Assembly (NCBI GenBank): GCA_947588605.1
Contig: CANPYK010000001.1
Location: 1 to 64,000 of the forward strand
Direction: 5' to 3'
DNA length: 64,000 nt
From: an uncultured Oscillospiraceae bacterium
Lineage (GTDB): Bacteria > Bacillota > Clostridia > Oscillospirales > Oscillospiraceae
Under the pieces are notes generated by a model. That model did no database searches, had not been told where the DNA came from, and worked only from the letters and a program-made list of their open reading frames with translations. How positions within the stretch are numbered: the first letter of the stretch is position 1; each line of letters starts with the position of its first letter. A program made the position numbers and the translations under genes. This document shows, piece by piece, positions 1-64,000 of this stretch.

Positions 1-416
1 GTAGTCTAGCCCCTCCTACGGAGGGGTGGCCGAGCGAAGCGAGGCCGGGGTGGTTCCGTCTATCCCACCGCCCAAATCATCGTACCCGCCCCCGATTCAG
101 AGCCCTCCCCGCGGGGCGGGGAGGGGGAGGGGTGAGGTGGGAGCCGAAGGGCTGCAACCGGTTTCGATGAACGCACGCACCTCATCCGGCGCCTGCGGGC
201 GCCACCTTCCCCGCCCTGCGGGGAAGGCTGGGACGGGGGACGGGGGCTCGAATACCCCGCCGCCGCGGCGGCACCCCTTTTTCCGAAAAAGGGGTCGGGG
301 GAATAAGGTTGCGGCGCTTCGCGCCGCGTTTATAAAAAATTGCGCCGCAAAGCGGCGCAAACCTTTTTAAGCCCCCTCCTCGTAGGAGGGGGGCAGGGGG
401 GAAGCGAAGGTTGGAT
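1..416. repeat. GC-rich intergenic mosaic repeat cluster, copy 1
   Basis: No convincing gene. From about 76 to 416 the DNA is a long repeat found again at about 60885-61208, with the same order of modules: a CCCTCCCCGC/GCGGGGAGGG hairpin, the block around CCTCATCCGGCGCCTGCGGG, a CCTTTTTCCGAAAAAGG hairpin, a TTGCGCCGC/GCGGCGCAA stem followed by CCTTTTT, and a CCCCCTCCTCGTAGGAGGGG hairpin. Open frames here run through the hairpins on both strands and have no ribosome-binding site. Confidence 0.8.
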
Positions 417-445
417 AACTGAGTGGGCCCGTCCTGTGATTTTTC

Positions 446-474
446 TGGACATTTTCCCCTCCATAGTGTAAAAT
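446..474 (+). promoter_or_regulatory. Predicted sigma-A promoter of plsY
   Basis: TGGACA at 446-451, a 17-bp spacer, and TAAAAT at 469-474. The expected start of transcription is about 30 bases before the chosen plsY start codon. Confidence 0.6.
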
Positions 475-513
475 AGAAAAAATACCAGTTCTTTCTTGAA
501 GGGAGATGGGCTT

Positions 514-1131
514 GTGGAGGCTTTGCGTGTGGCGGCGGCGGGAGTTGTGGGGTATCTGCTGGGGTCCGTGTCCTTCGCGGTGGTGGTGTCGTATCTCATG
601 AGCCGCAAGGACATCCGCAATTACGGGTCCGGGAACGCCGGGGCCACCAATATGGCGCGGCTTTTTGGCATGGGCGCGGGCGTGCTGGTGTTCGCGCTGG
701 ACTTTTTGAAGACCGTGGCGGCCATGGCCCTGGGGCGGCTCATCGGGGGAAGGTACGGTTTTCTTCTGGCCGCCGTGGGGTGTATGCTGGGGCACTGCTT
801 CCCGGTGTTCTTCAAATTCAAGGGCGGCAAGGGCGTCTCCGTGGGGGCCGCGGCGGGGCTCATGTTCCACTGGAAGGTCTTCGTCATCATCGTGGCGGTG
901 TTTTTCATCACCGCCCTCCTCACCCGCCGCGTCTCCGCCGGGTCCGTGGTGTGCGCCCTGGCGTTCGTGCCGGGACAGCTCGTCGCCGGCATCCGCGACC
1001 CCTGGGCCCTGGCCGCCGGCGCTGTGATGGTCCTGACGGTGGAGATCATGCACCGGGAGAACATCAAACGCCTCCTCACCGGGCAGGAGAAGCCCTTCCG
1101 GGCGGGAAAGCTTTGGCCAAAACGGAAATAA
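514..1131 (+). CDS. plsY: Glycerol-3-phosphate acyltransferase PlsY
   Basis: Integral membrane enzyme that moves an acyl group from acyl-phosphate to glycerol-3-phosphate, the first step of phospholipid synthesis. The 205-residue product is hydrophobic throughout and has the family motifs GSGNAGATNMAR near residues 37-48 and KFKGGKGVSVGAA in the second cytoplasmic loop. I chose GTG at 514 because AAGGGAG at 499-505 sits 8 bases upstream; a TTG at 496 would overlap that site. The gene stands alone ahead of uppP, which has its own promoter-like sequence. Length and motifs are typical, so the call is secure. Confidence 0.93.
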   Translation: MEALRVAAAGVVGYLLGSVSFAVVVSYLMSRKDIRNYGSGNAGATNMARLFGMGAGVLVFALDFLKTVAAMALGRLIGGRYGFLLAAVGCMLGHCFPVFFKFKGGKGVSVGAAAGLMFHWKVFVIIVAVFFITALLTRRVSAGSVVCALAFVPGQLVAGIRDPWALAAGAVMVLTVEIMHRENIKRLLTGQEKPFRAGKLWPKRK

Positions 1132-1154
1132 TTTGCGAAAGCGCAAAAAAATTG

Positions 1155-1183
1155 TGGCATTTTTCACTGTTTCGTGGTATAGT
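1155..1183 (+). promoter_or_regulatory. Predicted promoter of uppP
   Basis: TGGCAT at 1155-1160, a 17-bp spacer, and TATAGT at 1178-1183 preceded by TGG, like an extended -10. It lies between the plsY stop and the uppP ribosome-binding site at about 1212-1219. Confidence 0.5.
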
Positions 1184-1226
1184 CATTATGTCTACTCATA
1201 TAGTTGTGTGTGAGGAGGAATGAACC

Positions 1227-2072
1227 GTGTCTATCATCAAGGCCATATTTCTCGGGCTCATCCAGGGCGTGAGCGAATTTTTGCCCATCTCCAGCTCCGG
1301 GCACCTGTCCATTTTCCAGAACCTCTTTTCCCTGGAGTACGCCGCGGACGACCACCTCCTTTTTGACGTGATGCTCCATGTGGGGACGCTGGCGGCGGTG
1401 TTCGTCTTCTACTGGAAGGACATCCGCGCCATGGCGAGGGACACCGTTTCCTTCGTCACCGGCGCCGGCGCGGAGGGGGACGAGGCGGGACGCTTCAAGC
1501 CCACGGTGCGGCTTTTGTTCCTTATCCTCGTGGCCACGCTCCCGCTGGTGCTCGTCCTTCCGTTCCACAGCGCGGTGGAGCGGCTTTCGAACAATACATA
1601 CTTCATCGCCTTCGCCCTCATCGTCACCGGCGTGCTCCTCTACATCTCCGGGAAGCTGGTGGAGGGCCGCCGCAACGAGAAGACCGCCTCCGTGCTGGAC
1701 GCCCTGGCGGTAGGCGCGGCCCAGGCCGTGGCCGTCATCCCAGGCCTGTCCCGGTCCGGGACCACCATCACCGTGGGCCTCAGCCGCGGCTTCCGGCGGG
1801 AATTCGCGGTGCGGTTTTCCTTCCTCATGTCCATCCCCGCCATTTTGGGCTCGGCCCTGGTGACCCTCATCAAGGCCATTGCCCAGGGCGGTATCGTGTG
1901 GGCCAATGTGCCCGCGTACATCATCGGCATGATCGTCGCCGGCGTGGTGGGCTACTTCGCCCTGGTGCTATTGAAGAAGCTCATCCTCTCCGGGGACGTG
2001 TTCGCGAAATTCGCCTACTACTGCTGGGGCGTGGGCGTGCTGACGCTGATCCTGTCCCTTTTCCTGGGGTAA
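1227..2072 (+). CDS. uppP: Undecaprenyl-diphosphatase UppP/BacA
   Basis: Membrane phosphatase that converts undecaprenyl diphosphate to the monophosphate carrier used by peptidoglycan and wall-polymer synthesis; it also gives bacitracin tolerance in other species. The 281-residue protein has the two BacA signatures: EFLPISSSGHL near residues 17-27 and PGLSRSGTTITVGL near residues 172-185. Translation starts at GTG 1227, 7 bases after GAGGAGGA. It precedes ftsK and other envelope genes, in line with a lipid-carrier recycling role. Confidence 0.95.
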   Translation: MSIIKAIFLGLIQGVSEFLPISSSGHLSIFQNLFSLEYAADDHLLFDVMLHVGTLAAVFVFYWKDIRAMARDTVSFVTGAGAEGDEAGRFKPTVRLLFLILVATLPLVLVLPFHSAVERLSNNTYFIAFALIVTGVLLYISGKLVEGRRNEKTASVLDALAVGAAQAVAVIPGLSRSGTTITVGLSRGFRREFAVRFSFLMSIPAILGSALVTLIKAIAQGGIVWANVPAYIIGMIVAGVVGYFALVLLKKLILSGDVFAKFAYYCWGVGVLTLILSLFLG

Positions 2073-2111
2073 TGCGGCCCCCAGGGGCACAATTCTTTTC
2101 GAGGTAACAAA

Positions 2112-4826
2112 ATGGCAGAACAAAAGAAAAAAACTGCTGCCGGGGGTTCCTCCGGCAGCAAAGCTTCCTCCGGGAAAAAACAGGCCCCGGCCAAGTCCGG
2201 GACCTCCTCCAAGAGCCGGAGCGCGGACCGCGCGGCGGCGGAGAAGAAGGCGGAGGCCCTGCGCCGCCAGAGGCGGCGGAGCGTGGCGGCCCTTATCCTC
2301 TTCGCCCTGGGCGTCTGCGCCTTGCTGGGGTATTTCACCTCCGACGGCGTGGTGATCCGCCTTTTGCGGGGGCTTCTGACGGGCCTTCTGGGCGGGGGGT
2401 TCTACCTCCTGCCGCCCATGCTCCTGGTTGCGGCGGGACTGCTCCTGCTGTGCCGGGAGAAGAACGCCGGGACCCGCGCCGTCTGCGCCCTTTTCGTGCC
2501 GCTGCTGGTGGCGGCCTTTTGCCAGGTCTTCCATAAGAACGCCCCGGCGCTGAGCTTCAAAATGTTCCCCGCCCTCTGGAACGACGGGCAGTCCATCCTG
2601 GGCGGCGGCGTCCTGGGTGGGTGCGTCACGGCGGTCTTCAAGGCGCTTTTCGGCAAGGTGGGCACCTTCATCGTGCTGGCGTGCCTGAGTATCCTGGTGC
2701 TCATGAACGTCGCCGGCCTCACCCTCAGCGCCATCGTGGACATGGTCCGGGAGGGCCGGGAGGACCGGGCCCAGCGCCGGGAGCGGCAGCTGGAGGAGCT
2801 GATGAGCGAGCCGGAAAAGGAGGAGCCCGTCCGGGAAAAGCCGGAAGCCAAGGCCCCGCCGGCCCGTTCCAAGCCCCGCCGCGCCGCCATCGACATCCCC
2901 ATGGACGACGAGCCGGCCCCGGAGACCCCGGAAAAGCCGGAAAAACAGGAAAAGCCGAAAAAAGAGGGCTTCTTCAATAAGCGCCCCAACGCCCCCGCGC
3001 CGGACAGCGTCTTCGCGCCCCCGGAGGAAAAGCCCGCCGAGGAAGCGCCCCACGCCCCCGTGGAGGTGGAGTACATCAAGCGCGAGCCGGAGCCCGCGCC
3101 CGAGCCCGTCAAGCCCGAGCCCAAGCCCGCCCCCGCGCCCATCCCGGAGCCGGCCCCGGAGCCTAAAATTACGCCCGCCGCCCCGCCGTCCAAGCCGGAC
3201 GCGGCAAATGAGGCCGGCGAGATCGCCACCCTCATCGAGGAGAAGGCCAAGCACGACCTTGCCGAGGCCGCCCAGGTCTACCGCTTCCCGCCGGTGTCCC
3301 TCTTAAACGAGCCGGTGCGCACCGGCACCAAGGACAGCCAGGACGAGCTGGCCGCCACCAAGGAGCGGCTGGAGCTGTGCCTGCGGTCCTTCGGCGTCAA
3401 CGTCACCGTCTCCAACATCGTCCACGGCCCCTCCATCACCCGCTACGAGATGGAGCTGGAGATCGGCGTCAAGCTCAACAAGCTCACGAACCTGGCCGAC
3501 GACATCGCCCTCGCCCTCGGCGTCTCCGGCGTGCGTATCGCCGCCATCCCCAACCGCATCAGCACCGTGGGCATCGAGGTCCCCAACAAGAACGTCTCCA
3601 CCGTCTACCTCCGGGAGATCATCACCGCCCCGGAGTTCACCAACGCCAAGTCCAAGCTCACCTTCGCCATCGGCAAAAATATCTCCGGCGACGTGATGGT
3701 GGGCAACATCTCCAAGCTCCCCCATCTCCTGGTGGCCGGCACCACGGGCTCGGGCAAATCGGTGTGCTTAAACTCCCTCATCCTCAGCCTTCTCTATAAG
3801 GCCACGCCGGAGGAGGTCAAGTTCATCATGGTGGACCCCAAGATGGTGGAGTTCAAGATCTACAACGGCATCCCGCACCTCCTCATCCCCGTGGTCACGG
3901 AGGCCAAGAAGGCCGCCGGGGCCCTCCAGTGGGCGGTGGTGGAGATGATGAAGCGCTACCGCACCTTCTCCGACGCCGGGGCCAGGGACATCGCCAGCTA
4001 CAACCAGCAGCTGGACGCGGACACGCCCAAGATGCCCCAGATCGTGATCATCATCGACGAGCTTGCCGACCTCATGATGATCGCCGCCAAGGAGGTGGAG
4101 GAATCCATCTGCCGCGTGGCCCAGATGGGCCGCGCCGCCGGCGTGCACCTGGTCATCGCCACCCAGAGCCCCCGGGCGGACGTGATCACCGGCCTTATGA
4201 AGGCCAACATCCCCAGCCGCATCGCCCTGAAGGTCGCCTCCAGCCTGGAGTCCCGGATCATCCTGGACGCCGGCGGCGCGGCGGACAAGCTGGTGGGCAA
4301 CGGCGATATGCTCTTCGCCCCCATCGGCGCTTCTAAGCCCGCCCGCATCCAGGGCACCTGGGTCAGTGACGAGGAGCGGGAGCAGGTGGTGGAGTTCGTC
4401 AAGAGCCAGGGCGAGGTCAGCTACTCCGAGGACGTCATTTACGAGATCGAGAAGGCCGTCCAGGACAAGGAGAGCGGTGGCAAGAACGCCCCCGCCCCCG
4501 CCGGGGACGACAAGTTCAAGGACTACGACGAGCTCCTGCCCCAGGCCGCCGAGATCATCTTCGAGACGAAGATCGCCAGCGTCAGCGCCCTCCAGCGCCG
4601 CTTAAAGCTGGGCTACGCCCGGGCCGCGCGCATCGTGGACCAGCTGGAAGAGGTAGGCGTCCTCGGCCCCTTCGAGGGCTCCAAGCCCCGCCAGATCGTG
4701 ATGACCTACCAGCAGTGGCAGGAGATGCAGTTCATCCACGGCACCGCCCCCATCGCCCCCGCCGCCGACCAGACCATGACCTCCGCCGCCGACCTCTTCG
4801 AAGACGAGCCGCCAGACGAGGAATAA
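2112..4826 (+). CDS. ftsK: DNA translocase FtsK/SpoIIIE
   Basis: ATP-driven double-stranded DNA pump that clears chromosomes from the division or sporulation septum. The 904-residue protein has a Lys/Ser/Ala-rich start, hydrophobic membrane segments between about residues 57 and 207, a long Pro/Glu/Lys-rich linker (about 225-375), and the RecA-like motor with Walker A GTTGSGKSV (about 544-552) and Walker B IIIIDELADLMM (about 643-654). The last 70 or so residues before the acidic tail look like the winged-helix gamma domain that reads orienting DNA sequences. The sequence alone cannot separate FtsK from SpoIIIE. A clear terminator follows. Confidence 0.93.
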   Translation: MAEQKKKTAAGGSSGSKASSGKKQAPAKSGTSSKSRSADRAAAEKKAEALRRQRRRSVAALILFALGVCALLGYFTSDGVVIRLLRGLLTGLLGGGFYLLPPMLLVAAGLLLLCREKNAGTRAVCALFVPLLVAAFCQVFHKNAPALSFKMFPALWNDGQSILGGGVLGGCVTAVFKALFGKVGTFIVLACLSILVLMNVAGLTLSAIVDMVREGREDRAQRRERQLEELMSEPEKEEPVREKPEAKAPPARSKPRRAAIDIPMDDEPAPETPEKPEKQEKPKKEGFFNKRPNAPAPDSVFAPPEEKPAEEAPHAPVEVEYIKREPEPAPEPVKPEPKPAPAPIPEPAPEPKITPAAPPSKPDAANEAGEIATLIEEKAKHDLAEAAQVYRFPPVSLLNEPVRTGTKDSQDELAATKERLELCLRSFGVNVTVSNIVHGPSITRYEMELEIGVKLNKLTNLADDIALALGVSGVRIAAIPNRISTVGIEVPNKNVSTVYLREIITAPEFTNAKSKLTFAIGKNISGDVMVGNISKLPHLLVAGTTGSGKSVCLNSLILSLLYKATPEEVKFIMVDPKMVEFKIYNGIPHLLIPVVTEAKKAAGALQWAVVEMMKRYRTFSDAGARDIASYNQQLDADTPKMPQIVIIIDELADLMMIAAKEVEESICRVAQMGRAAGVHLVIATQSPRADVITGLMKANIPSRIALKVASSLESRIILDAGGAADKLVGNGDMLFAPIGASKPARIQGTWVSDEEREQVVEFVKSQGEVSYSEDVIYEIEKAVQDKESGGKNAPAPAGDDKFKDYDELLPQAAEIIFETKIASVSALQRRLKLGYARAARIVDQLEEVGVLGPFEGSKPRQIVMTYQQWQEMQFIHGTAPIAPAADQTMTSAADLFEDEPPDEE

Positions 4827-4839
4827 AAACGCTATGCCA

Positions 4840-4869
4840 TTGCCCCTCCCGCCCGGAGGGGCAATTTTT
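4840..4869 (+). terminator. Intrinsic terminator of ftsK
   Basis: Perfect 10-bp stem TTGCCCCTCC/GGAGGGGCAA with a 5-base loop, followed by TTTTT. Confidence 0.88.
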
Positions 4870-4909
4870 CTGGCGCGGCCGGCGGAGGGCAACCCGCGGG
4901 GAATATGGG

Positions 4910-4938
4910 TTGAAAAGGCGGAGAGGATGTGGTATAAT
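4910..4938 (+). promoter_or_regulatory. Predicted sigma-A promoter of the murJ-glycan operon
   Basis: TTGAAA at 4910-4915, a 17-bp spacer, and TATAAT at 4933-4938, between the ftsK terminator and the murJ ribosome-binding site. Genes down to 12254 follow with overlaps or tiny gaps, so this probably drives the whole surface-glycan cluster. Confidence 0.75.
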
Positions 4939-4970
4939 TGGTCGTTAGCGATGTATAAAGAGGTGGCCTT

Positions 4971-6512
4971 GTGAAGGAGAAGAAGAAAAACCCGGCGGTC
5001 ACGGTGGGGGTGATGATGGGCATCACCCTCGGGGGGAAGGTGCTGGGGCTTGTCAGGGACAGGCTGTTGACGGTGAATTACGGCTCCGGCAGCGAGGCCA
5101 ACGCCTTTTTGACGGCAAGCCGCATCCCACGGGTGTTTTTTGACACCGTTTTTGCCTCCGCCATCTCCGCGTGCCTCATCCCCGTGCTGGGGGAGGTGCT
5201 GACGAAGCGGGGGAAGCGGGACGCCTTCCGGTTTGCCGGGAACTTCATGACGGTGATGGGGGTGCTGTGCGCCGTGCTCACGGCGCTGGGGACGGTGTTC
5301 GCCCCGCAGCTCACGGCGCTCTTTGCCGACGGGTACGACGCGGAGACGGCGGCGCTGTGCGCCGACCTCACGCGGATCATGATGCCCACGGTCTTCTTCA
5401 CCGGCCTTGCCTTTTCCTTCGTGGGCATTTTGCAGACCTTTGACGAATTCAACATCCCCGCCGCCATCAGCCTCATCTCGAATCTGGCGGTCATCGTCTA
5501 CTACGTGACGCTCAACGACCGGTACGGCATCACGGGGCTCGCCGTGGCGTTTCTGGCGGCCTGGGCGCTCCAGGCGCTGGTGCAGATCCCGGCGCTGTGG
5601 AAAAAGGGGTTCCGGTTCCGGCCCTCCCTGTCCCTCCGAAACGACGACATGAAAAAGGTGGGGCGGCTTCTCCTGCCCGTGATGGTGAGCACCTGGGTCC
5701 TGCCCATCAACCAGACGGTGAACTCTAAGTTCGGCTCCCGGCTCTTCGACGGGGCGGGGGTGTCCGCCGTGGAGCACGCCTACACGCTTTACACCGTCAT
5801 TGCCGGAGTATTCGTGCTGTCCGTCACCAACTACGTCTTCCCCCGGATGTCCAAGGAGTCCGCCGCCGGGGAGGCGGGGACGCTGCGGCAGACCCTGCGG
5901 GACACGCTCCACACCACGCTTTTCGTGGTGGCCCCCATGACGGCGGGGCTGGCGGTGATGGCGCGGCCCCTGGTGGCGTTCATCTTCGGCGGGGGAGAGT
6001 TCGGGGATTTCTCCGTGTCCATCACCTCTCGGGCACTGAGTATCATGGCCCTGGGGATGGTGGGGTACGCCGTCCAGGCGGTGGTCTCCCGGGCGTACTT
6101 TGCCGGCCAGTCCGGGAAGACGCCGCTGATCGCCGGCGCCGTCTCCATCGCGGTGAACGCCGCGCTGTGCGCGGTGCTGACGCCGCTCTGGGACGTGGCG
6201 GGGATCGCCGCCGCCTCGGCGGTGTCCTTCACCGTCAACGCCCTGGTGCTGGCCTTGCCGCTCCGGCGGCGGGGGCTGGGGTTCCTGGATAAGGCGTTCA
6301 TGCTGGACATGGCCAAGCTCCTGGCGGCCACGGCCCTCATGGCCGCCGCCGTATGGGGGGTCATGGAGCTCCTGGACGGGCGCGTGGGGAAGCTTTTGGC
6401 GCTCCTTGTGCCCGCCGCCGTAGGGGTGGCGGTGTACGCCGCGCTGACTGTGATCATGAAGGTCCCCGAGACGAAGACCGTGATGGGGGCCGTGAAGAAA
6501 AGATTGAGGTGA
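4971..6512 (+). CDS. murJ: Lipid II flippase MurJ (MviN family)
   Basis: Multi-span membrane protein that flips undecaprenyl-linked peptidoglycan precursors across the membrane. The 513 residues are almost continuously hydrophobic, in line with the 14-helix MOP fold. Family-like stretches include the N-terminal GKVLGLVRDRLL and FGSRLFDGAGVSA in the middle. Starts at GTG 4971 after AAAGAGG. It is first in a transcript continuing into an O-antigen-ligase-like gene and glycosyltransferases only 4 bases on, so a flippase for another lipid-linked glycan cannot be excluded. Confidence 0.88.
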   Translation: MKEKKKNPAVTVGVMMGITLGGKVLGLVRDRLLTVNYGSGSEANAFLTASRIPRVFFDTVFASAISACLIPVLGEVLTKRGKRDAFRFAGNFMTVMGVLCAVLTALGTVFAPQLTALFADGYDAETAALCADLTRIMMPTVFFTGLAFSFVGILQTFDEFNIPAAISLISNLAVIVYYVTLNDRYGITGLAVAFLAAWALQALVQIPALWKKGFRFRPSLSLRNDDMKKVGRLLLPVMVSTWVLPINQTVNSKFGSRLFDGAGVSAVEHAYTLYTVIAGVFVLSVTNYVFPRMSKESAAGEAGTLRQTLRDTLHTTLFVVAPMTAGLAVMARPLVAFIFGGGEFGDFSVSITSRALSIMALGMVGYAVQAVVSRAYFAGQSGKTPLIAGAVSIAVNAALCAVLTPLWDVAGIAAASAVSFTVNALVLALPLRRRGLGFLDKAFMLDMAKLLAATALMAAAVWGVMELLDGRVGKLLALLVPAAVGVAVYAALTVIMKVPETKTVMGAVKKRLR

Positions 6513-6516
6513 CCTT

Positions 6517-7923
6517 GTGAAGGAAATATTCAAGCACAGCCTCATCGTCCGGGGCCTTACCGCCGCGGCGGGGTGGATCGACCGCCAGTGGCGGAAAAGC
6601 TGGCTGGCGCTGGCCCTCACCGGCTCCGGCGTCGCGCGCGGGGGGTCGCTGGCGGGAAAAATAGGCCACGGCGTCCACGAGGGGCTGTGGCGGGTCTTCC
6701 ACGCCCTGCGGCTGGACAGGCTCTCCGAGGGGTCCGTTTTTACGAAGGAATTTTTCTGGCTGGGGCTGACGGTCTTCCTGGCCCCGCTCCTGCCCACCAT
6801 GGCGGTGCTGGCGCTGGCGCTGATCGCCATGGGCTCCGTGGCCCTGGGCTACGCCCGGGACCGGGGGAGAAGGGCGATGTACTCCCCGGTGAAGAAGTGG
6901 TTCGTGGCCTACGGCCTGGTGTACGCCGTCTCGGCGGCCTTTTCGCTGGCGCTGGAGAGCACGGCGAAGGCCGCGCTGATGACCGTGACCTTCGCCCTTT
7001 TCGCCGTGGCGATGCTGGACACCCACCGGACCTGCGCCGACGGAAAGCGCCTTGTCACCCTGCTGGTGGCCGGCGGGACGCTGGTGGCGGGATACGGCAT
7101 CCTCCAAGCGGTCCTGGGAGGCGAGACTTCGGCCAAGTGGATCGACGAGAGGCTTTTCAGCGACATTTCCACGCGGGTGTACTCCACCCTGGACAACCCC
7201 AACATACTTTCGGAGTATCTTCTGCTCATCATCCCCCTGGGCGTGGCGCTGGCGGTCAACGCCAGGACCGCCAACGGGCGCATTGCGGCGCTCTTCGCCA
7301 CGGCGGTGATGGTGGGGTGCATGTTCCTCACCTGGTCCCGGGCCGGATGGGTGGGGCTGCTGGCGGAGCTGGCCCTTTTCCTGGTGCTGATGGACAGGCG
7401 GTTCCTTCTGCCGGGGCTCCTGTGCGCGGCGGTGGGGGTGGCGGCCCTGCCCCAGGGGATCCTGGACAGGCTCCTGAGCGTGGGGTCCATGGCCGACAGC
7501 TCGGCCTACTACCGGTTCAGCATCTGGACGGGCACCATGCGGATGCTCCGGGATTGCTGGCTGGCCGGGGTAGGCCCCGGGGCCTTCTCCGTGATCTACC
7601 CCCAGTATTCCCTGAACGCCGCTATTGCCAAGCACGCCCACAACCTCTATTTCCAACTGATGTGCGACTCCGGTGTTCTGGGCATCCTCACCTTCGGCGG
7701 GCTTGTGGGGTCGGCCCTGAGGGCCGCCGTGGGGGCGATCTCCCGCGGGGCGGAGAAGGAGCGGCGCGTCCTGCTCCTGGCCCTGCTCTCCGGCGTGGCC
7801 GGGTTCCTGCTCCAGTCCGTGGCGGAGTACAGCTTTTATAATTACCGGGTCATGCTGGTATTTTTCATCGTCATCGGCCTCATCGGGGCCCTGTCGGCAA
7901 GGGAGACGGAGGGAACGGCATGA
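6517..7923 (+). CDS. O-antigen ligase/polymerase-like membrane protein
   Basis: Predicted multi-span membrane enzyme of the Wzy/WaaL type that joins or polymerises lipid-linked glycans outside the membrane. The 468-residue protein carries features usual for the family: TWSRAGWVGLL in a membrane segment near residue 270 and the external-loop region GVGPGAFS...KHAHNLYFQL near residues 350-380, whose His residues are normally conserved. Its GTG start lies 4 bases after the murJ stop, and its stop overlaps the next start in ATGA, so it is translationally coupled. The exact polymer is unknown; CsaB downstream suggests a secondary cell-wall polysaccharide. Confidence 0.8.
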   Translation: MKEIFKHSLIVRGLTAAAGWIDRQWRKSWLALALTGSGVARGGSLAGKIGHGVHEGLWRVFHALRLDRLSEGSVFTKEFFWLGLTVFLAPLLPTMAVLALALIAMGSVALGYARDRGRRAMYSPVKKWFVAYGLVYAVSAAFSLALESTAKAALMTVTFALFAVAMLDTHRTCADGKRLVTLLVAGGTLVAGYGILQAVLGGETSAKWIDERLFSDISTRVYSTLDNPNILSEYLLLIIPLGVALAVNARTANGRIAALFATAVMVGCMFLTWSRAGWVGLLAELALFLVLMDRRFLLPGLLCAAVGVAALPQGILDRLLSVGSMADSSAYYRFSIWTGTMRMLRDCWLAGVGPGAFSVIYPQYSLNAAIAKHAHNLYFQLMCDSGVLGILTFGGLVGSALRAAVGAISRGAEKERRVLLLALLSGVAGFLLQSVAEYSFYNYRVMLVFFIVIGLIGALSARETEGTA

Positions 7924-9041
7924 TCAAGGTGCTCAATATCCTCAGTGATACGAATATCGGCGGCGCGGGCCGGGCGGTGCTCAACTACCTGGAGTTCATG
8001 GACCGGGAGCGCTTTGAGGCGGCGGCGTGCGTGCCCAAAGGGAGCCTGCTGGTAGGGCCCCTGGAGCGGCAGGGCGTCCGGGTCCTTCAGGTGGACGCCA
8101 TGGAGGACAGGTCCCTGGACCTGAAGGCCCTGGGACCCCTGCGGCGGGCCATCCGAAGCTGTGGGCCGGATATCGTCCACACCCACGGGTCCCTGTCCGG
8201 GAGGCTGGCGGCGTCCATGGAGAAAAAGCCGGTGATCTTTACCCGGCATTCGGCCTTTCCCTTCCCGGACCGGGTGACAAAGACGCCTCTGCGGTACGTC
8301 TACCGGGCGCTCTACACCCACTGGGCGGACAGGATCATCGTCATCTCCCCGGCGGGGGCGAAGCTCCTGACGGATCTGGGCGTGCCGGAGGGAAGACTGG
8401 AGGTCATGATGAACGGCGTCAAGCCCCTGACGCGCCGGCCCCTTTCCGAACGGGCCGCCTTTCGGCGGGAATACGGCATCGGGCCGGAGGAGCTGGTGGC
8501 GGTGATGGTGTCCAGGATCGAGGAGTACAAGGGGCACCTGGACGTTCTGGAGGCCATGGACCGCCTGCGGGACGAGGGCGTGCGGCTGATCGTCGCCGGC
8601 ACGGGGTCCTTTGAGGAGCAGGTCCGGCGGCGGGCGGAGGAGTTGAAGCTGGGGGACCTGGTGGTCTTTACCGGCTTTTTGGAGGACGTGGCGCCGGTGA
8701 TGAGCGTGGCGGACGTGCAGATCAACGCTTCGTACCTGTCGGAGACCTCCAGCCTCGCCCTCATCGAGGGCATGAGCCTGGGCGTCCCCGCCGTGGCGAC
8801 GGACTGCTGCGGGAACCCGTGGCTCGTGGAGGACGGCGTCTCGGGCCTACTGTTCCCGCCCAGGGACGGCGCGGCCCTGGCGGAGATCCTGAGAAGGCTT
8901 GCCAGGGAACGGGGCGAGGTCGAAAGGCTGGGCATCGGCGCCAGAAGAGCGTATCTCAGGGACTTCACCGGAGAGCGGTACGCCGCGCGCATCGAGAAAG
9001 TATATGCAAGGGTCATGGAGGAGCGATATGGAAAAAAATAA
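7920..9041 (+). CDS. GT4 family glycosyltransferase
   Basis: Retaining GT-B glycosyltransferase, probably using a nucleotide-sugar to extend a surface glycan. The 373-residue protein has the N-terminal glycine-rich start DTNIGGAGRAVLNYL and the C-terminal nucleotide-binding EX7E pair (about Glu275 and Glu283 in SETSSLALIEGM). Its start overlaps the upstream stop (ATGA) and its last 14 bases overlap the next gene, placing it firmly in the glycan operon. Donor and acceptor cannot be told from sequence. Confidence 0.88.
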   Translation: MIKVLNILSDTNIGGAGRAVLNYLEFMDRERFEAAACVPKGSLLVGPLERQGVRVLQVDAMEDRSLDLKALGPLRRAIRSCGPDIVHTHGSLSGRLAASMEKKPVIFTRHSAFPFPDRVTKTPLRYVYRALYTHWADRIIVISPAGAKLLTDLGVPEGRLEVMMNGVKPLTRRPLSERAAFRREYGIGPEELVAVMVSRIEEYKGHLDVLEAMDRLRDEGVRLIVAGTGSFEEQVRRRAEELKLGDLVVFTGFLEDVAPVMSVADVQINASYLSETSSLALIEGMSLGVPAVATDCCGNPWLVEDGVSGLLFPPRDGAALAEILRRLARERGEVERLGIGARRAYLRDFTGERYAARIEKVYARVMEERYGKK

Positions 9042-9543
9042 GGATCAAAAGAGACGGAGCGTCATCAATCTATTTGACATAGCGCTCATTCTCGTGGCGC
9101 TGGCCCTGGGGGGCCTGCTCTACTACGCCAACCGTCAGGCCGGCGATCCGGGGCAGGACGTGCCCACGGTCTCCACCCAAAAGACCACGGTCCGTTACAC
9201 CGTGGAGGTCGCGAGCCTCCCGGAGGAGATGGCGGACCAGTTCAAGGCGGGGGAGCCCCTCATTGACGTGGTCAAGAAGTATTTTATAGGGACGGTGGAA
9301 TCCATCGAGAAGGGTCCCTCCCGGAGGCTCGTGACGGACTTTGACCAAAAGGCCCAGGTCCTCGCGGAGGAGCCGGGCAGGGTCACGCTGCTGCTGCATG
9401 TCACCGCCGAGGCGGTGGTGGAGGAGCTGAGCATCACGGTGGACGGCGGCTATGCCGTCCGGATCGGAAAATCCGTGGAGGGCAAGCTGTCCGGCGGCGT
9501 GTTCAGGGGAACCGTGGTGGCCATTGAGAGGGTGGACAAATGA
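9028..9543 (+). CDS. DUF4330-like single-pass membrane protein, first copy
   Basis: Unknown function. The 171-residue protein has a short basic N-terminus, one membrane helix (about residues 13-33) and an extracytoplasmic remainder rich in beta-type sequence. I start it at ATG 9028, 14 bases inside the previous gene, because the longer frame opening at 8899 would lie within the glycosyltransferase. Its end overlaps the next gene by ATGA. It resembles the downstream protein in plan (helix, then a VEY/VRYTVEV strand), so the two look like diverged paralogues. I assign DUF4330 from memory of the family, less surely here than for its neighbour. Confidence 0.7.
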   Translation: MEKNKDQKRRSVINLFDIALILVALALGGLLYYANRQAGDPGQDVPTVSTQKTTVRYTVEVASLPEEMADQFKAGEPLIDVVKKYFIGTVESIEKGPSRRLVTDFDQKAQVLAEEPGRVTLLLHVTAEAVVEELSITVDGGYAVRIGKSVEGKLSGGVFRGTVVAIERVDK

Positions 9544-10046
9544 AAAAGACAAAGCTTATCGACGAGCGCGGCTTCCTTTTTGGGAAGATCAGCGTGGTGG
9601 ACATTCTGGCAGTGGTACTGGTGCTGGCCATGGGAGCCATGGTCTACGTCCGGTTTTTCAGCCAAAGAGGGGATAACGTGGGCTACCTGAGCCCCGAGAC
9701 GGCGAAGGTGGAGTACGTGGTCAAGGTCACCGCCGCCAGGGACCTGCATAAGGACACCTTCAGGTCCGGCGACGTCCTCTACGGGGGCGACGAGGGACCC
9801 GCGCTGGGCGTCGTGACCGATGTGCGGACGGAGCAGGCCCACGCGCTTGTGAGCACGCCGGAGGGAGAGGTCCTGTCCATGCCGATGGAGGGGTACAGCG
9901 ACATCTATATCACCGTGGAGGCACAGTGTACCACCGGCGCCAACGGCTACTATCTGGGCGGCGCCATTGAGCTCAACAGGAATATGTCGCTCCAGCTCAC
10001 CACCCGGTACGACACCATGTCCGGGACGGTCGTCAGCGTGGGCTGA
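9540..10046 (+). CDS. DUF4330 family membrane protein, second copy
   Basis: Unknown function; DUF4330 proteins are commonly encoded beside glycosyltransferases. The 168-residue protein has the typical start with LFGKISVVDILAVVLVLAM, one membrane helix near residues 20-40, and an external domain. Coupled to the upstream paralogue (ATGA overlap) and 12 bases from the GT4-CsaB fusion. Two membrane-anchored paralogues inside a glycan operon suggest a role in exporting or assembling the polymer, which is inference only. Confidence 0.75.
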   Translation: MKKTKLIDERGFLFGKISVVDILAVVLVLAMGAMVYVRFFSQRGDNVGYLSPETAKVEYVVKVTAARDLHKDTFRSGDVLYGGDEGPALGVVTDVRTEQAHALVSTPEGEVLSMPMEGYSDIYITVEAQCTTGANGYYLGGAIELNRNMSLQLTTRYDTMSGTVVSVG

Positions 10047-10058
10047 CGGGAGGACGGT

Positions 10059-12254
10059 ATGAAGATCCTGATGGCAGCCATGGGGCTGGATATCGGCGGG
10101 GCGGAGACGCATATCGTGGAGCTCACCCGCTCCCTTTCACGCATGGGGCATGAGGTCACCGTCGCCTCCAACGGCGGGGTGTACGTCCCGGAGATCGAGG
10201 CCGCCGGGGCGCGGCATATCGTGATCCCCATGCACCGGCGCTCCCCCGCCCTGATGATGAAGTCCCTGGGGCTTTTGAAAAAGGCCGTCCGGGACACGCG
10301 CCCGGACGTGGTCCACGCCCACGCCAGGATCCCCGCCTTTTTGTGCGGGATTTTGCAAAAGCGCATGGGCTTTCCCCTGGTCACCACCGCCCACTGGGTG
10401 TTCGCCGCCGGCGGCGCGGCCGGGGCGCTGACCAACTGGGGGGACAGGACCGTGGCCGTTTCCGAGGACATCAAGCGCTACCTCATGGACAGCTACGGCG
10501 TCCCGGAGGAGCGCATCAGCGTCACCATCAACGGCATCGACACGGAGAAGTTCTCCCCCGCTGTCTCCGGCGAGGCCATCCGGCGGGAGTTCGGCATCGC
10601 GCCGGAGACGCCCGTCGTGGCCCATGTGAGCAGGCTCGACGAAAGCCGCGCCGACGCGGCGGCGGCCCTTATCGAGGCGGCCCCGAAGATCGCCGGGCAC
10701 TTCCCCGGCGCGGTGGTGCTGATCGCCGGCGGCGGGGACGTCTTCGATAAGCTCAGATCCCGCGCCGAGGCGGTGAACGCCGCGCTTGGCCGGTCCTGCG
10801 TCATCCTCACGGGGCCCCGGACGGACGTGAACGCCGTCTGCGCCGCCGGGGACGTTTTCGTGGGCGTGTCCAGGGCGGCGCTGGAGGCCATGGCGGCGGC
10901 CAAGCCCGTGGTCATCGCCGGCAACGAGGGGACCATGGGGCTCTTTGACGAGACGAAGCTCCAGACCGGCATCGAGGGGAACTTCTGCTGCCGGGGGTGC
11001 CCGCTTTTGACAAAGGAGACGCTTTTGGAGGACGTGCTGAAGGCGCTGTCCCTGCCCGTGAACGAACGACAGAGGCTTTCCGCCTTCGGGCGGCGGGTGG
11101 TGCTGGAGCACTACAGCGTGGAGCGCATGGCGAAGGACGCCCTCTACGCCTACCGGGAGGCCCGCGCCGGGGGCCGGGTGGTGCTCAGCGGCTACTACGG
11201 CTACGGCAACGCCGGGGACGAGGCCATTTTGCGCGCGCTCATCGCCTCCGTGCGGTCCATCTCGCCGAAAGCGCGCATCACCGTCCTCAGCCGGGATGCC
11301 AGGGCCACGGAAAAGAGCTTCGGCGTGGAGGCCGTGCCGCGGTTTTCGCCGGTGAAGGTGCCGAGGGCCCTGCGGCAGTGCGATCTTCTGGTGTCCGGCG
11401 GGGGGAGCCTTTTGCAGGACAACACCTCCACCAGGTCCCTTCTATATTATCTGGGTATCCTCCGGCTGGCCCTGCGGCTGGGCAAGCGGACGTTCATCTA
11501 CGCCAACGGCATCGGGCCGGTGCGCCGGGAGAAGAACCGCGCCCGGGTCCGGGCGGCGGCGGAGCGGGTGGACGCGGTGACGCTGCGGGACCCGGATTCC
11601 CTGAAGGAGCTGCGGGACATGGGCGTCGCCCGGGAGGACCTGACGGTCACCGCCGACCCGGTGTTCACCCTCCCCGAGCCGGACCCGGAGCGGACACGGG
11701 CCATTTTGCGGGAAAACGGTGTGGAGGGGGACTATATCGCCGTGTCCGTGCGGCCCTACAATAAGGGCGGGGCGGGGTATTTTGACGACTTCGCGGCGGT
11801 GTGCGACGAGGCGGCGCGGCGGTTTGGGGTCACGCCCCTCTTCGTCAACATGCAGGGGGCGGTGGACGCCGCCGTCAGCGAATCCGTGCGCCGGCGGATG
11901 CGGGAGAAAAGCGCCGTCCTCGCCGGGGACTTTACGCCGGAGGAGCTCATGGGCGTCATCGGCGAAAGCCGCGCCGTGCTCTCCATGCGGCTCCACGCCC
12001 TCATCTTCGCCGCCCGGTGCGCCGTGCCGGCGCTGGGGTTCGTCTACGACCCCAAGGTGCGCAGCTACCTGGAGCTCCTGCGCCAGCCCTCCGCCGGGGA
12101 CGGCGGCATCGACCGGGACGCCGCCCTGGAGGCCCTGGCGGGGCTTCTCGAGCGCCGGGAGGAGGTCACCGCGTCTTTGACGGCCCTCCGGGACGGGCTC
12201 GCGGAGAAGGCCGGGGCCAACGGGGAGCTGCTGCGTAAGCTTTTGGACGTGTAA
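10059..12254 (+). CDS. csaB: Bifunctional GT4 glycosyltransferase - polysaccharide pyruvyl transferase CsaB
   Basis: Fusion of 731 residues. Residues 1-370 are a GT4-type glycosyltransferase (start GLDIGGAETHIVELTRSL, DVVHAHARIPAF near 83). The first Glu of the usual EX7E motif appears to be Val268, with Glu276 kept, and a Cys-rich FCCRGC insert sits near 309-314. Residues about 373-731 match CsaB: SGYYGYGNAGDEAIL near 377-391 and SMRLHALIFA near 645. CsaB adds ketal-pyruvate to the cell-wall polysaccharide that anchors S-layer-homology proteins. The fusion implies sugar addition and pyruvylation act on one lipid-linked glycan. It is the last gene of the operon. Confidence 0.87.
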   Translation: MKILMAAMGLDIGGAETHIVELTRSLSRMGHEVTVASNGGVYVPEIEAAGARHIVIPMHRRSPALMMKSLGLLKKAVRDTRPDVVHAHARIPAFLCGILQKRMGFPLVTTAHWVFAAGGAAGALTNWGDRTVAVSEDIKRYLMDSYGVPEERISVTINGIDTEKFSPAVSGEAIRREFGIAPETPVVAHVSRLDESRADAAAALIEAAPKIAGHFPGAVVLIAGGGDVFDKLRSRAEAVNAALGRSCVILTGPRTDVNAVCAAGDVFVGVSRAALEAMAAAKPVVIAGNEGTMGLFDETKLQTGIEGNFCCRGCPLLTKETLLEDVLKALSLPVNERQRLSAFGRRVVLEHYSVERMAKDALYAYREARAGGRVVLSGYYGYGNAGDEAILRALIASVRSISPKARITVLSRDARATEKSFGVEAVPRFSPVKVPRALRQCDLLVSGGGSLLQDNTSTRSLLYYLGILRLALRLGKRTFIYANGIGPVRREKNRARVRAAAERVDAVTLRDPDSLKELRDMGVAREDLTVTADPVFTLPEPDPERTRAILRENGVEGDYIAVSVRPYNKGGAGYFDDFAAVCDEAARRFGVTPLFVNMQGAVDAAVSESVRRRMREKSAVLAGDFTPEELMGVIGESRAVLSMRLHALIFAARCAVPALGFVYDPKVRSYLELLRQPSAGDGGIDRDAALEALAGLLERREEVTASLTALRDGLAEKAGANGELLRKLLDV

Positions 12255-12314
12255 AACCTAAGGCAGTCGCCTTACCTTCTAACTTTATCAAATATTTTAC
12301 GAAAGGAAGATCCT

Positions 12315-15212
12315 ATGGAACTCAAAGCTGGAGACAAAATGCACGGCTTCGCGGTGCGGTACTGTCAGCCGCTGCCGGAGCTCAGAGGGACGCTCTACCG
12401 GATGGAGTACGAGAAGAACGGGGCGGACCTGGTGTATCTGGACAGGCCCGACGACAACAAGACCTTCTCCATCGCCTTCAAGACCATCCCCTCGGATTCC
12501 ACCGGTGTTTTCCACATCCTGGAGCACTCGGTGCTGTGCGGGTCGGAGAAGTACCCGGTGCGGGAGCCCTTTGTGGAGCTTTTGAAAAGCTCGCTGCAGA
12601 CGTTTTTGAACGCCATGACCTTCCCGGACAAGACCATGTACCCCGTGGCCAGCCGGAACGACCAGGACTTTTTGAACCTGGTGGACGTGTATATGGACGC
12701 GGTGCTCCATCCGCTGTCGGTGACGGACCCCATGGGGTTCCGGCAGGAGGGGTGGCACTACGAGCTGGAGGCCCCCGACGGGGAGCTCACCCGCAACGGC
12801 GTGGTGTACAACGAGATGAAGGGCGCGTTCGTGGACCCGGACGAGGTCCTGAGCTTCGAGCTGGGCCGGCGGCTGTTCCCGGACAACTGCTACGGCTTTG
12901 AGTCCGGCGGGCACCCGGAGCACATCCCGGAGCTGACGTATGAAAGCTACCTTGCCAACCACGCCCGGTACTATCACCCCTCCAACTCCTATATCTTCCT
13001 GGACGGGCAGATGGACCTGGACGCGGTGCTGGCGAAGCTCGACAGCTTCCTATGTGAGTATGACCGCATCGATCCGGACGCGGACATCCCCATGCAGAAG
13101 CCCGTCCACCCCGAGGAGGGCACGGCGGAATACGAGATCGGCCCCGAGGACGACGGGACGGACAAGGTCCTGGTGGGCGAGGGCTGGGTCTACGGCGCCT
13201 TCAACGAGCAGGAGCGGGGCATGGCCTGCGCGGTGCTCACCCAGGCGCTGTGCGGGACCAACGAGTCGCCCCTCAAGAAGGCCGTGCTGGAGGCGGGCCT
13301 GTGCCAGGACCTGAGCCTGGGGACCTACGACGGCATCCAGCAGAACTTTATGGTGATGGTGGCCCGGAACACGTCCCTGGAGAAGAAGGACGAGCTTGTC
13401 AGGACCGTCTACCGGGTGCTGGAGGAGCAGGCAAAGGGCCTCGACCACGCGGAGCTCCACGCTATTTTGAACCAGGTGGAGTTTGCCAACCGGGAGAAGG
13501 ACTTCGGGCGGATGCCGAGAGGCCTCGTGTTCGCCATCAACGCCATGGAGAGCTGGCTCTACGGCGGCGACCCGGCGCAGAATCTGAGCTTTGAGGAGAC
13601 CTTCGCCTCCCTGCGCCGCCGGATCGACGAGGGGTGGTTTGAGAAGCTCCTCCGGGAGGTCTTTTTGGAAAACGGCCACACCGCCCGTGTGGTGCTGGTC
13701 CCCTCCAAGACCCTGGGCCAGGAGGCCCGGGAGCGGGACAAGGCGCAGCTCGCCGCCATCAAGGCCGGCTGGAGCGAGGATGAGACGAAGAAGGTCATGG
13801 ACGAGTTTGCCGCCCTGCGCCGCCACCAGAGCGAGGCGGATACGCCGGAGGCGCTGGCGAGCCTGCCGCTTTTGTCCCTCTCCGACATCCCCCAGGCCGC
13901 GCCGAAGCTGCCCTATGCCGTGGAGCGGATCGGGGACACGCCCCTTCTCCGTCAGGACGTGGAGACCGGGGGGATCACGTATCTGGACCTCTATTTCCGG
14001 GCGGACGATCTGACGATGGAGGAGCTGGGAAAGCTTCCCGTCGCCTGCCAGCTTTTAGGAAAGCTGGCCACGGAAAAGCACGGGGCGCTGGAGCTTGCCA
14101 GCCTCATCCGGGAGAAGCTGGGCCGGTTCGAGGTCAGCGTCACCTGCCACGAGACGGTGGCGGAGGGGAAGGCCCTCCCCGTGGTAGCCGTGGGCGTGGC
14201 CGTCCTGCCGGAGCGCAAGGCGGAGAGCCTGGAGCTTCTGCGGGAGATCATGCTTACCACCTGCTTTGACGACACCGCCGCCGTCTACAACCTTCTGCGG
14301 CAGGCCCGCATCGGGCTGGAGCAGGCCATGATGTCCGCCGGCAACCGCTTCGCCGTCATGCGGGCGTCCGCCGGCCTCACCGCCGCCGGGGCGGTCAGCG
14401 ACACCCTCTCCGGCGTGGGACAGCTGCGGTGGCTCCAGGCCGCCGAGAAGGGCTTTGAGGCCGACGGCAAGGCCGCGGCGGAGGGGTTCCGGGCGCTTTT
14501 GCGGAAGCTTTTCGTCCGGGGCCGGGTCACCGTCTCCCTGACGGGCCCGGAGGACGAGGGCTATGTGCGTGGGGCGCTGGAGCTCCTGCCCGAGGGGAAC
14601 CCCGGTAAGGCCGCGGCCTACGCGCCGCTGTCGCGTGTGGCCGAGGGCTTCTCCATCCCCGCCGGCATCGGCTTTGCAGGCTTCACCGGGAAGCTCCAAA
14701 GCGTGGGCCGGGCGTATACGGGGTCCATGAGCGTGGCGGCCCAGCTTCTGAGCCTCGACTACCTCTGGAACAACGTGCGGGTGAAGGGCGGCGCTTACGG
14801 TGTCGGTATGTCCGTGGGATTCACGGGCAATGTGGGCTTCTCCAGCTACCGCGACCCCAACTGCGCCGGGAGCCTCGATATCTTCGCCGGCGCGGGCCAG
14901 GTCCTGCGGGAGGCGGCGGAGAGCGGCGAGAGGCTGGACAAATATATCATCTCCACCGTCGGCGGCCTGGAGCCCTATATGACCCCCCGCCAGGACAAGG
15001 CCCGCGCCGCCCTCATGTATTTCAGCGGCCGCACGGAAGCGGACCTTCAGCGCCAGCGCGCGGAGATTTTGGCCGCCGTCCCGGCGGATCTCGCCGCCTT
15101 CGCCGACGTCCTGGACGACCTGCGCGCCCACGCCCAAACCTGCGTCATCGGCGGCCAGACCGTCCTGGACGCTTGCGGAGACAAGCTGGAGACGATCGAG
15201 AGCGTGCAGTAA
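12315..15212 (+). CDS. M16C family zinc metallopeptidase (PreP/insulinase-like)
   Basis: Cytoplasmic zinc protease of the inverted-motif family that degrades small unfolded peptides in a closed chamber. The 965 residues match the one-chain M16C length. The inverted zinc motif HILEH is at residues 67-71 and the third ligand, Glu in YNEMKGAF, is at 167. No signal peptide. ATG 12315 follows GAAAGGAAG. It lies 60 bases after csaB, with a short TAAGGC/GCCTTA hairpin between, so it may be a separate transcript. Natural substrate is unknown. Confidence 0.92.
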   Translation: MELKAGDKMHGFAVRYCQPLPELRGTLYRMEYEKNGADLVYLDRPDDNKTFSIAFKTIPSDSTGVFHILEHSVLCGSEKYPVREPFVELLKSSLQTFLNAMTFPDKTMYPVASRNDQDFLNLVDVYMDAVLHPLSVTDPMGFRQEGWHYELEAPDGELTRNGVVYNEMKGAFVDPDEVLSFELGRRLFPDNCYGFESGGHPEHIPELTYESYLANHARYYHPSNSYIFLDGQMDLDAVLAKLDSFLCEYDRIDPDADIPMQKPVHPEEGTAEYEIGPEDDGTDKVLVGEGWVYGAFNEQERGMACAVLTQALCGTNESPLKKAVLEAGLCQDLSLGTYDGIQQNFMVMVARNTSLEKKDELVRTVYRVLEEQAKGLDHAELHAILNQVEFANREKDFGRMPRGLVFAINAMESWLYGGDPAQNLSFEETFASLRRRIDEGWFEKLLREVFLENGHTARVVLVPSKTLGQEARERDKAQLAAIKAGWSEDETKKVMDEFAALRRHQSEADTPEALASLPLLSLSDIPQAAPKLPYAVERIGDTPLLRQDVETGGITYLDLYFRADDLTMEELGKLPVACQLLGKLATEKHGALELASLIREKLGRFEVSVTCHETVAEGKALPVVAVGVAVLPERKAESLELLREIMLTTCFDDTAAVYNLLRQARIGLEQAMMSAGNRFAVMRASAGLTAAGAVSDTLSGVGQLRWLQAAEKGFEADGKAAAEGFRALLRKLFVRGRVTVSLTGPEDEGYVRGALELLPEGNPGKAAAYAPLSRVAEGFSIPAGIGFAGFTGKLQSVGRAYTGSMSVAAQLLSLDYLWNNVRVKGGAYGVGMSVGFTGNVGFSSYRDPNCAGSLDIFAGAGQVLREAAESGERLDKYIISTVGGLEPYMTPRQDKARAALMYFSGRTEADLQRQRAEILAAVPADLAAFADVLDDLRAHAQTCVIGGQTVLDACGDKLETIESVQ

Positions 15213-15287
15213 AAACGAAAGACAAAGAGCCCGCCGGACGCCGTGGCGCGTCCGGCGGGAGCGGAGAGACAGAAAGGAGGGAACGGG

Positions 15288-16841
15288 GTGAGACAGTGTC
15301 CGAATTGCGGGCGGTTCGTGAACGATACGGCGCAGGTGTGCCTGGGCTGCGGCAGACCGCTCAACGGACAGCCGCAGGCCAGGACGGAGACGGCCAAGAG
15401 GGCCCGCCAGGCCGCCCCGGAGCCGAAGAAAAGCCACGGGGTCAGAAATTTCTTCCTGTTCCTGCTCCTGCTTTGCGTTTTGAGCGCGATCTTTCCCAAG
15501 GACGGTTCCTCGCCGCCCTGGGCCAGCAAGCCCGCCACGACGCAGTCGGGCTTCCTGAACCTGCCCTGGCCCACCGCGACCTTTCCCAGCCCGGATACCG
15601 CGACGCCGGAGGCCCCGCCGGAGACCGTGCCGACGGTCCCGCCGGAGACGACGCCGGCAGTCGTGCCGGAGCCGCCCCCCAGCTTTGAGCCGGGGACCGT
15701 GGGGAAATACAGGTACGTGAATATGTGGGCGGAGATGGCCGTGAACTTCGGGCCGGACTGGTCCCCGCTGGGCCAGGAGGAGCTGGACGAGCGGTCGGCG
15801 GCGCGGAACATGGTGTGCGGCCTCGCCCTTCAGCACAAGTCCGGCGGCACGCTGGCCGTTTACTTCAAGCCCCTTTCCGAGGAGGAGAAGTCTATGACGG
15901 ACGACAGCCTCCTCACCAGGACCCTCACGGATCTGTCGGGCGCGTACCCCGGCGAGGTGACGGAGTTTGCCGACACCTCCATCGCCCTGAAGACCTTCCG
16001 GACGGCCAGCATCCGCGTGAACGGCACGACGGAGGGCGTCTGCGTCAACATCGGCCGGTATGACGGCTACCTGATCGACATAGAGGTCGACGGCAGGCAA
16101 TACGCCGTCAGGGACCCTGTCACCCGCTCCTTTTACAGGGCCATCGACAAGCCCGCCCGTCCCGCCTCCGGTGGGGCCGGCGCCTCCTCCGGCGGCATGA
16201 GCTACGAGGACGACCGCGTCCCCCATTACGATGCCTCGAACCCGTGCTGGGAGCTGCAGCACTACGCGTGGCATCGCACGGACAACCGGGGGCTTCCGTG
16301 GATGGAGATCTACATCGACGCGAATATGTACCTCTATTACAGCTCCCTTGGGCGGTTCCAGGGCTTCGGAAACTACGAAAAATACGTAGACGACGCCAAC
16401 AACCGGGCGCTGGTGGCGAGGGTCGCCGATATGATCCGGGATATCGGCGCGCAGCTGTCCTACAGCGACGCGGACCTGGCCCGGGAGGCCGTCCGGTTCG
16501 TCCAGGAGGTCATCGAGTACGAATACGACAAGAACACCACCTATATAGACGAATACCCCCGCTACCCCGTGGAGACGCTGTACGAGCGGGTGGGAGACTG
16601 CGAGGATACCAGCATCCTCCTGGCCGCGCTCCTGAGGGAGCTGGGCTTTGAGGTGGGACTTCTGAGCCTGCCGGGACACGCGGCCGTGGCGCTGAGGACC
16701 ACGGACGATTACAGCGACGGCCCGTATTATTCCTTCAACGGCAAACGTTATCTGTACATAGAGAGCACCGGGATCCGGGATATCGGAGAGATCCCAAAGG
16801 ATTATCTGAACGAAAAGGCCACGCTTTACACCCTGCCCTGA
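15288..16841 (+). CDS. Zinc-ribbon membrane protein with transglutaminase-like C-terminal domain
   Basis: The 517-residue protein begins with a four-Cys zinc ribbon (Cys4, Cys7, Cys18, Cys21), then a membrane helix near 50-66, a Pro/Thr/Glu-rich linker near 90-125, an unassigned domain, and a C-terminal transglutaminase-like fold. Candidate catalytic residues are Cys438 in GDCEDTS and His464 in PGHAAVAL; an acidic third residue probably lies near YIESTG. Such domains act as proteases or crosslinkers, and substrate is unknown. GTG 15288 is chosen because AAAGGAGGG ends 6 bases upstream; an earlier GTG at 15243 lacks such a site. A shared terminator separates it from the convergent citrate synthase gene. 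Confidence 0.78.
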   Translation: MRQCPNCGRFVNDTAQVCLGCGRPLNGQPQARTETAKRARQAAPEPKKSHGVRNFFLFLLLLCVLSAIFPKDGSSPPWASKPATTQSGFLNLPWPTATFPSPDTATPEAPPETVPTVPPETTPAVVPEPPPSFEPGTVGKYRYVNMWAEMAVNFGPDWSPLGQEELDERSAARNMVCGLALQHKSGGTLAVYFKPLSEEEKSMTDDSLLTRTLTDLSGAYPGEVTEFADTSIALKTFRTASIRVNGTTEGVCVNIGRYDGYLIDIEVDGRQYAVRDPVTRSFYRAIDKPARPASGGAGASSGGMSYEDDRVPHYDASNPCWELQHYAWHRTDNRGLPWMEIYIDANMYLYYSSLGRFQGFGNYEKYVDDANNRALVARVADMIRDIGAQLSYSDADLAREAVRFVQEVIEYEYDKNTTYIDEYPRYPVETLYERVGDCEDTSILLAALLRELGFEVGLLSLPGHAAVALRTTDDYSDGPYYSFNGKRYLYIESTGIRDIGEIPKDYLNEKATLYTLP

Positions 16842-16857
16842 GAAAAACGAGTATTTC

Positions 16858-16889
16858 AAAGCCCCTCTTCCTTTTGGAAGAGGGGCTTT
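16858..16889. terminator. Bidirectional intrinsic terminator
   Basis: A 14-bp perfect stem, AAAGCCCCTCTTCC/GGAAGAGGGGCTTT, with a TTTT loop. Its A and T ends can serve as U-tracts on either strand, between convergent genes. Confidence 0.82.
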
Positions 16890-16897
16890 GGCGTCTG

Positions 16898-18256
16898 TCA
16901 CCGGCGGTCCAGGGGGATGTAGGCGTTGCGTTTGGCGGCGGAGCGGTAGGCGGGGCGCATGATGCGGCCGGAGGTGATGAGCTCCTCCAGACGGTGGGCG
17001 CACCAGCCGGAGATGCGGCTGACGGCGAAGAGGGGCGTGTAGAGGTCCTCGGGGATGCCCAGCATCTTGTAGACGATGCCGGAGTAGAGATCCACGTTGG
17101 CGGGGATGGGGATGCTCTTGCCCTTGCGCTCCATGAGCTTGGGGATGCCCAGGCGCTCCACACGCTCGGCGATGAGGTACTCGTCGCTGTAGCCCCGGTC
17201 CCGGGCCATCTCCTCGATGAGGCCCTTGAGGATCTGAGCGCGGGGGTCGGAGACGGTGTAGACCGCGTGGCCGAGGCCATAGAGCTTGCCGGAGCGGTCG
17301 TTTGCCTCGCCGTCCAGGATCTTGTCGAGGTACGCGCCCACCTCGTCGTCGTCCCTGGGGTCGCGGACGTTTTCCAGGATGTTGCCGATCATGCGCATGA
17401 CGGCCTCGTTGGCGCCGCCGTGGAGGGGGCCCTTCAGGGAGCTGATGGCGGCGGCAATGGCGCCGTAGGTGTCCGCGCCGGTGCTGGTGACCGCCCGGCA
17501 GGTGAAGGTGGAGTTGTTGCCGCCGGAGTGCTCGGCGTGGAGCATCAGAAGGGCGTCCAGAAGCTTGGCCTCCTTGTCCGTGTAGCTCTTGTCCCGGCGG
17601 GCAAGACGCAGGAAGTTCTCGGCTAAGGTCAACTCCGTCTTGGGATTGTGGATGTAGAGGGACGCGCCGTCGTAGTAGTGGCGCTTCATGGCGTAGGTCT
17701 GGGCCACGATGGTGGGGAAGCGGGCGATGAGCTCGATGGACTGGCGAAGGACGTTGACCACCGAGGTGTCGTCCGGGTTATCGTCGTAGGCGTAGAGGGA
17801 GAGGACGGTGCTGGCCAGGGCGTTCATGATGTTGTTGGAGGGGCGCTTCATGAGCTCGTTTTCAAAAAAGCCGTCGGGGAGGGTCTTGGCCGCGGACAGG
17901 ATCTCCACGAACCGCCCCAGCGCTTCCGCCGTGGGCAGGGACCCGCACAGGAGGAGGTAGGCCACCTCCTCGTAGCCGAAGGTGTCGGAGGCGCGGTGGG
18001 CGGCGACGATCTCCGAAACATCGTAGCCGCGATAGAAAAGCTTGCCCTCGTGGGGGACGCGCTGGCCGTCCTCGATGTAGTAGCCCTGGACGGAGCCGAT
18101 CTTGCTGATGCCGGCGATGACGCCGGAGCCGTCGGCGTTGCGAAGGCCGCGCTTGACGTTCTCGTCATAGGCCGAGGCGGGGATGCGGTATTCCTCCAGG
18201 AGCCTTTCGGTGATGCGGCCGGCGTACTCCCGGGAAGCTGTCAAATTTGAATTCAA
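16898..18256 (-). CDS. gltA: Citrate synthase
   Basis: Condenses oxaloacetate and acetyl-CoA to citrate. About 452 residues, type I-like length, with catalytic-region motifs PLHGGANEAVMRM, GLGHAVYTVSDPRAQ and, near the end, PANVDLYSGIVYKMLG. I prefer TTG 18256 as the start because AAGAAGG lies 7 bases before it; the ATG at 18274 overlaps that site and has none of its own. It is divergent from aconitase and isocitrate dehydrogenase, forming a biosynthetic route to 2-oxoglutarate. A methylcitrate-synthase role cannot be ruled out, though the neighbours favour citrate. Confidence 0.92.
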   Translation of the reverse strand: MNSNLTASREYAGRITERLLEEYRIPASAYDENVKRGLRNADGSGVIAGISKIGSVQGYYIEDGQRVPHEGKLFYRGYDVSEIVAAHRASDTFGYEEVAYLLLCGSLPTAEALGRFVEILSAAKTLPDGFFENELMKRPSNNIMNALASTVLSLYAYDDNPDDTSVVNVLRQSIELIARFPTIVAQTYAMKRHYYDGASLYIHNPKTELTLAENFLRLARRDKSYTDKEAKLLDALLMLHAEHSGGNNSTFTCRAVTSTGADTYGAIAAAISSLKGPLHGGANEAVMRMIGNILENVRDPRDDDEVGAYLDKILDGEANDRSGKLYGLGHAVYTVSDPRAQILKGLIEEMARDRGYSDEYLIAERVERLGIPKLMERKGKSIPIPANVDLYSGIVYKMLGIPEDLYTPLFAVSRISGWCAHRLEELITSGRIMRPAYRSAAKRNAYIPLDRR

Positions 18257-18318
18257 AATGTCGCCTTCTTTCATCGGAATGGTTCGGAGTCCCGGAGAAG
18301 GGCCGGGATTCAGGTATA

Positions 18319-18347
18319 ATTATAGTGTGTCGGGCCTGAAAATGCAA
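18319..18347 (-). promoter_or_regulatory. Predicted promoter of citrate synthase gene
   Basis: On the minus strand: TTGCAT (18347-18342), a 17-bp spacer, TATAAT (18324-18319). An AGTCCCGG/CCGGGATT inverted repeat at about 18289-18312 lies in the expected leader and could be a regulatory hairpin. Confidence 0.75.
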
Positions 18348-18430
18348 GTTCCTAAAAATAAAATTCATGTTTGCCCAAAGAACGGCCCCTTGTCCCGCCG
18401 ACTTTTATGCAAAGAAACAAACGCCGGCAC

Positions 18431-18459
18431 TTGCAACGCGGCGGGATTGCTGGTATACT
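18431..18459 (+). promoter_or_regulatory. Predicted promoter of aconitase-icd operon
   Basis: TTGCAA at 18431-18436, a 17-bp spacer, TATACT at 18454-18459. Transcription would start near 18466, which rules out long upstream starts for the aconitase frame. Confidence 0.75.
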
Positions 18460-18488
18460 TTAAGGAGATGAATTTTCGAGGTGACGAC

Positions 18489-20687
18489 ATGATCGCATTG
18501 CACGACAAGGGCTTCTTTTTCGGCGGCGGCCAGGGGCTTTCCAAGGCCGAGGGCCGGCGGCGCACGATCTCCGGGCGCATCCTCGCCGCCCACGACCGTG
18601 GCGGGGACGGGGAAAATCTGCGGCTCCGGTTCGACAGCCTCATCTCCCACGACATCACCTACGTGGGCATTATCCAGACGGCCAAGGGCTCGGGCCTTGA
18701 GCGCTTCCCGGTGCCCTACGTCATGACCAACTGCCACAACAGCCTGTGCGCCGTGGGCGGGACCATCAACGCCGACGACCACGCCTTCGGGCTCTCGGCG
18801 GCCCGGAAATACGGCGGCATCTTCGTGCCGCCCTCCTTCGCCGTCATCCACCAGTACGCCCGTGAGGAGCTTGCCGGGTGCGGGAGGATGATCCTCGGCT
18901 CGGATTCCCACACCCGCTACGGGGCGCTGGGCACCATGGGCGTGGGCGAGGGCGGGCCCGAGATCGTCAAGCAGCTTCTGGAGGCCACCTACGACATCGC
19001 CTACCCGCGCACGGTGCTGGTGTGGCTCACCGGCGCTCCCCGCCGGGGCGTGGGGCCTCAGGACGTGGCCATCGCCCTGTGCGGGGCCGCGTACAAGAAT
19101 AACTTCGTCTTAAACTCCGTGCTGGAGTTCGCCGGGCCCGGCGTCGCCAATCTGCCCATGGATTTTCGCATCGGCATCGACGTGATGACCACGGAGACGG
19201 CGTGCCTGAGCTCTGTCTGGCAGACGGACGGGCTGGTGGAGGAGTACTACCGCGTCCACGGCCGGCCGGGGGACTATCAGCGCCTGGAGCCGGAGGCGGG
19301 GGCGTGGTACGACGCCTGCGTGGAGATCGACTTATCGAAAATCGAGCCCATGATCGCCCTGCCCTTCCACCCCAGCGAAGCGTATACCATCCGGGAGCTG
19401 AAGGCCAACCTCACCGACATTTTGCGGGAGACGGAGAAGTCAGCCGAGGGCAAATTCAAGGGCAAGGTGAAGCTGGACCTTCTCAGCAAGGTCAAAAACG
19501 GCAAACTCTATGTGGACCAGGGCGTCATCGCCGGGTGCTCCGGCGGGATGTACGACAACATCGCCGAGGCGGCGGCTATTTTGGAGGGCGGCGACATCGG
19601 CAGCGGCGGCTTCGGGCTCACCGTCTACCCGCCCAGCCTGCCCGTGGCCATGGAGCTCATGAACAACGGCGTCACCCAGAGGCTCACCGCCATGGGGGCG
19701 GTCTTCAAGCCCTGCTTCTGCGGGCCATGCTTCGGGGCCGGGGACGTGCCGGCAAACGGCGGGCTCTCCGTCCGCCACTGCACCCGCAATTTCCCCAACC
19801 GCGAGGGGTCCAAGCCCGCCGACGGGCAGCTTTCGGCGGTGGCGCTGATGGACGCCCGGTCCATCGCCGCCACGGCGAGAAACGGCGGGGTGCTCACCGG
19901 GGCGGACGAGATCGACTACACGCCGCCTGAGCCGGTGGAGCGGCGCTACGACAGGAGCGCCTACGACCGGCGGGTCTACAACGGCTTCGGGGACCCCCAC
20001 CCGGAGGAGGAGCTGAAGCTGGGTCCCAACATCACCGAGTGGCCCCAGATCCCGGCGCTTTCCGAGAACATCGTCCTGGAGCTGGCCTCCGTCCTCCGGG
20101 ACCCGGTGACCACCACCGACGAGCTCATCCCCTCCGGCGACACCTCCAGCTACCGCTCCAACCCCCTGAAGCTGGCGACCTTCGCCCTCTCCCGCCGGGA
20201 CCCCGGCTACGTGGGGCGGGCCAATGCCATTGCCCGGAAGTCCGAGGAGGCCCGTGGGGAAGTTTATGCGAAGCTGGGCGTCGAGGATGCGGGAAACACC
20301 GACTACGCCAGCGCGATCTTCGCCAACCGTCCCGGCGACGGCTCTGCCCGGGAGCAGGCGGCCTCCTGCCAGCGGGTGCTGGGGGGCGCGGCCAACATTT
20401 GTTACGAATACGCCACCAAGCGCTACCGCTCCAACTGCGTAAACTGGGGGATGCTGCCCTTCAACCTGGACGAGGGGACGGATTTCCCCTACGAGGTGGG
20501 TGACTGCGTGTACGTCCCCGGCATCCGCAAGGCGGTGGCCGAGGGGGCCGGGGAGGTCCGGGCCAAGGTGCTCTCCGGGGGAGAGGTCCACGAGATCACG
20601 CTGAAGCTTCCGGAGCTTACGCAGAAGGAGCGGGAGATCATTCTGACCGGGTGCTTAATGAACTGGTACGCTTCCCAGAAAAAGTGA
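18489..20687 (+). CDS. Aconitase-family hydratase
   Basis: Iron-sulfur enzyme expected to isomerise citrate to isocitrate. The 732-residue protein has the three cluster-ligand positions: Cys350 in GCSGGMYDN, and Cys411 and Cys414 in CFCGPCFGAGD. Active-site stretches such as GSDSHTRYGALGTMGVGEGG are present. ATG 18489 is preceded at 6 bases by GAGGTG; ATG 18468 would be nearly leaderless given the promoter. The gene ends 10 bases before isocitrate dehydrogenase. The family also contains homoaconitase-like and methylaconitase enzymes, but flanking gltA and icd make citrate the likely substrate. Confidence 0.88.
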   Translation: MIALHDKGFFFGGGQGLSKAEGRRRTISGRILAAHDRGGDGENLRLRFDSLISHDITYVGIIQTAKGSGLERFPVPYVMTNCHNSLCAVGGTINADDHAFGLSAARKYGGIFVPPSFAVIHQYAREELAGCGRMILGSDSHTRYGALGTMGVGEGGPEIVKQLLEATYDIAYPRTVLVWLTGAPRRGVGPQDVAIALCGAAYKNNFVLNSVLEFAGPGVANLPMDFRIGIDVMTTETACLSSVWQTDGLVEEYYRVHGRPGDYQRLEPEAGAWYDACVEIDLSKIEPMIALPFHPSEAYTIRELKANLTDILRETEKSAEGKFKGKVKLDLLSKVKNGKLYVDQGVIAGCSGGMYDNIAEAAAILEGGDIGSGGFGLTVYPPSLPVAMELMNNGVTQRLTAMGAVFKPCFCGPCFGAGDVPANGGLSVRHCTRNFPNREGSKPADGQLSAVALMDARSIAATARNGGVLTGADEIDYTPPEPVERRYDRSAYDRRVYNGFGDPHPEEELKLGPNITEWPQIPALSENIVLELASVLRDPVTTTDELIPSGDTSSYRSNPLKLATFALSRRDPGYVGRANAIARKSEEARGEVYAKLGVEDAGNTDYASAIFANRPGDGSAREQAASCQRVLGGAANICYEYATKRYRSNCVNWGMLPFNLDEGTDFPYEVGDCVYVPGIRKAVAEGAGEVRAKVLSGGEVHEITLKLPELTQKEREIILTGCLMNWYASQKK

Positions 20688-20697
20688 GGATTTGAAT

Positions 20698-21897
20698 ATG
20701 TCTAAAATCAAAATGAACCCCATCGTGGAGATGGACGGGGACGAGATGACCCGCGTCATTTGGCAGGCGATCAAGGACGAGCTTTTAAGCCCCTTTGTGG
20801 AGCTCAATACGGAGTATTACGACCTGGGCCTTCCCAACCGGGACGCCACCGCCGACCGGGTCACCGTGGACGCCGCCGAGGCGGCGAAAAGGCTCCATGT
20901 GGCGGTGAAGTGCGCCACCATCACCCCCAACGCCCAGCGGGTGGAGGAATATAAGCTCCACGAGATGTGGAAAAGCCCCAACGCCACCATCCGCGCGGCG
21001 CTGGACGGGACGGTGTTCCGCGCCCCCATCATGACGGACCGGATAAAGCCGGTGGTCAGCACCTGGGAGAAGCCCATCACCATCGCCCGTCACGCCTACG
21101 GAGACGTCTATAAGGCCACGGAGTACCGCGTCCCCGGACCGGGGAAGGCGGAGCTTGTGTTCACCGGCGAGGACGGGGAGACCTTCCGCAGGACTGTCTA
21201 CGACTACGAGTGCGCCGGGGTCCTGCAGGGAATGTTCAACAAGGACAGCTCCATCGAGGCCTTCGCCCGCAGCTGCTTTGAGTACGCGTTGTCTGTGAAG
21301 CAGGACCTGTGGTTCTCCACCAAGGACACCATCTCCAAGCAGTACGACCAGACCTTCAAATTCATCTTCCAACGGATCTTTGACGCGGAGTACGCGGAGA
21401 AATTTGCCGCCGCGGGCATCGAGTATTTCTACACCCTCATCGACGACGCCGTGGCGCGTGTGATACGCTCCAAGGGCGGGTTCATCTGGGCCTGCAAGAA
21501 CTACGACGGGGACGTGATGAGCGACATGGTGTCCACCGCCTTCGGCAGCCTCGCCATGATGACCAGCGTCCTCGTCAGCCCCGACGGGAACTTCGAGTAC
21601 GAGGCCGCCCACGGCACGGTGACGCGCCACTACTACCGGTACCTGAAGGGCGAGGAGACGTCCACCAACCCCGTGGCCACCATCTTCGCCTGGTCCGGCG
21701 CCCTCCGCAAACGCGGCGAGCTGGACGGAAACGCCGCGCTTACGGCCTTTGCCGACAAGCTGGAGAAGGCGGTTTTGGACACCATCAACGCCGGCATCAT
21801 GACCGGCGACCTCGCCCTCCTCTGCCCCGACCCGGACGTTCAAAAGGTCACCACGACGGGATTTTTGAAGGCCGTGCGGGAGAGGCTGGAGCGGTAA
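20698..21897 (+). CDS. icd: NADP-dependent isocitrate dehydrogenase (dimeric, type II)
   Basis: Oxidatively decarboxylates isocitrate to 2-oxoglutarate with NADP. The 399-residue protein resembles the eukaryote-type dimeric class: NPIVEMDGDEMTRVIW at the start, CATITPNAQRVEEY near residue 75, KSPNATIRAALDGTVFR near 93, and YEAAHGTVTRHYYRY near 300. ATG 20698 follows GTGAGGA by 7 bases. It is the second gene of the aconitase operon and completes a three-enzyme route for glutamate-family carbon and NADPH. Confidence 0.94.
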   Translation: MSKIKMNPIVEMDGDEMTRVIWQAIKDELLSPFVELNTEYYDLGLPNRDATADRVTVDAAEAAKRLHVAVKCATITPNAQRVEEYKLHEMWKSPNATIRAALDGTVFRAPIMTDRIKPVVSTWEKPITIARHAYGDVYKATEYRVPGPGKAELVFTGEDGETFRRTVYDYECAGVLQGMFNKDSSIEAFARSCFEYALSVKQDLWFSTKDTISKQYDQTFKFIFQRIFDAEYAEKFAAAGIEYFYTLIDDAVARVIRSKGGFIWACKNYDGDVMSDMVSTAFGSLAMMTSVLVSPDGNFEYEAAHGTVTRHYYRYLKGEETSTNPVATIFAWSGALRKRGELDGNAALTAFADKLEKAVLDTINAGIMTGDLALLCPDPDVQKVTTTGFLKAVRERLER

Positions 21898-21908
21898 AAA
21901 ACATCCCG

Positions 21909-21933
21909 GCGCCCCTCCCTCCGGGAGGGGCGC
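21909..21933 (+). terminator. GC-rich hairpin after icd
   Basis: Perfect 11-bp stem GCGCCCCTCCC/GGGAGGGGCGC with a 3-base loop, 11 bases after the stop codon. No proper T-run follows, so it may work together with the AT-rich palindrome directly downstream. Confidence 0.55.
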
Positions 21934-21987
21934 ATACTTTACTATACTAAAATGTTCCACGTGGAACATTTTAGTATAGTAAAGTAT
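21934..21987. promoter_or_regulatory. 54-bp perfect palindrome with parS-like core
   Basis: Two 27-base arms meet at 21960/21961 with no mismatch and no spacer. The central 16 bases at 21953-21968 are TGTTCCACGTGGAACA, one base from the Firmicutes ParB-binding consensus TGTTNCACGTGAAACA and fully symmetric. The outer arms are AT-rich (TACTTTACTATACTAAAA type). Best reading is a chromosomal parS site; a terminator or other repressor site is possible. Confidence 0.65.
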
Positions 21988-23014
21988 ACCGCACGGTCCC
22001 GCACGATGGATACCGCTTCGGCATCCGACCTTCGCTTCCCCCCTGCCCCCCTCCTATGAGGAGGGGGCGAAAAGAGGTTTGCGCCGCTTTGCGGCGCATT
22101 CTTTGATTTGCCCGCGCGGCGGGGACGGGGGATGTGGGACGGGCGGGTTTGGAACCCGCCCCTACAGTTTCAAATCACGTTCATTCTACGCCGTACGGGC
22201 CGCCGCCCACGGCGGCCCACGCTGCGGGGTTCGGGTTGCCCCCGATGAACGCCGTAGGGGCCGCCGTCCCCGGCGGCCCGCGTCTCGATAACCTCCCATA
22301 TCGGTTGAATGGGATAACCTTCCATATCCCCTGTAGGGGCGGGTTCCAAACCCGCCCGTGCCACGTGGCGGGACGGGAACGGTTTCGATAAAACGGTAAA
22401 CGTCAGCCAACGAAAAAGGGCCGCCGTGGGCGGCGGCCCGTACGGCGTTGATTGGAACGGGTCAAGTATCGAAGGGCGGGTCGCCCGGGAGGGCGACCCC
22501 TACGGCAGTGTTTATACCCTGCGGGTCGTCGGGACCGCCCTATTATCCCACGCTCGCTACCCCCCTGCCCCCTCCTACGAGGAGGGGGCTTAAAAAGGTT
22601 GCGCCGCTTTGCGGCGCAATTTTTTATAAACGCGGCGCGAAGCGCCGCAACCTTTTTTTAGCCCCTCCCAGGTCGGGGACAGCCGCGAAGCGGCAGGGGT
22701 GGTGACGCGGCGCAAGCCGCGTTCCTTTCCTCCTCGCGTGTGCGGATCGCAGCACCACCCCGGCGCTTCGCGCCACCCCGACCTTGGAGGGGCAAAAGAG
22801 GTTGCGATAACGGAACAGTTCCGAAAAAACGCACCCGCCTCCGTTACGGAGCCCCCTCCTCGTAGGAGGGAGGCAGGGGGGTAGCGAGCGTGGGTTGACA
22901 GACCGGTTCCGAGAAAACAGAAAAACAGTGGTCAACGAGGGGCGTGTTGCCGACTACTCAAATTTTTTGTTTTTTTACGGCACATTTTGTTTTGCCGGGG
23001 GATATTACGGGTGA
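21988..23014. repeat. GC-rich intergenic mosaic repeat cluster
   Basis: About 1 kb without a convincing gene. It holds several copies of the repeats seen elsewhere: GGGTTTGGAACCCGCCCC-type hairpins at about 22138-22167 and 22332-22359; GGGCCGCC...GGCGGCCC modules at about 22195, 22250 and 22420; a GGGTCGCCC module near 22483; the GCCCCCTCCTCGTAGGAGG hairpin at about 22035, 22555 and 22850; and TTGCGCCGC/GCGGCGCAA stems near 22080 and 22605. Small frames here cross these hairpins and are rejected. Confidence 0.8.
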
Positions 23015-23041
23015 ATGGCCATTCGGAAGGGAAGTGAGACG

Positions 23042-24085
23042 GTGACGCGGGAGGAATTTGGGCGGGCGGTGGAGCTGTATGGCGACATGGTCTACCGGGT
23101 GGCGTTCAGCGCCCTGGCGGCGGCGCTGGCGGTGTGCGTGCTTACCGGCACGGCCCTGGCGGTGAGTCCGGAGCTGCGGGACCTCCTGTGGGGCGGCTTT
23201 GAGCCGGTGGTCCAGCGCTTCGAGCCAGATGTGGAGAACACCCAGGTCCTCAACGGCATCGAGGCGCGGCTGACCTCGGCCATGACGGACGGATTTCTGC
23301 TCAAGGCCCACGTGGAGCTGCGGGATACGACGGACGCGGACAGGGTGAGGAGCGCTTATGAGGCCCGTGACACCGATGAGCAGGGGAATTTCGGCTGCTT
23401 TACGAGTATGGAGATCCTGAGTCCCTCGGGAGGCGTCGGGGACGCCTTTGAGGGCGATGTGATGGTGAGCGGAGGAGCCCGGGTCGTGGGCTTTGACGAT
23501 GAGGCCGGCGTGCTGACGGTGGAGCTCACCCTCCGGTCCTTCAATCCCCCGGAGGGGGCGGACCGGGTGGCCGTTTTCATCTCCGAGGACATTTTGGAGG
23601 TCCTGAAGGACAGCCGGTACCAGCTTGCGAAGTTCGGCGTCACCCCCGAGGACCTTGAGGAGCTTTCGAAGACCCCGGAAGAAAGCGAGCCCACGTCCGG
23701 GGAGTCCGGCATCACTGTCGGGGAGCCCTCAAAGACGCCGGAGTGGTTTGTGCCATCCGACGCCAAGACGCTGTCCGGCTGGGGGCTCACCGCCGATATC
23801 GAAGTGCTTCCCACGCGCAGTGCCCGGGCCGGCGACCTGGAGGTGGTCCTCTCCGACATCGGACTTGCCGTCCGGGGGAGCGCGGAGGACGCCGGGACCG
23901 TCCACGGCGGGGCGGTCATCCTCACCTTCTCGGACGGGTCCGTCTCCGATGCCGGCCTTCTCCTGGGCGAGCAGAACGGCGGCGTGGGGGACCGGGCGGT
24001 GCGGAACATCGACTTCTCCGCCCCCATCGACGCTGACACGGTGGTCTCCGTCACCGTGGGGGACCGGACGCTGGTGTTTGCGTAA
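23042..24085 (+). pseudogene. Probable sigma-factor N-terminus fused to anti-sigma/DUF4179-type C-terminal region
   Basis: A 347-codon frame. The first 22 or so residues (TREEFGRAVELYGDMVYRVAF) read like the start of an ECF sigma factor, then the frame passes directly into a membrane helix (ALAAALAVCVLTGTALAV) and an external domain beginning SPELRDLLWGGFEPVVQRF, which looks like the anti-sigma partner usually encoded next. The simplest explanation is an in-frame deletion joining two adjacent genes. The external part carries a Ser/Thr/Pro/Glu-rich segment near residues 215-250. GTG 23042 follows AAGGGAAG by about 8 bases. It may still make a membrane protein, but not a working sigma/anti-sigma pair. 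Confidence 0.6.
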
Positions 24086-24101
24086 ACGCAACCAAAAAAA
24101 T

Positions 24102-24137
24102 GCCCCCGTGGAAAGTACTTGTGCCTTCCACGGGGGC
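24102..24137. terminator. Bidirectional intrinsic terminator
   Basis: 12-bp perfect stem GCCCCCGTGGAA/TTCCACGGGGGC; an A-run at 24094-24100 serves the minus strand and CTTTGGTTTT serves the plus strand. It lies between convergent genes. Confidence 0.8.
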
Positions 24138-24156
24138 GCTTTGGTTTTATAGTTGC

Positions 24157-24393
24157 TTACTTCTTGAAAATGCCCTTGACCTTGTCCATGACGCCGCCGG
24201 CGGCGGAGCCCAGCTCGTCTAAGGAGATCTTGGCCTTGACGCCGTCCACGATCTTGGAGACGGCGTCATCGGGGAGGTCCACGCCGACCAGCTTTTCTAC
24301 GGTCTTGACGGGCTCGTCCTTGAACTCCTGGGCGAGCTTGCCGTCGGACTTGACCTTGGAGACGACCTCCTCGATCTTTGCCTTGATGTCCAT
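24157..24393 (-). CDS. Small helical protein of unknown function
   Basis: Not assigned. The 78-residue, Lys/Asp/Val-rich protein is probably all helical and has no signal peptide. The middle (EFKDEPVKTVEKLVGVDLP) resembles segments seen in small clostridial proteins and, distantly, NHLP-type leader peptides; the end, SAAGGVMDKVKGIFKK, has a double Gly before a basic amphipathic tail. No peptide-modifying enzyme or exporter is nearby, so a leader role is unsupported. GGAGGAGG precedes the start at the end of the upstream yegP-like gene, with which it is co-transcribed. Confidence 0.7.
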   Translation of the reverse strand: MDIKAKIEEVVSKVKSDGKLAQEFKDEPVKTVEKLVGVDLPDDAVSKIVDGVKAKISLDELGSAAGGVMDKVKGIFKK

Positions 24394-24395
24394 GC

Positions 24396-24767
24396 TTATT
24401 CCTCCTCCACCACGGGAGCGTCCACGGCGTTCTTGCGGACGGACTCGATGCCGTTCTCGCAGCTCTTCTTGGACTTGTAGCCCTCGCTGGTGGCGATGAT
24501 CTGACCGTTGGCGGCCTTCAGGCGGAAGCGGAACTCGCCGGCCTTGTCGGTGTACATCTCGAACTTGGGGTGCTTGGCGGTCTCGAAGTTCTCCACGGTC
24601 TGGTCCTCCAGGTTGGCGATGGGGGCGTTTTTGGCCACGGAGGCGATGCCGTTGCGGCAGGCGTCCTCGGAGGCATAGACCTCGCTGGTGGCGATGACCT
24701 CGCCGTTGGAAGCCTTCAGGTCAAACTTGGTGCCGGTCTTGGTGGTGCGGATGACGAACTTGCCCAT
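24396..24767 (-). CDS. YegP family protein, two DUF1508 repeats
   Basis: Function unknown in the family. The 123-residue protein consists of two tandem repeats of about 50 residues, each with the order (F)xx(K/R)xKAxNGx(I/V)IATSExYxS followed by a C(R/E)NGIxSVxKNA helix: one around residues 14-48, one around 76-115. The double-repeat form and length match YegP. AAGGAGGG lies 9 bases before the start, and the downstream small gene begins 3 bases after its stop. Confidence 0.87.
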   Translation of the reverse strand: MGKFVIRTTKTGTKFDLKASNGEVIATSEVYASEDACRNGIASVAKNAPIANLEDQTVENFETAKHPKFEMYTDKAGEFRFRLKAANGQIIATSEGYKSKKSCENGIESVRKNAVDAPVVEEE

Positions 24768-24805
24768 GTTAAGAGCCCTCCTTGTGTTTTTTTATGGATA
24801 GATCC

Positions 24806-24834
24806 ATTATACGACATCAGGCGACTTTAATCAA
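24806..24834 (-). promoter_or_regulatory. Predicted promoter of yegP-like operon
   Basis: Minus strand TTGATT (24834-24829), 17-bp spacer, TATAAT (24811-24806). Confidence 0.72.
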
Positions 24835-24842
24835 GAAAAATT

Positions 24843-25550
24843 TTAATAGGTGAAATTTCGTTTGGGATCGGAGAAATCCTCCAACCGGGCGCGGTAGGCG
24901 TCCAGGGCCTCCTCCTCGAAGAGGAGCTTGGGGTCCTCCACGCCCATGAGGCGCAGAAGCTCCTTGGCGAAGAGGGGATTGAGCACCGTCAGGGGGCCGA
25001 TGAGGTAGGTGGCCATGAAGTTGCCGATCCTGACGCCCTCGGGCTTTACGTCCGGGTTGAGGCCCGCGCCGCGAAGGGTGGTGAAAAGCCCCTCTCCCAC
25101 GTCGCCCCAGGAGTGGCCGAACTGGCTTTTGAAGCCCACGATCTTCAGATCCCCGTAAAGCCCCAGGTACATGGCGTTATACCGCCCTAAAAGCCGCCGG
25201 GTGGAGTGGATGGGCAGGAAGCCCAGCATGGGGAGCCTTTCGCCGCCGTCCAATTCGATATATTCGCCGAAGATCTCCAGGGCGTTGCCGGTGACGAGGG
25301 TGACGCCGCCCGCGTCGGTGCGTTTTTTCAGCGCCTCCAGGTGCGGCGCCAGGGCGTCGCGCACAAGCTCCTGGCCCCGCTCGGTGACGGAGCCCATGTA
25401 GACCAGCGCCACGTCCTCGGTGGTGAACCGGGGCGTGTCCCGCAGGCCCGTCCGCACCACCTCCGCCCCGGAGGACCGGGCCAGGTATTCCACGTTCATC
25501 AGGTCCCCGTAAAGGTTGCAGACCTCGGGGTAAAGTAGCTCGATGGTCAT
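24843..25550 (-). CDS. gatD: GatD-like glutamine amidotransferase subunit lacking the catalytic Cys and His
   Basis: Partner of MurT in the lipid II isoglutaminyl synthase, which amidates the D-Glu of peptidoglycan stem peptides. The 235-residue protein aligns with GatD along its length: CNLYGDLMN near residue 11, EGVRIGNFMATYLIGP near 171-186. The nucleophile elbow, ICGGYQ in GatD, reads VTGNALEIFG at 86-95 and contains no Cys; the catalytic His of TYLHGP is Ile184. The only Cys is Cys11, outside the active site. So it should not hydrolyse glutamine. The frame is intact and overlaps murT by ATGA, so this looks like a conserved change of function rather than decay. Confidence 0.85.
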   Translation of the reverse strand: MTIELLYPEVCNLYGDLMNVEYLARSSGAEVVRTGLRDTPRFTTEDVALVYMGSVTERGQELVRDALAPHLEALKKRTDAGGVTLVTGNALEIFGEYIELDGGERLPMLGFLPIHSTRRLLGRYNAMYLGLYGDLKIVGFKSQFGHSWGDVGEGLFTTLRGAGLNPDVKPEGVRIGNFMATYLIGPLTVLNPLFAKELLRLMGVEDPKLLFEEEALDAYRARLEDFSDPKRNFTY

Positions 25551-26947
25551 CGTTTCGCCTCCTTCGCCAGCGCCAGGACCTTTTGCCGGACCTTGAAGGC
25601 CAGGTCCAGGGAGTCGTCGGCCCCGTAGAGCAGGTACACCGAGGAGCCGGGGCGCAGATAGAGCTTCTCCGCCGCCTCAAATTCGTCCCGGGCGTAGTCG
25701 ATCTGCCCGTCCTGTATCCCCGCCAGCTTCAGCCGCAGGAGGTAGTCCTTCCCGCGGGGGCCGGTGGCGATGACATGGATGCGCGGGTCGGCTAAAAACT
25801 CGAAGTCCGCGTCATAGAGCCAGCAGACGTTCTCCGACCAGTGGCGCTCGTCGGAAAGGCAGTTCATCAAAAGCAGGATCTCCTTCTCCCCCGGCCGGGA
25901 GGCGATGTAGTCGAAGACCCGTGAGCAGGCCAGGGCGTTGAGGCCCTTGGCCATCTGGTTGATGACGTGGACGCCGTTGACCTCCTCGTCGGTGTGGCGG
26001 GTGCCCACCACCCGCGTCTCGGAAAGGCACCGGCCGATCTCTTCATGGGTCATGCCGAACTCACGGAGCATGGCCACGGCGGCCACAAGGTTATAGATGT
26101 CGAAGACGCTGTCGGAGATGAGCCGGTAGGTCCCCGCCCCGCTCTTGTCCCGGACGGTGACGGACATGGCCTCCAGACTGGCGTCCGCGCCGGCGTAGTC
26201 GTAGGCCGGGGACTCAAAGCCGCACTCCCGGCACCGGACGCGGCCGATGTGGTGGTAGCGCAGGTAGTCGTAGGTGAGGGGCCCCGCGCATTTGGGGCAA
26301 ATGCGCATATCGTTAAGGCGGTTGACGCATTCGGTGATGTCCGTGGTCATCCGCTCGATGCCGAAATACACGCGATCGTTGTCCGGCGCCACGGCGGAGG
26401 AGATGAGGTCGTCGGCGTTGAGCACCAGCCGCGTCTCCTTGGGAATGTAGCGGGTGAGGAAGTCGGCGATGTACTGCGGGTGGGCGTTGCGCATGATGGA
26501 GTCCCGGAAGAGGTTGGTCACCACCATGATCTCCGGCGTCAGGTGCGGGAAGATGAGCCGGGAGGAGCGCTCGTCGATCTCCAGCACCGCCACGTCGCTG
26601 TGACAGCGGTTGAGGAGGCTCGTCCCCGTCAGAAGCGCCGTGGCCACGCCGGGGTACATGTTGGACCCGGCCCGGTTGCTCAGCACCTTATGCCCCGCCG
26701 CCGTCAGCGCGTCGCACAGGAGATTGGTCACCGTGGTCTTCCCGTTGGTGCCGGTGACCGCCAGAATGCGCGCGGGCTTGTCGATATACCGCAAAAACGA
26801 CGGGCAGATCTTCATCGCCAGCTCCCCGGGGAAGTTGGTGCCGTTGTGCCGCGTCAGCTTCAGCACCGGCACCGACAGCTTCGCCGCCCACAGCGCCAGC
26901 GTAAATTTAAACCACATAAGCCCCCTGGGCTTTTCCTTCGTACCCAT
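25547..26947 (-). CDS. murT: MurT-like Mur ligase, lipid II isoglutaminyl synthase subunit
   Basis: ATP-dependent Mur ligase-fold enzyme that activates the D-Glu alpha-carboxyl of lipid II for amidation. The 466-residue protein has the P-loop VTGTNGKTTVTNL near residues 63-75, the inserted zinc ribbon with two Cys pairs (CPKC and CREC near 215-240), and the C-terminal DUF1727-type domain ending at a cluster of charged residues. AGAAAGG precedes ATG 26947. It overlaps gatD by 4 bases. With GatD lacking its nucleophile, MurT would need free ammonia or another donor, or the pair has a changed role. Confidence 0.9.
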   Translation of the reverse strand: MGTKEKPRGLMWFKFTLALWAAKLSVPVLKLTRHNGTNFPGELAMKICPSFLRYIDKPARILAVTGTNGKTTVTNLLCDALTAAGHKVLSNRAGSNMYPGVATALLTGTSLLNRCHSDVAVLEIDERSSRLIFPHLTPEIMVVTNLFRDSIMRNAHPQYIADFLTRYIPKETRLVLNADDLISSAVAPDNDRVYFGIERMTTDITECVNRLNDMRICPKCAGPLTYDYLRYHHIGRVRCRECGFESPAYDYAGADASLEAMSVTVRDKSGAGTYRLISDSVFDIYNLVAAVAMLREFGMTHEEIGRCLSETRVVGTRHTDEEVNGVHVINQMAKGLNALACSRVFDYIASRPGEKEILLLMNCLSDERHWSENVCWLYDADFEFLADPRIHVIATGPRGKDYLLRLKLAGIQDGQIDYARDEFEAAEKLYLRPGSSVYLLYGADDSLDLAFKVRQKVLALAKEAKR

Positions 26948-26994
26948 CCCAACGCCTTTCTCCGCCCTCCGGCGGTATGGGAATTGACAGAGGT

Positions 26995-27023
26995 ATTGTA
27001 AACCAAAAGTGTGGAAAATGCAA
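26995..27023 (-). promoter_or_regulatory. Predicted promoter of murT-gatD
   Basis: Minus strand TTGCAT (27023-27018), 17-bp spacer, TACAAT (27000-26995), about 40 bases before the murT start. Confidence 0.72.
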
Positions 27024-27595
27024 CAAAAATGTATGGGCCGCCGTCCCCGGCGGCCCGCCTGATGATTATTGACACATACCGAACAACGGCTTTCCCGTCA
27101 CGCAACGTGCCACGGGCGGGTTTGGAACCCGCCCCTACAGGAAATATGGAAGGCTATCCCATTCAACCGACATCGGAGGTCATCGAAACGCGGGCCGCCA
27201 AGAGAGGCGGCCCCTACGGCGGGGATTGAGCGCAATCTGGAAAATGTAGGGGCGGGTTCCAAACCCGCCCGTCCCTCGTCCCCCGTCCTTCGTCCCCCGT
27301 CCCCGCCGCGCGGGCAAATTAAAAACCGCGGCGAAGCCGCAACCTTTTTAAGCCCCCTCCTCGTAGGCGGGGGGCAGGGGGGTAGCGAGCGTTGGTCGAT
27401 AGAGCGCTATCGTCCAACCTTCGATCCCTCAGTCTCGCTTCGCTCGACAGATCCCCTTACGAAGGGGAGCCTTTTCGGCGCTTTGCGCCGCCTTTTATAA
27501 AAAATTGCGCCGCAGTGCGGCGCAAACCTTTTTGGTAGGGGCGGGTTCTAAACCCGCCCGTGCCTTGTCTCCCATCAATTTGGTTTTCTGTATTT
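27024..27595. repeat. GC-rich intergenic mosaic repeat cluster
   Basis: No gene seen. Contains GGGCCGCC/GGCGGCCC modules near 27032 and 27190, three GGGTTYNRAACCCGCCC-type hairpins at about 27112-27142, 27246-27271 and 27535-27563, the GCCCCCTCCTCGTAGG block near 27352, and a TTGCGCCGC-type stem with following CCTTTTT near 27496-27535. Confidence 0.8.
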
Positions 27596-28837
27596 TTACC
27601 GCTGGGGCTTTCCCGACAGGTATTTTTTCGCGTTGACGGGGTTGACGGCGGTGACGCCGTCGGGGCGGATCTCGAAGTGGAGGTGGGGGCCGGTGACGCG
27701 GCCGGTGGCGCCCATTTTGGCGATCACGTCGCCCTGAGCCACCTTGTCGCCGACGCTGACCAAAATCTCGCTTAGGTGCGCGTAGCAGGTGACGACGCCG
27801 TTGTCGTGCTGGATCTTGATGAAGTTGCCGTAGCTGCCCTTGGAGTCCTGGGCGTAGATGACGGTGCCGCCGTCGGCGGCCCAGACGTCGGTGCCCACCT
27901 TGTTGCCGATGTCCACGCCCTTGTGGTTGGTGGAGCCCACACTGATCTCACGCTGTCCGAAGGGGGAGGTGATGACGCCGGTGGTGGGCCAGATATAGGT
28001 GCCGGTGGAGTCGGTGCGGGAGCCGGGGATGGCGCCGATAGTGACCTCCCGGTCCACGGGCTTTGCGAGAATGGCGGACTGGCTCAGATAGCGGGAGACC
28101 TCCGCGCCGTTTTCCAGCACCAGGGTGTAGGTGTTGAGGCGCCGGCCCTCCGCGCCCTCCTGGGTGACGGTGATCTCGTCGGACCAGGCGTTCTCGTCGT
28201 AGGTGACGACCTCCTCATAGGGCAGGATCTCCGTGCTCTCCAGGCTTTCGTGGGTGACCACGGTGAGGGCCCAGGGAGAGTCGGCGTTCTCCGGGTCCAG
28301 CATAGCCGCAAGACCGGCGGCGTCGGTCACCAGACTGTCGCTGATATAGGAGGTGACGATCTCGGTTTCCTGGGCGAAGGCGGCGGAGACGGTGTTCTCG
28401 TCGCTGTAACGGTCCAGAATGCCCTGGAGCACCGCCTCAATGGCGTCCTTGCTGTCCATGGCGGCCACGATCTGGCCGTCCACGGTGAGGAAGGGGCGCA
28501 GGGCGATGCCCTCCACACTGCCCAGGAGCGCGCCGGTCAGGTCCTCGGCGGAGCCCGCGCCGGAGCTCAAGGTCGTGGAGACGGAGAGCCCCTCGTAGAC
28601 CGGGTGCTCCTCCCCTAAGATCATGGCGGCCACGGCGTCCGCCTCCTCGATGGCGGTGTCCAGGTCCGTGCGGGAGGCGACGGTGCCCACCACCTCCCCG
28701 TCGTAGGCGACGGCGTAGCAGACAAAGGAATCGGAAACGGCGGCCAGAATGACGGAAATCACGCAAACAGCCGCCAGCACCGACAGGAGGATCCCCCTGC
28801 GGCGAAGCTTTCCGGCGGATACGGGTTGGCGTTTCAT
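27596..28837 (-). CDS. Membrane-anchored M23 endopeptidase with G5 domain
   Basis: Cell-wall peptidase that should cut peptide crossbridges outside the cell. The 413-residue protein has one N-terminal membrane anchor (about 16-36), a non-catalytic region, a G5-like domain (about 194-266, with VVTYDEN and GRRLNTYTLVLENG), and a C-terminal LytM/M23 domain. Zinc ligands are visible: His305 and Asp309 in HKGVDIG, and His385/His387 in HLHFE. A complete active site suggests a true enzyme rather than a SpoIIQ-like degenerate factor. It is transcribed alone, divergent from yabP. Confidence 0.9.
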   Translation of the reverse strand: MKRQPVSAGKLRRRGILLSVLAAVCVISVILAAVSDSFVCYAVAYDGEVVGTVASRTDLDTAIEEADAVAAMILGEEHPVYEGLSVSTTLSSGAGSAEDLTGALLGSVEGIALRPFLTVDGQIVAAMDSKDAIEAVLQGILDRYSDENTVSAAFAQETEIVTSYISDSLVTDAAGLAAMLDPENADSPWALTVVTHESLESTEILPYEEVVTYDENAWSDEITVTQEGAEGRRLNTYTLVLENGAEVSRYLSQSAILAKPVDREVTIGAIPGSRTDSTGTYIWPTTGVITSPFGQREISVGSTNHKGVDIGNKVGTDVWAADGGTVIYAQDSKGSYGNFIKIQHDNGVVTCYAHLSEILVSVGDKVAQGDVIAKMGATGRVTGPHLHFEIRPDGVTAVNPVNAKKYLSGKPQR

Positions 28838-28899
28838 ACGAAGTAAGACCCCATTTATGATAAAAGATTACAAGATGGTTACAAATAGTAACGAAACGT

Positions 28900-28928
28900 A
28901 CTATACACCATTTCCCGGCCCCTGTCAA
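28900..28928 (-). promoter_or_regulatory. Predicted promoter of M23 peptidase gene
   Basis: Minus strand TTGACA (28928-28923), 17-bp spacer, TATAGT (28905-28900). The leader contains the inverted repeat GTTAC...GTAAC at about 28876-28891, a possible operator. No confident promoter for yabP was found in the same gap; a sporulation sigma factor may be used. Confidence 0.7.
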
Positions 28929-29055
28929 GGGCGGCGGGGCAAAAAATTAAAAATAGACATAAAAAACCCACATACGCGCCTTGTTTGGGCGATATACATA
29001 GAACAAGCCCCTCTGGGCTGAGCCAAAATACGGAAAACAGGGGAGGAAAACAGCA

Positions 29056-29334
29056 ATGGAGGAAGGTTGGGAAAGCAAGGCGCCCCATTCCCTGAGCCTG
29101 GACGGCCGGGGGAGGCTTTTGGTGTCAGGGGTGACGCAGGTCATGAGCTTCAACGAGCAGGAGGTCCTGATGGGCACCACCAGGGGGACCCTGGCGGTGC
29201 GTGGGGAGGACCTGCATATGGAGAAGCTCAGCGTGGACAGCGGCGACGTGGTGGTCACCGGCAGCGTGGACGCGCTGGAGTACGAGGACCCGGAGCCCCG
29301 GAGCGAGGGGTTCTTCGCCCGGCTTTTCAGGTGA
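29056..29334 (+). CDS. yabP: Sporulation protein YabP
   Basis: Spore-coat/cortex-stage protein, needed for sporulation in Bacillus. The 92-residue product matches YabP: HSLSLDGRGRLLVSGVTQV near residues 11-29 and a repeated short-strand pattern with no signal peptide. GGGGAGG precedes the ATG. The order yabP-yabQ-divIC-yabR that follows is conserved in endospore formers and supports both the call and a spore-forming host. Confidence 0.9.
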   Translation: MEEGWESKAPHSLSLDGRGRLLVSGVTQVMSFNEQEVLMGTTRGTLAVRGEDLHMEKLSVDSGDVVVTGSVDALEYEDPEPRSEGFFARLFR

Positions 29335-29337
29335 CGT

Positions 29338-29994
29338 ATGGGCGTATCGATCAAAGCGCAGCTCACCGGGGCCGTGCTGGCGCTGGCGCTGGGGATCGCG
29401 GCGGGGCTTCTCTATGACGTTTTCCGGGCGGCGCGGCGGAGCCTGAAAAGCCGGGCGGTGACGGTGCTGCTGGATCTGCTCTTCTGGGCGGCGGCGTTTC
29501 TGGGGCTCTTTTCCCTGGGCCTCTCCGCCGGGGAGGGTCAGCAGAGGATGTACAGCCAGGTCCTGGCCGCCCTGGGCGCGGCCCTTTATTTTCTGACGGT
29601 CAGCCGGTTTGTGGTGGAGCTGGGGGACACCGTGACCGTTTTTTTGGGGAAGGTCGTCTCCGTTTTGCTCTTTCCGGTCCGGTTTCTGGAGAAAATTTTA
29701 AAAAAATTTTGGAGAATTTCAAAAAAGTGCTTTTCTTATTGGAAGAAAAGGTTTAAAATAGCAGACAAGACCGGCCGCCGGAAACGCGCGGCCACGACAG
29801 GGGAGCGAACCCATGAGGATCAAGCGTTCAAGTATACTTACGAAGATCGTTCTGGCGGTCCTGGTCATCTACGCGCTGGTGATGCTGATCCACATCGGCG
29901 AGCGCATGGACGACGCCACAGGCGAGCTGGAGGATCTGCGGCGGCAGAACGCCGCGCTGGCCGCCGACGTGGACCGCAAGCAGTACGCCGTTAG
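29338..29994 (+). CDS. yabQ: Spore cortex protein YabQ with C-terminal extension overlapping divIC
   Basis: Membrane protein required for spore cortex formation in Bacillus. Residues 1-115 carry the YabQ membrane core (AGLLYDVFRAARR near 22-34, then three hydrophobic helices) followed by a Lys/Arg-rich cytoplasmic tail. It begins 4 bases after yabP. The frame does not stop until 29994, running 182 bases into divIC in another frame; the last 60 or so residues are Arg/Gly/Ala-rich, as expected of a shadow reading. Either the native stop was lost by a small indel or the tail is a tolerated extension. Confidence 0.82.
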   Translation: MGVSIKAQLTGAVLALALGIAAGLLYDVFRAARRSLKSRAVTVLLDLLFWAAAFLGLFSLGLSAGEGQQRMYSQVLAALGAALYFLTVSRFVVELGDTVTVFLGKVVSVLLFPVRFLEKILKKFWRISKKCFSYWKKRFKIADKTGRRKRAATTGERTHEDQAFKYTYEDRSGGPGHLRAGDADPHRRAHGRRHRRAGGSAAAERRAGRRRGPQAVRR

Positions 29995-30088
29995 CAACCC
30001 GACCGATCCCGCGGTCCTCGATGACATCATCCGCAACGAGCTGGGTTTGGTCAACCCGGACGAGGAGATCTTCTCCGCCGGGCATTAA
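29813..30088 (+). CDS. divIC: Septum formation initiator DivIC/FtsB-like
   Basis: Small bitopic division protein that pairs with FtsL/DivIB at the septum. The 91-residue protein has a short basic N-terminus, one membrane helix (about 11-28), a coiled coil (about 30-55, RMDDATGELEDLRRQNAAL) and the family end DPAVLDDIIRNELGLVNPDEEIF. GGGGAGCG precedes the ATG. The start lies inside the 3' part of the yabQ frame. Confidence 0.9.
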   Translation: MRIKRSSILTKIVLAVLVIYALVMLIHIGERMDDATGELEDLRRQNAALAADVDRKQYAVSNPTDPAVLDDIIRNELGLVNPDEEIFSAGH

Positions 30089-30140
30089 AAGGCTCGACCC
30101 TCTCCGCCATCGGAGGGCAGAAAGGAAATTTAGAGGTAAT

Positions 30141-30578
30141 ATGGACATTCAAAAGGGACAGATCCTGACAGGCAAGGTCACGGGCATCACAAAATTCGGC
30201 GCCTTTGTGCAGCTGGCGCCGGGGAGATCGGGGCTTGTGTATATCTCCGAGATCGCCAACACCTTCGTGAACAACGTCGCCGACTTCCTCTCCATCGGGC
30301 AGGAGGTCACGGTGAAGGTCATCGGCATCGACGAGCAGAACCGCATCAACCTCTCCATCAAGCAGGCCCTGCCCCCCAAGCCCAGGACGGAGCCCGCCTC
30401 CCGTCCCCAGTCCCGCCCCGCCCGTCCCCCGCACCCGGACGCCTACCAGCCCCAGTCCGACGCCCCCGTGGACGCCGACTTCGAGGATAAGCTCAAGCGC
30501 TTCATGAAGGACTCCGAGGGCCGCATCTCCGACATGATGCGCCAGACTGAGCGGAGAAACTCCAAGCGGAGACGGTAA
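30141..30578 (+). CDS. yabR: S1-domain RNA-binding protein YabR
   Basis: Single S1 domain protein expected to bind RNA or the ribosome. Of 145 residues, 1-75 form the S1 fold (GKVTGITKFGAFVQL, GLVYISEIA, INLSIKQA), followed by a Pro/Arg-rich linker and a charged C-terminal helix. ATG 30141 follows AGAGGTAAT; the frame upstream of it overlaps divIC and is not used. Fourth gene of the conserved yab cluster, closed by a terminator. Confidence 0.88.
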   Translation: MDIQKGQILTGKVTGITKFGAFVQLAPGRSGLVYISEIANTFVNNVADFLSIGQEVTVKVIGIDEQNRINLSIKQALPPKPRTEPASRPQSRPARPPHPDAYQPQSDAPVDADFEDKLKRFMKDSEGRISDMMRQTERRNSKRRR

Positions 30579-30589
30579 AGATGAAAAGA

Positions 30590-30618
30590 AAAAGGACGCC
30601 GGTGAGGCGTCCTTTTTG
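30590..30618 (+). terminator. Intrinsic terminator of yab cluster
   Basis: 12-bp stem AAAAAGGACGCC/GGCGTCCTTTTT with a 5-base loop; the right arm supplies the T-run. Confidence 0.85.
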
Positions 30619-30687
30619 GTGGGCTGCGGGTCCCGACGACGGGGGCCGGAGGTGAACTCAGGGGACCAATTTGCGCTTTCGGCGGGG

Positions 30688-33249
30688 TCACCAGGACGAC
30701 CCGCCGCCCCCGCCTGCGCCGCCCCCGCCTGCGCCGCCGCCTAAGCCGGCGTCGGTCTCGCCGAGCGCGATCTCGGCGATCAGGTCCAGCATGGGCTGGA
30801 GGCGTTGGGGAAGCTGCTGCTCCCAGATGGAGGGCACAGCCGCGGTCAGCTCCTCATACGTCTGGTAGTAGGGCAGCCCAAAGGTCGTGGGGACGGGGCT
30901 CTGGAAAGCGTACTCTGAGGTGAGACGGTGGTTCTGGACAAATTCCATAGCGAACTCGCTCACGGTTCCGACACACATCATGGGATTGGAGCGGAAGATG
31001 TCTCGATCTTGATAAGAATCGTAATAATAATCGGGGCATTGGATGTAGAGACGAAGGGTCAATGGATCGACATAACTTCTATAATAACTAGTCACTCCTG
31101 TAAAGCCTTGCCCAATCGAAACCACCATCAGACGAGCGTCAAGATTCCACTTCGTGGAAGACGTCACATAGAGTACCATGTCCCCCGCTTTAATATTGTA
31201 ACGTTCAATCTGGTCAAATATAGGGTCATAATCATCGAGGAAATCGAGGAAGAAGGTGTCAGGGCAAACGGCGCGGAGGATCGGCTCCAGCCAGAGGTCA
31301 TAATTCAACTCGCCATACTTACGGAACACGAACAACCGGGGCTTGGCGGGTTCAAAGACGATCTCGGTCTGAGTGGGCTCTCCCTCCACCGTCACCAGGG
31401 CGCTTGTCTCATGAAAGTCGCAGCCGGCATTCAGCCTGTGAATGCCATTGGGAAGATAGATGTAGGCCTTGCCGTCCTCCTCGGAGTAATGAGAGGTGAT
31501 GGTCTTGTCATTCGCCTCGTCGTACCAGTCCACCAGGCCGCCCTCCACCAGCTCCCGGTCGCAATAGCGCAGAGTCACGGTCGTCTTGAACCGGATCTTT
31601 GGGCAGAGGCCCAGGCCCCCGGACCACTTTTCCGGGTCGGCGCTGTTCAGGCCCTTGGTGACGTAGAAGTCCCCAAACTCACCGGGCAGCTTCTGCTGGA
31701 CGCTGGATTCCAGCTCCTGATTGAAGTTCAGACGCTCCAGGAGGGGGATCTCATACCCGACGCTGAGCGACAGCTTCGCGTACAGGTCCCCGTCTATGCA
31801 ATTCGAGCAGGGGTGGTAGAGATCCGGACTGTCGTCCCAGGCAGAAAGGCTGCTAGCCTCCCGGCCCTCCGCCCGGAAGCCGCAGAGGAGCTGGCCGTAC
31901 ACGTCCCCGACACCCAAGATCCCGGTGCTCACCTTGATGCCCATCATCTGCTCCAGGGAGCCGGACAGGTAGAGGTCCACATCCACATCCTCCACGGCGG
32001 ATTGGGAGAGATTGTGCATATAGGGGTCGGCAACGCACATCTGCAGATCGTAGCCCAGCCTGTCCGTTCTGCGCCCGGAGATGGAACCGTCCAGTTCTCC
32101 CGCTGCCGTGACCTTGACGACGGGAGCGGCCTTCACCACCAGAGGTCCGCCTATAGGGAGGACCACCGGCACCAGCTCCCTGTTGACGATGTCCCCGTGG
32201 ACGTTCAGGGAGCCCGACAGCGTCAGGCCGGAGGGAATATCGAAGACCACCATGCTGCGGAAATACAGGTTCCAGACGCTGACGCGAAGGATGACGTGGA
32301 TGTTCCGCACCCCCGCCGTGACGGAGCCGCCCAGGGAGGCCGTGACGCCCGCGCCCCCGACCCCCGCGGGGACGTCAAGGGAGGTGTTCAGGGCCAGGGG
32401 GAAGGTGAACTGGAAGCCCGGCGAGTTGACGTCCACGTCGATCTTCCCGCCTTCCAGGAGCCAGATTGCCGCCGGCACCCAGAGGGCGAGGGGACGGGCC
32501 GTGCGGGGGGCGGAGCCCGTCTGTGCGATTGCCGGGGCCAGGGAACTGGCCACCCGGGGCCCGGACCCCGTCCGGGCGGCGGTGGGGGAGGCGCCGGAGG
32601 CGATCTCGGCGTCCGAGGGAACGCCGGGGGCCAGGAACTCCAGGGACTCGCCCTCCCGGAGGCTCGCGGAGTCGAATTCCATGTCCTCGGCGCTGAAGCT
32701 GAGGTCCATGTCGATGTCCGCGTAGGAGATGAGCTCACTGAGGTCCAGCTCCCCGCCGGTGAGGGTCAGGGTGTCCCCATCCCGCTCCAGCTCGTCCACC
32801 AAAACGGCCAGCTGCCGGAAGGTGCCGGCGAGGGGGATCACAAGGATGTCGCCGCGCCTGGCGTTTTTGAGGTCCGACGACGGGTCCTCAAAGACGTAGA
32901 CCCGCGCCTCCTCGTCCATGGAGACGAGCGTCTCCCGCTCCTCCAGGACCTCCACGCCCTTTTGGTAGACCATGAAGTTCGTGGTGGGGTCGTCGTCCAG
33001 GTTGACCACGGTCTGGCCGGGGAAGTCGTCCACGGTCAGGACGAAGATCTTCTCGGGGTCGGTCTCCCGCTCATCCTCCGGGGCCACCAGGGAGGAGCTG
33101 CCCCGGCCTGTGTCCCGTCCGCCGTCCCCGTCCGTGTCCCGCTCCCCGCCGTCTCCCGCCAGGAGCACGACGGCGACGATCACTCCCGCGGCCACGGCCG
33201 CCAGGAGCAGGAAAAGCCACCAAAACCGTTTGAAAAAGCCTTTTTTCAT
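30688..33249 (-). CDS. Large exported protein of unknown function with Gly-rich tail
   Basis: Not recognised. 853 residues: a Lys-rich start, one membrane anchor or uncleaved signal (about 9-31), a Gly/Asp-rich linker, then a long beta-rich external region. There is an imperfect duplication near 218-250 (ARTGSGPRVASSLAPA and AQTGSAPRTARPLAL). Only a few Cys, including PCSNC in the middle. The C-terminus ends in a run of Gly with occasional Ala, then SSW, which is low-complexity. GGAAGTGAG precedes ATG 33249. It could be an extracellular adhesin-like or envelope protein; no enzyme motif was seen. Confidence 0.75.
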   Translation of the reverse strand: MKKGFFKRFWWLFLLLAAVAAGVIVAVVLLAGDGGERDTDGDGGRDTGRGSSSLVAPEDERETDPEKIFVLTVDDFPGQTVVNLDDDPTTNFMVYQKGVEVLEERETLVSMDEEARVYVFEDPSSDLKNARRGDILVIPLAGTFRQLAVLVDELERDGDTLTLTGGELDLSELISYADIDMDLSFSAEDMEFDSASLREGESLEFLAPGVPSDAEIASGASPTAARTGSGPRVASSLAPAIAQTGSAPRTARPLALWVPAAIWLLEGGKIDVDVNSPGFQFTFPLALNTSLDVPAGVGGAGVTASLGGSVTAGVRNIHVILRVSVWNLYFRSMVVFDIPSGLTLSGSLNVHGDIVNRELVPVVLPIGGPLVVKAAPVVKVTAAGELDGSISGRRTDRLGYDLQMCVADPYMHNLSQSAVEDVDVDLYLSGSLEQMMGIKVSTGILGVGDVYGQLLCGFRAEGREASSLSAWDDSPDLYHPCSNCIDGDLYAKLSLSVGYEIPLLERLNFNQELESSVQQKLPGEFGDFYVTKGLNSADPEKWSGGLGLCPKIRFKTTVTLRYCDRELVEGGLVDWYDEANDKTITSHYSEEDGKAYIYLPNGIHRLNAGCDFHETSALVTVEGEPTQTEIVFEPAKPRLFVFRKYGELNYDLWLEPILRAVCPDTFFLDFLDDYDPIFDQIERYNIKAGDMVLYVTSSTKWNLDARLMVVSIGQGFTGVTSYYRSYVDPLTLRLYIQCPDYYYDSYQDRDIFRSNPMMCVGTVSEFAMEFVQNHRLTSEYAFQSPVPTTFGLPYYQTYEELTAAVPSIWEQQLPQRLQPMLDLIAEIALGETDAGLGGGAGGGGAGGGGGSSW

Positions 33250-33324
33250 GGTCTCACTTCCAATATGTAGAAATCAGAGAGTATAAAAAGTAAATCCCCG
33301 GTTTCCCGGAGACTTACATGGGGT

Positions 33325-33579
33325 TCAGCCGTCCTTTTCCAGGTAGCTGATGACCAGCTCCTGGAGGAGCTCGTCGCGGTCGATGCGGGTGATGAGGGCG
33401 CGGGCGTTGTTGTAGTTGGTGATGTAGGTGGGGTCCTCGGACAGGATGTAGCCCACGATCTGGTTGATGGGGTTGTAGCCCTTGAGCTTCAGGGAGTCGT
33501 ATACCGAGGATAAGATCTCCCGCGTGCCTATTTTTTTGTCTACCACGTTGAATTTTCTGGTGAAATCAAGATCATCCAT
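33325..33579 (-). CDS. ireB: IreB family regulatory phosphoprotein (UPF0297)
   Basis: Small cytoplasmic protein phosphorylated by IreK/PrkC-type kinases and linked to cell-wall stress and cephalosporin tolerance in enterococci. The 84-residue protein matches the family over its whole length, with [19 protein letters not shown] at residues 5-23 and [17 protein letters not shown] near 34-50; the N-terminal Thr is the phosphorylation region in relatives. In many Firmicutes it precedes ruvX (yrrK); here the downstream gene is the unrelated 853-residue protein. Confidence 0.93.
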
Positions 33580-33624
33580 GTCCGTTTCCCTCCTGTCTTA
33601 TGTTTATCTTTTGCTGATTCCATT

Positions 33625-33652
33625 ATTATATCAAATAATTCCACCGTGTAAA
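33625..33652 (-). promoter_or_regulatory. Predicted promoter of ireB
   Basis: Minus strand TTTACA (33652-33647), 16-bp spacer, TATAAT (33630-33625). Confidence 0.6.
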
Positions 33653-33690
33653 GAAGGAAACACTATTTTTCATCAAAAATTTATAATTTC

Positions 33691-34365
33691 TCAGGTGATT
33701 TTCCCCTCCCGGACCCGGAAGACCAGGTAGGACCGGCCGTCGATGTCCTGGGCCGCGCCGAAGCGGAAGGCCGGGAGCATGGGGAAGGGCATGGAGGGGG
33801 AGAAGGGGAAGGCCAGCAGGACGTCGCCGCCGTCGGGCATCACGAGGGCCCCGGCGATCTCGCGGGCGCAGGCGATGAGGTCCGGGTCGGTGAAGTACCG
33901 CGCCGGGTCCGGCTCCGGGGTCCAGGAGACAGGCGCGGGGGCGGGTCCAGGCTCCGGTTCGGGGGCGGGGATGGGCTCCGGTTCCGGCTCGGGTTCGGGC
34001 TCCGGTTCCGGTTCGACAGGTTCAGGCTCCGGTTCAGGTTCCGGTTCCGGTTCCGGTTCCGGTTCCGGTTCCGGTTCAGGCTCCAGAGGCGGGACGGCCT
34101 CCCCCAGGGGGACCAGCAGCGCCCGCGCCGCCGCGCCGTCATGGGGTCCCAGCTCCAGGGGGGAGAGCTTTTTCGTGAGCGCCTGACCGCCGTCTTTAGG
34201 GGTGGGGATGCCCAGGCTCAGGTCCCCGTCGTGAAATTGAAGGATGAGCCTCGCGGGCGGGAAAAGCTCGTCGCTTTTGTAGGCAAACGCGGTCTTCACC
34301 CCGGCGGGCGTGACCGTCAGCTCCCCGGCGGCCCGTCCGCCGGGAGTGGTGACATCATAACGCAC
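33691..34365 (-). CDS. Unknown protein with long Glu-Pro repeat
   Basis: Not recognised. 224 residues without a signal peptide: an N-terminal domain (1-92), an almost perfect alternation of Glu and Pro from about 94 to 145, and a C-terminal domain (about 150-224). EP repeats form stiff extended rods, as in TonB linkers. AAGGAGG lies before ATG 34365; a mobile element begins 16 bases upstream of the start, so its own promoter may have been displaced. Confidence 0.7.
33953..34085. repeat. Hexanucleotide tandem repeat inside the Glu-Pro protein gene
   Basis: Units of GGTTCC, GGCTCC and close variants in tandem, encoding the alternating Glu-Pro rod on the minus strand. Slippage by whole units keeps the frame. 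Confidence 0.85.
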
Positions 34366-34381
34366 AATAAAAACCTCCTTA

Positions 34382-34540
34382 TACTAATATCTAATTAAAA
34401 CAAGACATTTGCGACGGTCTTTTTCGCGTCATGCTGCGTCAGCCGCCTTGGGAATACATACAGTATTCCCTGCGGCGTCTTCCTTGCCTGACACGAAAAA
34501 TCCTCGCCGCTCGGTGTCTTCTTTTAAATAGATATTAGTA
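34382..34540. mobile_element. MITE-like element, copy 1 (159 bp)
   Basis: Ends in TACTAATATC and GATATTAGTA; the inverted repeat extends to about 19 bp with one mismatch. Flanked by a 3-bp direct repeat TTA (34379-34381 and 34541-34543). Internally palindromic, with ATTCCC/GGGAAT and CGCGTCA/TGACGCG arms. No coding capacity. Same family as 55949-56267, 56546-56704 and 58032-58191. Confidence 0.85.
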
Positions 34541-34547
34541 TTAGGGC

Positions 34548-34582
34548 AAAAAAATACCCGGACGTAGAAGTATACGTCCGGG
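34548..34582 (-). terminator. Intrinsic terminator for the 176-residue protein gene
   Basis: 10-bp stem CCCGGACGTA/TACGTCCGGG; on the minus strand it is followed by TATTTTTTT. Confidence 0.85.
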
Positions 34583-34610
34583 GTTCTTGAAATATGTATG
34601 CCTGATGGGC

Positions 34611-35141
34611 TTACGACACCGTATAGTCCCCGCGGATGAGGAGCTTGGTGTTGTCCTTCGTGGCCTTGACGCCGTTGTCCTTGATGGTGACCATGTACAT
34701 GTGGTTGGTGAGGAGCTCCGTGTCGGCATAGGGGACGCTCTTGGCGTCCGTCTCGTCCACCAGGCGCGGGTTGTTGGGGCCGAAGGACACCACGGCGCCC
34801 AGGCGCGGCATGATCTCCGTGCCCACGCCGCAGGTGACGGTCTGGCCCTTGGAAAGCGTCAGCACCTCAAAGCCGGAGACGACGCTGCCCTGGCCGGTGG
34901 AAGTCTCGTTCTCAGCGGCAAGCTCGTCAAGGCGCGCCTCAAGCTCGGCCAGCTTCCCGCCGGTCATCTCCTCAAGCTTGGCCATGATGGCGGGGGTCAG
35001 CGTCTCGTTTAAATAGCTCAGCGTCACCAGCGGGTCGTCCTTTGACCCGTAGTTGGTGACGGCCATGGTGGTAAGGCCGGAGACCAGCGCCACGGCCACC
35101 AAAACGGCTATGGCGATGACGGCTTTCTTTCCTTTGCTCAT
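34611..35141 (-). CDS. Membrane-anchored protein of unknown function
   Basis: Unassigned. The 176-residue protein has an N-terminal membrane anchor (about 7-28), the stretch DPLVTLSYLNETLTPAIMAK, a short coiled-coil-like helix (about 55-80), and a C-terminal beta-rich region around VLTLSKGQTVTCGVGTEIM that may bind small ligands or pack as a sandwich. Similar short anchored proteins occur in clostridia without known function. GAGAGGTACC precedes the start, and a strong terminator follows. Confidence 0.75.
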   Translation of the reverse strand: MSKGKKAVIAIAVLVAVALVSGLTTMAVTNYGSKDDPLVTLSYLNETLTPAIMAKLEEMTGGKLAELEARLDELAAENETSTGQGSVVSGFEVLTLSKGQTVTCGVGTEIMPRLGAVVSFGPNNPRLVDETDAKSVPYADTELLTNHMYMVTIKDNGVKATKDNTKLLIRGDYTVS

Positions 35142-35187
35142 ATGTACGGTACCTCTCTTTTTGTGTCCGCCCCCGGCGCGCCGGGGC

Positions 35188-35212
35188 CCGGGGAGCGCTT
35201 TGCGCTCCCCGG
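35188..35212 (-). terminator. Strong hairpin after mazF (possible terminator)
   Basis: Perfect 11-bp stem CCGGGGAGCGC/GCGCTCCCCGG with a TTT loop, 6 bases after the mazF stop, followed by a second GC-rich hairpin at about 35168-35186. Neither is followed by a T-run on the minus strand, so termination is uncertain. Confidence 0.4.
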
Positions 35213-35218
35213 ATGTTC

Positions 35219-35572
35219 CTATCCGTGCAATCCAAAGCTGACGGCGATGGCGTCGTCCACTTTATTCATGAGCTCCTCGTCCACCCGTCCCATGCGTTCC
35301 CGAAGGCGCCGCTTGTCGATGGTGCGGATCTGCTCCAGGAGCACCACGGAGTCCTTGGTGAGGCCGAAGGACCTGGCCTCCAGCTCGATATGGGTGGGCA
35401 GACGGGCCTTGCCGATCTGCGAGGTGATGGCCGCGGCGATCACCGTGGGACTGTGCTTGTTGCCGGTGTCGTTCTGGACAATAAGTACAGGCCGCATACC
35501 GCCTTGCTCCGAGCCTACCACGGGGCTCAGGTCGGCATAGTAGATGTCTCCTCTTTTGACTGCGCTCGACAC
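35219..35572 (-). CDS. mazF: MazF/PemK-family endoribonuclease toxin
   Basis: Sequence-specific mRNA interferase like Bacillus EndoA/NdoA. The roughly 117-residue protein shows the core [28 protein letters not shown], then [22 protein letters not shown] and [16 protein letters not shown] prefer GTG 35572, about 10 bases after GGAG; GTG 35581 would overlap that site. It follows alr, as in Bacillus, but the 136-base gap upstream holds no antitoxin frame. Confidence 0.92.
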
Positions 35573-35718
35573 ACTCTTCACTCTCCGACGAATTGATAGC
35601 CGCCCGGCCTTGCGTGGGCCGGACTACCATAATTCTTTCACAAAGAAGAGTAATTTATACAGCGTGGCAAAATTACCCGGACGGTTTTTTCCCGCCCGGT
35701 CCATTGTATGCCGGCCGG

Positions 35719-36840
35719 TCAGTCTATGTACACGCGGGGCACGCGCTTGGAGACGGCGCAGAGGAGCTCGTAGGAGATGGTCCCCGCCGCGCGGGCAAGC
35801 ACGTCCGCCGGCTGGCGCGGGCCGAAGATCTCGATGAGGCTTTCCAGGTTCACGCCGGGAAGGTCGGTGAGGTCGATCATGCACATATCCATGCAGACCC
35901 GCCCGCGCTGAGGCGCGGGGCCGTCCGCCGTGATGAAGGCGCAGCGGTTGGAGAGGGAGCGCAAAAGCCCGTCGGCGTAGCCGATGGGGATGACGCCCAT
36001 GCGGGTGCGCCGGCCCGTGACGTAGGTGCCGCCGTAGCTCACGGGGAGACCGGCGTCGATGTACTTGATGGTGCTCACGTGGGTCATAAGGCGCATACAG
36101 GGCCGCAGATCCAGCGCCCCACCGCCCTCATAGCCGTAGAGCAGGATGCCGGGGCGGACCATGTCGAGACACGTCTCCTTATAGTGTACCACAGCTCCCG
36201 AATTTGCGCAATGCCTTATTTCAAAGGAAATACCTGCCTTTTTGAGGGAGTCGATCACCGACAAAAAGAGGGCGAACTGCCCGCGGGTGAACCGTTCCGC
36301 CTCCTCCCCCGGCTCGTCGGAAACGGCGAAGTGGGTGTAGATGCCCTCGGGGACCAGGTTTTTCTGGCGGCAGGCGGAGACGATGTTCTCGATGCCCTGG
36401 TCGTAGTGGGGCCCGGCGGTGAGGAAGCCCAGGCGCGACATACCGGTGTCCACCTTGATGTGGACGCGCAGGGGCTTGCCGAGCTTCACGGCCTCCTGGG
36501 AGTATTCAATGGCCTTGGCCTCGCAGGTGACGGTCTGGGTGAGGTCGAGGTCGATGAGCTCGGAGACAAATTCCCTGGGCGTGTGCCCGAGGATGAGGAT
36601 GGGAAGGCCGATGTTGGCCTTGCGCAGCTCCACGGCCTCGTCGAGACAGGAGACGGCCAGATAGTCCGCCCCCAGCGCCTCCAGCCGCCGCGACACCGCC
36701 ACCGCCCCGTGCCCGTAAGCGTCGGCCTTCACCACGCCCAGGAATTTGCACCCCTCCGGTATGGCGGCCCGAATGGCCCGGTAGTTGTGGGCGATGTTTT
36801 CCAGGCTCACCTCAGCCCATGTTCTCTTTCGTAAGTCCAT
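35719..36840 (-). CDS. alr: Alanine racemase
   Basis: PLP enzyme converting L- to D-alanine for peptidoglycan. The 373-residue protein has the cofactor-lysine motif VVKADAYGHG with Lys38 and the second active-site region GVIPIGYADG near residues 260-270. Its 3' neighbour is mazF, the order seen in Bacillus; its 5' neighbours are a lipoprotein gene and nnrD. A GC-rich imperfect hairpin at about 35674-35700 follows. Confidence 0.95.
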   Translation of the reverse strand: MDLRKRTWAEVSLENIAHNYRAIRAAIPEGCKFLGVVKADAYGHGAVAVSRRLEALGADYLAVSCLDEAVELRKANIGLPILILGHTPREFVSELIDLDLTQTVTCEAKAIEYSQEAVKLGKPLRVHIKVDTGMSRLGFLTAGPHYDQGIENIVSACRQKNLVPEGIYTHFAVSDEPGEEAERFTRGQFALFLSVIDSLKKAGISFEIRHCANSGAVVHYKETCLDMVRPGILLYGYEGGGALDLRPCMRLMTHVSTIKYIDAGLPVSYGGTYVTGRRTRMGVIPIGYADGLLRSLSNRCAFITADGPAPQRGRVCMDMCMIDLTDLPGVNLESLIEIFGPRQPADVLARAAGTISYELLCAVSKRVPRVYID

Positions 36841-36879
36841 AGTGATCCCAGCTTTGTTATAGGATAAAAGGCCGCCGTG

Positions 36880-37455
36880 TCACCCGACCTCCACATTATA
36901 AAACCTCACCGTAACCACGGTATGCCCGTCGAAGATGAATTCGGCGGCGGCGGGGAGGGAGGTTTGTTCGGTGAACCAGGTGCGAAGGTTCGTGTCGTCG
37001 TCGATGCGAAAGAGGGCGGCGATACAGCGCTCGCCGGCGTATCGTTCCCGGACGGTCTCCGTCACGAGGCCCTGCGTCCAGGCGTTTGTCATCACCGGGA
37101 CGGCGTCCACGGGGGAGAGGCCGCCGGGGAGGATCTCGCCGGTGTAGACCTCCACGTCCCCCACCGCCAGGGTCGTGCCGCCGTCGGCGTAACGGACCTG
37201 GGCCCCGGCGATGACCTCGGGGGCGGTGACGGTCAGGGTCCCGGCCTCGCCGGAGGAGGCGTAGTCCACGGTGAAATCGAAGACCCGCTCGCCGTAATCG
37301 GCGCGGATATCGGCGGTAAAGCGGAGGGACGACGCCGCGCCCAGCTCGGCGCGGACGCGGTCAAGGGCGTCCTCCGTGCCGGCCTTGCCGCAGGAGCACG
37401 CAGTAAGCGCAAGAAACAGCGCGAGGAAAAAAGAGAGAAGACGGGCTGGACGCAA
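36880..37455 (-). CDS. Lipoprotein of unknown function
   Basis: The 191-residue product starts with a lipoprotein signal (MRPARLLSFFLALFLALTAC, lipobox LTAC, lipidated Cys at 20), then an external domain with repeated short strands (SSLRFTADIRADYG, VFDFTVDYASSGEAGTLTV) resembling LolA/DUF-type outer-surface lipoproteins of sporulation, though I cannot assign a family. TTG 37455 is chosen because AGGTGA lies 5 bases upstream; that site overlaps the nnrD stop, so the two genes are coupled. Confidence 0.72.
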   Translation of the reverse strand: MRPARLLSFFLALFLALTACSCGKAGTEDALDRVRAELGAASSLRFTADIRADYGERVFDFTVDYASSGEAGTLTVTAPEVIAGAQVRYADGGTTLAVGDVEVYTGEILPGGLSPVDAVPVMTNAWTQGLVTETVRERYAGERCIAALFRIDDDTNLRTWFTEQTSLPAAAEFIFDGHTVVTVRFYNVEVG

Positions 37456-37460
37456 AAGAC

Positions 37461-38306
37461 TCACCTCATGAAAAATCTGAGATAGTCTATCATGTCCGAG
37501 GGGGTCATGGCGTACTGGTCCTTCGCCTCGGCGCACCGGTCCCCCGCGGCCCCGTGGAGGTACACGGCCTTCCACACCGCGCCGGGGATCCTCTGGCCTA
37601 AAAGGGCCGCGATCATCCCCGCCAGCACGTCGCCGGAGCCGCCCTTGGCCATGCCGGGGTTGCCGGTGGGGTTCACATAGCACACCCCGTCCGGCTGGGC
37701 GGTGACGGTGCGGTGGCCCTTCAGGACCACCGTGACGCCGTGCTCCAGGGCAAATTCCCGGGCCGCCTCCTCCCGGGGCTTCCGGGCGAGGGCGTCGGTG
37801 AGGCGGGCAAACTCCCCCTCGTGGGGGGTGAGGACCAGGGGACATGACAGCTTATCCAGCCTATCTATATGCCGGGAAACGGCGGTTATGCCGTCCGCGT
37901 CCAGAACAAGAGGGGCCCGGCAGCTCTCCAGCACGGCGTAGACAAGCTCCCGCGCCCAGGCCGAGAGGCCCAGGCCCGGGCCGATAAGCACCGCGTCGGC
38001 CTTTGCCACATGAGGCGCAAGCGTCTCCAGCGCCTCCGGCAGGGAGGGCGGCAGGGGGAGGACCATGGCCTCGTCGTTCTTCACGGCCTCCACGGCCCAG
38101 ATGGCCTCCGGCACGGCCAGGAACACCAGCCCCGCGCCGGAGCGCACCGCCGCCCTGGCGGCGAAGGCCGGCGCGCCGGTGAAGCCCACGGACCCGGCCA
38201 CGATGAGCACCCGCCCGAAGTCCCCCTTGTGGGCCTCCGGCCGCCGGAGAGGCAGGGTGACATCGAGGGCCTGCACCTCAAAGATCCGATCGCCCAGGGA
38301 GATCAT
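37461..38306 (-). CDS. nnrD: ADP-dependent NAD(P)H-hydrate dehydratase
   Basis: Repairs hydrated NADH/NADPH using ADP. The 281-residue protein has the ribokinase-like fold with GRVLIVAGSVGFTGAPAFAARAA near residues 31-53, VLTPHEGEFARL near 155-166 and the signature NPGMAKGGSGDVLAGMIAALL near 215-235. Many bacteria fuse this domain to the NnrE epimerase; here only the dehydratase is present. ATG 38306 follows GGAGGTGG; the longer upstream frame overlaps glpK and is not used. Confidence 0.92.
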   Translation of the reverse strand: MISLGDRIFEVQALDVTLPLRRPEAHKGDFGRVLIVAGSVGFTGAPAFAARAAVRSGAGLVFLAVPEAIWAVEAVKNDEAMVLPLPPSLPEALETLAPHVAKADAVLIGPGLGLSAWARELVYAVLESCRAPLVLDADGITAVSRHIDRLDKLSCPLVLTPHEGEFARLTDALARKPREEAAREFALEHGVTVVLKGHRTVTAQPDGVCYVNPTGNPGMAKGGSGDVLAGMIAALLGQRIPGAVWKAVYLHGAAGDRCAEAKDQYAMTPSDMIDYLRFFMR

Positions 38307-38376
38307 ATAGCCACCTCCGGGAGAGTTTTTGACAGTATACCACAAATTCTTATAAAGGTAAAGCCCGGCGCGGCGG

Positions 38377-39861
38377 TTATTTGGCCCAATCCCGGCTGCG
38401 GGTGACGGCCCTTTGCCAGCCGGAGAGGAGCTTTTCGCGCTGGGCGTCCTCCATTTGGGGGACGAATTCCGCCTCCGTCCGCCGGAGGGACGCAAGCTCG
38501 CCGGTGTCCTTCCAGACCCCGGCGGCGAGGCCCGCCAGATTCGCCGCCCCCAGGGCGGTGGTCTCCCGGATGACGGGACGGCGGACGGGCTTTTGGAGGA
38601 TGTCCGCCTGGAACTGGAGGAGGAATCCGTCCCGGCTGGCCCCGCCGTCGGCCCGGAGGGCGTCCATGGGGATGCCGGCGTCCGCCTCCATGGCGCGGAC
38701 CAGATCCGCGACCTCGTAGGCGATGGCCTCCTCGGCGGCGCGGACGATGTGGGCGCGGGTGGCGGCGCGGGTGAGGCCCAGGATCGCGCCGCGGGCGTAC
38801 ATATCCCAGTGGGGCGCGCCGAGGCCGGTGAAGGCCGGGACGAGATAGACACCGCCGTTGTCCGGCACGGACCGGGCCACGGTCTCGGCCTCTTTGGCGT
38901 CGCTGATGAGCCCCAGCTCGTCCCGGAGCCACTGGATCACGGCCCCGCCCACAAAGACGCTGCCCTCCAGGGCGTACTGCACCTTTCCGGGGAGGGCGGC
39001 GGCCAGAGTGGTGATGAGGCCGTTGCGGGACGCGGTCAAGTCCCCGCCGGTGTTCATCAGGAGGAAGCACCCGGTGCCGTAGGTGTTCTTGGCCTCCCCC
39101 TTCTCAAAGCACCCCTGGCCGAAGAGGGCCGCCTGCTGGTCCCCGGCGATGCCGGTGATGGGGATCTCCGTCCCCCGCACACGGGCCGTGCCGTAGACCC
39201 AGGAGGAGGGCAGGGGCGTGGGGAGCATAGCGGCCGGGATGTCCAGGGCGCGCAGAAGCGTCTCGTCCCAGGCAAGCTTGCGGATGTCAAAGAGCATGGT
39301 GCGGCTGGCGTTGGTGAGGTCCGTGGCGTGGACCTTCCCCCCGGTGAGGTTCCAGAGGAGCCAGCTGTCCACCGTGCCGAAAAGGATGTCCCCCCGTTCG
39401 GCACGCTCCCGGACGCCGGGGACGTTGTCCAGGATCCATTTGATCTTCGTCCCGGAGAAGTAGGCGTCCGGCACAAGGCCGCAGGTCTTGCGGATGTGGT
39501 CCTCCAGTCCCTCGGCCACCAGCGCCTCCACAATGGGCGCGGTGCGGCGGCACTGCCAGACGATGGCGTTGTAGACGGGCTTGCCGGTGTGGCGGTCCCA
39601 CAAAACGGCCGTCTCCCGCTGGTTGGTGATGCCGATGGCGATGACCTCCTCCGGCGCAACGCCGGTCTTGTCCAGGACCTCCAGCATCACCGCGTACTGG
39701 CTGCCCCAGATCTCCAGGGGGTCGTGCTCCACCCAGCCGTCCCGGGGGAAATACTGGGTGAATTCCCGCTGGGCCTGTCCCGCCAGATTCTGCCGTGTGT
39801 CAAAGAGGATGGCGCGGGAGCTCGTGGTGCCCTGGTCCAGGGCGAGAAGATACTTTTTCAT
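38377..39861 (-). CDS. glpK: Glycerol kinase
   Basis: Phosphorylates glycerol to glycerol-3-phosphate with ATP. The 494-residue protein is full length, with FGGY kinase features: [17 protein letters not shown] at the start, [13 protein letters not shown] near 75-87, and [17 protein letters not shown] near 400. No glpF or glpD lies nearby. AAGGAGGGC-type site precedes ATG 39861, and a promoter lies 40-65 bases upstream. Confidence 0.95.
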
Positions 39862-39898
39862 GCCGGTGCCCTCCTTTGTCCGTGTTGGTTTTGACAGT

Positions 39899-39927
39899 AT
39901 TGTAGCACAGTTTATCCGGAAGGTAAA
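39899..39927 (-). promoter_or_regulatory. Predicted promoter of glpK
   Basis: Minus strand TTTACC (39927-39922), 17-bp spacer, TACAAT (39904-39899). Confidence 0.58.
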
Positions 39928-39939
39928 GGAAAAAAGGGA

Positions 39940-40265
39940 CCGGGGGTGGGGGACCGCTCTGTCATCTCACGTTCGCTGCCCCCCTGCCCCCCTCCTACGA
40001 GGAGGGGGCGAAAAAGGATGCGGCTTCGCCGCGGATTTTATTATCCGCTGCGGCGGGGACGAGGGGACGAGGGGACGGGCGGGTTTAGAACCCGCCCCTA
40101 CAGTTTAAATTGCGTTCAATCAACGCCGTAGGGGCCGCCGCTGCTGGCGGCCCGCGTTGCGGGACGGAGTGGTTCCGATAAAACGGCACCCGCCCCCGTC
40201 TCGGAGCCCCCTCCTCGTAGGAGGGGGGCAGGGGGGAAGCGAGCGTTGGATGTGAGAGAGATATC
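39940..40265. repeat. GC-rich intergenic mosaic repeat cluster
   Basis: No gene seen. Holds the GCCCCCTCCTACGAGGAGG hairpin in both orientations (about 39972-40008 and 40205-40240), a GGGTTTAGAACCCGCCCC hairpin at about 40078-40098, and a GTAGGGGCCGCC...GGCGGCCC module at about 40128-40155. Confidence 0.8.
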
Positions 40266-40292
40266 AAAAAAAGGCGGGTTCTAAACCCGCCC
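40266..40292 (-). terminator. Dispersed GGGTTYNRAACCC repeat acting as terminator of the toxin-antitoxin operon
   Basis: Minus strand reads GGCGGGTTTAGAACCCGCC then seven T residues, 5 bases after the antitoxin stop. Confidence 0.75.
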
Positions 40293-40296
40293 TTAC

Positions 40297-40560
40297 TTAT
40301 TTGGCCAGCTTGTAGAGCATGTATTGGTTGAGGCTGACGCCCTCGGCGGCGGCCTGAATCTTCAGCTCGCGGTGGAGACTGCGGGGGATGCGCAGAACGA
40401 GCCGCCCGCTGTAATCCTCCAGGGAGCGCTTGAAATCCTCCAGGTCCACAAGCGTCCCGTCATTGATGGCCTCGGCCTCGGCAAGCATGGCGCGGTCAAC
40501 CGCGTCAGGTTCCTCAGAGGGGAGCGCGGCGAGCTTCTTTTCAAATTCCTCACGGTCCAT
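40297..40560 (-). CDS. Antitoxin with HicB-like ribbon-helix-helix C-terminus
   Basis: Predicted DNA-binding antitoxin of the RelE-like toxin encoded just upstream. The 87-residue protein has an acidic N-terminal half (EEFEKKLAALPSEEPDAVD), expected to wrap the toxin, and a C-terminal ribbon-helix-helix unit, SGRLVLRIPRSLHRELKIQA then EGVSLNQYMLYKLAK. Its start overlaps the toxin stop by one base (TAATG), so the two are coupled. It probably represses their shared promoter. Confidence 0.82.
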   Translation of the reverse strand: MDREEFEKKLAALPSEEPDAVDRAMLAEAEAINDGTLVDLEDFKRSLEDYSGRLVLRIPRSLHRELKIQAAAEGVSLNQYMLYKLAK

Positions 40561-40814
40561 TATTTGTACCTCCTGTATTTGATGTTGGTTCGGGTGCCGA
40601 TGGTTTCAACGATGATGATCTCTCCGCCACTGTATCGGAAAATAATGCGGTAGTGGTCGATCTTGCAGCGGAAGAGATCCTTCGTGCCCTCAAGCTTTAC
40701 AATGTTGCCTTGAAGCTCGCAGATCCCGACCAGGGCGCGTTCAAGCTTTTCACGTGTGGGTCGATCGAGACTGCGCAAATACTTTTTGGGCTGCTTTTCA
40801 AGCTTTATCTCCAT
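40560..40814 (-). CDS. RelE/ParE-family toxin
   Basis: Predicted ribosome-dependent mRNA interferase or related toxin. The 84-residue protein shows the compact RelE fold pattern: KKYLRSLDRPTREKLERAL in the N-terminal helices, then LEGTKDLFRCKIDHYRIIFRY and a final VETIGTRTNIKYRRY. Basic residues near the C-terminus fit an RNA-cutting site. The toxin gene comes first, as in higBA-type operons, after GAGGGAG. Confidence 0.85.
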   Translation of the reverse strand: MEIKLEKQPKKYLRSLDRPTREKLERALVGICELQGNIVKLEGTKDLFRCKIDHYRIIFRYSGGEIIIVETIGTRTNIKYRRYK

Positions 40815-40844
40815 CCGTACATCTCCCTCATATAGGATATGTCA

Positions 40845-40873
40845 ATAGTATCATAAATAGTACCGAATGTCAA
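40845..40873 (-). promoter_or_regulatory. Predicted promoter of the toxin-antitoxin operon
   Basis: Minus strand TTGACA (40873-40868), 17-bp spacer, TACTAT (40850-40845). A second TTGACA occurs at about 40844-40839, so a repeated operator or tandem promoter is possible. Confidence 0.72.
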
Positions 40874-40934
40874 CAGAACGGACAAATTTTTGGACCGGAC
40901 AAGGTTGTGAGATCAGGCGGGAGAGGGGAGGCTC

Positions 40935-42476
40935 TCAGACGGCTCCGGCGGGGTTTGGCCGTCGAAGTTCTCCGGCGGCTGGCCGTCCTCGGGGCGTTGG
41001 GGGCGCTGGCCGTCGAAGCCCTCGGGGGGGCTCGCCGCCGTCGGGGCGGGGGCCGCCTTGACCGTCCATGCTGTGACCGCCGTCCTGACCGGGGCCGAAG
41101 CCGCCGGGACGGCCCATGCCGCCCTCGATCTCACCGGGGGTGGCGGAGGACACCAGGGTGTCGCCGTTATAGAGCGCCACGAGCTCGTCCGTCAGGGCGG
41201 GGGAGGAGACGAGGAGGAGGGAGAAGCGGTTGACCGTGGGCACCTCCATCACGGCGTTCCCTTGGGCGTCCCTGAGGGTGTAGGCGGTCCCGGCGTTCTG
41301 AGTGTTCAGGGTGAAGAGGGCGTACGGCTGGGTGCTGGCCCCGTCGATGGCGTCCAGCATGTTGCCGGTGGCCACGATCTCGCCGCCGTTTAAGAGGATG
41401 CCCATGTCGGAGTCGATGCCCGCGTCGCCGGAGGTGGCGCAGGCGTAGGCGCGCACGCGTCCCCCGTTGATGACCAGCCACCCGTTGGAGTCGATGCCGT
41501 TGCCCTCGCCGGTGGAGCCGTTGACGGTGACGGTGAGCTTGCCGCCGTTCACCGTGGTGACGGAGACGCCGTCCTCGTTGGTGTTGATGCCGTCGTTGCC
41601 GGAGTCGATGTCGATGACGCCGCCGTTGATCGTGAGGTGCAGCTCGGAATCCAGGCCCTCGTTTTCGGCGTGGATGGCAAGGCGGCCGTCGTTGCCGGAG
41701 ACGTTCATGCTCATTTTGGCGTACACCGCGCCGTCATATTTATGAAGCTTTTTGCTGTCCACCACGCTCTTGCCGTCCTCGGAGAGCTCCACGGACTTGT
41801 AGATCCGGGCCACGTAGGAGCCGTGGACTGTGTTCTCCGACCCATCGGCCAGGAAGAGGTTGGCGCCGGCGGCGGAGGTGTCCACCGTGGAGGAGGGGGT
41901 ATCCTTGTCGCCGCACTCGTAGACGTTATAGAAGATGATGGCCGGGGCCACGGTGCAGGTGATGTCAAGGCCGTCCAGCACCAGGTTGACCACCGCCGCG
42001 GGGTCGTCCTCCGCGTCCTCCCCCAGGTCCACGGCGATCTGGCCATGAGAGAGCTTGCCGCTGACGACGTAGGTGCCGGGGGCGGAGATGTGCACCACCG
42101 TATGGGCGGCGGCCTCCTCGGGGTCGTGCTCGTCCTCCGCCGTGCCCTCGCCGTAGGTGAAGTCGTGGCCGGCTTCGTAGTAGACGATGTCGTGGGCGGT
42201 GTAGACGTCGGTGCGGTCCTCGCTGAGGGCCTGCCCGTCTACGGTGACGCCCTCGTCGGAGAGGACGATACGGACGCCGTCGGGGATGTCTACGTTTTCG
42301 GGGACTATGGCGGTGTCGGGGACCGTCGCGTCGCCGGGAGTTGTGGCGTCGCCGGGAGTCGTCGCGCTGCCGGGGGCCGTCGCGCCGCCGGAGGGCTGCC
42401 GCTCCTCGGGCTGGGAGCAGGCGCACAGGGAGAGGGCCAGGGCGGCGGAAAGGAGCAAAAGGACGAATTTTTTCAT
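40935..42476 (-). CDS. Carbohydrate-binding-domain lipoprotein with a probable C-terminal frameshift
   Basis: Exported lipoprotein: MKKFVLLLLSAALALSLCAC with a lipobox at the start, then a Thr/Pro/Gly/Asp/Ala linker with short repeats, then a long right-handed beta-helix-like domain of Asn/Gly/Asp-rich turns (NEGLDSELHLTINGGVIDID, GNDGINTNEDGVSVTTVNGG), as in carbohydrate-binding-domain (Cthe_2159-like) proteins that bind acidic sugars and calcium. In the written frame the end turns Arg/Pro-rich after GGEPPRG. Dropping one base from the seven-G run at 41024-41030 gives an acidic tail with two PPE(G/N)FDGQ repeats that stops at 40913. ATG 42476 follows GAGGTG by 6 bases. Confidence 0.8.
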   Translation of the reverse strand: MKKFVLLLLSAALALSLCACSQPEERQPSGGATAPGSATTPGDATTPGDATVPDTAIVPENVDIPDGVRIVLSDEGVTVDGQALSEDRTDVYTAHDIVYYEAGHDFTYGEGTAEDEHDPEEAAAHTVVHISAPGTYVVSGKLSHGQIAVDLGEDAEDDPAAVVNLVLDGLDITCTVAPAIIFYNVYECGDKDTPSSTVDTSAAGANLFLADGSENTVHGSYVARIYKSVELSEDGKSVVDSKKLHKYDGAVYAKMSMNVSGNDGRLAIHAENEGLDSELHLTINGGVIDIDSGNDGINTNEDGVSVTTVNGGKLTVTVNGSTGEGNGIDSNGWLVINGGRVRAYACATSGDAGIDSDMGILLNGGEIVATGNMLDAIDGASTQPYALFTLNTQNAGTAYTLRDAQGNAVMEVPTVNRFSLLLVSSPALTDELVALYNGDTLVSSATPGEIEGGMGRPGGFGPGQDGGHSMDGQGGPRPDGGEPPRGLRRPAPPTPRGRPAAGELRRPNPAGAV

Positions 42477-42694
42477 ACAAAACACCTCAGTCAGAAGGAT
42501 GGACGCAGTTTATCCCACGGATTTGACGGATTCGTGAATGGGAGGTAAACCAATTGTGAACAAAAACCGGAATTTTTATGTCCGACACGGCGAAGAGAGG
42601 CGGAATTTGTGCAATTTCTTCAAAGTCAACAGAGAATTTTGGGGATAACAGTAAAAAATAACGAAAATCGCCGGTCAAAACCTATGGAAAACGG

Positions 42695-42723
42695 TGGACA
42701 AATCGAAAAGGGTCTGGTATAAT
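42695..42723 (+). promoter_or_regulatory. Predicted promoter of the glycogen operon
   Basis: TGGACA at 42695-42700, 17-bp spacer, TATAAT at 42718-42723. The 42486-42694 gap before it holds no gene. The 85-base leader has GCGGC...GCCGC and GGGAGAGAAACCCCC hairpin-like segments before AGGAGG. Confidence 0.7.
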
Positions 42724-42813
42724 ATCTCATAGCGGCCTGGCCGTCGTGGCTTGGCCTGCCGCCAAATGGGAGAGAAACCCCCTGGGGAAGCCATTACCAT
42801 AGGAGGATGCGAT

Positions 42814-44697
42814 ATGGAGACAAAGCTTTTATCCGATGACCGCGCCTGGGAGTTTGCGGAGGGCACGTGGACCCACGCCTTTGAGGTCTTCGGGGCCCAT
42901 CGGGAGGGAGACGGCTTCCGCTTCACCCTCTGGGCGCCGGGGGCCAAGTCCGTGCGCCTCACCGGCTCCTGGTGCGACTGGGACCCGGAGCGGCATTTCA
43001 TGGAGGCCACCGGGGATAAGGGAATCTGGACGATCTTTATGCCGGGGCTTCAGGCGGGCGTCAGCTACAAGTACGTGGTGGAGACGAAGAAGGGCGAGCT
43101 TCTTTATAAGGCCGACCCCTACGGCTTCGGGAGCGAGTGCCCGCCGGAGACGGCCAGCCGCGTGATGGAGCCGGACGTCTTCCGCTGGACGGACCAAAAG
43201 TGGATGGAAAAGCGCAAAAAGGTCCGGCACCTGGAAAATCCCCTGAATATCTACGAGGTGCACCTGGGCTCCTGGCGGCGGCACGAGGACGGGACGGTCC
43301 TCAGCTACCGGGAGCTGGCCGAGACGCTGGTGCCCTACGCCGTGGACATGGGCTACACGCATCTGGAGCTCATGCCCGTGATGGAGCACCCCTTTGACGG
43401 CAGCTGGGGCTATCAGTGCACCGGCTACTACGCCCCCACCGCCCGGTACGGGGAGCCCCAGGACTTCCAATACTTTATGAACGCCGCCCACAGGGCGGGG
43501 CTGGGCGTCATTTTGGACTGGGCGCCGGCGCACTTCTGCCGGGACGCCCACGGGCTGGGCAATTTCGTGGGCGAGCCCCTTTACGACGGCGGGTCCCACC
43601 CCCAGTGGGGCACCTATAAATTCGACGTCAAGCGCGGGGAGGTCCGCTCCTTCCTCATCTCCAACGCCATTTACTGGCTGGAATATTTCCACGCCGACGG
43701 CATCCGGGTGGACGGCGTCACCAGTATGCTCTACCTCAACTTCGGCATCGACGACGAGCGCCTTAAAAAGCACGCCGCCGACGGCACGGAGCACGACTAC
43801 GACTCCATCGCCCTGGTGCAGAAGATCAACGCCACCGTGGGCCGGGAGTACCCGGACGTGATGATGATCGCCGAGGAGTCCACCGCCTGGCCCTTGGTGA
43901 CCTACCCGCCCTCCGAGGGGGGCCTGGGCTTCCACTACAAGTGGGACATGGGCTGGATGCACGACACCTTAAATTATATGAAGACGGACTTCCCCTACCG
44001 CCCCGCCCATCATGGGGGATTGACATTCTCCATGATGTACGCCTTCAACGAGAACTTCATTTTAGCCCTCAGCCATGACGAGGTGGTCCACGGCAAGGCG
44101 TCCCTCATCGGGCGGATGCCGGGGGACTACTGGCGGCAGTTCGCGGGCCTGCGGGTCCTGGCGCTCTACCAGATGCTCCACTCCGGGGACAAGCACAACT
44201 TCATGGGGGCGGAGATCGGGCAGTTCATCGAGTGGCGCTACTACGAGGGGCTGGAGTGGTTCCTGCTGGACTACGACGCCCACAGGAAGCACCAGGCATA
44301 CATAAGGGAGCTCAACCACCTTTTCCTGAAGGAGAAGGCCCTGTGGCAGCTCAACCACTCCTGGGACGGCTTTGAGTGGCTGGACGCGGACGACGCCAAA
44401 CAGTCCATCCTCACCTTCATCCGCCACGGGAAGAAGCCCACGGAGGACCTTGTGTGCCTGCTGGCCATGGTGCCGGAGGTCTTTGAGGAGTACAGGATCG
44501 GCGTGCCCCGCAAGGGGACGTACGTGGAGGTCTTCAACTCCGACGATACCCGCTTCGGCGGCTCGGGCCGGGTCAATGCCGGGCCTCTGGAGGCCGAGAA
44601 GGTCCCCATGCACGGGAAAAAGTGGTCCGTGGTGGTACGCACCCCGCCCATCGGGGGGCTGGTCCTGAAGAGACTGCCGCCCCAGAAAGAAACCTGA
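42814..44697 (+). CDS. glgB: 1,4-alpha-glucan branching enzyme
   Basis: Makes the alpha-1,6 branches of glycogen. The 627-residue GH13 protein has an N-terminal CBM48-type sandwich (about 25-115, FRFTLWAPGAKSVRLTGSW) and a TIM-barrel with catalytic Asp300 (GIRVDGV), Glu354 (MIAEEST) and Asp422 (SHDEVVHGK); DWAPAHFC matches the family's DWVPAHFP region. ATG 42814 follows AGGAGG; an upstream in-frame TTG lies in the leader. First gene of the operon. Confidence 0.95.
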   Translation: METKLLSDDRAWEFAEGTWTHAFEVFGAHREGDGFRFTLWAPGAKSVRLTGSWCDWDPERHFMEATGDKGIWTIFMPGLQAGVSYKYVVETKKGELLYKADPYGFGSECPPETASRVMEPDVFRWTDQKWMEKRKKVRHLENPLNIYEVHLGSWRRHEDGTVLSYRELAETLVPYAVDMGYTHLELMPVMEHPFDGSWGYQCTGYYAPTARYGEPQDFQYFMNAAHRAGLGVILDWAPAHFCRDAHGLGNFVGEPLYDGGSHPQWGTYKFDVKRGEVRSFLISNAIYWLEYFHADGIRVDGVTSMLYLNFGIDDERLKKHAADGTEHDYDSIALVQKINATVGREYPDVMMIAEESTAWPLVTYPPSEGGLGFHYKWDMGWMHDTLNYMKTDFPYRPAHHGGLTFSMMYAFNENFILALSHDEVVHGKASLIGRMPGDYWRQFAGLRVLALYQMLHSGDKHNFMGAEIGQFIEWRYYEGLEWFLLDYDAHRKHQAYIRELNHLFLKEKALWQLNHSWDGFEWLDADDAKQSILTFIRHGKKPTEDLVCLLAMVPEVFEEYRIGVPRKGTYVEVFNSDDTRFGGSGRVNAGPLEAEKVPMHGKKWSVVVRTPPIGGLVLKRLPPQKET

Positions 44698-44757
44698 TTT
44701 TTGGCGCGAAGCGCTTGAAATAACAGAAACCCAATGAAGTAAGGAGTTACCCAATTT

Positions 44758-47175
44758 ATGTTCAAGGACAAAAAGGATTTCACACGGCAGATCGAGGCCA
44801 CCGCCATCGCCAATTTCGGCAAGCCCTTTGGCAGGCTGGAGCCCAAGTTCAAGTATTACACCCTGGCCAAGACCATCGCCACCAACGCCCGGAACGTCCG
44901 GGTGCTGGCCGACGACACCCGCCAGGAGGAGAAAAAGCGCGTCTACTACTTCTCCATGGAATTTCTGGTGGGCCGGCTTTTGGAAAACTACATCATGAAC
45001 TTCGGCATCAAGGACGTTGTGGAGGAGGGCCTGGCCGATTACGGCGTGACCATCGCCGACCTCGCCGCCGAGGAGGTGGACGCGGGCCTGGGCAACGGCG
45101 GCCTTGGAAGGCTGGCCGCGTGCTTCATCGACTCCCTGGCGTCTCTGGGCTACATCGGCCAGGGCAACGGCATCCGCTACCGGTACGGCCTCTTCAGTCA
45201 GCGCATCGTCAACGGCTGTCAGGTGGAGGACCCGGACAACTGGCTGGAGGACGGTTACCCCTGGGAGATCGAGCGCCCGGAGGAGGCCGTGCGGGTGCGC
45301 TTCGGCGGCACCGTGGTGCATAAATATTCCGGCAACTCCATGAGCTACGAGTGGACCGGCGGCGAGGAGATCTTAGCCGTCCCCTACGACGTGCCCATCG
45401 TGGGCTACGGCGGGCAGACGGTCAATAACCTGCGGCTTTGGAGCGCCGAGCCTGCCAAGCAGAACTTCGACATGGACGCCTTCAACCGCGGCGACTACGC
45501 CGGGGCCATGAAATTCCGGTCCGACGTGGAGGCCATCACCTCCGTTCTCTACCCCAACGACAACGCCGACCCCGGCAAGGTCCTCAGGTTAAAGCAGGAA
45601 TATATGTTCGTGGCCGCCGGCCTTAAATCCATCCTGCGCTACTATAAGCGGGAGTACGGCCGGCACGCCTGGAAGCGCTTCCCCGAGCTCATCGCCATCC
45701 ACACCAACGATACCCACCCGGCCCTGTGCGCCCCGGAGCTTTTGAGGCTCCTCATCGACGAGGAGGGGCTTGACTGGGATACCGCTTGGGAGATCGTGAC
45801 AAAATCCATCTCCTACACCAACCACACCATCCTGCCCGAGGCGCTGGAGAAGTGGCCCATCGATATGTTCCAGCGGCTCCTGCCCCGTGTCTATGACTTC
45901 GTGGAGGAGATCGACCGCCGCTACCGGGAGAGCTTCGCCAGGAACCGTGTGAACAACCAGGAGCTTTTGATGAACACCGCCATCCTCTGGGGCGGTCAGG
46001 TGCGCATGGCCAACCTCTCCGTCATCGCCGGCCACGCCGTCAACGGCGTCGCGGCCCTCCACACGGAGATTTTGAAGACCGACGTTCTCAAGGACTTCTA
46101 CGCCCTCACCCCGGAGAAATTCAACAACAAGACAAACGGCGTCACCCACCGGCGCTTCCTGGCCCAGGCCAACCCCACCTACGCCGCCCTCATCACCGAG
46201 GCTATCGGCGATAAGTGGTACACCGACGCCATGGAGCTTGCGCGCCTCAAGGACTTCGAGGACGACCCGGTGTTCCTGGAGAAGGCCGCCCGGTCCAAGG
46301 CCAAAAACAAGCAGGCCCTGGCCCGGTATATCAAGGACACCACCGGCATCATCGTGGACACGGACTCCATCTTCGACATCCAGGTCAAGCGCTTCCACGC
46401 TTACAAGCGGCAGCTTTTGAACCTCTTCAAGATCATGGACCTCTATAACCACATTCTGGAGGACCCCAACTTCGACGTGAAGCCCACCACCTTCATCTTC
46501 GCCGGCAAGGCCGCCCAGGGGTACGAGTTCGCCAAGAACACCATCCGGCTCGTCTGCTCCGTGGCGGACGTCATCAACGCCGATCCCCGGGTGCGCGGGC
46601 GCATCCGCGTGGTGTTCGTGCCCAACTTCTCCGTGAGCAACGGCCAGCTCATCTACCCGGCCGCGGACATCTCCGAGCAGATCTCCACCGCCGGCATGGA
46701 GGCCAGCGGTACGGGGTGCATGAAGTTCATGATGAACGGCGCCCTGACCCTGGGGACTCTGGACGGGGCCAACGTGGAGATCGTGGAGCAGGTGGGCCTG
46801 GAGAACGCCGAGATCTTCGGCCTCAGGACCGAGGAGATCGCCGAGCTCAAGCGCAGCTGGAGCTACTTCGCCCGCGGCGAGGTGGACGCCAACCCGCGCC
46901 TGCGCCGGGTCATGGACCAGCTCACCGACGGGACCTACGCCAAGCTCTCCGGCGGGTTCGACAGCGTCTACTCCAACCTTATGAACTCCAACGACGAGTT
47001 CTACGTCCTCAAGGACTTCCAGCCCTACGTGGACGCCTGGCACCGGCTGGAGAGGCTCCACGCCGACAAGAACGCCTGGTATAAGAAGTCCGTCCACAAC
47101 ACCGCCTGCTCCGGCATTTTCTCCTCCGACAGGACCATCCGCGAGTACGCGCAGGAGGTCTGGGAGCTCAACTGA
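44758..47175 (+). CDS. glgP: Glycogen/alpha-glucan phosphorylase
   Basis: Phosphorolyses glycogen ends to glucose-1-phosphate. The 805-residue GT35 enzyme has the PLP-lysine motif [14 protein letters not shown] with Lys656 and the family stretch [19 protein letters not shown] near residues 110-128. It follows glgB by 60 bases with AAGGAG before ATG. Being second in an operon with both glgB and glgCDA means synthesis and breakdown genes are expressed together, with a terminator-like hairpin afterwards that may lower expression of the later genes. Confidence 0.95.
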
Positions 47176-47184
47176 CACGGCATC

Positions 47185-47204
47185 AAAGCCCGACGGGGCT
47201 TTTT
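47185..47204 (+). terminator. Terminator-like hairpin between glgP and glgC
   Basis: 7-bp stem AAAGCCC/GGGCTTT with a 4-base loop, then TT. Short, so probably partial termination rather than a full stop. Confidence 0.55.
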
Positions 47205-47249
47205 AAAACTAGGTTTAATACAATATCTATATTTAAGGAGGGTCATCCA

Positions 47250-48389
47250 GTGGTAAACAAAAAACCGTTCATAGCCATGCTGCTCGCGGGAGGGCAGGGC
47301 AGCAGGCTCGGCGCTCTCACCAAGCACGTGGCCAAGCCCGCCGTCTCCTTTGGCGGCAAGTACCGCATCATCGACTTCGCCCTCTCCAACTGCGCCAACT
47401 CCAACATCGACACCGTGGGCGTCCTGACCCAGTATAGGCCGTACCTCCTGAATACCTACATCGGCACCGGCTCCAGCTGGGACCTGGACTCCCATGACGG
47501 CGGCGTCTCCATCCTGCCGCCCTACGCCACCGAGACCGGCGGACAGTGGTACGCCGGCACGGCGGACGCCATCTATCAGAACCTGGACTACATAAACCTC
47601 TACGATCCGGACTACGTGATCATCCTCTCCGGCGACCACATCTACCGCATGGACTACCGGAAGATGCTCCGCACCCACATCGACAACCAGGCCGACCTCA
47701 CCATCGCTGTGATGACCGTCCCCTGGGAGGAGGCCCCGCGCCTGGGCATCCTGGCCGCCGACGAGACGGGCCGGATCTACGATTTCGAGGAAAAGCCCCC
47801 CAAGCCCAAGTCCAACCTGGCGTCCATGGGCATCTACATCTTCTCCAAGAAGGTGCTGGAGGAGTCCCTCATCGCCGACGCCCGCAACGCCGACAGCGAG
47901 CACGACTTCGGCAAGAACATCATCCCCACCCTCCTGGCCCAGGGCAAGCGCCTCTTCGTCCACCGGTTCGAGGGCTTCTGGAAGGACGTGGGCACCATCC
48001 CCAGCTTCCACGAGACGAGCATGGACCTTCTGGAGGCCGAGCCGCAGTTCGATATCCGGGCGGAGGACTTCCCGGTCCTCACCCAGGACGACTCCCTCCC
48101 GCCCCACTTCGTGGGCCCCAAGGGCAGCGTGGACCGGGCCTTCGTGGCCAACGGCTCCATCATCTTAGGAAGCGTGGTACACTCCGTCATCTCCAAGGGC
48201 TGCACCATTGAGGAAGGGGCCGAGGTCGTGGACTCCGTCCTCCTGCCCGACGCCACCGTGGAGAAGGGCGCCAGGGTCGTCCGCGCCATCGTGGGTGAGG
48301 GCGCCGCGGTCAAGGCCGGCGCCGTCTTCGGCACCGAGGATACGAATCAGCCCATCGCCGTCTGCGGCGACGATGCGGTCGTGGAATAA
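47250..48389 (+). CDS. glgC: Glucose-1-phosphate adenylyltransferase, catalytic subunit
   Basis: Makes ADP-glucose, the committed step of glycogen synthesis. The 379-residue protein has the nucleotidyl-transfer loop [22 protein letters not shown] at the N-terminus, [10 protein letters not shown] near 128-137 and a C-terminal left-handed beta-helix. GTG 47250 follows AAGGAGGG. Pairs with GlgD directly downstream (13-base gap), as in Bacillus-type heteromeric enzymes. Confidence 0.95.
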
Positions 48390-48402
48390 GGAGGCGTAGA
48401 AA

Positions 48403-49485
48403 ATGGATAGAGTGATCGGACTTATCGCCGGGAACTTCGAGACCAAGGACATGGGCGAGCTCACCGAGGACCGGACCATCGGCTCCCTGCCTTACGGCGG
48501 CAACTACCGCCTGGTGGACTTCCCCCTCTCCAACATGGTCAACTCCGGCATCAACACCATCGGCCTTATTACCCCCTACAAGTACCGCTCCATCATCGAC
48601 CACGTGGGCGCGGGCAAGGCCTGGGACTTAGACCGCAAGAACGGCGGCCTCTTCGTCCTCCCCGGCTCCGTCTTCGGCGTCCACAGCGAGAACAGCCACT
48701 TCCTCCTGAGGGACATCCGCCGCAACCAGATCTATCTGGAGCGCTCTCCCGCGCCCTACATCCTGGTGAGCGCCGCCAACGTCATCTCCCACATGGACTA
48801 CCGGCCCCTCATCATGGAGCATATCCGCTCCGGCGCGGACATCACCATGGTCTACAATATCGCCGACCGTGACGAGCCCCACCGCCTCGGCATCACCGTA
48901 GAGAACGGCGCCGTCACAGGCTTTAAGCCCAACCCCAGGAAGTACGAGGACGCCATGCTCGATACCTTCGTCATCTCCCGCGACCTCCTCATGAAGATCA
49001 TCGAGTGGTACGCCGCCATCGACTACCTCGATTTCTTCGAGGCCATCGAGGGGGACCTGGACAAGATGGACGTCCGGGCCTGGAAGTACGAGGGCTACGC
49101 CCGCCAGATGTTCACCAGCCGCGACTACTTCGAGTACTCCATGGAGCTTCTGAATCTGGACGTGGCCCGGGAGATCTTCACCCGGGAGAACCCCATTGCC
49201 ACCAAGGCCGCCGAGGCCGCGCCGGCGAAGTACTTAGACGGGGCCAAGGTGAAAAATTCCCTCATCTCCTCCGGCAGCCTCATCGAGGGCGAGGTGGACC
49301 ACTCCATCCTCTTCCGGGGCGTCAAGGTGGGCAAGGGCGCCAAGGTGCGCAACTCCATCATCATGCAAAGCTGCGTGGTGGAGGACGGCGCCGTGGTGGA
49401 AAACGTCATTCTGGACAAGTCCCAGGTGGTGAAGGCCGGCTCCGTCATCAAGGGCACCGGCGACACCACGTTCATCAAGAGTTGA
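48403..49485 (+). CDS. glgD: Glucose-1-phosphate adenylyltransferase regulatory subunit GlgD
   Basis: GlgC-like subunit that modulates or boosts GlgC. In the 360-residue protein the AGGxGxRL loop of GlgC is replaced by LIAGNFETKDMGELTEDR, so it should not be catalytic, while GSLPYGGNYRLVDFPLSNM and the C-terminal beta-helix remain. GGAGG lies before ATG 48403. Works with the upstream glgC product. Confidence 0.94.
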   Translation: MDRVIGLIAGNFETKDMGELTEDRTIGSLPYGGNYRLVDFPLSNMVNSGINTIGLITPYKYRSIIDHVGAGKAWDLDRKNGGLFVLPGSVFGVHSENSHFLLRDIRRNQIYLERSPAPYILVSAANVISHMDYRPLIMEHIRSGADITMVYNIADRDEPHRLGITVENGAVTGFKPNPRKYEDAMLDTFVISRDLLMKIIEWYAAIDYLDFFEAIEGDLDKMDVRAWKYEGYARQMFTSRDYFEYSMELLNLDVAREIFTRENPIATKAAEAAPAKYLDGAKVKNSLISSGSLIEGEVDHSILFRGVKVGKGAKVRNSIIMQSCVVEDGAVVENVILDKSQVVKAGSVIKGTGDTTFIKS

Positions 49486-49497
49486 CCGCTTTCTGAT

Positions 49498-49526
49498 TTT
49501 TCTCCCCGCTTCACGCGGGGAGAAAA
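49498..49526 (+). other. Hairpin between glgD and glgA
   Basis: Perfect 12-bp stem TTTTCTCCCCGC/GCGGGGAGAAAA with a 5-base loop. It lacks a downstream T-run, so it is more likely an mRNA-processing or stability structure than a terminator. Confidence 0.5.
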
Positions 49527-49548
49527 GCAAACAAGAAGGAGGAACACC

Positions 49549-51051
49549 ATGAGGAGAAAATTAAGAGTCCTGTTTGCCGCCTTTGAGGCCGTGCCGTTCA
49601 TGAAGACCGGCGGGCTGGGGGACGTGGGCGGCTCCCTGCCCCAGGCGTTGAAGGCCGCCGGGTGCGAGTGCCGGGTCATCATGCCCAAGTTCATGACCAT
49701 CCCGGAGGAATACAAGACGAAGATGACCCACGTCACGGATTTCTACGTCAGTCTCGGCTGGCGCAACGTCTACTGCGGCATCGAGAAGCTCACCTACAAG
49801 GGCGTGGTCTACTATTTCGTGGACAACGAATACTACTTCAACCGGGAGCGGGCCTACGGCTACTTTGACGACGGCGAGCGCATCGCCTACTTCTCCAAGG
49901 CCATCGTGGAGGCCCTGCATTATCTGCCGGATTTCAAGTGCGACGTCCTGCATTGCAACGATTGGCACACCGCCCTGGCCCCCGTCTTCCTGCGGGAGTT
50001 TTATCAGGGCCTGCCCCTCTATGAGAACGTGAAGACGGTCTTCTCCGTCCACAACCTCAAGTTCCAGGGCCAGATGAGCGACTATGTCCTGGGGGACATC
50101 CTCGGCCTGTGGGGCATCCCCGCCGCCGCCAGCCAGCTTCGGCAGGACGAGGGGAGCATCAACTTCATGAAGGGCGCGCTCCTCTATTCCGACATCCTCA
50201 GCACCGTCTCCAAGACCTACGCCGAGGAGATCCGCACGCCCTTCTTCGGCGAGCGGATGGACGGCATCTTCCGGGACCGCCAGAGCATCCTCTACGGCGT
50301 CATGAACGGCATCGACACCGAAACCTGGGACCCCGCTACCGACAAGCTCATCCCCGCCAACTTCAGCGCCGAGGACATGTCCGGCAAGGCCAAGTGCAAA
50401 GCCGCGCTCCAGGAGGAGCTGGGGCTGGAGGTGGACCCGGAGCGGCCCCTCATCGTCATGATCGGGCGGCTCACGGAGCAGAAGGGCATGGACCTGGTGC
50501 AGCGGGTCATCGGCGAGATGCTGGACCGTTCCGTGCAGATCGCGGTGCTGGGCACCGGCGACAAGCAGTATGAGGACATGCTCAGCTACTACGCCTGGGA
50601 GCGCAGCGGCAGCTGCTCGGCGAACCTCCGGTTCGACGAGGCGCTGAGCCACCGGATGTACGCCGGGGCAGACATCCTGCTGATGCCCAGCCTCTTCGAG
50701 CCCTGCGGCCTTTCCCAGATGATCGCCATGCGCTACGGGACCCTCCCCGTGGTGCGGGAGACCGGGGGCCTCAAGGACTCCGTGACGCCCTACAACCAGT
50801 TCACCCAGGAGGGCACGGGCTTCAGCTTCGCCAACTACAACGCCCACGAGATGCTCTTCACCACCATGAACGCCTGCGAGCTTTTTTGGACCGACAAGGA
50901 GACATGGAAAAAGCTCCAGCACAACGCCATGACCGCCGACTTTAGCTGGGACCGCGCCGCCAGGGAGTACCTGGCCATGTACCAGCTCACCCACCCGGAG
51001 ATCGAGCCCTGGGGCAAGAAAAAGCCGGAGGAAGCCGTAGAAGAGGCATAA
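49549..51051 (+). CDS. glgA: Glycogen synthase
   Basis: ADP-glucose-dependent GT5 glucosyltransferase that extends glycogen. The 500-residue protein shows the ADP-glucose site FMKTGGLGDVGGSLPQAL near residues 18-35, LHCNDWHTAL near 137-146, and MPSLFEPCGLSQMIAMRYG near 381-399 including the EX7E-type pair. AAGGAGGA precedes ATG 49549. Slightly longer than usual because of an acidic Lys/Glu tail. Confidence 0.95.
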   Translation: MRRKLRVLFAAFEAVPFMKTGGLGDVGGSLPQALKAAGCECRVIMPKFMTIPEEYKTKMTHVTDFYVSLGWRNVYCGIEKLTYKGVVYYFVDNEYYFNRERAYGYFDDGERIAYFSKAIVEALHYLPDFKCDVLHCNDWHTALAPVFLREFYQGLPLYENVKTVFSVHNLKFQGQMSDYVLGDILGLWGIPAAASQLRQDEGSINFMKGALLYSDILSTVSKTYAEEIRTPFFGERMDGIFRDRQSILYGVMNGIDTETWDPATDKLIPANFSAEDMSGKAKCKAALQEELGLEVDPERPLIVMIGRLTEQKGMDLVQRVIGEMLDRSVQIAVLGTGDKQYEDMLSYYAWERSGSCSANLRFDEALSHRMYAGADILLMPSLFEPCGLSQMIAMRYGTLPVVRETGGLKDSVTPYNQFTQEGTGFSFANYNAHEMLFTTMNACELFWTDKETWKKLQHNAMTADFSWDRAAREYLAMYQLTHPEIEPWGKKKPEEAVEEA

Positions 51052-51064
51052 TAACCGCGTTATA

Positions 51065-51091
51065 GGGGGGCGGGACCCCGCCCCCTGCTTT
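51065..51091 (+). terminator. Terminator-like hairpin after glgA
   Basis: GGGGGCGG/CCGCCCCC stem with a 4-base loop, then TGCTTTTC. May partly separate the GH13-GH77/pgi pair from the upstream genes. Confidence 0.6.
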
Positions 51092-51131
51092 TCTACTCTA
51101 TTGATTCATTCATCAAAGGAAACCCGATTTT

Positions 51132-54100
51132 ATGAGAGCTTATCACAACTCCCGCGAGCTGAAATTCCGCGACCCCTTTGGCGCTGTCGAGGTCGGCGGC
51201 GCTGTTTGTGTTTCCATCGACACCTGGGACGGCGAGGCCGATACCTGCGACCTCGTCCTCCATGTGGACCAGAAGGAGGACAGGGTCCTCCCCATGGAGA
51301 AAAGCTGGGGCCGGTACACCGTGACCTTCACGGCCGAGACCCCGGACATCTACTGGTACCAATTCCTTTTTCACTTCCCGGACGGGAACATCTGCCGCTA
51401 CGGGCCGAAGCCGGGCCGTGTGGGCGGCGAGGGGGACATCTACGGCTGGGACGCCCAGTGTCCCTTCTACCAGGTGACGGCCTACGTCCCCCGGAAGACC
51501 CCGGCGTGGTACCGGGACGCCATCGTCTATCAAATTTTCCCCGACCGCTTCTACCGAGGCCAGGGCTGGCGGGAAAACGCCGAGAAGGTCCTTGCCAAGC
51601 CGCGCCGCGGCACCCCCAAAGCCCTTGTGGAGAAGTGGGACACGCCGGTGGGCTACAAGCGCCTGCCCAACGGGCGCATCAAGGTCTGGGAGTTTTACGG
51701 CGGCACCCTCTCCGGCATCCGGGAGAAGCTGGACCATCTCCGGGATCTGGGCATCACCGCCCTCTACCTCAACCCCATCTTCGAGGCCGCCAGCAACCAC
51801 CGGTACGACACCGGCGACTACGAGCGCATCGACGGGATGCTGGGGGACGAGGAGGACTTCCGCGCCCTCTGCCGGGAGGCGGAGGAGCATGGCATCTCCC
51901 TCATTCTCGACGGCGTCTTCAACCACACCGGGTGCGACAGCCGCTACTTCAACAAATTTGAAAACTACCCCGGCCCCGGCGCCTGCCAGGGCGAGGGGTC
52001 CCCATATTCCCACTGGTTCCGGTTCTACGATTTCCCGAAGACCTACGAGTGCTGGTGGGGCATCGACGACCTGCCGGACGTGGAGGAGCACGACCCCGGC
52101 TACAAAAACTACATCTACGGCGGAGAGGACTCCATCGTCCGCCGGTGGCTGCGGGCCGGGGCCAAGGGCTGGCGCTTAGACGTGGCTGACGAGCTGCCCG
52201 ACGACTTCATCGAGGGCGTCAAGTCCGCCGTGGTGGCGGAGAAGGGCGCGGACGGGCTCTTAATGGGCGAGGTCTGGGAGGACGCCTCCAACAAGGTGGC
52301 CTACGGGCAGCTGCGGCGGTATTTCCTGGGCACGGAGCTGGACACCGTCATGAACTACCCCTTCCGGTCCGGGGTGCTGGACTTCCTTACCGGGAAGCTC
52401 CCGGCGCAGGACCTTCTGGAGACGACGCTGTCCCTCCAGGAAAACTACCCGCGGGAGAATTTCTACGCCGGCCTGAACCTTATGGGCAGCCACGACCGGC
52501 CCCGGCTCCTCACCGTCCTCGGCGACGCGCCGGACCCCGGCACGCTCACGGAGGCCCAGCGGCGGGACTATAGGCTGCCGCCGGACAAGAAGGGCCTTGC
52601 CAAGGGGCGGTTGTGGCTTCTGGCGCTGTTGCAGATGACCCTCCCCGGCGTGCCCTGTATCTACTACGGCGACGAGGCGGGCATGGAGGGCTACGCCGAC
52701 CCCTACAACCGCGGCCCCTACCCCTGGGGGCGCGAGGACCGGGACTGCGCCACCATCTACCGCAACGCCATCAACCTGCGTAAGGTCTTCCCGGAGCTTG
52801 TGGACGCCGGCTTTGAGCCCTTCAACCTGGGCGACGACGTCTTCGGCTACACCCGCAGCTGGGAGGGCGGGGCCCTCACCGTCGCGGTGAACCGGGGGCG
52901 CGAGGAGCGCTCCGTCACCCTGAACGCCCAAGGCCGGGAGGTCACGGACGTGCTGGGCGGGGCCCAGTACCGCCTCCGAAACGGCGAGGTGGAGCTGCGC
53001 CTGTGGCCCATGGGGTCCGCCATCCTCTACTTCCACCCCCAAGAGCGCTTGGGCCGGCCTTTGGAGCGGGGCAGCGGCGTGCTGGCCCACATCACCAGCC
53101 TCCCCACCGACCGGGGGCCGGGGAACATCGGCCAGGCCGCCTACGACTTCGTGGACTTCCTCCACGACGCGGGACAGAAATACTGGCAGATCCTCCCCGT
53201 CAACCCCACCGACCACCACGGCTCCCCCTACGCCGGGGCGTCGGCCTTCGCCGGGAACGTGAAGCTCCTGCCCCAGAGCGAGAAGGAGCTGCGGGAGGAG
53301 TACGAGAGGTTTGCGGATCTTGCGGACTTTGAGGCGTTTTGCAAGCGCAACGCCCGGTGGCTGGAGCCGTACGCCGCGTACATGGCGGTGAAGACCACGG
53401 TGTGCGACAAGCACTTCACCCAGTGGCCGGAGGCATACCGGGTCTGGTCGCCGGAGCTTTTGAAGGACAAAAAGCTGGCCGCCGAGGCGGATTTCCAGCG
53501 GTTTTGCCAATATAAATTCGAGCTTGCCTGGCAGGCCCTCCGGGCTTACGCCAAAAGCCGCGGCGTCACCATCATCGGCGATATGCCCATGTTCGTCTCC
53601 GGCGACTCCGCCGACGTCTGGGCCCAGCCCGAACAATTTTTGCTGAGCGCCGACGGACGGCCCAGCGACGTGGCGGGCGTGCCGCCCTCCTACATGGACG
53701 AGGGGCAGAGCTGGGGCAACCCCCTCTATGACTGGGGAAAGATGGAAAAGGACGGCTTCGACTGGTGGATGCGGCGCTTTGAGCGGATGCTGGACCTCTA
53801 CGACTACGTGCGCCTGGACCACTTCATGGGCTTTGAGTCCGCCTGGGCGGTGCCGGCGGGGAAGAAGCCAAAGGACGGGCGGTGGCTGCCCGGCCCCGGC
53901 ATGAAGCTCTTCAAGGCCGCCTTCGATAAATTCGGCCCCCTGCCCTTTGTGGCGGAGGATCTGGGCCCCATCACCCCCGCCATCCGGGGCCTTTTGGCCC
54001 GGTGCGGATTTCTCGGCACGGACGTGATGCAATACCAGAACGCCGACCCCCAGTGGGGCTGTTTCCCGGCCAAGGAGAAGATCGCCTACTCCGGCACCCA

Positions 54101-54371
54101 CGACAACATGACCCTGCTGGAGTTCTGTCAGGCCCGCTACCCCGACCGCAGCGGCGTGGAGATGGTCCGCAAGCTGAGGCGCGCCCTCATGGAGAGCGCC
54201 GCCGAGGTGGTGATCCTTCCCCTCCAGGACGTGCTGGAGTTGGGGGCCGAGGCGCGGATGAACACCCCGGGCACCACCGGCCGCAACTGGACGTGGCAGG
54301 CCAAACGCCAGGACTTTAAAGGCGTGCAAGAGCGCCTTTTGAGCGATACAAAACTTACGAACAGGAGCTGA
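51132..54371 (+). CDS. Bifunctional GH13 alpha-glucosidase-type hydrolase - GH77 4-alpha-glucanotransferase
   Basis: Fusion of 1079 residues. Residues about 1-120 form a CBM34-like sandwich, 130-637 a neopullulanase/maltogenic-type GH13 barrel with Asp350 (GWRLDVADE), Glu380 (GEVWED) and Asp455 (GSHDRPR). Residues about 645-1079 are MalQ-like GH77: GVLAHITSLPTDRGPGNIG at the start, then catalytic-region motifs YVRLDHFMGFES, FVAEDLGPITP and SGTHDNMT. Together they would trim and rearrange branched or short glucans left by phosphorylase, a debranching-like service to GlgP. It ends 5 bases before pgi. Confidence 0.92.
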   Translation: MRAYHNSRELKFRDPFGAVEVGGAVCVSIDTWDGEADTCDLVLHVDQKEDRVLPMEKSWGRYTVTFTAETPDIYWYQFLFHFPDGNICRYGPKPGRVGGEGDIYGWDAQCPFYQVTAYVPRKTPAWYRDAIVYQIFPDRFYRGQGWRENAEKVLAKPRRGTPKALVEKWDTPVGYKRLPNGRIKVWEFYGGTLSGIREKLDHLRDLGITALYLNPIFEAASNHRYDTGDYERIDGMLGDEEDFRALCREAEEHGISLILDGVFNHTGCDSRYFNKFENYPGPGACQGEGSPYSHWFRFYDFPKTYECWWGIDDLPDVEEHDPGYKNYIYGGEDSIVRRWLRAGAKGWRLDVADELPDDFIEGVKSAVVAEKGADGLLMGEVWEDASNKVAYGQLRRYFLGTELDTVMNYPFRSGVLDFLTGKLPAQDLLETTLSLQENYPRENFYAGLNLMGSHDRPRLLTVLGDAPDPGTLTEAQRRDYRLPPDKKGLAKGRLWLLALLQMTLPGVPCIYYGDEAGMEGYADPYNRGPYPWGREDRDCATIYRNAINLRKVFPELVDAGFEPFNLGDDVFGYTRSWEGGALTVAVNRGREERSVTLNAQGREVTDVLGGAQYRLRNGEVELRLWPMGSAILYFHPQERLGRPLERGSGVLAHITSLPTDRGPGNIGQAAYDFVDFLHDAGQKYWQILPVNPTDHHGSPYAGASAFAGNVKLLPQSEKELREEYERFADLADFEAFCKRNARWLEPYAAYMAVKTTVCDKHFTQWPEAYRVWSPELLKDKKLAAEADFQRFCQYKFELAWQALRAYAKSRGVTIIGDMPMFVSGDSADVWAQPEQFLLSADGRPSDVAGVPPSYMDEGQSWGNPLYDWGKMEKDGFDWWMRRFERMLDLYDYVRLDHFMGFESAWAVPAGKKPKDGRWLPGPGMKLFKAAFDKFGPLPFVAEDLGPITPAIRGLLARCGFLGTDVMQYQNADPQWGCFPAKEKIAYSGTHDNMTLLEFCQARYPDRSGVEMVRKLRRALMESAAEVVILPLQDVLELGAEARMNTPGTTGRNWTWQAKRQDFKGVQERLLSDTKLTNRS

Positions 54372-54376
54372 TAAAA

Positions 54377-55948
54377 ATGGATGATTGGACCATGTTCAAA
54401 AACACCGTTCTCTACGCGGAGAAGACGAAGCTCATGATGGAGTGGGGCGGCATGGACCTCAACGACGAGTACATCTTCTCCATGGAGCGCAAGATGAACA
54501 CCGCCATGAAGGCCATGCGGGAGCTGGAGGCCGGCGCCATCGCCAACCCCGACGAGGAGCGCATGGTGGGCCACTACTGGCTGCGCGCCCCGAAGCTCGC
54601 CCCCACGCCGGAGCTCACCGAGGAGATCGAAAGCTGCCTTACCCGCGTCAAGGCGTTCGTGAAGGACGTCCACGAGGGGAAGATCCTCTCCGAGTGCGGG
54701 AAACCGTTCAAAAACGTCCTGGTGGGCGGCATCGGCGGATCGTCCCTGGGGCCCCTCTTCGTCTCCAAGGCGCTGAGCACCCCGGCGGACAAGATGAAGC
54801 TCTACTTCCTGGACAACACCGACCCCGCCGGCATGGACGCCATCTTCCGCGCCGTGGAGCCGGAGCTCGACGAGACGCTGACCATCATCATCTCCAAGTC
54901 CGGCGGCACCGTGGAGACGCGCAACTGCCAGATGGAGGCCAAGGCCGTCTACGCCGCCCACGGACTTGACTTCGCCAAGCACTTCGTCACCGTCACCGGC
55001 GAGGGCTCCAAGCTCGACAACACCGCCGTCAGCGAGGGGTGGCTGGCCCGGTTCCCCATGTGGGACTGGGTGGGCGGCCGCACCTCCGTCATGTCCGCCG
55101 TGGGTCTTCTGCCCCTGGCGCTCCAGGGCATCGACATCGACGGCTTTTTGAAGGGCGCCGCCGACTGCGACGAGCTGGGCCGCCAGCCCAACCTTCTGGA
55201 GAACCCCGCCGCCGTCATGGCCCTGGCGTGGTATCGCGTCTCCGGCGGCCAGGGCGGCGTCACCCAGGTGGTCCTGCCCTATAAGGACAGCCTGGACCTC
55301 TTAGCTAAGTACCTCCAGCAGCTGGTGATGGAGTCCCTGGGCAAGGAGCTGGACCTGGACGGCAATAAGGTCAACCAGGGCCTTGCCGTCATGGGCAACA
55401 AGGGCACCTCCGACCAGCACAGCTATGTCCAGCAGCTCGTCGGCGGCCCCGCCAACATCTTCGTCATTTTCGTCCAGGTCCTCAAGGACCGGGACGGCCA
55501 GTCCGTCACGGTGGGCGAGGACTCCACCTCCGGCGACTACCTCAACGCCTTCATGCTGGGCACCAAGAAGAACCTGGAGGACCACGGCAAGAAGACCATG
55601 ACCGTCACCGTCCCCGAGGTCAACGCCTACAACGTGGGCCAGCTCATCGCCATTTGGGAGCGGGCCGTGGGCATCTACGCCCAGCTCATCCACATCAACG
55701 CCTACCACCAGCCCGCCGTGGAGTACGGCAAGAAGTGCGCCGGCGTCCTCATCGACATCAAAAACCGCGCCAGGGCTTTGCTCCTGGAGAAGAAGGCCCC
55801 CATGACCGCCCCGGAGATCGCGGAGGCGCTGAACGCCGACGCCCGGGACGTCTTCCGCCTCCTTCTGCATCTCACCGCCAACGACCCCGCCCTCACCATG
55901 ACCGTGGACCCCGAGGACATCACCGAGAGCACCTTCGCCGCGAAATAA
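54377..55948 (+). CDS. pgi: Glucose-6-phosphate isomerase
   Basis: Interconverts glucose-6-phosphate and fructose-6-phosphate, linking glycogen to glycolysis. The 523-residue protein has VGGIGGSSLGPLFVSKAL near residues 116-133, SKSGGTVETRN near 175-185 and GNKGTSDQHSYVQQLVGG near 339-356. The last 60 or so residues (KKAPMTAPEIAEALNADARD) look like an added winged-helix, as in clostridial forms. Last gene of the operon. Its TAA stop (55946-55948) is also one copy of a mobile element's target duplication. Confidence 0.94.
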   Translation: MDDWTMFKNTVLYAEKTKLMMEWGGMDLNDEYIFSMERKMNTAMKAMRELEAGAIANPDEERMVGHYWLRAPKLAPTPELTEEIESCLTRVKAFVKDVHEGKILSECGKPFKNVLVGGIGGSSLGPLFVSKALSTPADKMKLYFLDNTDPAGMDAIFRAVEPELDETLTIIISKSGGTVETRNCQMEAKAVYAAHGLDFAKHFVTVTGEGSKLDNTAVSEGWLARFPMWDWVGGRTSVMSAVGLLPLALQGIDIDGFLKGAADCDELGRQPNLLENPAAVMALAWYRVSGGQGGVTQVVLPYKDSLDLLAKYLQQLVMESLGKELDLDGNKVNQGLAVMGNKGTSDQHSYVQQLVGGPANIFVIFVQVLKDRDGQSVTVGEDSTSGDYLNAFMLGTKKNLEDHGKKTMTVTVPEVNAYNVGQLIAIWERAVGIYAQLIHINAYHQPAVEYGKKCAGVLIDIKNRARALLLEKKAPMTAPEIAEALNADARDVFRLLLHLTANDPALTMTVDPEDITESTFAAK

Positions 55949-56267
55949 TACGAATATCTATTTAAAAGGAGACACCGAGCGGCGAGGATTTTTCGTGTCA
56001 GGCAAGGAAGACGCCGCAGGGAATACTGTATGTATTCCCAAGGCGGCTGACGCCCCCGGGGTCCCCGGCGGGCAAAGCCCGCTGGGGAGAGGAGGAGCGA
56101 ACACAGCGCCTGACTGCGCCCGCAGGCGTGTTTCGAGGCCAACCGCCGCGCAGCGGCGGCTCTTGGGCCGAGATGGGCGACCAACGGGAGCCCGAAGCAA
56201 AGCGTGTTCAGCGACGACGACGCGAAAAAGGCCGTCGCAAATGTCTTATTTTAATTAGATATTAGTA
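55949..56267. mobile_element. MITE-like element, copy 2, long form (319 bp)
   Basis: Ends TACGAATATC (one base off) and GATATTAGTA, flanked by TAA (55946-55948, the pgi stop, and 56268-56270). Its left 100 and right 50 bases match the 159-bp copies; between about 56052 and 56215 lies an extra 160-bp segment with several hairpins. It has no coding capacity. Confidence 0.82.
56118..56183. repeat. Hairpin module shared with 61316-61385 (inverted)
   Basis: Contains GCGCCCGCAGGCGTGTTTCGAG and CCGCCGCGCAGCGGCGGCTCTT-type sequence. The reverse complement closely matches 61316-61385, which is embedded in a different repeat context. Together with its flanks it forms the extra part of the long MITE copy. 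Confidence 0.7.
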
Positions 56268-56283
56268 TAAATCGCCCCCGCGT

Positions 56284-56326
56284 AAAAAATCCCTCCCGCC
56301 CCTTGACAACCAAGGCGGCGGGAGGG
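56284..56326 (-). terminator. Minus-strand intrinsic terminator overlapping a plus-strand promoter
   Basis: 15-bp stem with one bulge (CCCTCCCGCC...CCTTG with CAAGG...GGCGGGAGGG), followed on the minus strand by ATTTTTTA. It would end transcripts from the promoter at 56808-56836. Confidence 0.72.
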
Positions 56327-56332
56327 TATAAT
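56303..56332 (+). promoter_or_regulatory. Predicted sigma-A promoter of a small RNA
   Basis: TTGACA at 56303-56308, 18-bp spacer, TATAAT at 56327-56332. Its -35 lies in the loop of the minus-strand terminator stem. Confidence 0.75.
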
Positions 56333-56338
56333 ACAGGT

Positions 56339-56483
56339 AGCAAGACAAAAGGGAGGGCGCGTCAGAACGCCTTCACCTGACAGTCTGGCCCAAGGAAAGC
56401 AGCTTTTTTATCTTTGCCGCAACAAAACTGTCACAGCAAAGGAAAAGACCGTTCGCTTCGGATCAGCGGCGGTCTTTTTCTTT
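56339..56483 (+). ncRNA. Candidate small non-coding RNA, antisense to a micro-peptide mRNA
   Basis: About 145 bases between a consensus promoter and a terminator (AAAGACCG...CGGTCTTT then TT at 56444-56479), without any credible frame. Predicted folds are GGCG/CGCC near 56356-56371 and a TGACAGT/ACTGTCA stem closing an A/U-rich internal loop. Its 3' end covers the last codons of the interrupted peptide frame on the minus strand, so the two transcripts are convergent and complementary, the layout of type I toxin-antitoxin pairs such as txpA/ratA. It is not recognisable as 4.5S, 6S or a known riboswitch. Confidence 0.65.
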
Positions 56484-56714
56484 ATCTTTTACGACCTGAA
56501 GCTGAAAGGTGAACCTATAGCCCCGGCGGTGAAAGGTAAATGTAATACTAATATCTATTTAAAAGGAGACACCGAGCGGCGAGGATTTTTCGCGTCAGGC
56601 AAGGAAGACGCCGCAGGGAATACTTTGTGTATTCCCAAGGCGGCTGACGCAGCATGACGCGAAAAAGACCGTCGCAAATGTCTTATTTTAATTAGATATT
56701 AGTATAAAATACAT
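56463..56714 (-). pseudogene. 29-codon micro-peptide gene interrupted by MITE copy 3
   Basis: ATG at 56714-56712 lies 6 bases after GGAGGGGG and follows a consensus promoter. The frame is broken after three codons by the element at 56546-56704. Removing the element and one TAA copy joins 56705-56714 to 56463-56542 and gives an uninterrupted frame starting MYFTFTFHRRGYRF and ending VVKDKEKDRR, then TGA. The peptide alternates aromatic and polar residues and has a strongly charged tail; it lacks an obvious membrane helix. As it stands the frame encodes only about 8 residues before a stop within the element. Function unknown; a type I toxin-like role is inferred from the convergent RNA. Confidence 0.65.
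56546..56704. mobile_element. MITE-like element, copy 3 (159 bp)
   Basis: TACTAATATC...GATATTAGTA ends with TAA duplications at 56543-56545 and 56705-56707. Nearly identical to copy 1 in reverse orientation. It sits inside the micro-peptide frame. Confidence 0.87.
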
Positions 56715-56807
56715 TGCGCACCCCCTCCTTTCGGAAAGAGTGGCCAGACCGTCGTTTGTCGGATCCGGCGCCCCTCGGCGCCCTCCCGCCCCTTGCGGGG
56801 CGAATCA

Positions 56808-56836
56808 ATTATACCGTATGGCGCGCATTTTGTCAA
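56808..56836 (-). promoter_or_regulatory. Consensus promoter of the interrupted micro-peptide gene
   Basis: Minus strand TTGACA (56836-56831), 17-bp spacer, TATAAT (56813-56808). The leader down to 56715 contains CGCCCCGC/GCGGGGCG-type and GGCGCC hairpins, then GAAAGGAGGGGG. Confidence 0.8.
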
Positions 56837-56867
56837 CTTTTGCCCGAAAAAAGTGTGTCCAATGATC

Positions 56868-58004
56868 CTACCTCAAAAACATCGTCGGTTTCGGCTTCAT
56901 TTTGATGCCGGAGACGATGCCCATGGCGGCGTAGAGGGTGACGATGGAGGAGCCGCCGTAGCTGAAGAAGGGGAGGGTGAGGCCGATGACGGGGGCGATG
57001 CCGATGCACATGCCCACATTCTCCAGGGTCTGCACGGCGACCATGGCGGCGACGCCCATGCAGGTGAGGGCCCCCAGGCGGCTCTTGGACCGGAGGCCCA
57101 CCTGGACCACCCGGACGATGATGCAGGTCAGCAGGGCAACGATGAGCAGGCACCCCAGGATGCCCGTCTCCTCCCCGGCCACGGCGAAGATGAAGTCGGA
57201 GCTTTGGAGGGGCAGATCGCCGGTGGCGGTCTGCGGGCCGTGGAAAAGCCCCTGGCCGAGGACGCCGCCGGAGGCGATGGCCGCCTTGGCAAGACGGGTC
57301 TGCCAGGTGATGCCCTGGCCGGTGGGGTCGATCTCGGCGGGGATGAAGGTGGCCAGGATCCGGTTGCGGTAGTTGTCGTTGAGGAAGTAGTACCAGATGT
57401 AGGGCACGGTCAAAAGCAGCACCGCCACCGCCCCCAGGATCCACCAGACGGACAGGCCGGCGGCGTAGAGCATCACCACGAAAATGAAAAGATACACCAG
57501 CGCCGAGCCCGTGTCCCCGGAGACGGCCACGATGAGGCCGAAGAAGACGCCGGCGTAGAGGAACAGCGCCGCCAGGGGGAGGGGACTGTTGAGCCGTTCC
57601 TCATCGGCGAAGTGGGTGATGAGGTGCGCCAGGGACACGATGAAGACCACCTTCACCAGCTCCGCCGGCTGGATGCCGATGCCCGCGAAGCGGATCCACG
57701 CCCGGTTGCCGCCCTGGGCCGAGCCCAGCCAGCGCAGGGAGAGGATCAGCGCCAGCCCCAGGAACGTCAGGAGCCGCCACTTGTCGGCGATGAGGTCGAT
57801 GTCCACCAGGGAAAAGAGAAAATAGAGCACCAGGCCCAGCACGGCGGCGCCGATCTGGACATACAAGGGCCGCATATTCCCGTCTGCGCGCAGGGCGCTG
57901 GCGATGAGCACCGACCCGAAGGCGGTGCAGATGAGGCACAGCACCAAAAGGAACGTGTCCGACCGGCGCAGATACCCGCCAAAGGCGGAGAGAAATCGTT
58001 TCAC
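56868..58004 (-). CDS. rodA: SEDS-family peptidoglycan polymerase RodA (FtsW/RodA/SpoVE)
   Basis: Membrane glycan-strand polymerase working with a class B penicillin-binding protein. The 378-residue protein has about ten membrane helices and SEDS motifs: GNRAWIRFAGIGIQPAELVKV near residues 99-119 and a C-terminal GLTLPFFSYGGSSIVTLYAAMG near 341-362. Length and the NRAWI(R) pattern favour RodA over FtsW, but SpoVE is possible in a spore former. AAGGGG precedes ATG 58004; a MITE begins 27 bases upstream, so the original promoter may be displaced. Confidence 0.88.
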   Translation of the reverse strand: MKRFLSAFGGYLRRSDTFLLVLCLICTAFGSVLIASALRADGNMRPLYVQIGAAVLGLVLYFLFSLVDIDLIADKWRLLTFLGLALILSLRWLGSAQGGNRAWIRFAGIGIQPAELVKVVFIVSLAHLITHFADEERLNSPLPLAALFLYAGVFFGLIVAVSGDTGSALVYLFIFVVMLYAAGLSVWWILGAVAVLLLTVPYIWYYFLNDNYRNRILATFIPAEIDPTGQGITWQTRLAKAAIASGGVLGQGLFHGPQTATGDLPLQSSDFIFAVAGEETGILGCLLIVALLTCIIVRVVQVGLRSKSRLGALTCMGVAAMVAVQTLENVGMCIGIAPVIGLTLPFFSYGGSSIVTLYAAMGIVSGIKMKPKPTMFLR

Positions 58005-58031
58005 GGTAAGACCCCTTACTCAAAAGGCTTA

Positions 58032-58191
58032 TACTAATATCCACTTAAAACAAGCCATTCGCGACGGCCTTTTTTGCGTCATGCTGCGTCAGCCGCCTTG
58101 GAAATACCAATGGGTATTCCCTGCGGCGTCTTCCAAGCCTTACGCAAAAAATCCTCGCCGCTCGGTGTCTTCTTTTAAATGGATATTAGTA
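58032..58191. mobile_element. MITE-like element, copy 4 (160 bp)
   Basis: TACTAATATC...GATATTAGTA ends flanked by TTA at 58029-58031 and 58192-58194. More diverged inside than copies 1 and 3 (for example CCTTACGCAAAAA for CCTGACACGAAAAA), so probably an older insertion. Lies in the divergent gap between rodA and tsaE. Confidence 0.85.
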
Positions 58192-58259
58192 TTACCTCCC
58201 ATTTTACCACAGTTTTTGCCCCGCGTAAACCGGTTTTTCGCGCAAAAGAAAATTTGCCC

Positions 58260-58288
58260 TTTAAACTTTCCGCCGGGTGTGCTATAAT
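58260..58288 (+). promoter_or_regulatory. Predicted promoter of tsaE-tsaB
   Basis: TTTAAA at 58260-58265, 17-bp spacer, TATAAT at 58283-58288, 26 bases before the tsaE ATG. Confidence 0.6.
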
Positions 58289-58313
58289 GTCCGGAGAAAA
58301 AGGAAGGTGCCCC

Positions 58314-58736
58314 ATGAGAGTTTTGAGCGCAAGCGAACAGGAGACGGAGAGGCTGGGCGAACAGCTGGGCGCGCGTCTGCGCCCCGGCGGCGTGCTGGCC
58401 TTTTACGGCGGTCTGGGGGCCGGGAAGACGGCCTTCATCCGGGGCGTGGCCAGGGGCCTGGGCGTGGAGGGCCGGGTCACCAGCCCCACCTTCACCATCG
58501 TCAACGAATACCCCGGCCGGGTGCCGCTTTTCCACTTCGATATGTACAGGCTCGGCTCCTCCGACGAGCTTTTTGACATCGGCTGGGAGGACTACCTTGC
58601 CCGGGGCGGCGTGTGCTGCGTGGAGTGGACGGAGAACGTGGAGGACGCCATCCCGCCGGAGGCCGTCCGGGTGCGCATCGAAAAGACCGGGGAGCAAGAG
58701 CGCGTCATCGACATAGAAGGGGAGGGGATCGCGTGA
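58314..58736 (+). CDS. tsaE: tRNA t6A-modification ATPase TsaE
   Basis: P-loop ATPase needed to cycle the TsaB-TsaD complex that makes N6-threonylcarbamoyladenosine at tRNA position 37. The 140-residue protein has Walker A GGLGAGKTAFIRG near residues 31-43, the family stretch VTSPTFTIVNEYPG near 58-71, and HFDMYRL. ATG 58314 follows GGAAGG; frames reaching upstream into the MITE are rejected. It overlaps tsaB by GTGA. Confidence 0.94.
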   Translation: MRVLSASEQETERLGEQLGARLRPGGVLAFYGGLGAGKTAFIRGVARGLGVEGRVTSPTFTIVNEYPGRVPLFHFDMYRLGSSDELFDIGWEDYLARGGVCCVEWTENVEDAIPPEAVRVRIEKTGEQERVIDIEGEGIA

Positions 58737-59428
58737 GGATCCTGGCATTCGAGTCCTCGGCCAGGGCCGCCAGCGTGGCGGTGACGGAGGACGAAAGGCT
58801 CCTGGGCCAGTATTTCCAGGCCAGCGCCCTCACCCACTCCCGGACGCTCCTTAAAATGGCGGAGGACCTTCTGCGCAACCTGGAGCTGACGGTGGCGGAC
58901 GTGGACGCCCTGGCGGTGGCCCGCGGCCCCGGGTCCTTCACCGGCGTGCGCATCGGCGTGGCGGCGGTGAAGGGGCTTTGCTGGGGCGCGGACAAGCCGG
59001 TCATCGGCGTCTCCACTCTGGAGGCCATGGCCTGGCACGGCCTGGGGCAAGGCGACGCGGTCATCTGCCCAGCCATGGACGCCCGCCGGGGGCAGATCTA
59101 CACCGCCAAATTCCGCCTGGAGGGGGGAAGGCCCCTGCGAACAGGCGAGGACCGGGCCGTCGCCCTGGACGAGCTGGTGACGGAAGCAAAAAATGAAAAA
59201 ACCGCGTATTTTTTTGTTGGAGACGGCGCCGAGTTGTGCTATAATAGGTTTTTGGAGGAGGGGCTCCCGGCCTATCTTGCCCGGGAGCCGCTGCGCCTCC
59301 AGTCGGCCTGGGGCGTGGCTATGGCGGCGGCGGGGAAGACCCCGGAGCCGGCCCGGGACCTCACGCCCACCTATCTGCGCCTTTCCCAGGCCGAACGGGA
59401 GAGGCTTGAAAAACTGCGTCAGGCATAA
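58733..59428 (+). CDS. tsaB: tRNA t6A-modification scaffold protein TsaB
   Basis: Actin-like fold partner of TsaD in t6A synthesis. The 231-residue protein begins MRILAFESSARAASVAV and has the typical VARGPGSFTGVRIGVAAVKGL near residues 62-82. GTG 58733 overlaps the tsaE stop. tsaD and rimI, often next to it, are not in this window. Confidence 0.93.
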   Translation: MRILAFESSARAASVAVTEDERLLGQYFQASALTHSRTLLKMAEDLLRNLELTVADVDALAVARGPGSFTGVRIGVAAVKGLCWGADKPVIGVSTLEAMAWHGLGQGDAVICPAMDARRGQIYTAKFRLEGGRPLRTGEDRAVALDELVTEAKNEKTAYFFVGDGAELCYNRFLEEGLPAYLAREPLRLQSAWGVAMAAAGKTPEPARDLTPTYLRLSQAERERLEKLRQA

Positions 59429-59460
59429 AAAATTTATATAGTTACGGAGGATAAAAGAAC

Positions 59461-60090
59461 ATGGCAGAGCTTCACGTACTCGATCACCCCCTGATCCACC
59501 ACAAGCTGTCCATCCTCAGAGACAAGAACACCGGCGTCAAGGAGTTCCGGGAGATCGTGGGAGAGATCTCCACCCTCATGTGCTATGAGGCCACCCGGAA
59601 TCTGCCCACCGTGGAGACTACGGTGGAGACCCCCGTCGCCCCCGCCGTCGTGCGCACCCTGGGCGACCAGAAGATCACCATCGTCCCCATCCTCCGCGCC
59701 GGCCTTGGCATGGTGGACCCGATGCTCAAGCTCCTGCCCAGCGCCCGCGTGGGCCACATCGGCCTTTTCCGCGACCCGGACACCCACGAGCCCATTAAAT
59801 ATTACTGCAAGATGCCCGACGACATCGCCGAGAGCGCCGTCATCATCGTCGATCCCATGCTGGCCACCGGCGGCAGCGCCAGCGCCGCCATCGACTTCAT
59901 CAAGGAGTACGGCTGCAAGTCCATCACCTTGGTGGACATCATCGCCGCCCCGGAGGGCGTCAACGTTATCCGCCGCGATCACCCGGACGTGGACATCTAC
60001 GTGGCCGCCGTGGACGAGAAGCTCAACGACCACGCCTATATCGTCCCCGGCCTCGGCGACGCCGGCGACCGCATCTTCGGCACGAAATAA
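59461..60090 (+). CDS. upp: Uracil phosphoribosyltransferase
   Basis: Salvages uracil to UMP with PRPP. The 209-residue protein has [19 protein letters not shown] near residues 76-94 and the PRPP loop [18 protein letters not shown] near 137-154. ACGGAGG precedes ATG 59461. Usually 30 bases apart from neighbours, so probably co-transcribed loosely with tsaB or from an internal promoter. Confidence 0.95.
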
Positions 60091-60121
60091 AAATTTATTT
60101 TTCAGAAAGGGGAATACCACC

Positions 60122-60658
60122 ATGAGCAAATACGCCGGCACACAGACCGAGAAGAACCTCTGGGCCGCCTTCGCCGGGGAGTCCCAGGCCCGCAACAAGT
60201 ACACCTACTTCGCCTCCAAGGCCAAGAAGGAGGGCTACGAGCAGATCGCGGCCCTGTTCCTGAAGACCGCCGACAACGAGAAGGAGCACGCCAAGCTCTG
60301 GTTTAAGGAGCTGGAGGGCATCGGCGACACCGCCCAGAACCTTGAGGAGGCCGCGAACGGCGAGAACTACGAGTGGACCGACATGTACGCGGGCTTCGCC
60401 AAGACCGCCGAGGAGGAGGGCTTCCCGGAGCTGGCCGCCCGCTTCCGCCTGGTGGCCGAGATCGAGCACCACCACGAGGACCGCTACCGCGCCCTTTTGA
60501 AGAACGTGGAGACGGCCAAGGTCTTCGAGAAGTCCGAGGTCAAGGTCTGGGAGTGCCGCAACTGCGGCCACATCTGCGTCGGCACCAAGGCCCCCGACGT
60601 CTGCCCGACCTGCAACCACCCCCAGAGCTTCTTTGAGGTACACGCGGAGAACTATTAA
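60122..60658 (+). CDS. rbr: Rubrerythrin
   Basis: Non-haem iron peroxidase protecting anaerobes from hydrogen peroxide. The 178-residue protein has the ferritin-like diiron domain ([19 protein letters not shown] near residues 20-38, [12 protein letters not shown] near 54-65, [10 protein letters not shown] near 120-129) and a C-terminal rubredoxin-like Fe(Cys)4 site with CRNC and CPTC. AGAAAGGGG precedes ATG 60122. Indicates an anaerobic lifestyle. A structured repeat begins 2 bases after its stop. Confidence 0.95.
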
Positions 60659-60660
60659 AG

Positions 60661-60850
60661 CTGGCTTTGAAGGCCGCTTTGCGGCCTTCAAATGCCAAGG
60701 GGAAACGTGCGAAAGCCCCCGCTCGAATTCTGCGGAATTCGAGCGGGGGCTTTCTGCTGTCACGGCTCGCGCACTCGCTTCGCTCGCACACTCACCGTGA
60801 CAAAAGGTATTTTTTCCGACGTACACGCCGCCGGAAAAAATGGCTCGATG
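60661..60850 (+). repeat. Constant-scaffold, variable-stem hairpin element, copy A
   Basis: Order: CTGGC; stem 1 TTTGAAGGCCGC/GCGGCCTTCAAA (60666-60692); TGCCAAGGGGAAACGTGC; stem 2, 20 bp, at 60711-60730 and 60735-60754 around loop TGCG; TGCTG; stem 3 TCACGG (60760-60765)/CCGTGA (60795-60800); and a 50-base tail at 60801-60850 that itself holds TTTTTTCCG/CGGAAAAAA. Copy B at 63708-63900 has the same scaffold with different stem sequences. Confidence 0.8.
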
Positions 60851-61705
60851 AGAAATGTTGTGGAAAAGTTTCCGAATCATCGTACCCGCTCCGTCTCAGA
60901 GCCCTCCCCGCAGGGCGGGGAGGGGGAGGGGTGAGGTGGGAGCCGAAGGGCTTAGGGCAGTTGCGATGAACGGACCTACCTCATCCGGCGCCTGCGGGCA
61001 CCACCTTCCCCGCCCTGCGGGGAAGGCTAGGACGGGGACTCGAATACCCCGCCGCTGCGGCGGCACCCCTTTTTCCGAAAAAGGGGTCGGGGGAATATGG
61101 TTGCGGCGCTACGCGCCGCGTTTATAAAAAATTGCGCCGCATCGCGGCGCAAACCTTTTTAAGCCCCCTCCTCGTAGGAGGGGGGCAGGGGGGGAAGCGA
61201 AGGTGGGATGACAGAGCGGTATCGTTGAACCACAGGTTATAAACACCGCCGTAGGGGTCGCCGTCCCCGGCGACCCGCCCATCGACCATTGACACGTCCC
61301 GAACAACGTCGCATGGGCCGCATCTCCGCGCTAAGAGCCGCCGCTGCGCGGCGGTTGCGCTCCGAAACGCGCCTGCGGGCGCAGGCCCACGGCGGCCCAT
61401 GCCTCCGATAACCGATATGTACCGTTTTATCGGAACCGCGCCCGTCCCGCAACCGCGCACGGGCGGGTTTGGAACCCGCCCCTACAGGAGAAGTGGAAGG
61501 TAATCCCATAAAAACGACATGGGAGGTTATCGCAACGCGGGTCGCCGAGGACGGCGACCCCTACGGCGTTTATCGGAGACAATCTAAGCCCTGCAACGTG
61601 GGCCAACCTGGGCGGCGGCCCGTACGGCGGTGATGGAAGGTCATTTAGAAACTGTAGGGGCGGGTTCCAAACCCGCCCGTGCCCCGTCCCCCGCAGGGCA
61701 TCCCC
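60851..61705. repeat. GC-rich intergenic mosaic repeat cluster, second copy of the 1-416 repeat
   Basis: No gene seen. 60885-61208 matches 76-416 in order and sequence with scattered differences. Then come GTAGGGGTCGCC...GGCGACCC (61250-61278), a nested hairpin module at 61316-61385 that is the inverse of 56118-56183, two GGGTTTGGAACCCGCCC hairpins (61461-61487 and 61653-61680), and GGGTCGCC/GGCGACCC near 61537-61562. Confidence 0.8.
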
Positions 61706-61707
61706 CC

Positions 61708-61905
61708 TCATTTCCCCGCCCGCGCTCTGTTCCTCTCATAATTCCTTCCCCGCTGGAAGCCGTAGTTATACGCCGCCGACACCGAAAACAAGCAGTCCTC
61801 CATGTACGCCAACGCGCACGCCTCCGCCAGGGTCATCCGATACGCTTCCGGAGGTTTTCTGTTCTTCATCTCCTCCGCCCAGGCTTCGTCATGTTTTTTT
61901 CTCAT
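61708..61905 (-). CDS. Small hypothetical protein
   Basis: Not recognised. The 65-residue protein is charged at both ends (KKHDEAWAEEMKNRKPPEAY, then RGRNYERNRARAGK) with a short Ala/Cys-containing helix in the middle, and no signal peptide. ATG 61905 follows AGAGGTG by 6 bases; a GTG at 61914 would overlap that site. It is divergent from two HTH genes and shares an operator-rich gap with them, so is probably controlled by the first repressor. Confidence 0.6.
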   Translation of the reverse strand: MRKKHDEAWAEEMKNRKPPEAYRMTLAEACALAYMEDCLFSVSAAYNYGFQRGRNYERNRARAGK

Positions 61906-61930
61906 AGTGGGCACCTCTTATAATTTTTTA

Positions 61931-62004
61931 TTGACATCTAGTGAATGTCAATCCCACATGTAATATATCATATTATCATCTTGTTGACAAGCACAAAATG
62001 TCAA
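61931..62004. promoter_or_regulatory. Pair of inverted-repeat operators in the divergent gap
   Basis: Site 1 TTGACAT...ATGTCAA (61931-61937 and 61945-61951); site 2 TTGACA...TGTCAA (61984-61989 and 61999-62004). Both share the half-site TTGACA, as expected for a dimeric XRE-type repressor. Confidence 0.62.
61962..61990 (-). promoter_or_regulatory. Predicted promoter of the 65-residue protein gene
   Basis: Minus strand TTGTCA (61990-61985), 17-bp spacer, TATATT (61967-61962). The -35 overlaps operator site 2, so binding there should repress it. Confidence 0.5.
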
Positions 62005-62017
62005 GGAGGTGATAAAA

Positions 62018-62269
62018 ATGTTTATTAACAAGTCCCCTTGCGGAAAGAATAACATTTGCGGGGAAACACTAGCCCGCTTGAGAAAGCAGCGCAAGCTGTC
62101 CCAGCGTGCATTAGCTGATGCTCTTCAACTCGCCGGTCTTGACATTGATAAAAACGCTATCCAGCGCATTGAGGCCGGGAAAAGGTTTGTGACAGATATA
62201 GAGGTCCTGGCGTTTTCCTCAATTTTTGATATGACCCCCAACGAATTGCTCAACCCAGAACACGATTGA
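62018..62269 (+). CDS. XRE-family HTH regulator
   Basis: Small DNA-binding protein, 83 residues, with one HTH (about 19-72): GETLARLRKQRKLSQRALAD, then NAIQRIEAGKRFVTDIEVLA and FDMTPNELL. ATG 62018 follows AAGGAGGTG; the earlier GTG lies in that site. Likely binds the two nearby TTGACA/TGTCAA operators and controls itself and the divergent gene. Base use is more AT-rich than neighbours, which suggests recent acquisition. Confidence 0.85.
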   Translation: MFINKSPCGKNNICGETLARLRKQRKLSQRALADALQLAGLDIDKNAIQRIEAGKRFVTDIEVLAFSSIFDMTPNELLNPEHD

Positions 62270-62307
62270 CAGCACGGTTATTATCCCGTCAAAAGGCTGG
62301 TGAGAAA

Positions 62308-62517
62308 ATGTTTAGAAAACGTCTTCGCGGGGCGCGGATGGGGGCTGGGCTTACGCAGCAGCGGATGGCGGACCTTTTGGGGATCTCGCTCAACGGCTAT
62401 CAGAAGTACGAGCAGGGGGAGACGCAGCCGCCGCTGGATACGCTGGTCAGGCTTTCCCGTATCCTGAACGTCACAACGGACTACCTTCTTTGCAACGACC
62501 GGCCGCCCGAGGAATGA
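62308..62517 (+). CDS. XRE-family HTH regulator, second
   Basis: A 69-residue protein with a CI-like HTH: LRGARMGAGLTQQRMADLLG, then SLNGYQKYEQGETQPPLDTL and LNVTTDYLLCND. ATG 62308 follows GGTGAG; a TTG start at 62266 overlapping the previous stop is possible but has no site. Target unknown. It is 58 bases before the L10 operon promoter and probably belongs with the first regulator. Confidence 0.84.
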   Translation: MFRKRLRGARMGAGLTQQRMADLLGISLNGYQKYEQGETQPPLDTLVRLSRILNVTTDYLLCNDRPPEE

Positions 62518-62574
62518 GCCCGGCTTACAAGCCCTCGCCGCCCCTGAAAAATCCCAAAAACCTTGAAAAAATCC

Positions 62575-62603
62575 TTGACAGGCGGGAAAAGGTGTGGTAT
62601 GAT
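62575..62603 (+). promoter_or_regulatory. Predicted promoter of the rplJ-rplL operon
   Basis: TTGACA at 62575-62580, 17-bp spacer, TATGAT at 62598-62603 with an extended TGG before it. Confidence 0.78.
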
Positions 62604-62609
62604 GCCATA

Positions 62610-62712
62610 GCGTTCCAAAGACAGCAGGTGTGGAGACACGTAAATCCTGCCGAGGGCGGCAAATGTGATTTGCTTTACCGTGCCCCGATGCTTTGCGCGT
62701 CGGGGCATTTTC
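62610..62712 (+). promoter_or_regulatory. Ribosomal protein L10 leader with attenuator
   Basis: The AGACAGCAGGTG...TAAATCCTGCCGAGG pair (62619-62655) is the hallmark of the Firmicutes L10 leader, which binds the L10-(L12)4 complex. It is followed by TGCCCCGA/TCGGGGCA (62681-62688 and 62700-62707) and TTTTCT, an intrinsic terminator. Expected to give autorepression by premature termination. Confidence 0.88.
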
Positions 62713-62747
62713 TGTGGACGCCATCATAACCGTGGAGGTGAAAAATC

Positions 62748-63281
62748 ATGCCCAACGCAAAGGTCCTGAGCGAGAAGCAGGCCATCGTCGCCGCGCTCAA
62801 GGAGAAGCTCAAGGGAGCCAAGGCCGGCGTGCTGGTGGATTACTCCGGCATCACCGTGGCCGACGACACCGCCCTTCGCCGCAAGATGCGCGAGGAGAAG
62901 GTGGAGTACGCCGTCGTCAAGAACACCCTGGTCCGCTTCGCCATCGACGACGCCGGATACGCAGAGCTCGATCCCCTGCTCCATGGCACCACGTCCCTGG
63001 CCATCTCCCATGAGGACGAGCTGGCCCCCGCCAGAGTCGTCGCGGAGTACGCCGAGAAGCTCCAGAACTGCTTCGAGATCAAGGGCGGCTTCATGGACGG
63101 GAAGGTCATTTCCGTGGACGAGATCAAGGCCCTCGCCAAGATCCCCCCGCTGCCCATCCTGCGCGCCCAGGTGCTCGGCACCATGCTGGCCCCCATTTCC
63201 CAGCTGGCCTGCGTGCTCAACGCCATCGCCGAGAAGCAGGGCGCCCCTGCCGGCGAGCCCGAAGCGGCTCCCGCCGAGTAA
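62748..63281 (+). CDS. rplJ: 50S ribosomal protein L10
   Basis: Base of the ribosomal stalk; binds 23S rRNA and L7/L12 dimers. The 177-residue protein begins PNAKVLSEKQAIVAALKEKL, contains GVLVDYSGITVADDTALRRK near residues 27-46 and the C-terminal helix that holds L12, with an added Ala/Pro/Glu tail. GTGGAGGTG precedes ATG 62748. The usual upstream rplK-rplA pair is replaced by the small-regulator island. Confidence 0.95.
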   Translation: MPNAKVLSEKQAIVAALKEKLKGAKAGVLVDYSGITVADDTALRRKMREEKVEYAVVKNTLVRFAIDDAGYAELDPLLHGTTSLAISHEDELAPARVVAEYAEKLQNCFEIKGGFMDGKVISVDEIKALAKIPPLPILRAQVLGTMLAPISQLACVLNAIAEKQGAPAGEPEAAPAE

Positions 63282-63325
63282 AAACAAACTGAAAAAATCA
63301 AAATTCTTACAGGAGGAACAATACA

Positions 63326-63706
63326 ATGGCTGCTGAAAAAGTCACCGCCCTGATCGACGAGATCAAGGCTCTCACCGTTCTTGAGCTCTCTGAGCTCGTA
63401 CATGCTCTCGAGGAGGAGTTCGGCGTCTCCGCCGCCGCCATGGCCGCTCCCGCCGCCGGCGCCGCCGCCGCTGCCCCCGCCGCCGAGGAGAAGACCGAGT
63501 TTGACGTGGTCCTGGCCGGCTTCGACGCCGCTTCCAAGATCAAGGTCATCAAGGCCGTCCGTGAGATCACCAACCAGGGCCTCGCCGAGGCCAAGGCCAC
63601 TGTCGAGGGCGCTCCCAAGACCATCAAGGAAGCCTGCTCCAAGGACGAGGCCGAGGAGCTCAAGAAGAAGCTGGAGGAAGCCGGCGGCAAGGTCGAGCTG
63701 AAATAA
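63326..63706 (+). CDS. rplL: 50S ribosomal protein L7/L12
   Basis: Stalk protein that recruits translation factors. The 126-residue protein has the N-terminal dimer helices ([20 protein letters not shown]), an Ala/Pro hinge near 37-53 and the C-terminal factor-binding domain [20 protein letters not shown]...[27 protein letters not shown] precedes ATG 63326. A structured repeat follows its stop by one base; rpoB is not reached before the window ends. Confidence 0.96.
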
Positions 63707-63707
63707 A

Positions 63708-63900
63708 CTGGCGAAAAATGGCTGCGCCATTTTTCTGCCAAAAGGAACGTGCGGAAAACCTCCGGCGAAAGGTCTGCGGACCTTTCGCCGGAGGTTTTCC
63801 TGCTGTTTTGCTGCGCGCACGGCCCCTATGGGGCCGCACACTCCGCAAAACAAAAGGTATTTTTTCCGACGTACATGCCGCCGGAAAAAATGGCTCGATG
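63708..63900 (+). repeat. Constant-scaffold, variable-stem hairpin element, copy B
   Basis: Same order as copy A: CTGGC; stem 1 GAAAAATGGC/GCCATTTTTC (63713-63735); TGCCAAAAGGAACGTGC; stem 2, 22 bp, at 63753-63774 and 63779-63800 around TGCG; TGCTG; stem 3 TTTTGC (63806-63811)/GCAAAA (63845-63850) enclosing CGGCCCC/GGGGCCG; 50-base tail 63851-63900, one mismatch to copy A. Confidence 0.8.
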
Positions 63901-64000
63901 GGAGGGAATAAGGTTGCGGCGCTTTGCGCCGCCTTGATAAAAAATGCGCCGCAAAGCGGCGCATCCTTTTTAAGCCCCCTCCTCGTAGGAGGGGGGCAGG
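63901..64000. repeat. GC-rich mosaic repeat, cut by window end
   Basis: Contains the GGTTGCGGCGCTTTGCGCCGCC and TGCGCCGC/GCGGCGCA stems, CCTTTTT, and the GCCCCCTCCTCGTAGGAGGG block also seen at about 372, 22860, 27355, 40207 and 61165. Confidence 0.78.

Follow-up and report, generated by a model that had tools for sequence, protein, structure and literature searches.

The open reading frame at positions 23042 to 24085 is most likely the scar of a 518-bp in-frame deletion across an ECF sigma/anti-sigma operon and marks the loss of a signalling pathway in this species of uncultured Oscillospiraceae. It lies on the forward strand of the window (the whole stretch of 64,000 nucleotides that was analysed) and comprises 347 codons from a GTG at 23042 to the stop codon ending at 24085, with an in-frame ATG also present at 23015. 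The two halves of the frame match two adjacent genes in relatives, in agreement with a preliminary description of this DNA that had recognised a chimera of a sigma factor start and an anti-sigma factor. Residues 1-26 resemble separate sigma genes with 85% identity in G016 and G021, the two closest genomes carrying the locus, and residues from about 18 or 22 to 346 resemble separate anti-sigma genes with 81% identity in G016 and 73% in G021. The check proposed in that description, searching both halves for separate partners, thus returned a sigma gene for one half and an anti-sigma gene for the other. Among 60 genomes searched (the species' own, G000, and 59 relatives), a single match covering both halves was found only in G000. 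We assign a probability of about 0.82 to the reading that the 518-bp loss fused the operon, that the pathway is dead and that the remnant frame, now weakly expressed or silent, is being lost.

Architecture of the fused frame

The fused frame retains the start of a sigma factor and the membrane helix and outer part of an anti-sigma factor. A ribosome-binding site, GGAAGTGAG, precedes the GTG at 23030 to 23038 on the forward strand and is identical in G016 and G021. The sigma gene remnant (23042 to 23112, forward strand) consists of codons 1 to about 24 and covers only the start of region 2, as delimited by alignment with G016 and G021. It runs into the anti-sigma transmembrane helix (23108 to 23164, forward strand), assigned by hydropathy and alignment conservation, which ends in a possible signal-peptidase site, TALA/V, where the slash marks the putative cleavage. 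The anti-sigma ectodomain follows at 23165 to 24082 on the forward strand in an unbroken frame with zero stops. Terminator-like hairpins on both strands lie at 24102 to 24139, between the fused gene and the convergent next gene. Comparison of the fused protein with Pfam and NCBIfam returned zero families even at E ≤ 10; the Sigma70 region 2 and region 4 domains, both present in the G021 orthologue, are absent from it. A structure model built from 3 sequences had a poor mean pLDDT of 45.7, and a search for a solved structural relative found none, returning one chance-like match with an E-value of 0.21.

The deletion removed the parts of both proteins that would be expected to interact. Sigma residues from about 25 to 154 are gone, which takes away region 4 entirely and region 2 for the most part (limits taken from domain matches) and leaves about 24 of 154 residues. 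On the anti-sigma side the first 42 or so residues, the cytoplasmic part, are missing relative to relatives, as the preliminary description had foreseen for a product without its cytoplasmic sigma-binding part. Seven of the 10 intact anti-sigma proteins were aligned; of their 35 invariant residues, 17 sit in this lost N-terminus, which is conserved even in G010, whose ectodomain differs. By analogy with known anti-sigma factors, this N-terminus would bind the sigma factor. The fused protein consequently possesses one hallmark of ECF anti-sigma factors, a transmembrane helix followed by an external domain, and lacks the other, a cytoplasmic N-terminal sigma-binding part. The positive charges ahead of the membrane helix are also gone, the net charge of this segment being -1 in the fused protein and +3 in the intact one. 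Of the seven aligned intact relatives, six have TALAV at the putative signal-peptidase site directly after the helix and one has TLAAS.

The ancestral operon and the deletion junction

The two-gene operon is intact in close relatives. In G016 and G021, uncultured Oscillospiraceae genomes with the sample names 'Lapin', a 154-residue sigma factor is followed by a membrane anti-sigma factor of 370 or 384 residues, the two genes overlapping by 4 bp. The G021 protein is a complete ECF sigma factor, matching Sigma70_r2 at E = 1e-12 and Sigma70_r4_2 at E = 6.7e-15. The window shares 92-94% DNA identity with both genomes across three neighbouring metabolic genes, which from their protein sequences we take to encode citrate synthase, aconitase and isocitrate dehydrogenase. 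The downstream genes also match in G021, making the flanks collinear on both sides; the G016 contig stops just beyond the operon. The intact operon predicted for sister genomes is hence present at the collinear locus in both.

Within the genus, an intact pair is found in 10 of the 33 other genomes, nine having an anti-sigma gene matched by the fused-frame query and a confirmed sigma gene, and the tenth being G010, whose sigma factor shares 75% identity with the G021 protein. The anti-sigma gene directly follows its sigma gene with a 4-bp overlap in all ten. G022 carries only more distant pairs (sigma identity about 39%), and the remaining 22 genomes gave no match at E = 1e-4 with the fused frame, rather than the full-length sigma, as query. 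In G010 the orthologous sigma factor and anti-sigma N-terminus are joined to a shorter and apparently unrelated ectodomain (L039, anti-sigma gene at about 6514-7365), a possible case of sensor-domain swapping. A conserved fused family, which the preliminary description had named as the finding that would count against its interpretation, was sought in all 34 genomes of the genus, and no fused homologue was found in the 33 others. The idea that the fusion is the old state and the relatives' two-gene form derived is scarcely credible: nothing was found in its favour, and it is opposed by the two-gene form with its uniform overlap in ten other genomes, by the absence of the fusion from all 33 and by the complete ECF sigma factor of the relatives.

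Base-by-base alignment places the junction at 23110 to 23117, in a short microhomology. The window tracks the relatives' sigma gene to 23112 and their anti-sigma gene from 23110, and exactly 518 bp are missing relative to both G016 and G021. An in-frame deletion had been proposed before and is borne out; its proposed size of about 1 kb is not. The fused frame is continuous because the anti-sigma gene lies in a +2 frame, set in the relatives by the 4-bp overlap of its start with the sigma stop, and 518 leaves a remainder of 2 on division by 3. The endpoints in G021 form a perfect 8-bp direct repeat, and the probability that a junction placed at random between the two genes shows at least 8 bp of homology is 0.0006. 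In G016 only 3 bp of exact homology are present, so an ancestral repeat can only be presumed. Illegitimate recombination or replication slippage at such a short direct repeat probably removed the 518 bp, and the alignment shows the reading frame continuing from the roughly 24 remaining sigma codons into the anti-sigma transmembrane helix.

The fusion is known from a single draft assembly of this species in 68 contigs, which raises the question of a false join during assembly or binning in a genome that truly has the intact operon. We give this a slim chance. Short-read assemblers need overlaps longer than about 8 bp, and the homology at the junction is at most about 8 bp; moreover, collinearity with G021 extends to either side of the locus and the join is exactly in frame. 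The genome is 99.84% complete, and a search with the G021 sigma factor found neither an orthologous sigma gene elsewhere in it nor a stray copy of the deleted part. An assembly error is therefore unlikely.

The repeat cluster at 21930 to 22950 is real and has related copies elsewhere in the window, and the preliminary description had suggested it as a possible cause of recombination. This suggestion is unsupported, since the cluster lies at neither breakpoint, the two breakpoint neighbourhoods have no 12-mer in common in G016 or G021, and similar repeats occur near the intact operon of G016. The breakpoints themselves fall in coding sequence without another match in the window. The cluster belongs to a family of GC-rich intergenic repeats with palindromic parts, also present in relatives, whose further copies in the window are at 302-431, 27092-27388, 39950-40252, 61099-61693 and 63899-64000.

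Promoter, paralogues and constraint on the remnant

An ECF-type autoregulatory promoter precedes the fused frame and appears to have been orphaned by the loss of its sigma factor. The element at 22978 to 23006 on the forward strand (CGGCACATTTT...GATATT) is conserved in the upstream regions of the 10 intact sigma orthologues with the consensus CGG(A/C)ACA.TT, 11-13 bases, GATATT, and its position and form suggest an ECF promoter. A strict version of the motif has one site per genome in all 11 carriers of the locus, always upstream of the operon, and this site is the sole copy in the own genome; across the 60-genome set there is one further match each in G005, G024 and G042. A looser version applied to 5 genomes added one site, in G016. 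Judged by the strict motif, the regulon of the lost sigma factor was its own operon alone. A scan of 22500 to 24300 for sigma-70-type promoters found none. The single operon-linked motif, combined with this result, suggests that the operon was transcribed mainly by its own sigma factor, an activator that the fused frame would now be without. Between the promoter and the ribosome-binding site, just downstream of the -10 element, lies an inverted repeat, GAATGGCCATTC (23013 to 23024), of the form GAATGG(0-1 base)CCATTC; it is found in all ten intact orthologues with 0-1 central base and might act as a hairpin in the 5' mRNA or as an operator.

With the ECF promoter left without its sigma factor and no cytoplasmic domain to hold one, the pathway would be off, a state deduced from the missing sigma and cytoplasmic anti-sigma parts. 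Any product would be a membrane-anchored or secreted ectodomain unable to signal. With 23 matches to Sigma70_r4_2 at E = 0.001, the own genome is not poor in sigma factors. We considered whether it has a second copy of the pathway and rejected this on two counts. The nearest sigma paralogues are only 48% (at C4:25270), 45% and 42% identical, each adjoins its own candidate anti-sigma gene, and their upstream stretches are by eye unlike the promoter at 22978-23006. A weak anti-sigma match elsewhere (L002, E = 0.05) proved on inspection not to be an anti-sigma factor.

The remnant shows no sign of decay. We counted changes in the anti-sigma part on the branches of a three-taxon tree by simple counting with 11 ambiguous positions set aside, and obtained synonymous and nonsynonymous changes of 16 and 19 for G000, 18 and 48 for G016, and 28 and 92 for G021. 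The nonsynonymous share on the G000 branch, 19/35, compares with 48/66 and 92/120 on the other two. The rate ratio on the G000 branch is about 0.42. Its nonsynonymous share is below the neutral expectation of 713/963 (binomial P = 0.009) and differs from that of the pooled intact relatives with P = 0.014 and from that of G016 alone with P = 0.08. Between G016 and G021 the ectodomain has a rate ratio of about 1.0, indicating fast evolution even with the pathway intact. The deletion is thus either recent enough, or the ectodomain constrained enough, for decay not to be apparent; part of the G000 branch may predate the deletion. In the G016 anti-sigma gene (L075), the columns matching residues of about 90-160 of the fused frame have a dS against G000 of about 0.48, compared with about 0.1 elsewhere, which suggests a probable recombination within the ectodomain and limits the branch comparison.

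It is this absence of decay that argues most strongly against a simple dead remnant, and the low nonsynonymous share could mean that the remnant is still used. The fused protein might have been kept for a new use, as a headless receptor binding an outside ligand or as a secreted soluble ectodomain, and we see a small but real chance of this. The helix and TALA/V are retained, with the signal-peptidase-like site now near the N-terminus, and the frame has no stops. Yet the sole recognisable promoter needs the deleted sigma factor or a cross-acting one, the positive charges before the helix have been lost, the fusion is kept in no second species and the deletion may simply be young. A more specific form, in which selection maintains the ectodomain as a ligand sink or decoy with a cytoplasmic sigma-derived helix and transcription by a paralogous ECF sigma factor, has a chance a shade smaller still. 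Loss of the pathway by deletion, with a remnant that is weakly expressed or silent, remains our preferred reading.

Relation to known systems and meaning

In layout the intact operon resembles SigV-RsiV of Bacillus subtilis, in which, as the published account describes, signal peptidase cuts the anti-sigma factor just after its membrane helix and frees the sigma factor (PMC6066255). As in that account (PMC6066255), the relatives' sigma factor is paired with a single-pass anti-sigma factor comprising a cytoplasmic N-terminus, a helix and an external sensing domain, an ECF-type promoter lies ahead of the operon, and a possible signal-peptidase site is found close behind the helix; unlike SigV-RsiV, the locus in the own genome has lost the body of the sigma factor together with the cytoplasmic portion of the anti-sigma factor. 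In Bacillus anthracis, a single-residue change at the cleavage site of RsiP is described as blocking activation (PMC8844934). There, too, one lineage's pathway is disabled and a sister lineage's works (PMC8844934), but here a 518-bp deletion takes out both interacting parts.

The intact anti-sigma factor is not classed as a DUF4179 member, because its scores lie below the Pfam gathering cut-off (E = 0.15 in G016 and 0.019 in G030); the fused protein has no match to this family. Compared by profile with anti-sigma proteins of the DUF4179 type from the genus (four above the cut-off and one below it, from G013), the anti-sigma family aligned over 77 C-terminal columns only, with a probability of 74. 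ECF41 sigma factors carry a fused regulatory domain and retain the sigma factor. The fused frame likewise joins sigma and regulatory parts in a single protein, but keeps only about 24 of 154 sigma residues. A literature search of titles and abstract openings found no natural sigma/anti-sigma deletion fusion of this kind.

The best reading is ordinary genome evolution, the loss of one ECF signalling pathway that is either recent or has left a partly constrained remnant. The locus is a clean example of how a single short deletion at very few homologous bases can abolish a whole signalling pathway, and close relatives still show the two-gene arrangement. For automatic annotation it illustrates a trap: an open frame that looks well formed, and both of whose halves can be recognised, may be a deletion scar. 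Should the remnant prove to be expressed, the locus would serve as a natural test of anti-sigma ectodomain function in the absence of the sigma factor.

Follow-up and report, generated by a model that had tools for sequence, protein, structure and literature searches.

The closest described system is the GatD/MurT lipid II isoglutaminyl synthase, which is represented by structures from Staphylococcus aureus (6gs2, 6h5e), Streptococcus pneumoniae (6fqb), and Streptococcus pyogenes (9sq9). In S. aureus, Cys94 and His189 of GatD and Asp349 of MurT make up a putative composite catalytic triad (PMC6113224), and mutants at these three positions showed lost or severely lowered activity (PMC6113224, PMC5871853). 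The catalytic Cys of the GatD elbow has disallowed backbone angles, and Arg128 of the same protein takes part in glutamine capture (PMC5871853). MurT of S. aureus alone is inactive and needs GatD even with NH3; in the laboratory mutant C94G, where GatD is present without glutaminase, glutamine-dependent activity was lost and NH3-dependent lipid II amidation at pH 8.5 was unaffected, and ammonia works at pH 8.5 only, not at 7.5 (PMC3266927). MurE/MurF and the pseudomurein ligases share the fold and the ATP-dependent activation of a carboxyl with MurT, but what they attach is an amino acid, and they lack a GatD partner. Human carbamoyl phosphate synthetase I also retains a class I glutaminase domain that is dead, and runs on free ammonia; it differs in being an unrelated synthetase with fused domains and a Cys to Ser change.

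A murT-gatD pair was analyzed in the window, which is the whole 64,000-nucleotide stretch of DNA under study. The features of the pair and of a repeat found in the window are listed below.

24843–25550, minus strand: gatD, a Cys-less GatD of type A, 235 amino acids (open reading frame, AlphaFold2 model, structural match, dN/dS)
25547–26947, minus strand: murT, the Mur-ligase partner, 466 amino acids (Pfam, phmmer, and structure matches)
25284–25292, minus strand: former nucleophile elbow of GatD, codons 87–89 (T-G-N), with Gly88 at the S. aureus Cys94 position (alignment of 251 GatDs)
24999–25001, minus strand: gatD codon 184, Ile at the His189 position (alignment)
25829–25831, minus strand: murT codon 373, Asn at the Asp349 position (SENVCW), in the loop replacing DNAAD (6gs2 alignment)
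25182–25184, minus strand: gatD codon 123, Arg, the kept equivalent of S. aureus Arg128 (alignment)
26732–26752, minus strand: intact P-loop of MurT, GTNGKTT, residues 66–72 (alignment)
26222–26299, minus strand: intact zinc ribbon of MurT, cysteines 217, 220, 239, and 242 (98–100% in all groups)
22142–22356, 27115–27269, 40078–40291, and 61462–61677: sites of the GGCGGGTTTGGAACCCGCCC repeat

Both genes were intact and overlapped by 4 bases. Pfam analysis of the murT product revealed MurT_C and Mur_ligase_M, both above cut-off, and phmmer matched it to S. aureus MurT (6gs2_B) with an E-value of 4e-47; the GatD match to S. aureus GatD (6gs2) had an E-value of 8e-11. The NCBIfam equivalog cut-offs were missed by far by the GatD/MurT pair (46.6 of 450 and 180 of 800 bits). 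The good promoter that the preliminary description had assigned to the pair could not be upheld, as the sole above-threshold site of the promoter scan (24834–24806) belongs to the downstream gene. A candidate promoter, TTGCAT-17-TACAAT, could be seen by eye upstream of murT at 27023–26995 with 8/12 matches, and a strong AAGGAGG is located approximately 7 bases ahead of the gatD ATG.

The surroundings of the pair showed several further features. In the ORF at 23015–24085, the first approximately 34 residues of a sigma-factor-like protein are fused to the membrane portion of an anti-sigma-like one; its counterpart in the related locus L185 consists of two genes (6612–7103 and 5461–6615), and the fusion is due either to a deletion or to an artefact of assembly. 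A 78-amino-acid ORF at 24157–24393 scored 21.7 bits against NHLP RiPP leader peptides, a weak match below the cut-off of 50.9. The murT-gatD locus itself is a mosaic, of which the core (approximately nucleotides 150–1650 from the murT start) is 80–88% identical to locus L192 and both ends are 90–92% identical to L185, a pattern that suggests recombination of the murT-gatD allele. Nine copies of the MITE-like GGCGGGTTTGGAACCCGCCC repeat, against 0 expected by chance, were present in the window, mostly as opposite-strand pairs 135–196 bases apart.

Alignment analysis of the pair revealed that the entire composite triad of S. aureus GatD/MurT, Cys94/His189/Asp349, is absent in the window, where it reads Gly88, Ile184, and Asn373. 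Loss of the two GatD residues had been recognized before; the third change, in MurT, was not in the preliminary description. The GatD elbow reads LVTGNALEIFG in place of the canonical (I/V)CGG(Y/F)QLLG, and TYLIGP replaces TYLHGP. In MurT, the Asp349 of the S. aureus motif RDTSW (6gs2 numbering) lies where the window has ENVCW, and Asn373 was invariant in alignment A4. Three Cys-less types, A (that of the window), B, and C, could be distinguished among 251 non-identical GatDs, an unevenly drawn sample with 76 canonical and 175 Cys-less proteins. The Cys94 position was occupied by Gly in 97–100% of types A–C and by Cys in 100% of canonical proteins, the His189 position by an aliphatic or small residue in types A–C and by His in 97% of canonical proteins, and the Asp349 position mostly by Asn in types A and C, mostly by Glu in type B, and by Asp in 100% of canonical proteins. 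The remade elbow is itself conserved, as TGN[A/S]xE in types A and B and as TGT or TGS in type C. Gly at the Cys94 position fits the disallowed backbone angles described for the catalytic Cys (PMC5871853).

Apart from the triad, most of the synthase is retained. The window pair resembles the described enzymes in operon order, GatD fold, MurT domains, the gate Tyr and Asp, and the Arg128 equivalent; it is unlike them in the replaced triad and in the rebuilt DNAAD loop. The P-loop and zinc ribbon were intact in the alignment, as previously noted, and the Mg/ATP residues of the window MurT are kept. Across all groups the P-loop Thr, Asn85 (S. pneumoniae numbering), Glu108, Asn267, and the zinc cysteines were conserved at 94–100%, except that type C alone has Ser for the P-loop Thr. 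In every Cys-less type, the MurT loop on which canonical enzymes bear DNAAD and Asp349 has been rebuilt and lengthened. The Arg128 equivalent was found in 96% of type A and in 100% of type B and canonical proteins, and was lost in type C. The AlphaFold2 model of the window GatD (pLDDT 96.6) has the strand-turn-helix elbow in place, and its best structural match was S. aureus GatD (6h5e_A; Z 26.5, 227 residues aligned, 2.5 Å). Solved GatDs gave Z scores of 25–26.5, compared to 16.4 for the next family, the HisH type; the GatD fold is fully kept. The MurT model had a pLDDT of 86, with MurT structures as its top matches. The dN/dS of gatD against close relatives was 0.16–0.36, showing that the gene is under purifying selection.

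The source genome (2.34 Mb, 99.84% complete) contained one MurT and one GatD, and the second gatD that had been proposed as a check was not found there; the other GATase match (L003) was HisH with Cys and His intact. A scan of named genomes yielded 488 relatives, the nearest being rabbit-gut Oscillospiraceae MAGs, and the loss proved common to hundreds of independent genomes. Named Cys-less members include Sporobacter termitidis (the cultured strain DSM 10068, with a single MurT in its genome), Eubacterium limosum, and Atopobium parvulum. Sequencing error or decay in a single genome was ruled out by the 488 relatives, the cultured strains among them, and purifying selection. In an even sample of the order, MurT was present in 80 of 297 genomes, with 25 canonical, 55 Cys-less, and none having both; one genome (G027) was counted as canonical through its MurT since its gatD lay outside the locus, and the co-occurrence counts ignore relatedness and are suggestive only. 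Types A and B share families with canonical pairs, yet never one genome of this sample. In the family of Bacillus subtilis 168, murT/gatD is almost absent. Two close relatives of the window (L195:3929–8258 and L199:3977–8226) carry a gatD1-murT1-murT2-gatD2 cluster with two different Cys-less pairs.

Phylogenetic analysis was conducted on concatenated MurT and GatD. In these quick, unrooted trees without bootstrap and with long branches, two changes of Cys state were needed in Clostridia when the trait columns were removed, and after addition of Actinomycetota one branch (SH-aLRT 99) parted 69 Cys-less pairs, from Clostridia and Coriobacteriia, from 53 others. Three Cys-state changes suffice, one deep, one actinobacterial (L342–L345), and one recent Cys to Ser change (L173). 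Loss of Cys was assumed as the direction, given that other class I amidotransferases carry Cys. Later independent changes were seen within the canonical group (L168, L172, L173, L342–L345), comprising His to Asp with Cys kept, Cys to Ser, and, in two actinobacterial groups, Cys to Gly, with His still present in one of these groups. Judged from its sequences, the Cys-less clade is large, ancient, and lineage-wide in gut bacteria. The earlier reading of this locus stands for the residue loss and changes in scope: the locus is no oddity of the source genome but belongs to an ancient clade whose MurT has altered along with GatD.

Three explanations had been offered for the locus, namely use of free ammonia, action on a different substrate, and a structural role of GatD, and all three are still live options. 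To the reading ranked as most likely, about even confidence is given: GatD would be a pseudo-glutaminase and the obligatory partner of an ammonia-fed MurT, with amidation placed ahead of amino-acid ligation. The complex would be an ATP-dependent ligase of a cell-wall precursor, in which GatD is retained as a structural or allosteric scaffold and the ATP-dependent carboxyl activation by MurT persists; its nitrogen would most likely be supplied by free ammonia, so that the wall would contain D-isoglutamine. It is presumably catalytically active, with D-Glu of lipid II as the probable acceptor and ammonia as the probable nitrogen donor. The natural protein carries the substitution of the S. aureus C94G mutant (PMC3266927), so by analogy a Cys-less GatD could in principle support amidation; the window form differs in being natural and ancient and in having lost His and Asp too. 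The presence of types A and B or canonical pairs one per genome fits a replacement in the same role. HisH of the source genome keeps its catalytic residues and a glutamine synthetase is present; other glutamine metabolism is thus normal and the loss specific to MurT/GatD, and a genome-wide loss of glutamine use was rejected given the synthetase. Several observations count against ammonia use: the pH 8.5-only activity in S. aureus, the Arg128 equivalent kept at 96–100% in types A and B, which is needless for pure ammonia use, the remodelled MurT loop, by which acceptor or donor may differ, and the two Cys-less pairs of L195 and L199, which would be odd if both just made D-isoglutamine.

In B-type walls of the Schleifer-Kandler scheme, the D-Glu alpha-carboxyl bears an amino acid and not an amide. 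The serious rival, possible though rather unlikely, is that an amino acid instead of ammonia is attached to this carboxyl by the Cys-less complex in the manner of Mur ligases, which would make the B-type branch at least in type C. The wider claim, that the clade would be a new enzyme adding an amino acid to the D-Glu alpha-carboxyl of the wall precursor, and so the missing ligase for B-type and perhaps other gut-bacterial walls, with GatD as a binding subunit, is slightly more doubtful. Type C (VTGTTVA, FTNTLGP) was found in E. limosum ATCC 8486 (G611), which holds 42 MttB homologues as published for this species, and B2alpha walls are given for the genus Eubacterium in PMC11382707, although it is the sole member linked to B walls by a cited source. 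Type C occurs beside a canonical pair in one genome (G569) and beside type A in two, which argues against mere replacement; the loop rebuilt in all Cys-less types and the side-by-side pairs of L195 and L199 also favor amino-acid ligation. Another type C genome is probably Acetobacterium woodii, whose wall is B-type. In contrast, A. parvulum (G979) has an A4alpha wall, and its Cys-less pair falls with type A in the tree, which argues that not all members serve B walls and counts for the ammonia reading; B-wall presence was compared in two organisms, positive for E. limosum and negative for A. parvulum. The loss of Arg128 in type C also weighs against ligation of an amino acid, as no binding site for it could be identified.

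Supply of ammonia in trans by a separate glutaminase, which GatD merely docks, is improbable: further intact glutamine amidotransferases such as HisH exist in the genome, but no candidate is linked to the locus, and the neighboring genes that relatives conserve encode a tRNA methyltransferase and an 8-oxoguanine glycosylase. Catalysis by a migrated nucleophile is very improbable; type B often contains an NKCS motif with its Cys and has a His two positions ahead of the former one, but type A has no conserved Cys or His, the best being C11 (28/42) and H146 (30/42). C11, correctly described as the sole Cys of the window GatD, was rejected as a replacement nucleophile because just those 28 of 42 close relatives have it. 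A non-catalytic regulator or inert relic, as three lost catalytic residues might suggest, is scarcely credible given ligase residues kept clade-wide, purifying selection, and intact genes in hundreds of species.

No report of the Cys-less GatD clade was found in the open-access literature searched, where it is apparently undescribed, and the word "cysteine" is absent from a 2025 MurT/GatD tree paper (PMC11915815). MurT/GatD is essential in several Gram-positive bacteria, and its glutaminase is what defines it as a drug target; for these genes in a large gut clade, the label "glutamine-hydrolysing" is wrong. Amidation of D-Glu in the clade may hinge on ambient ammonia or give way to another group, and the unknown ligase of B-type walls gains a concrete candidate in the Cys-less MurT/GatD clade.
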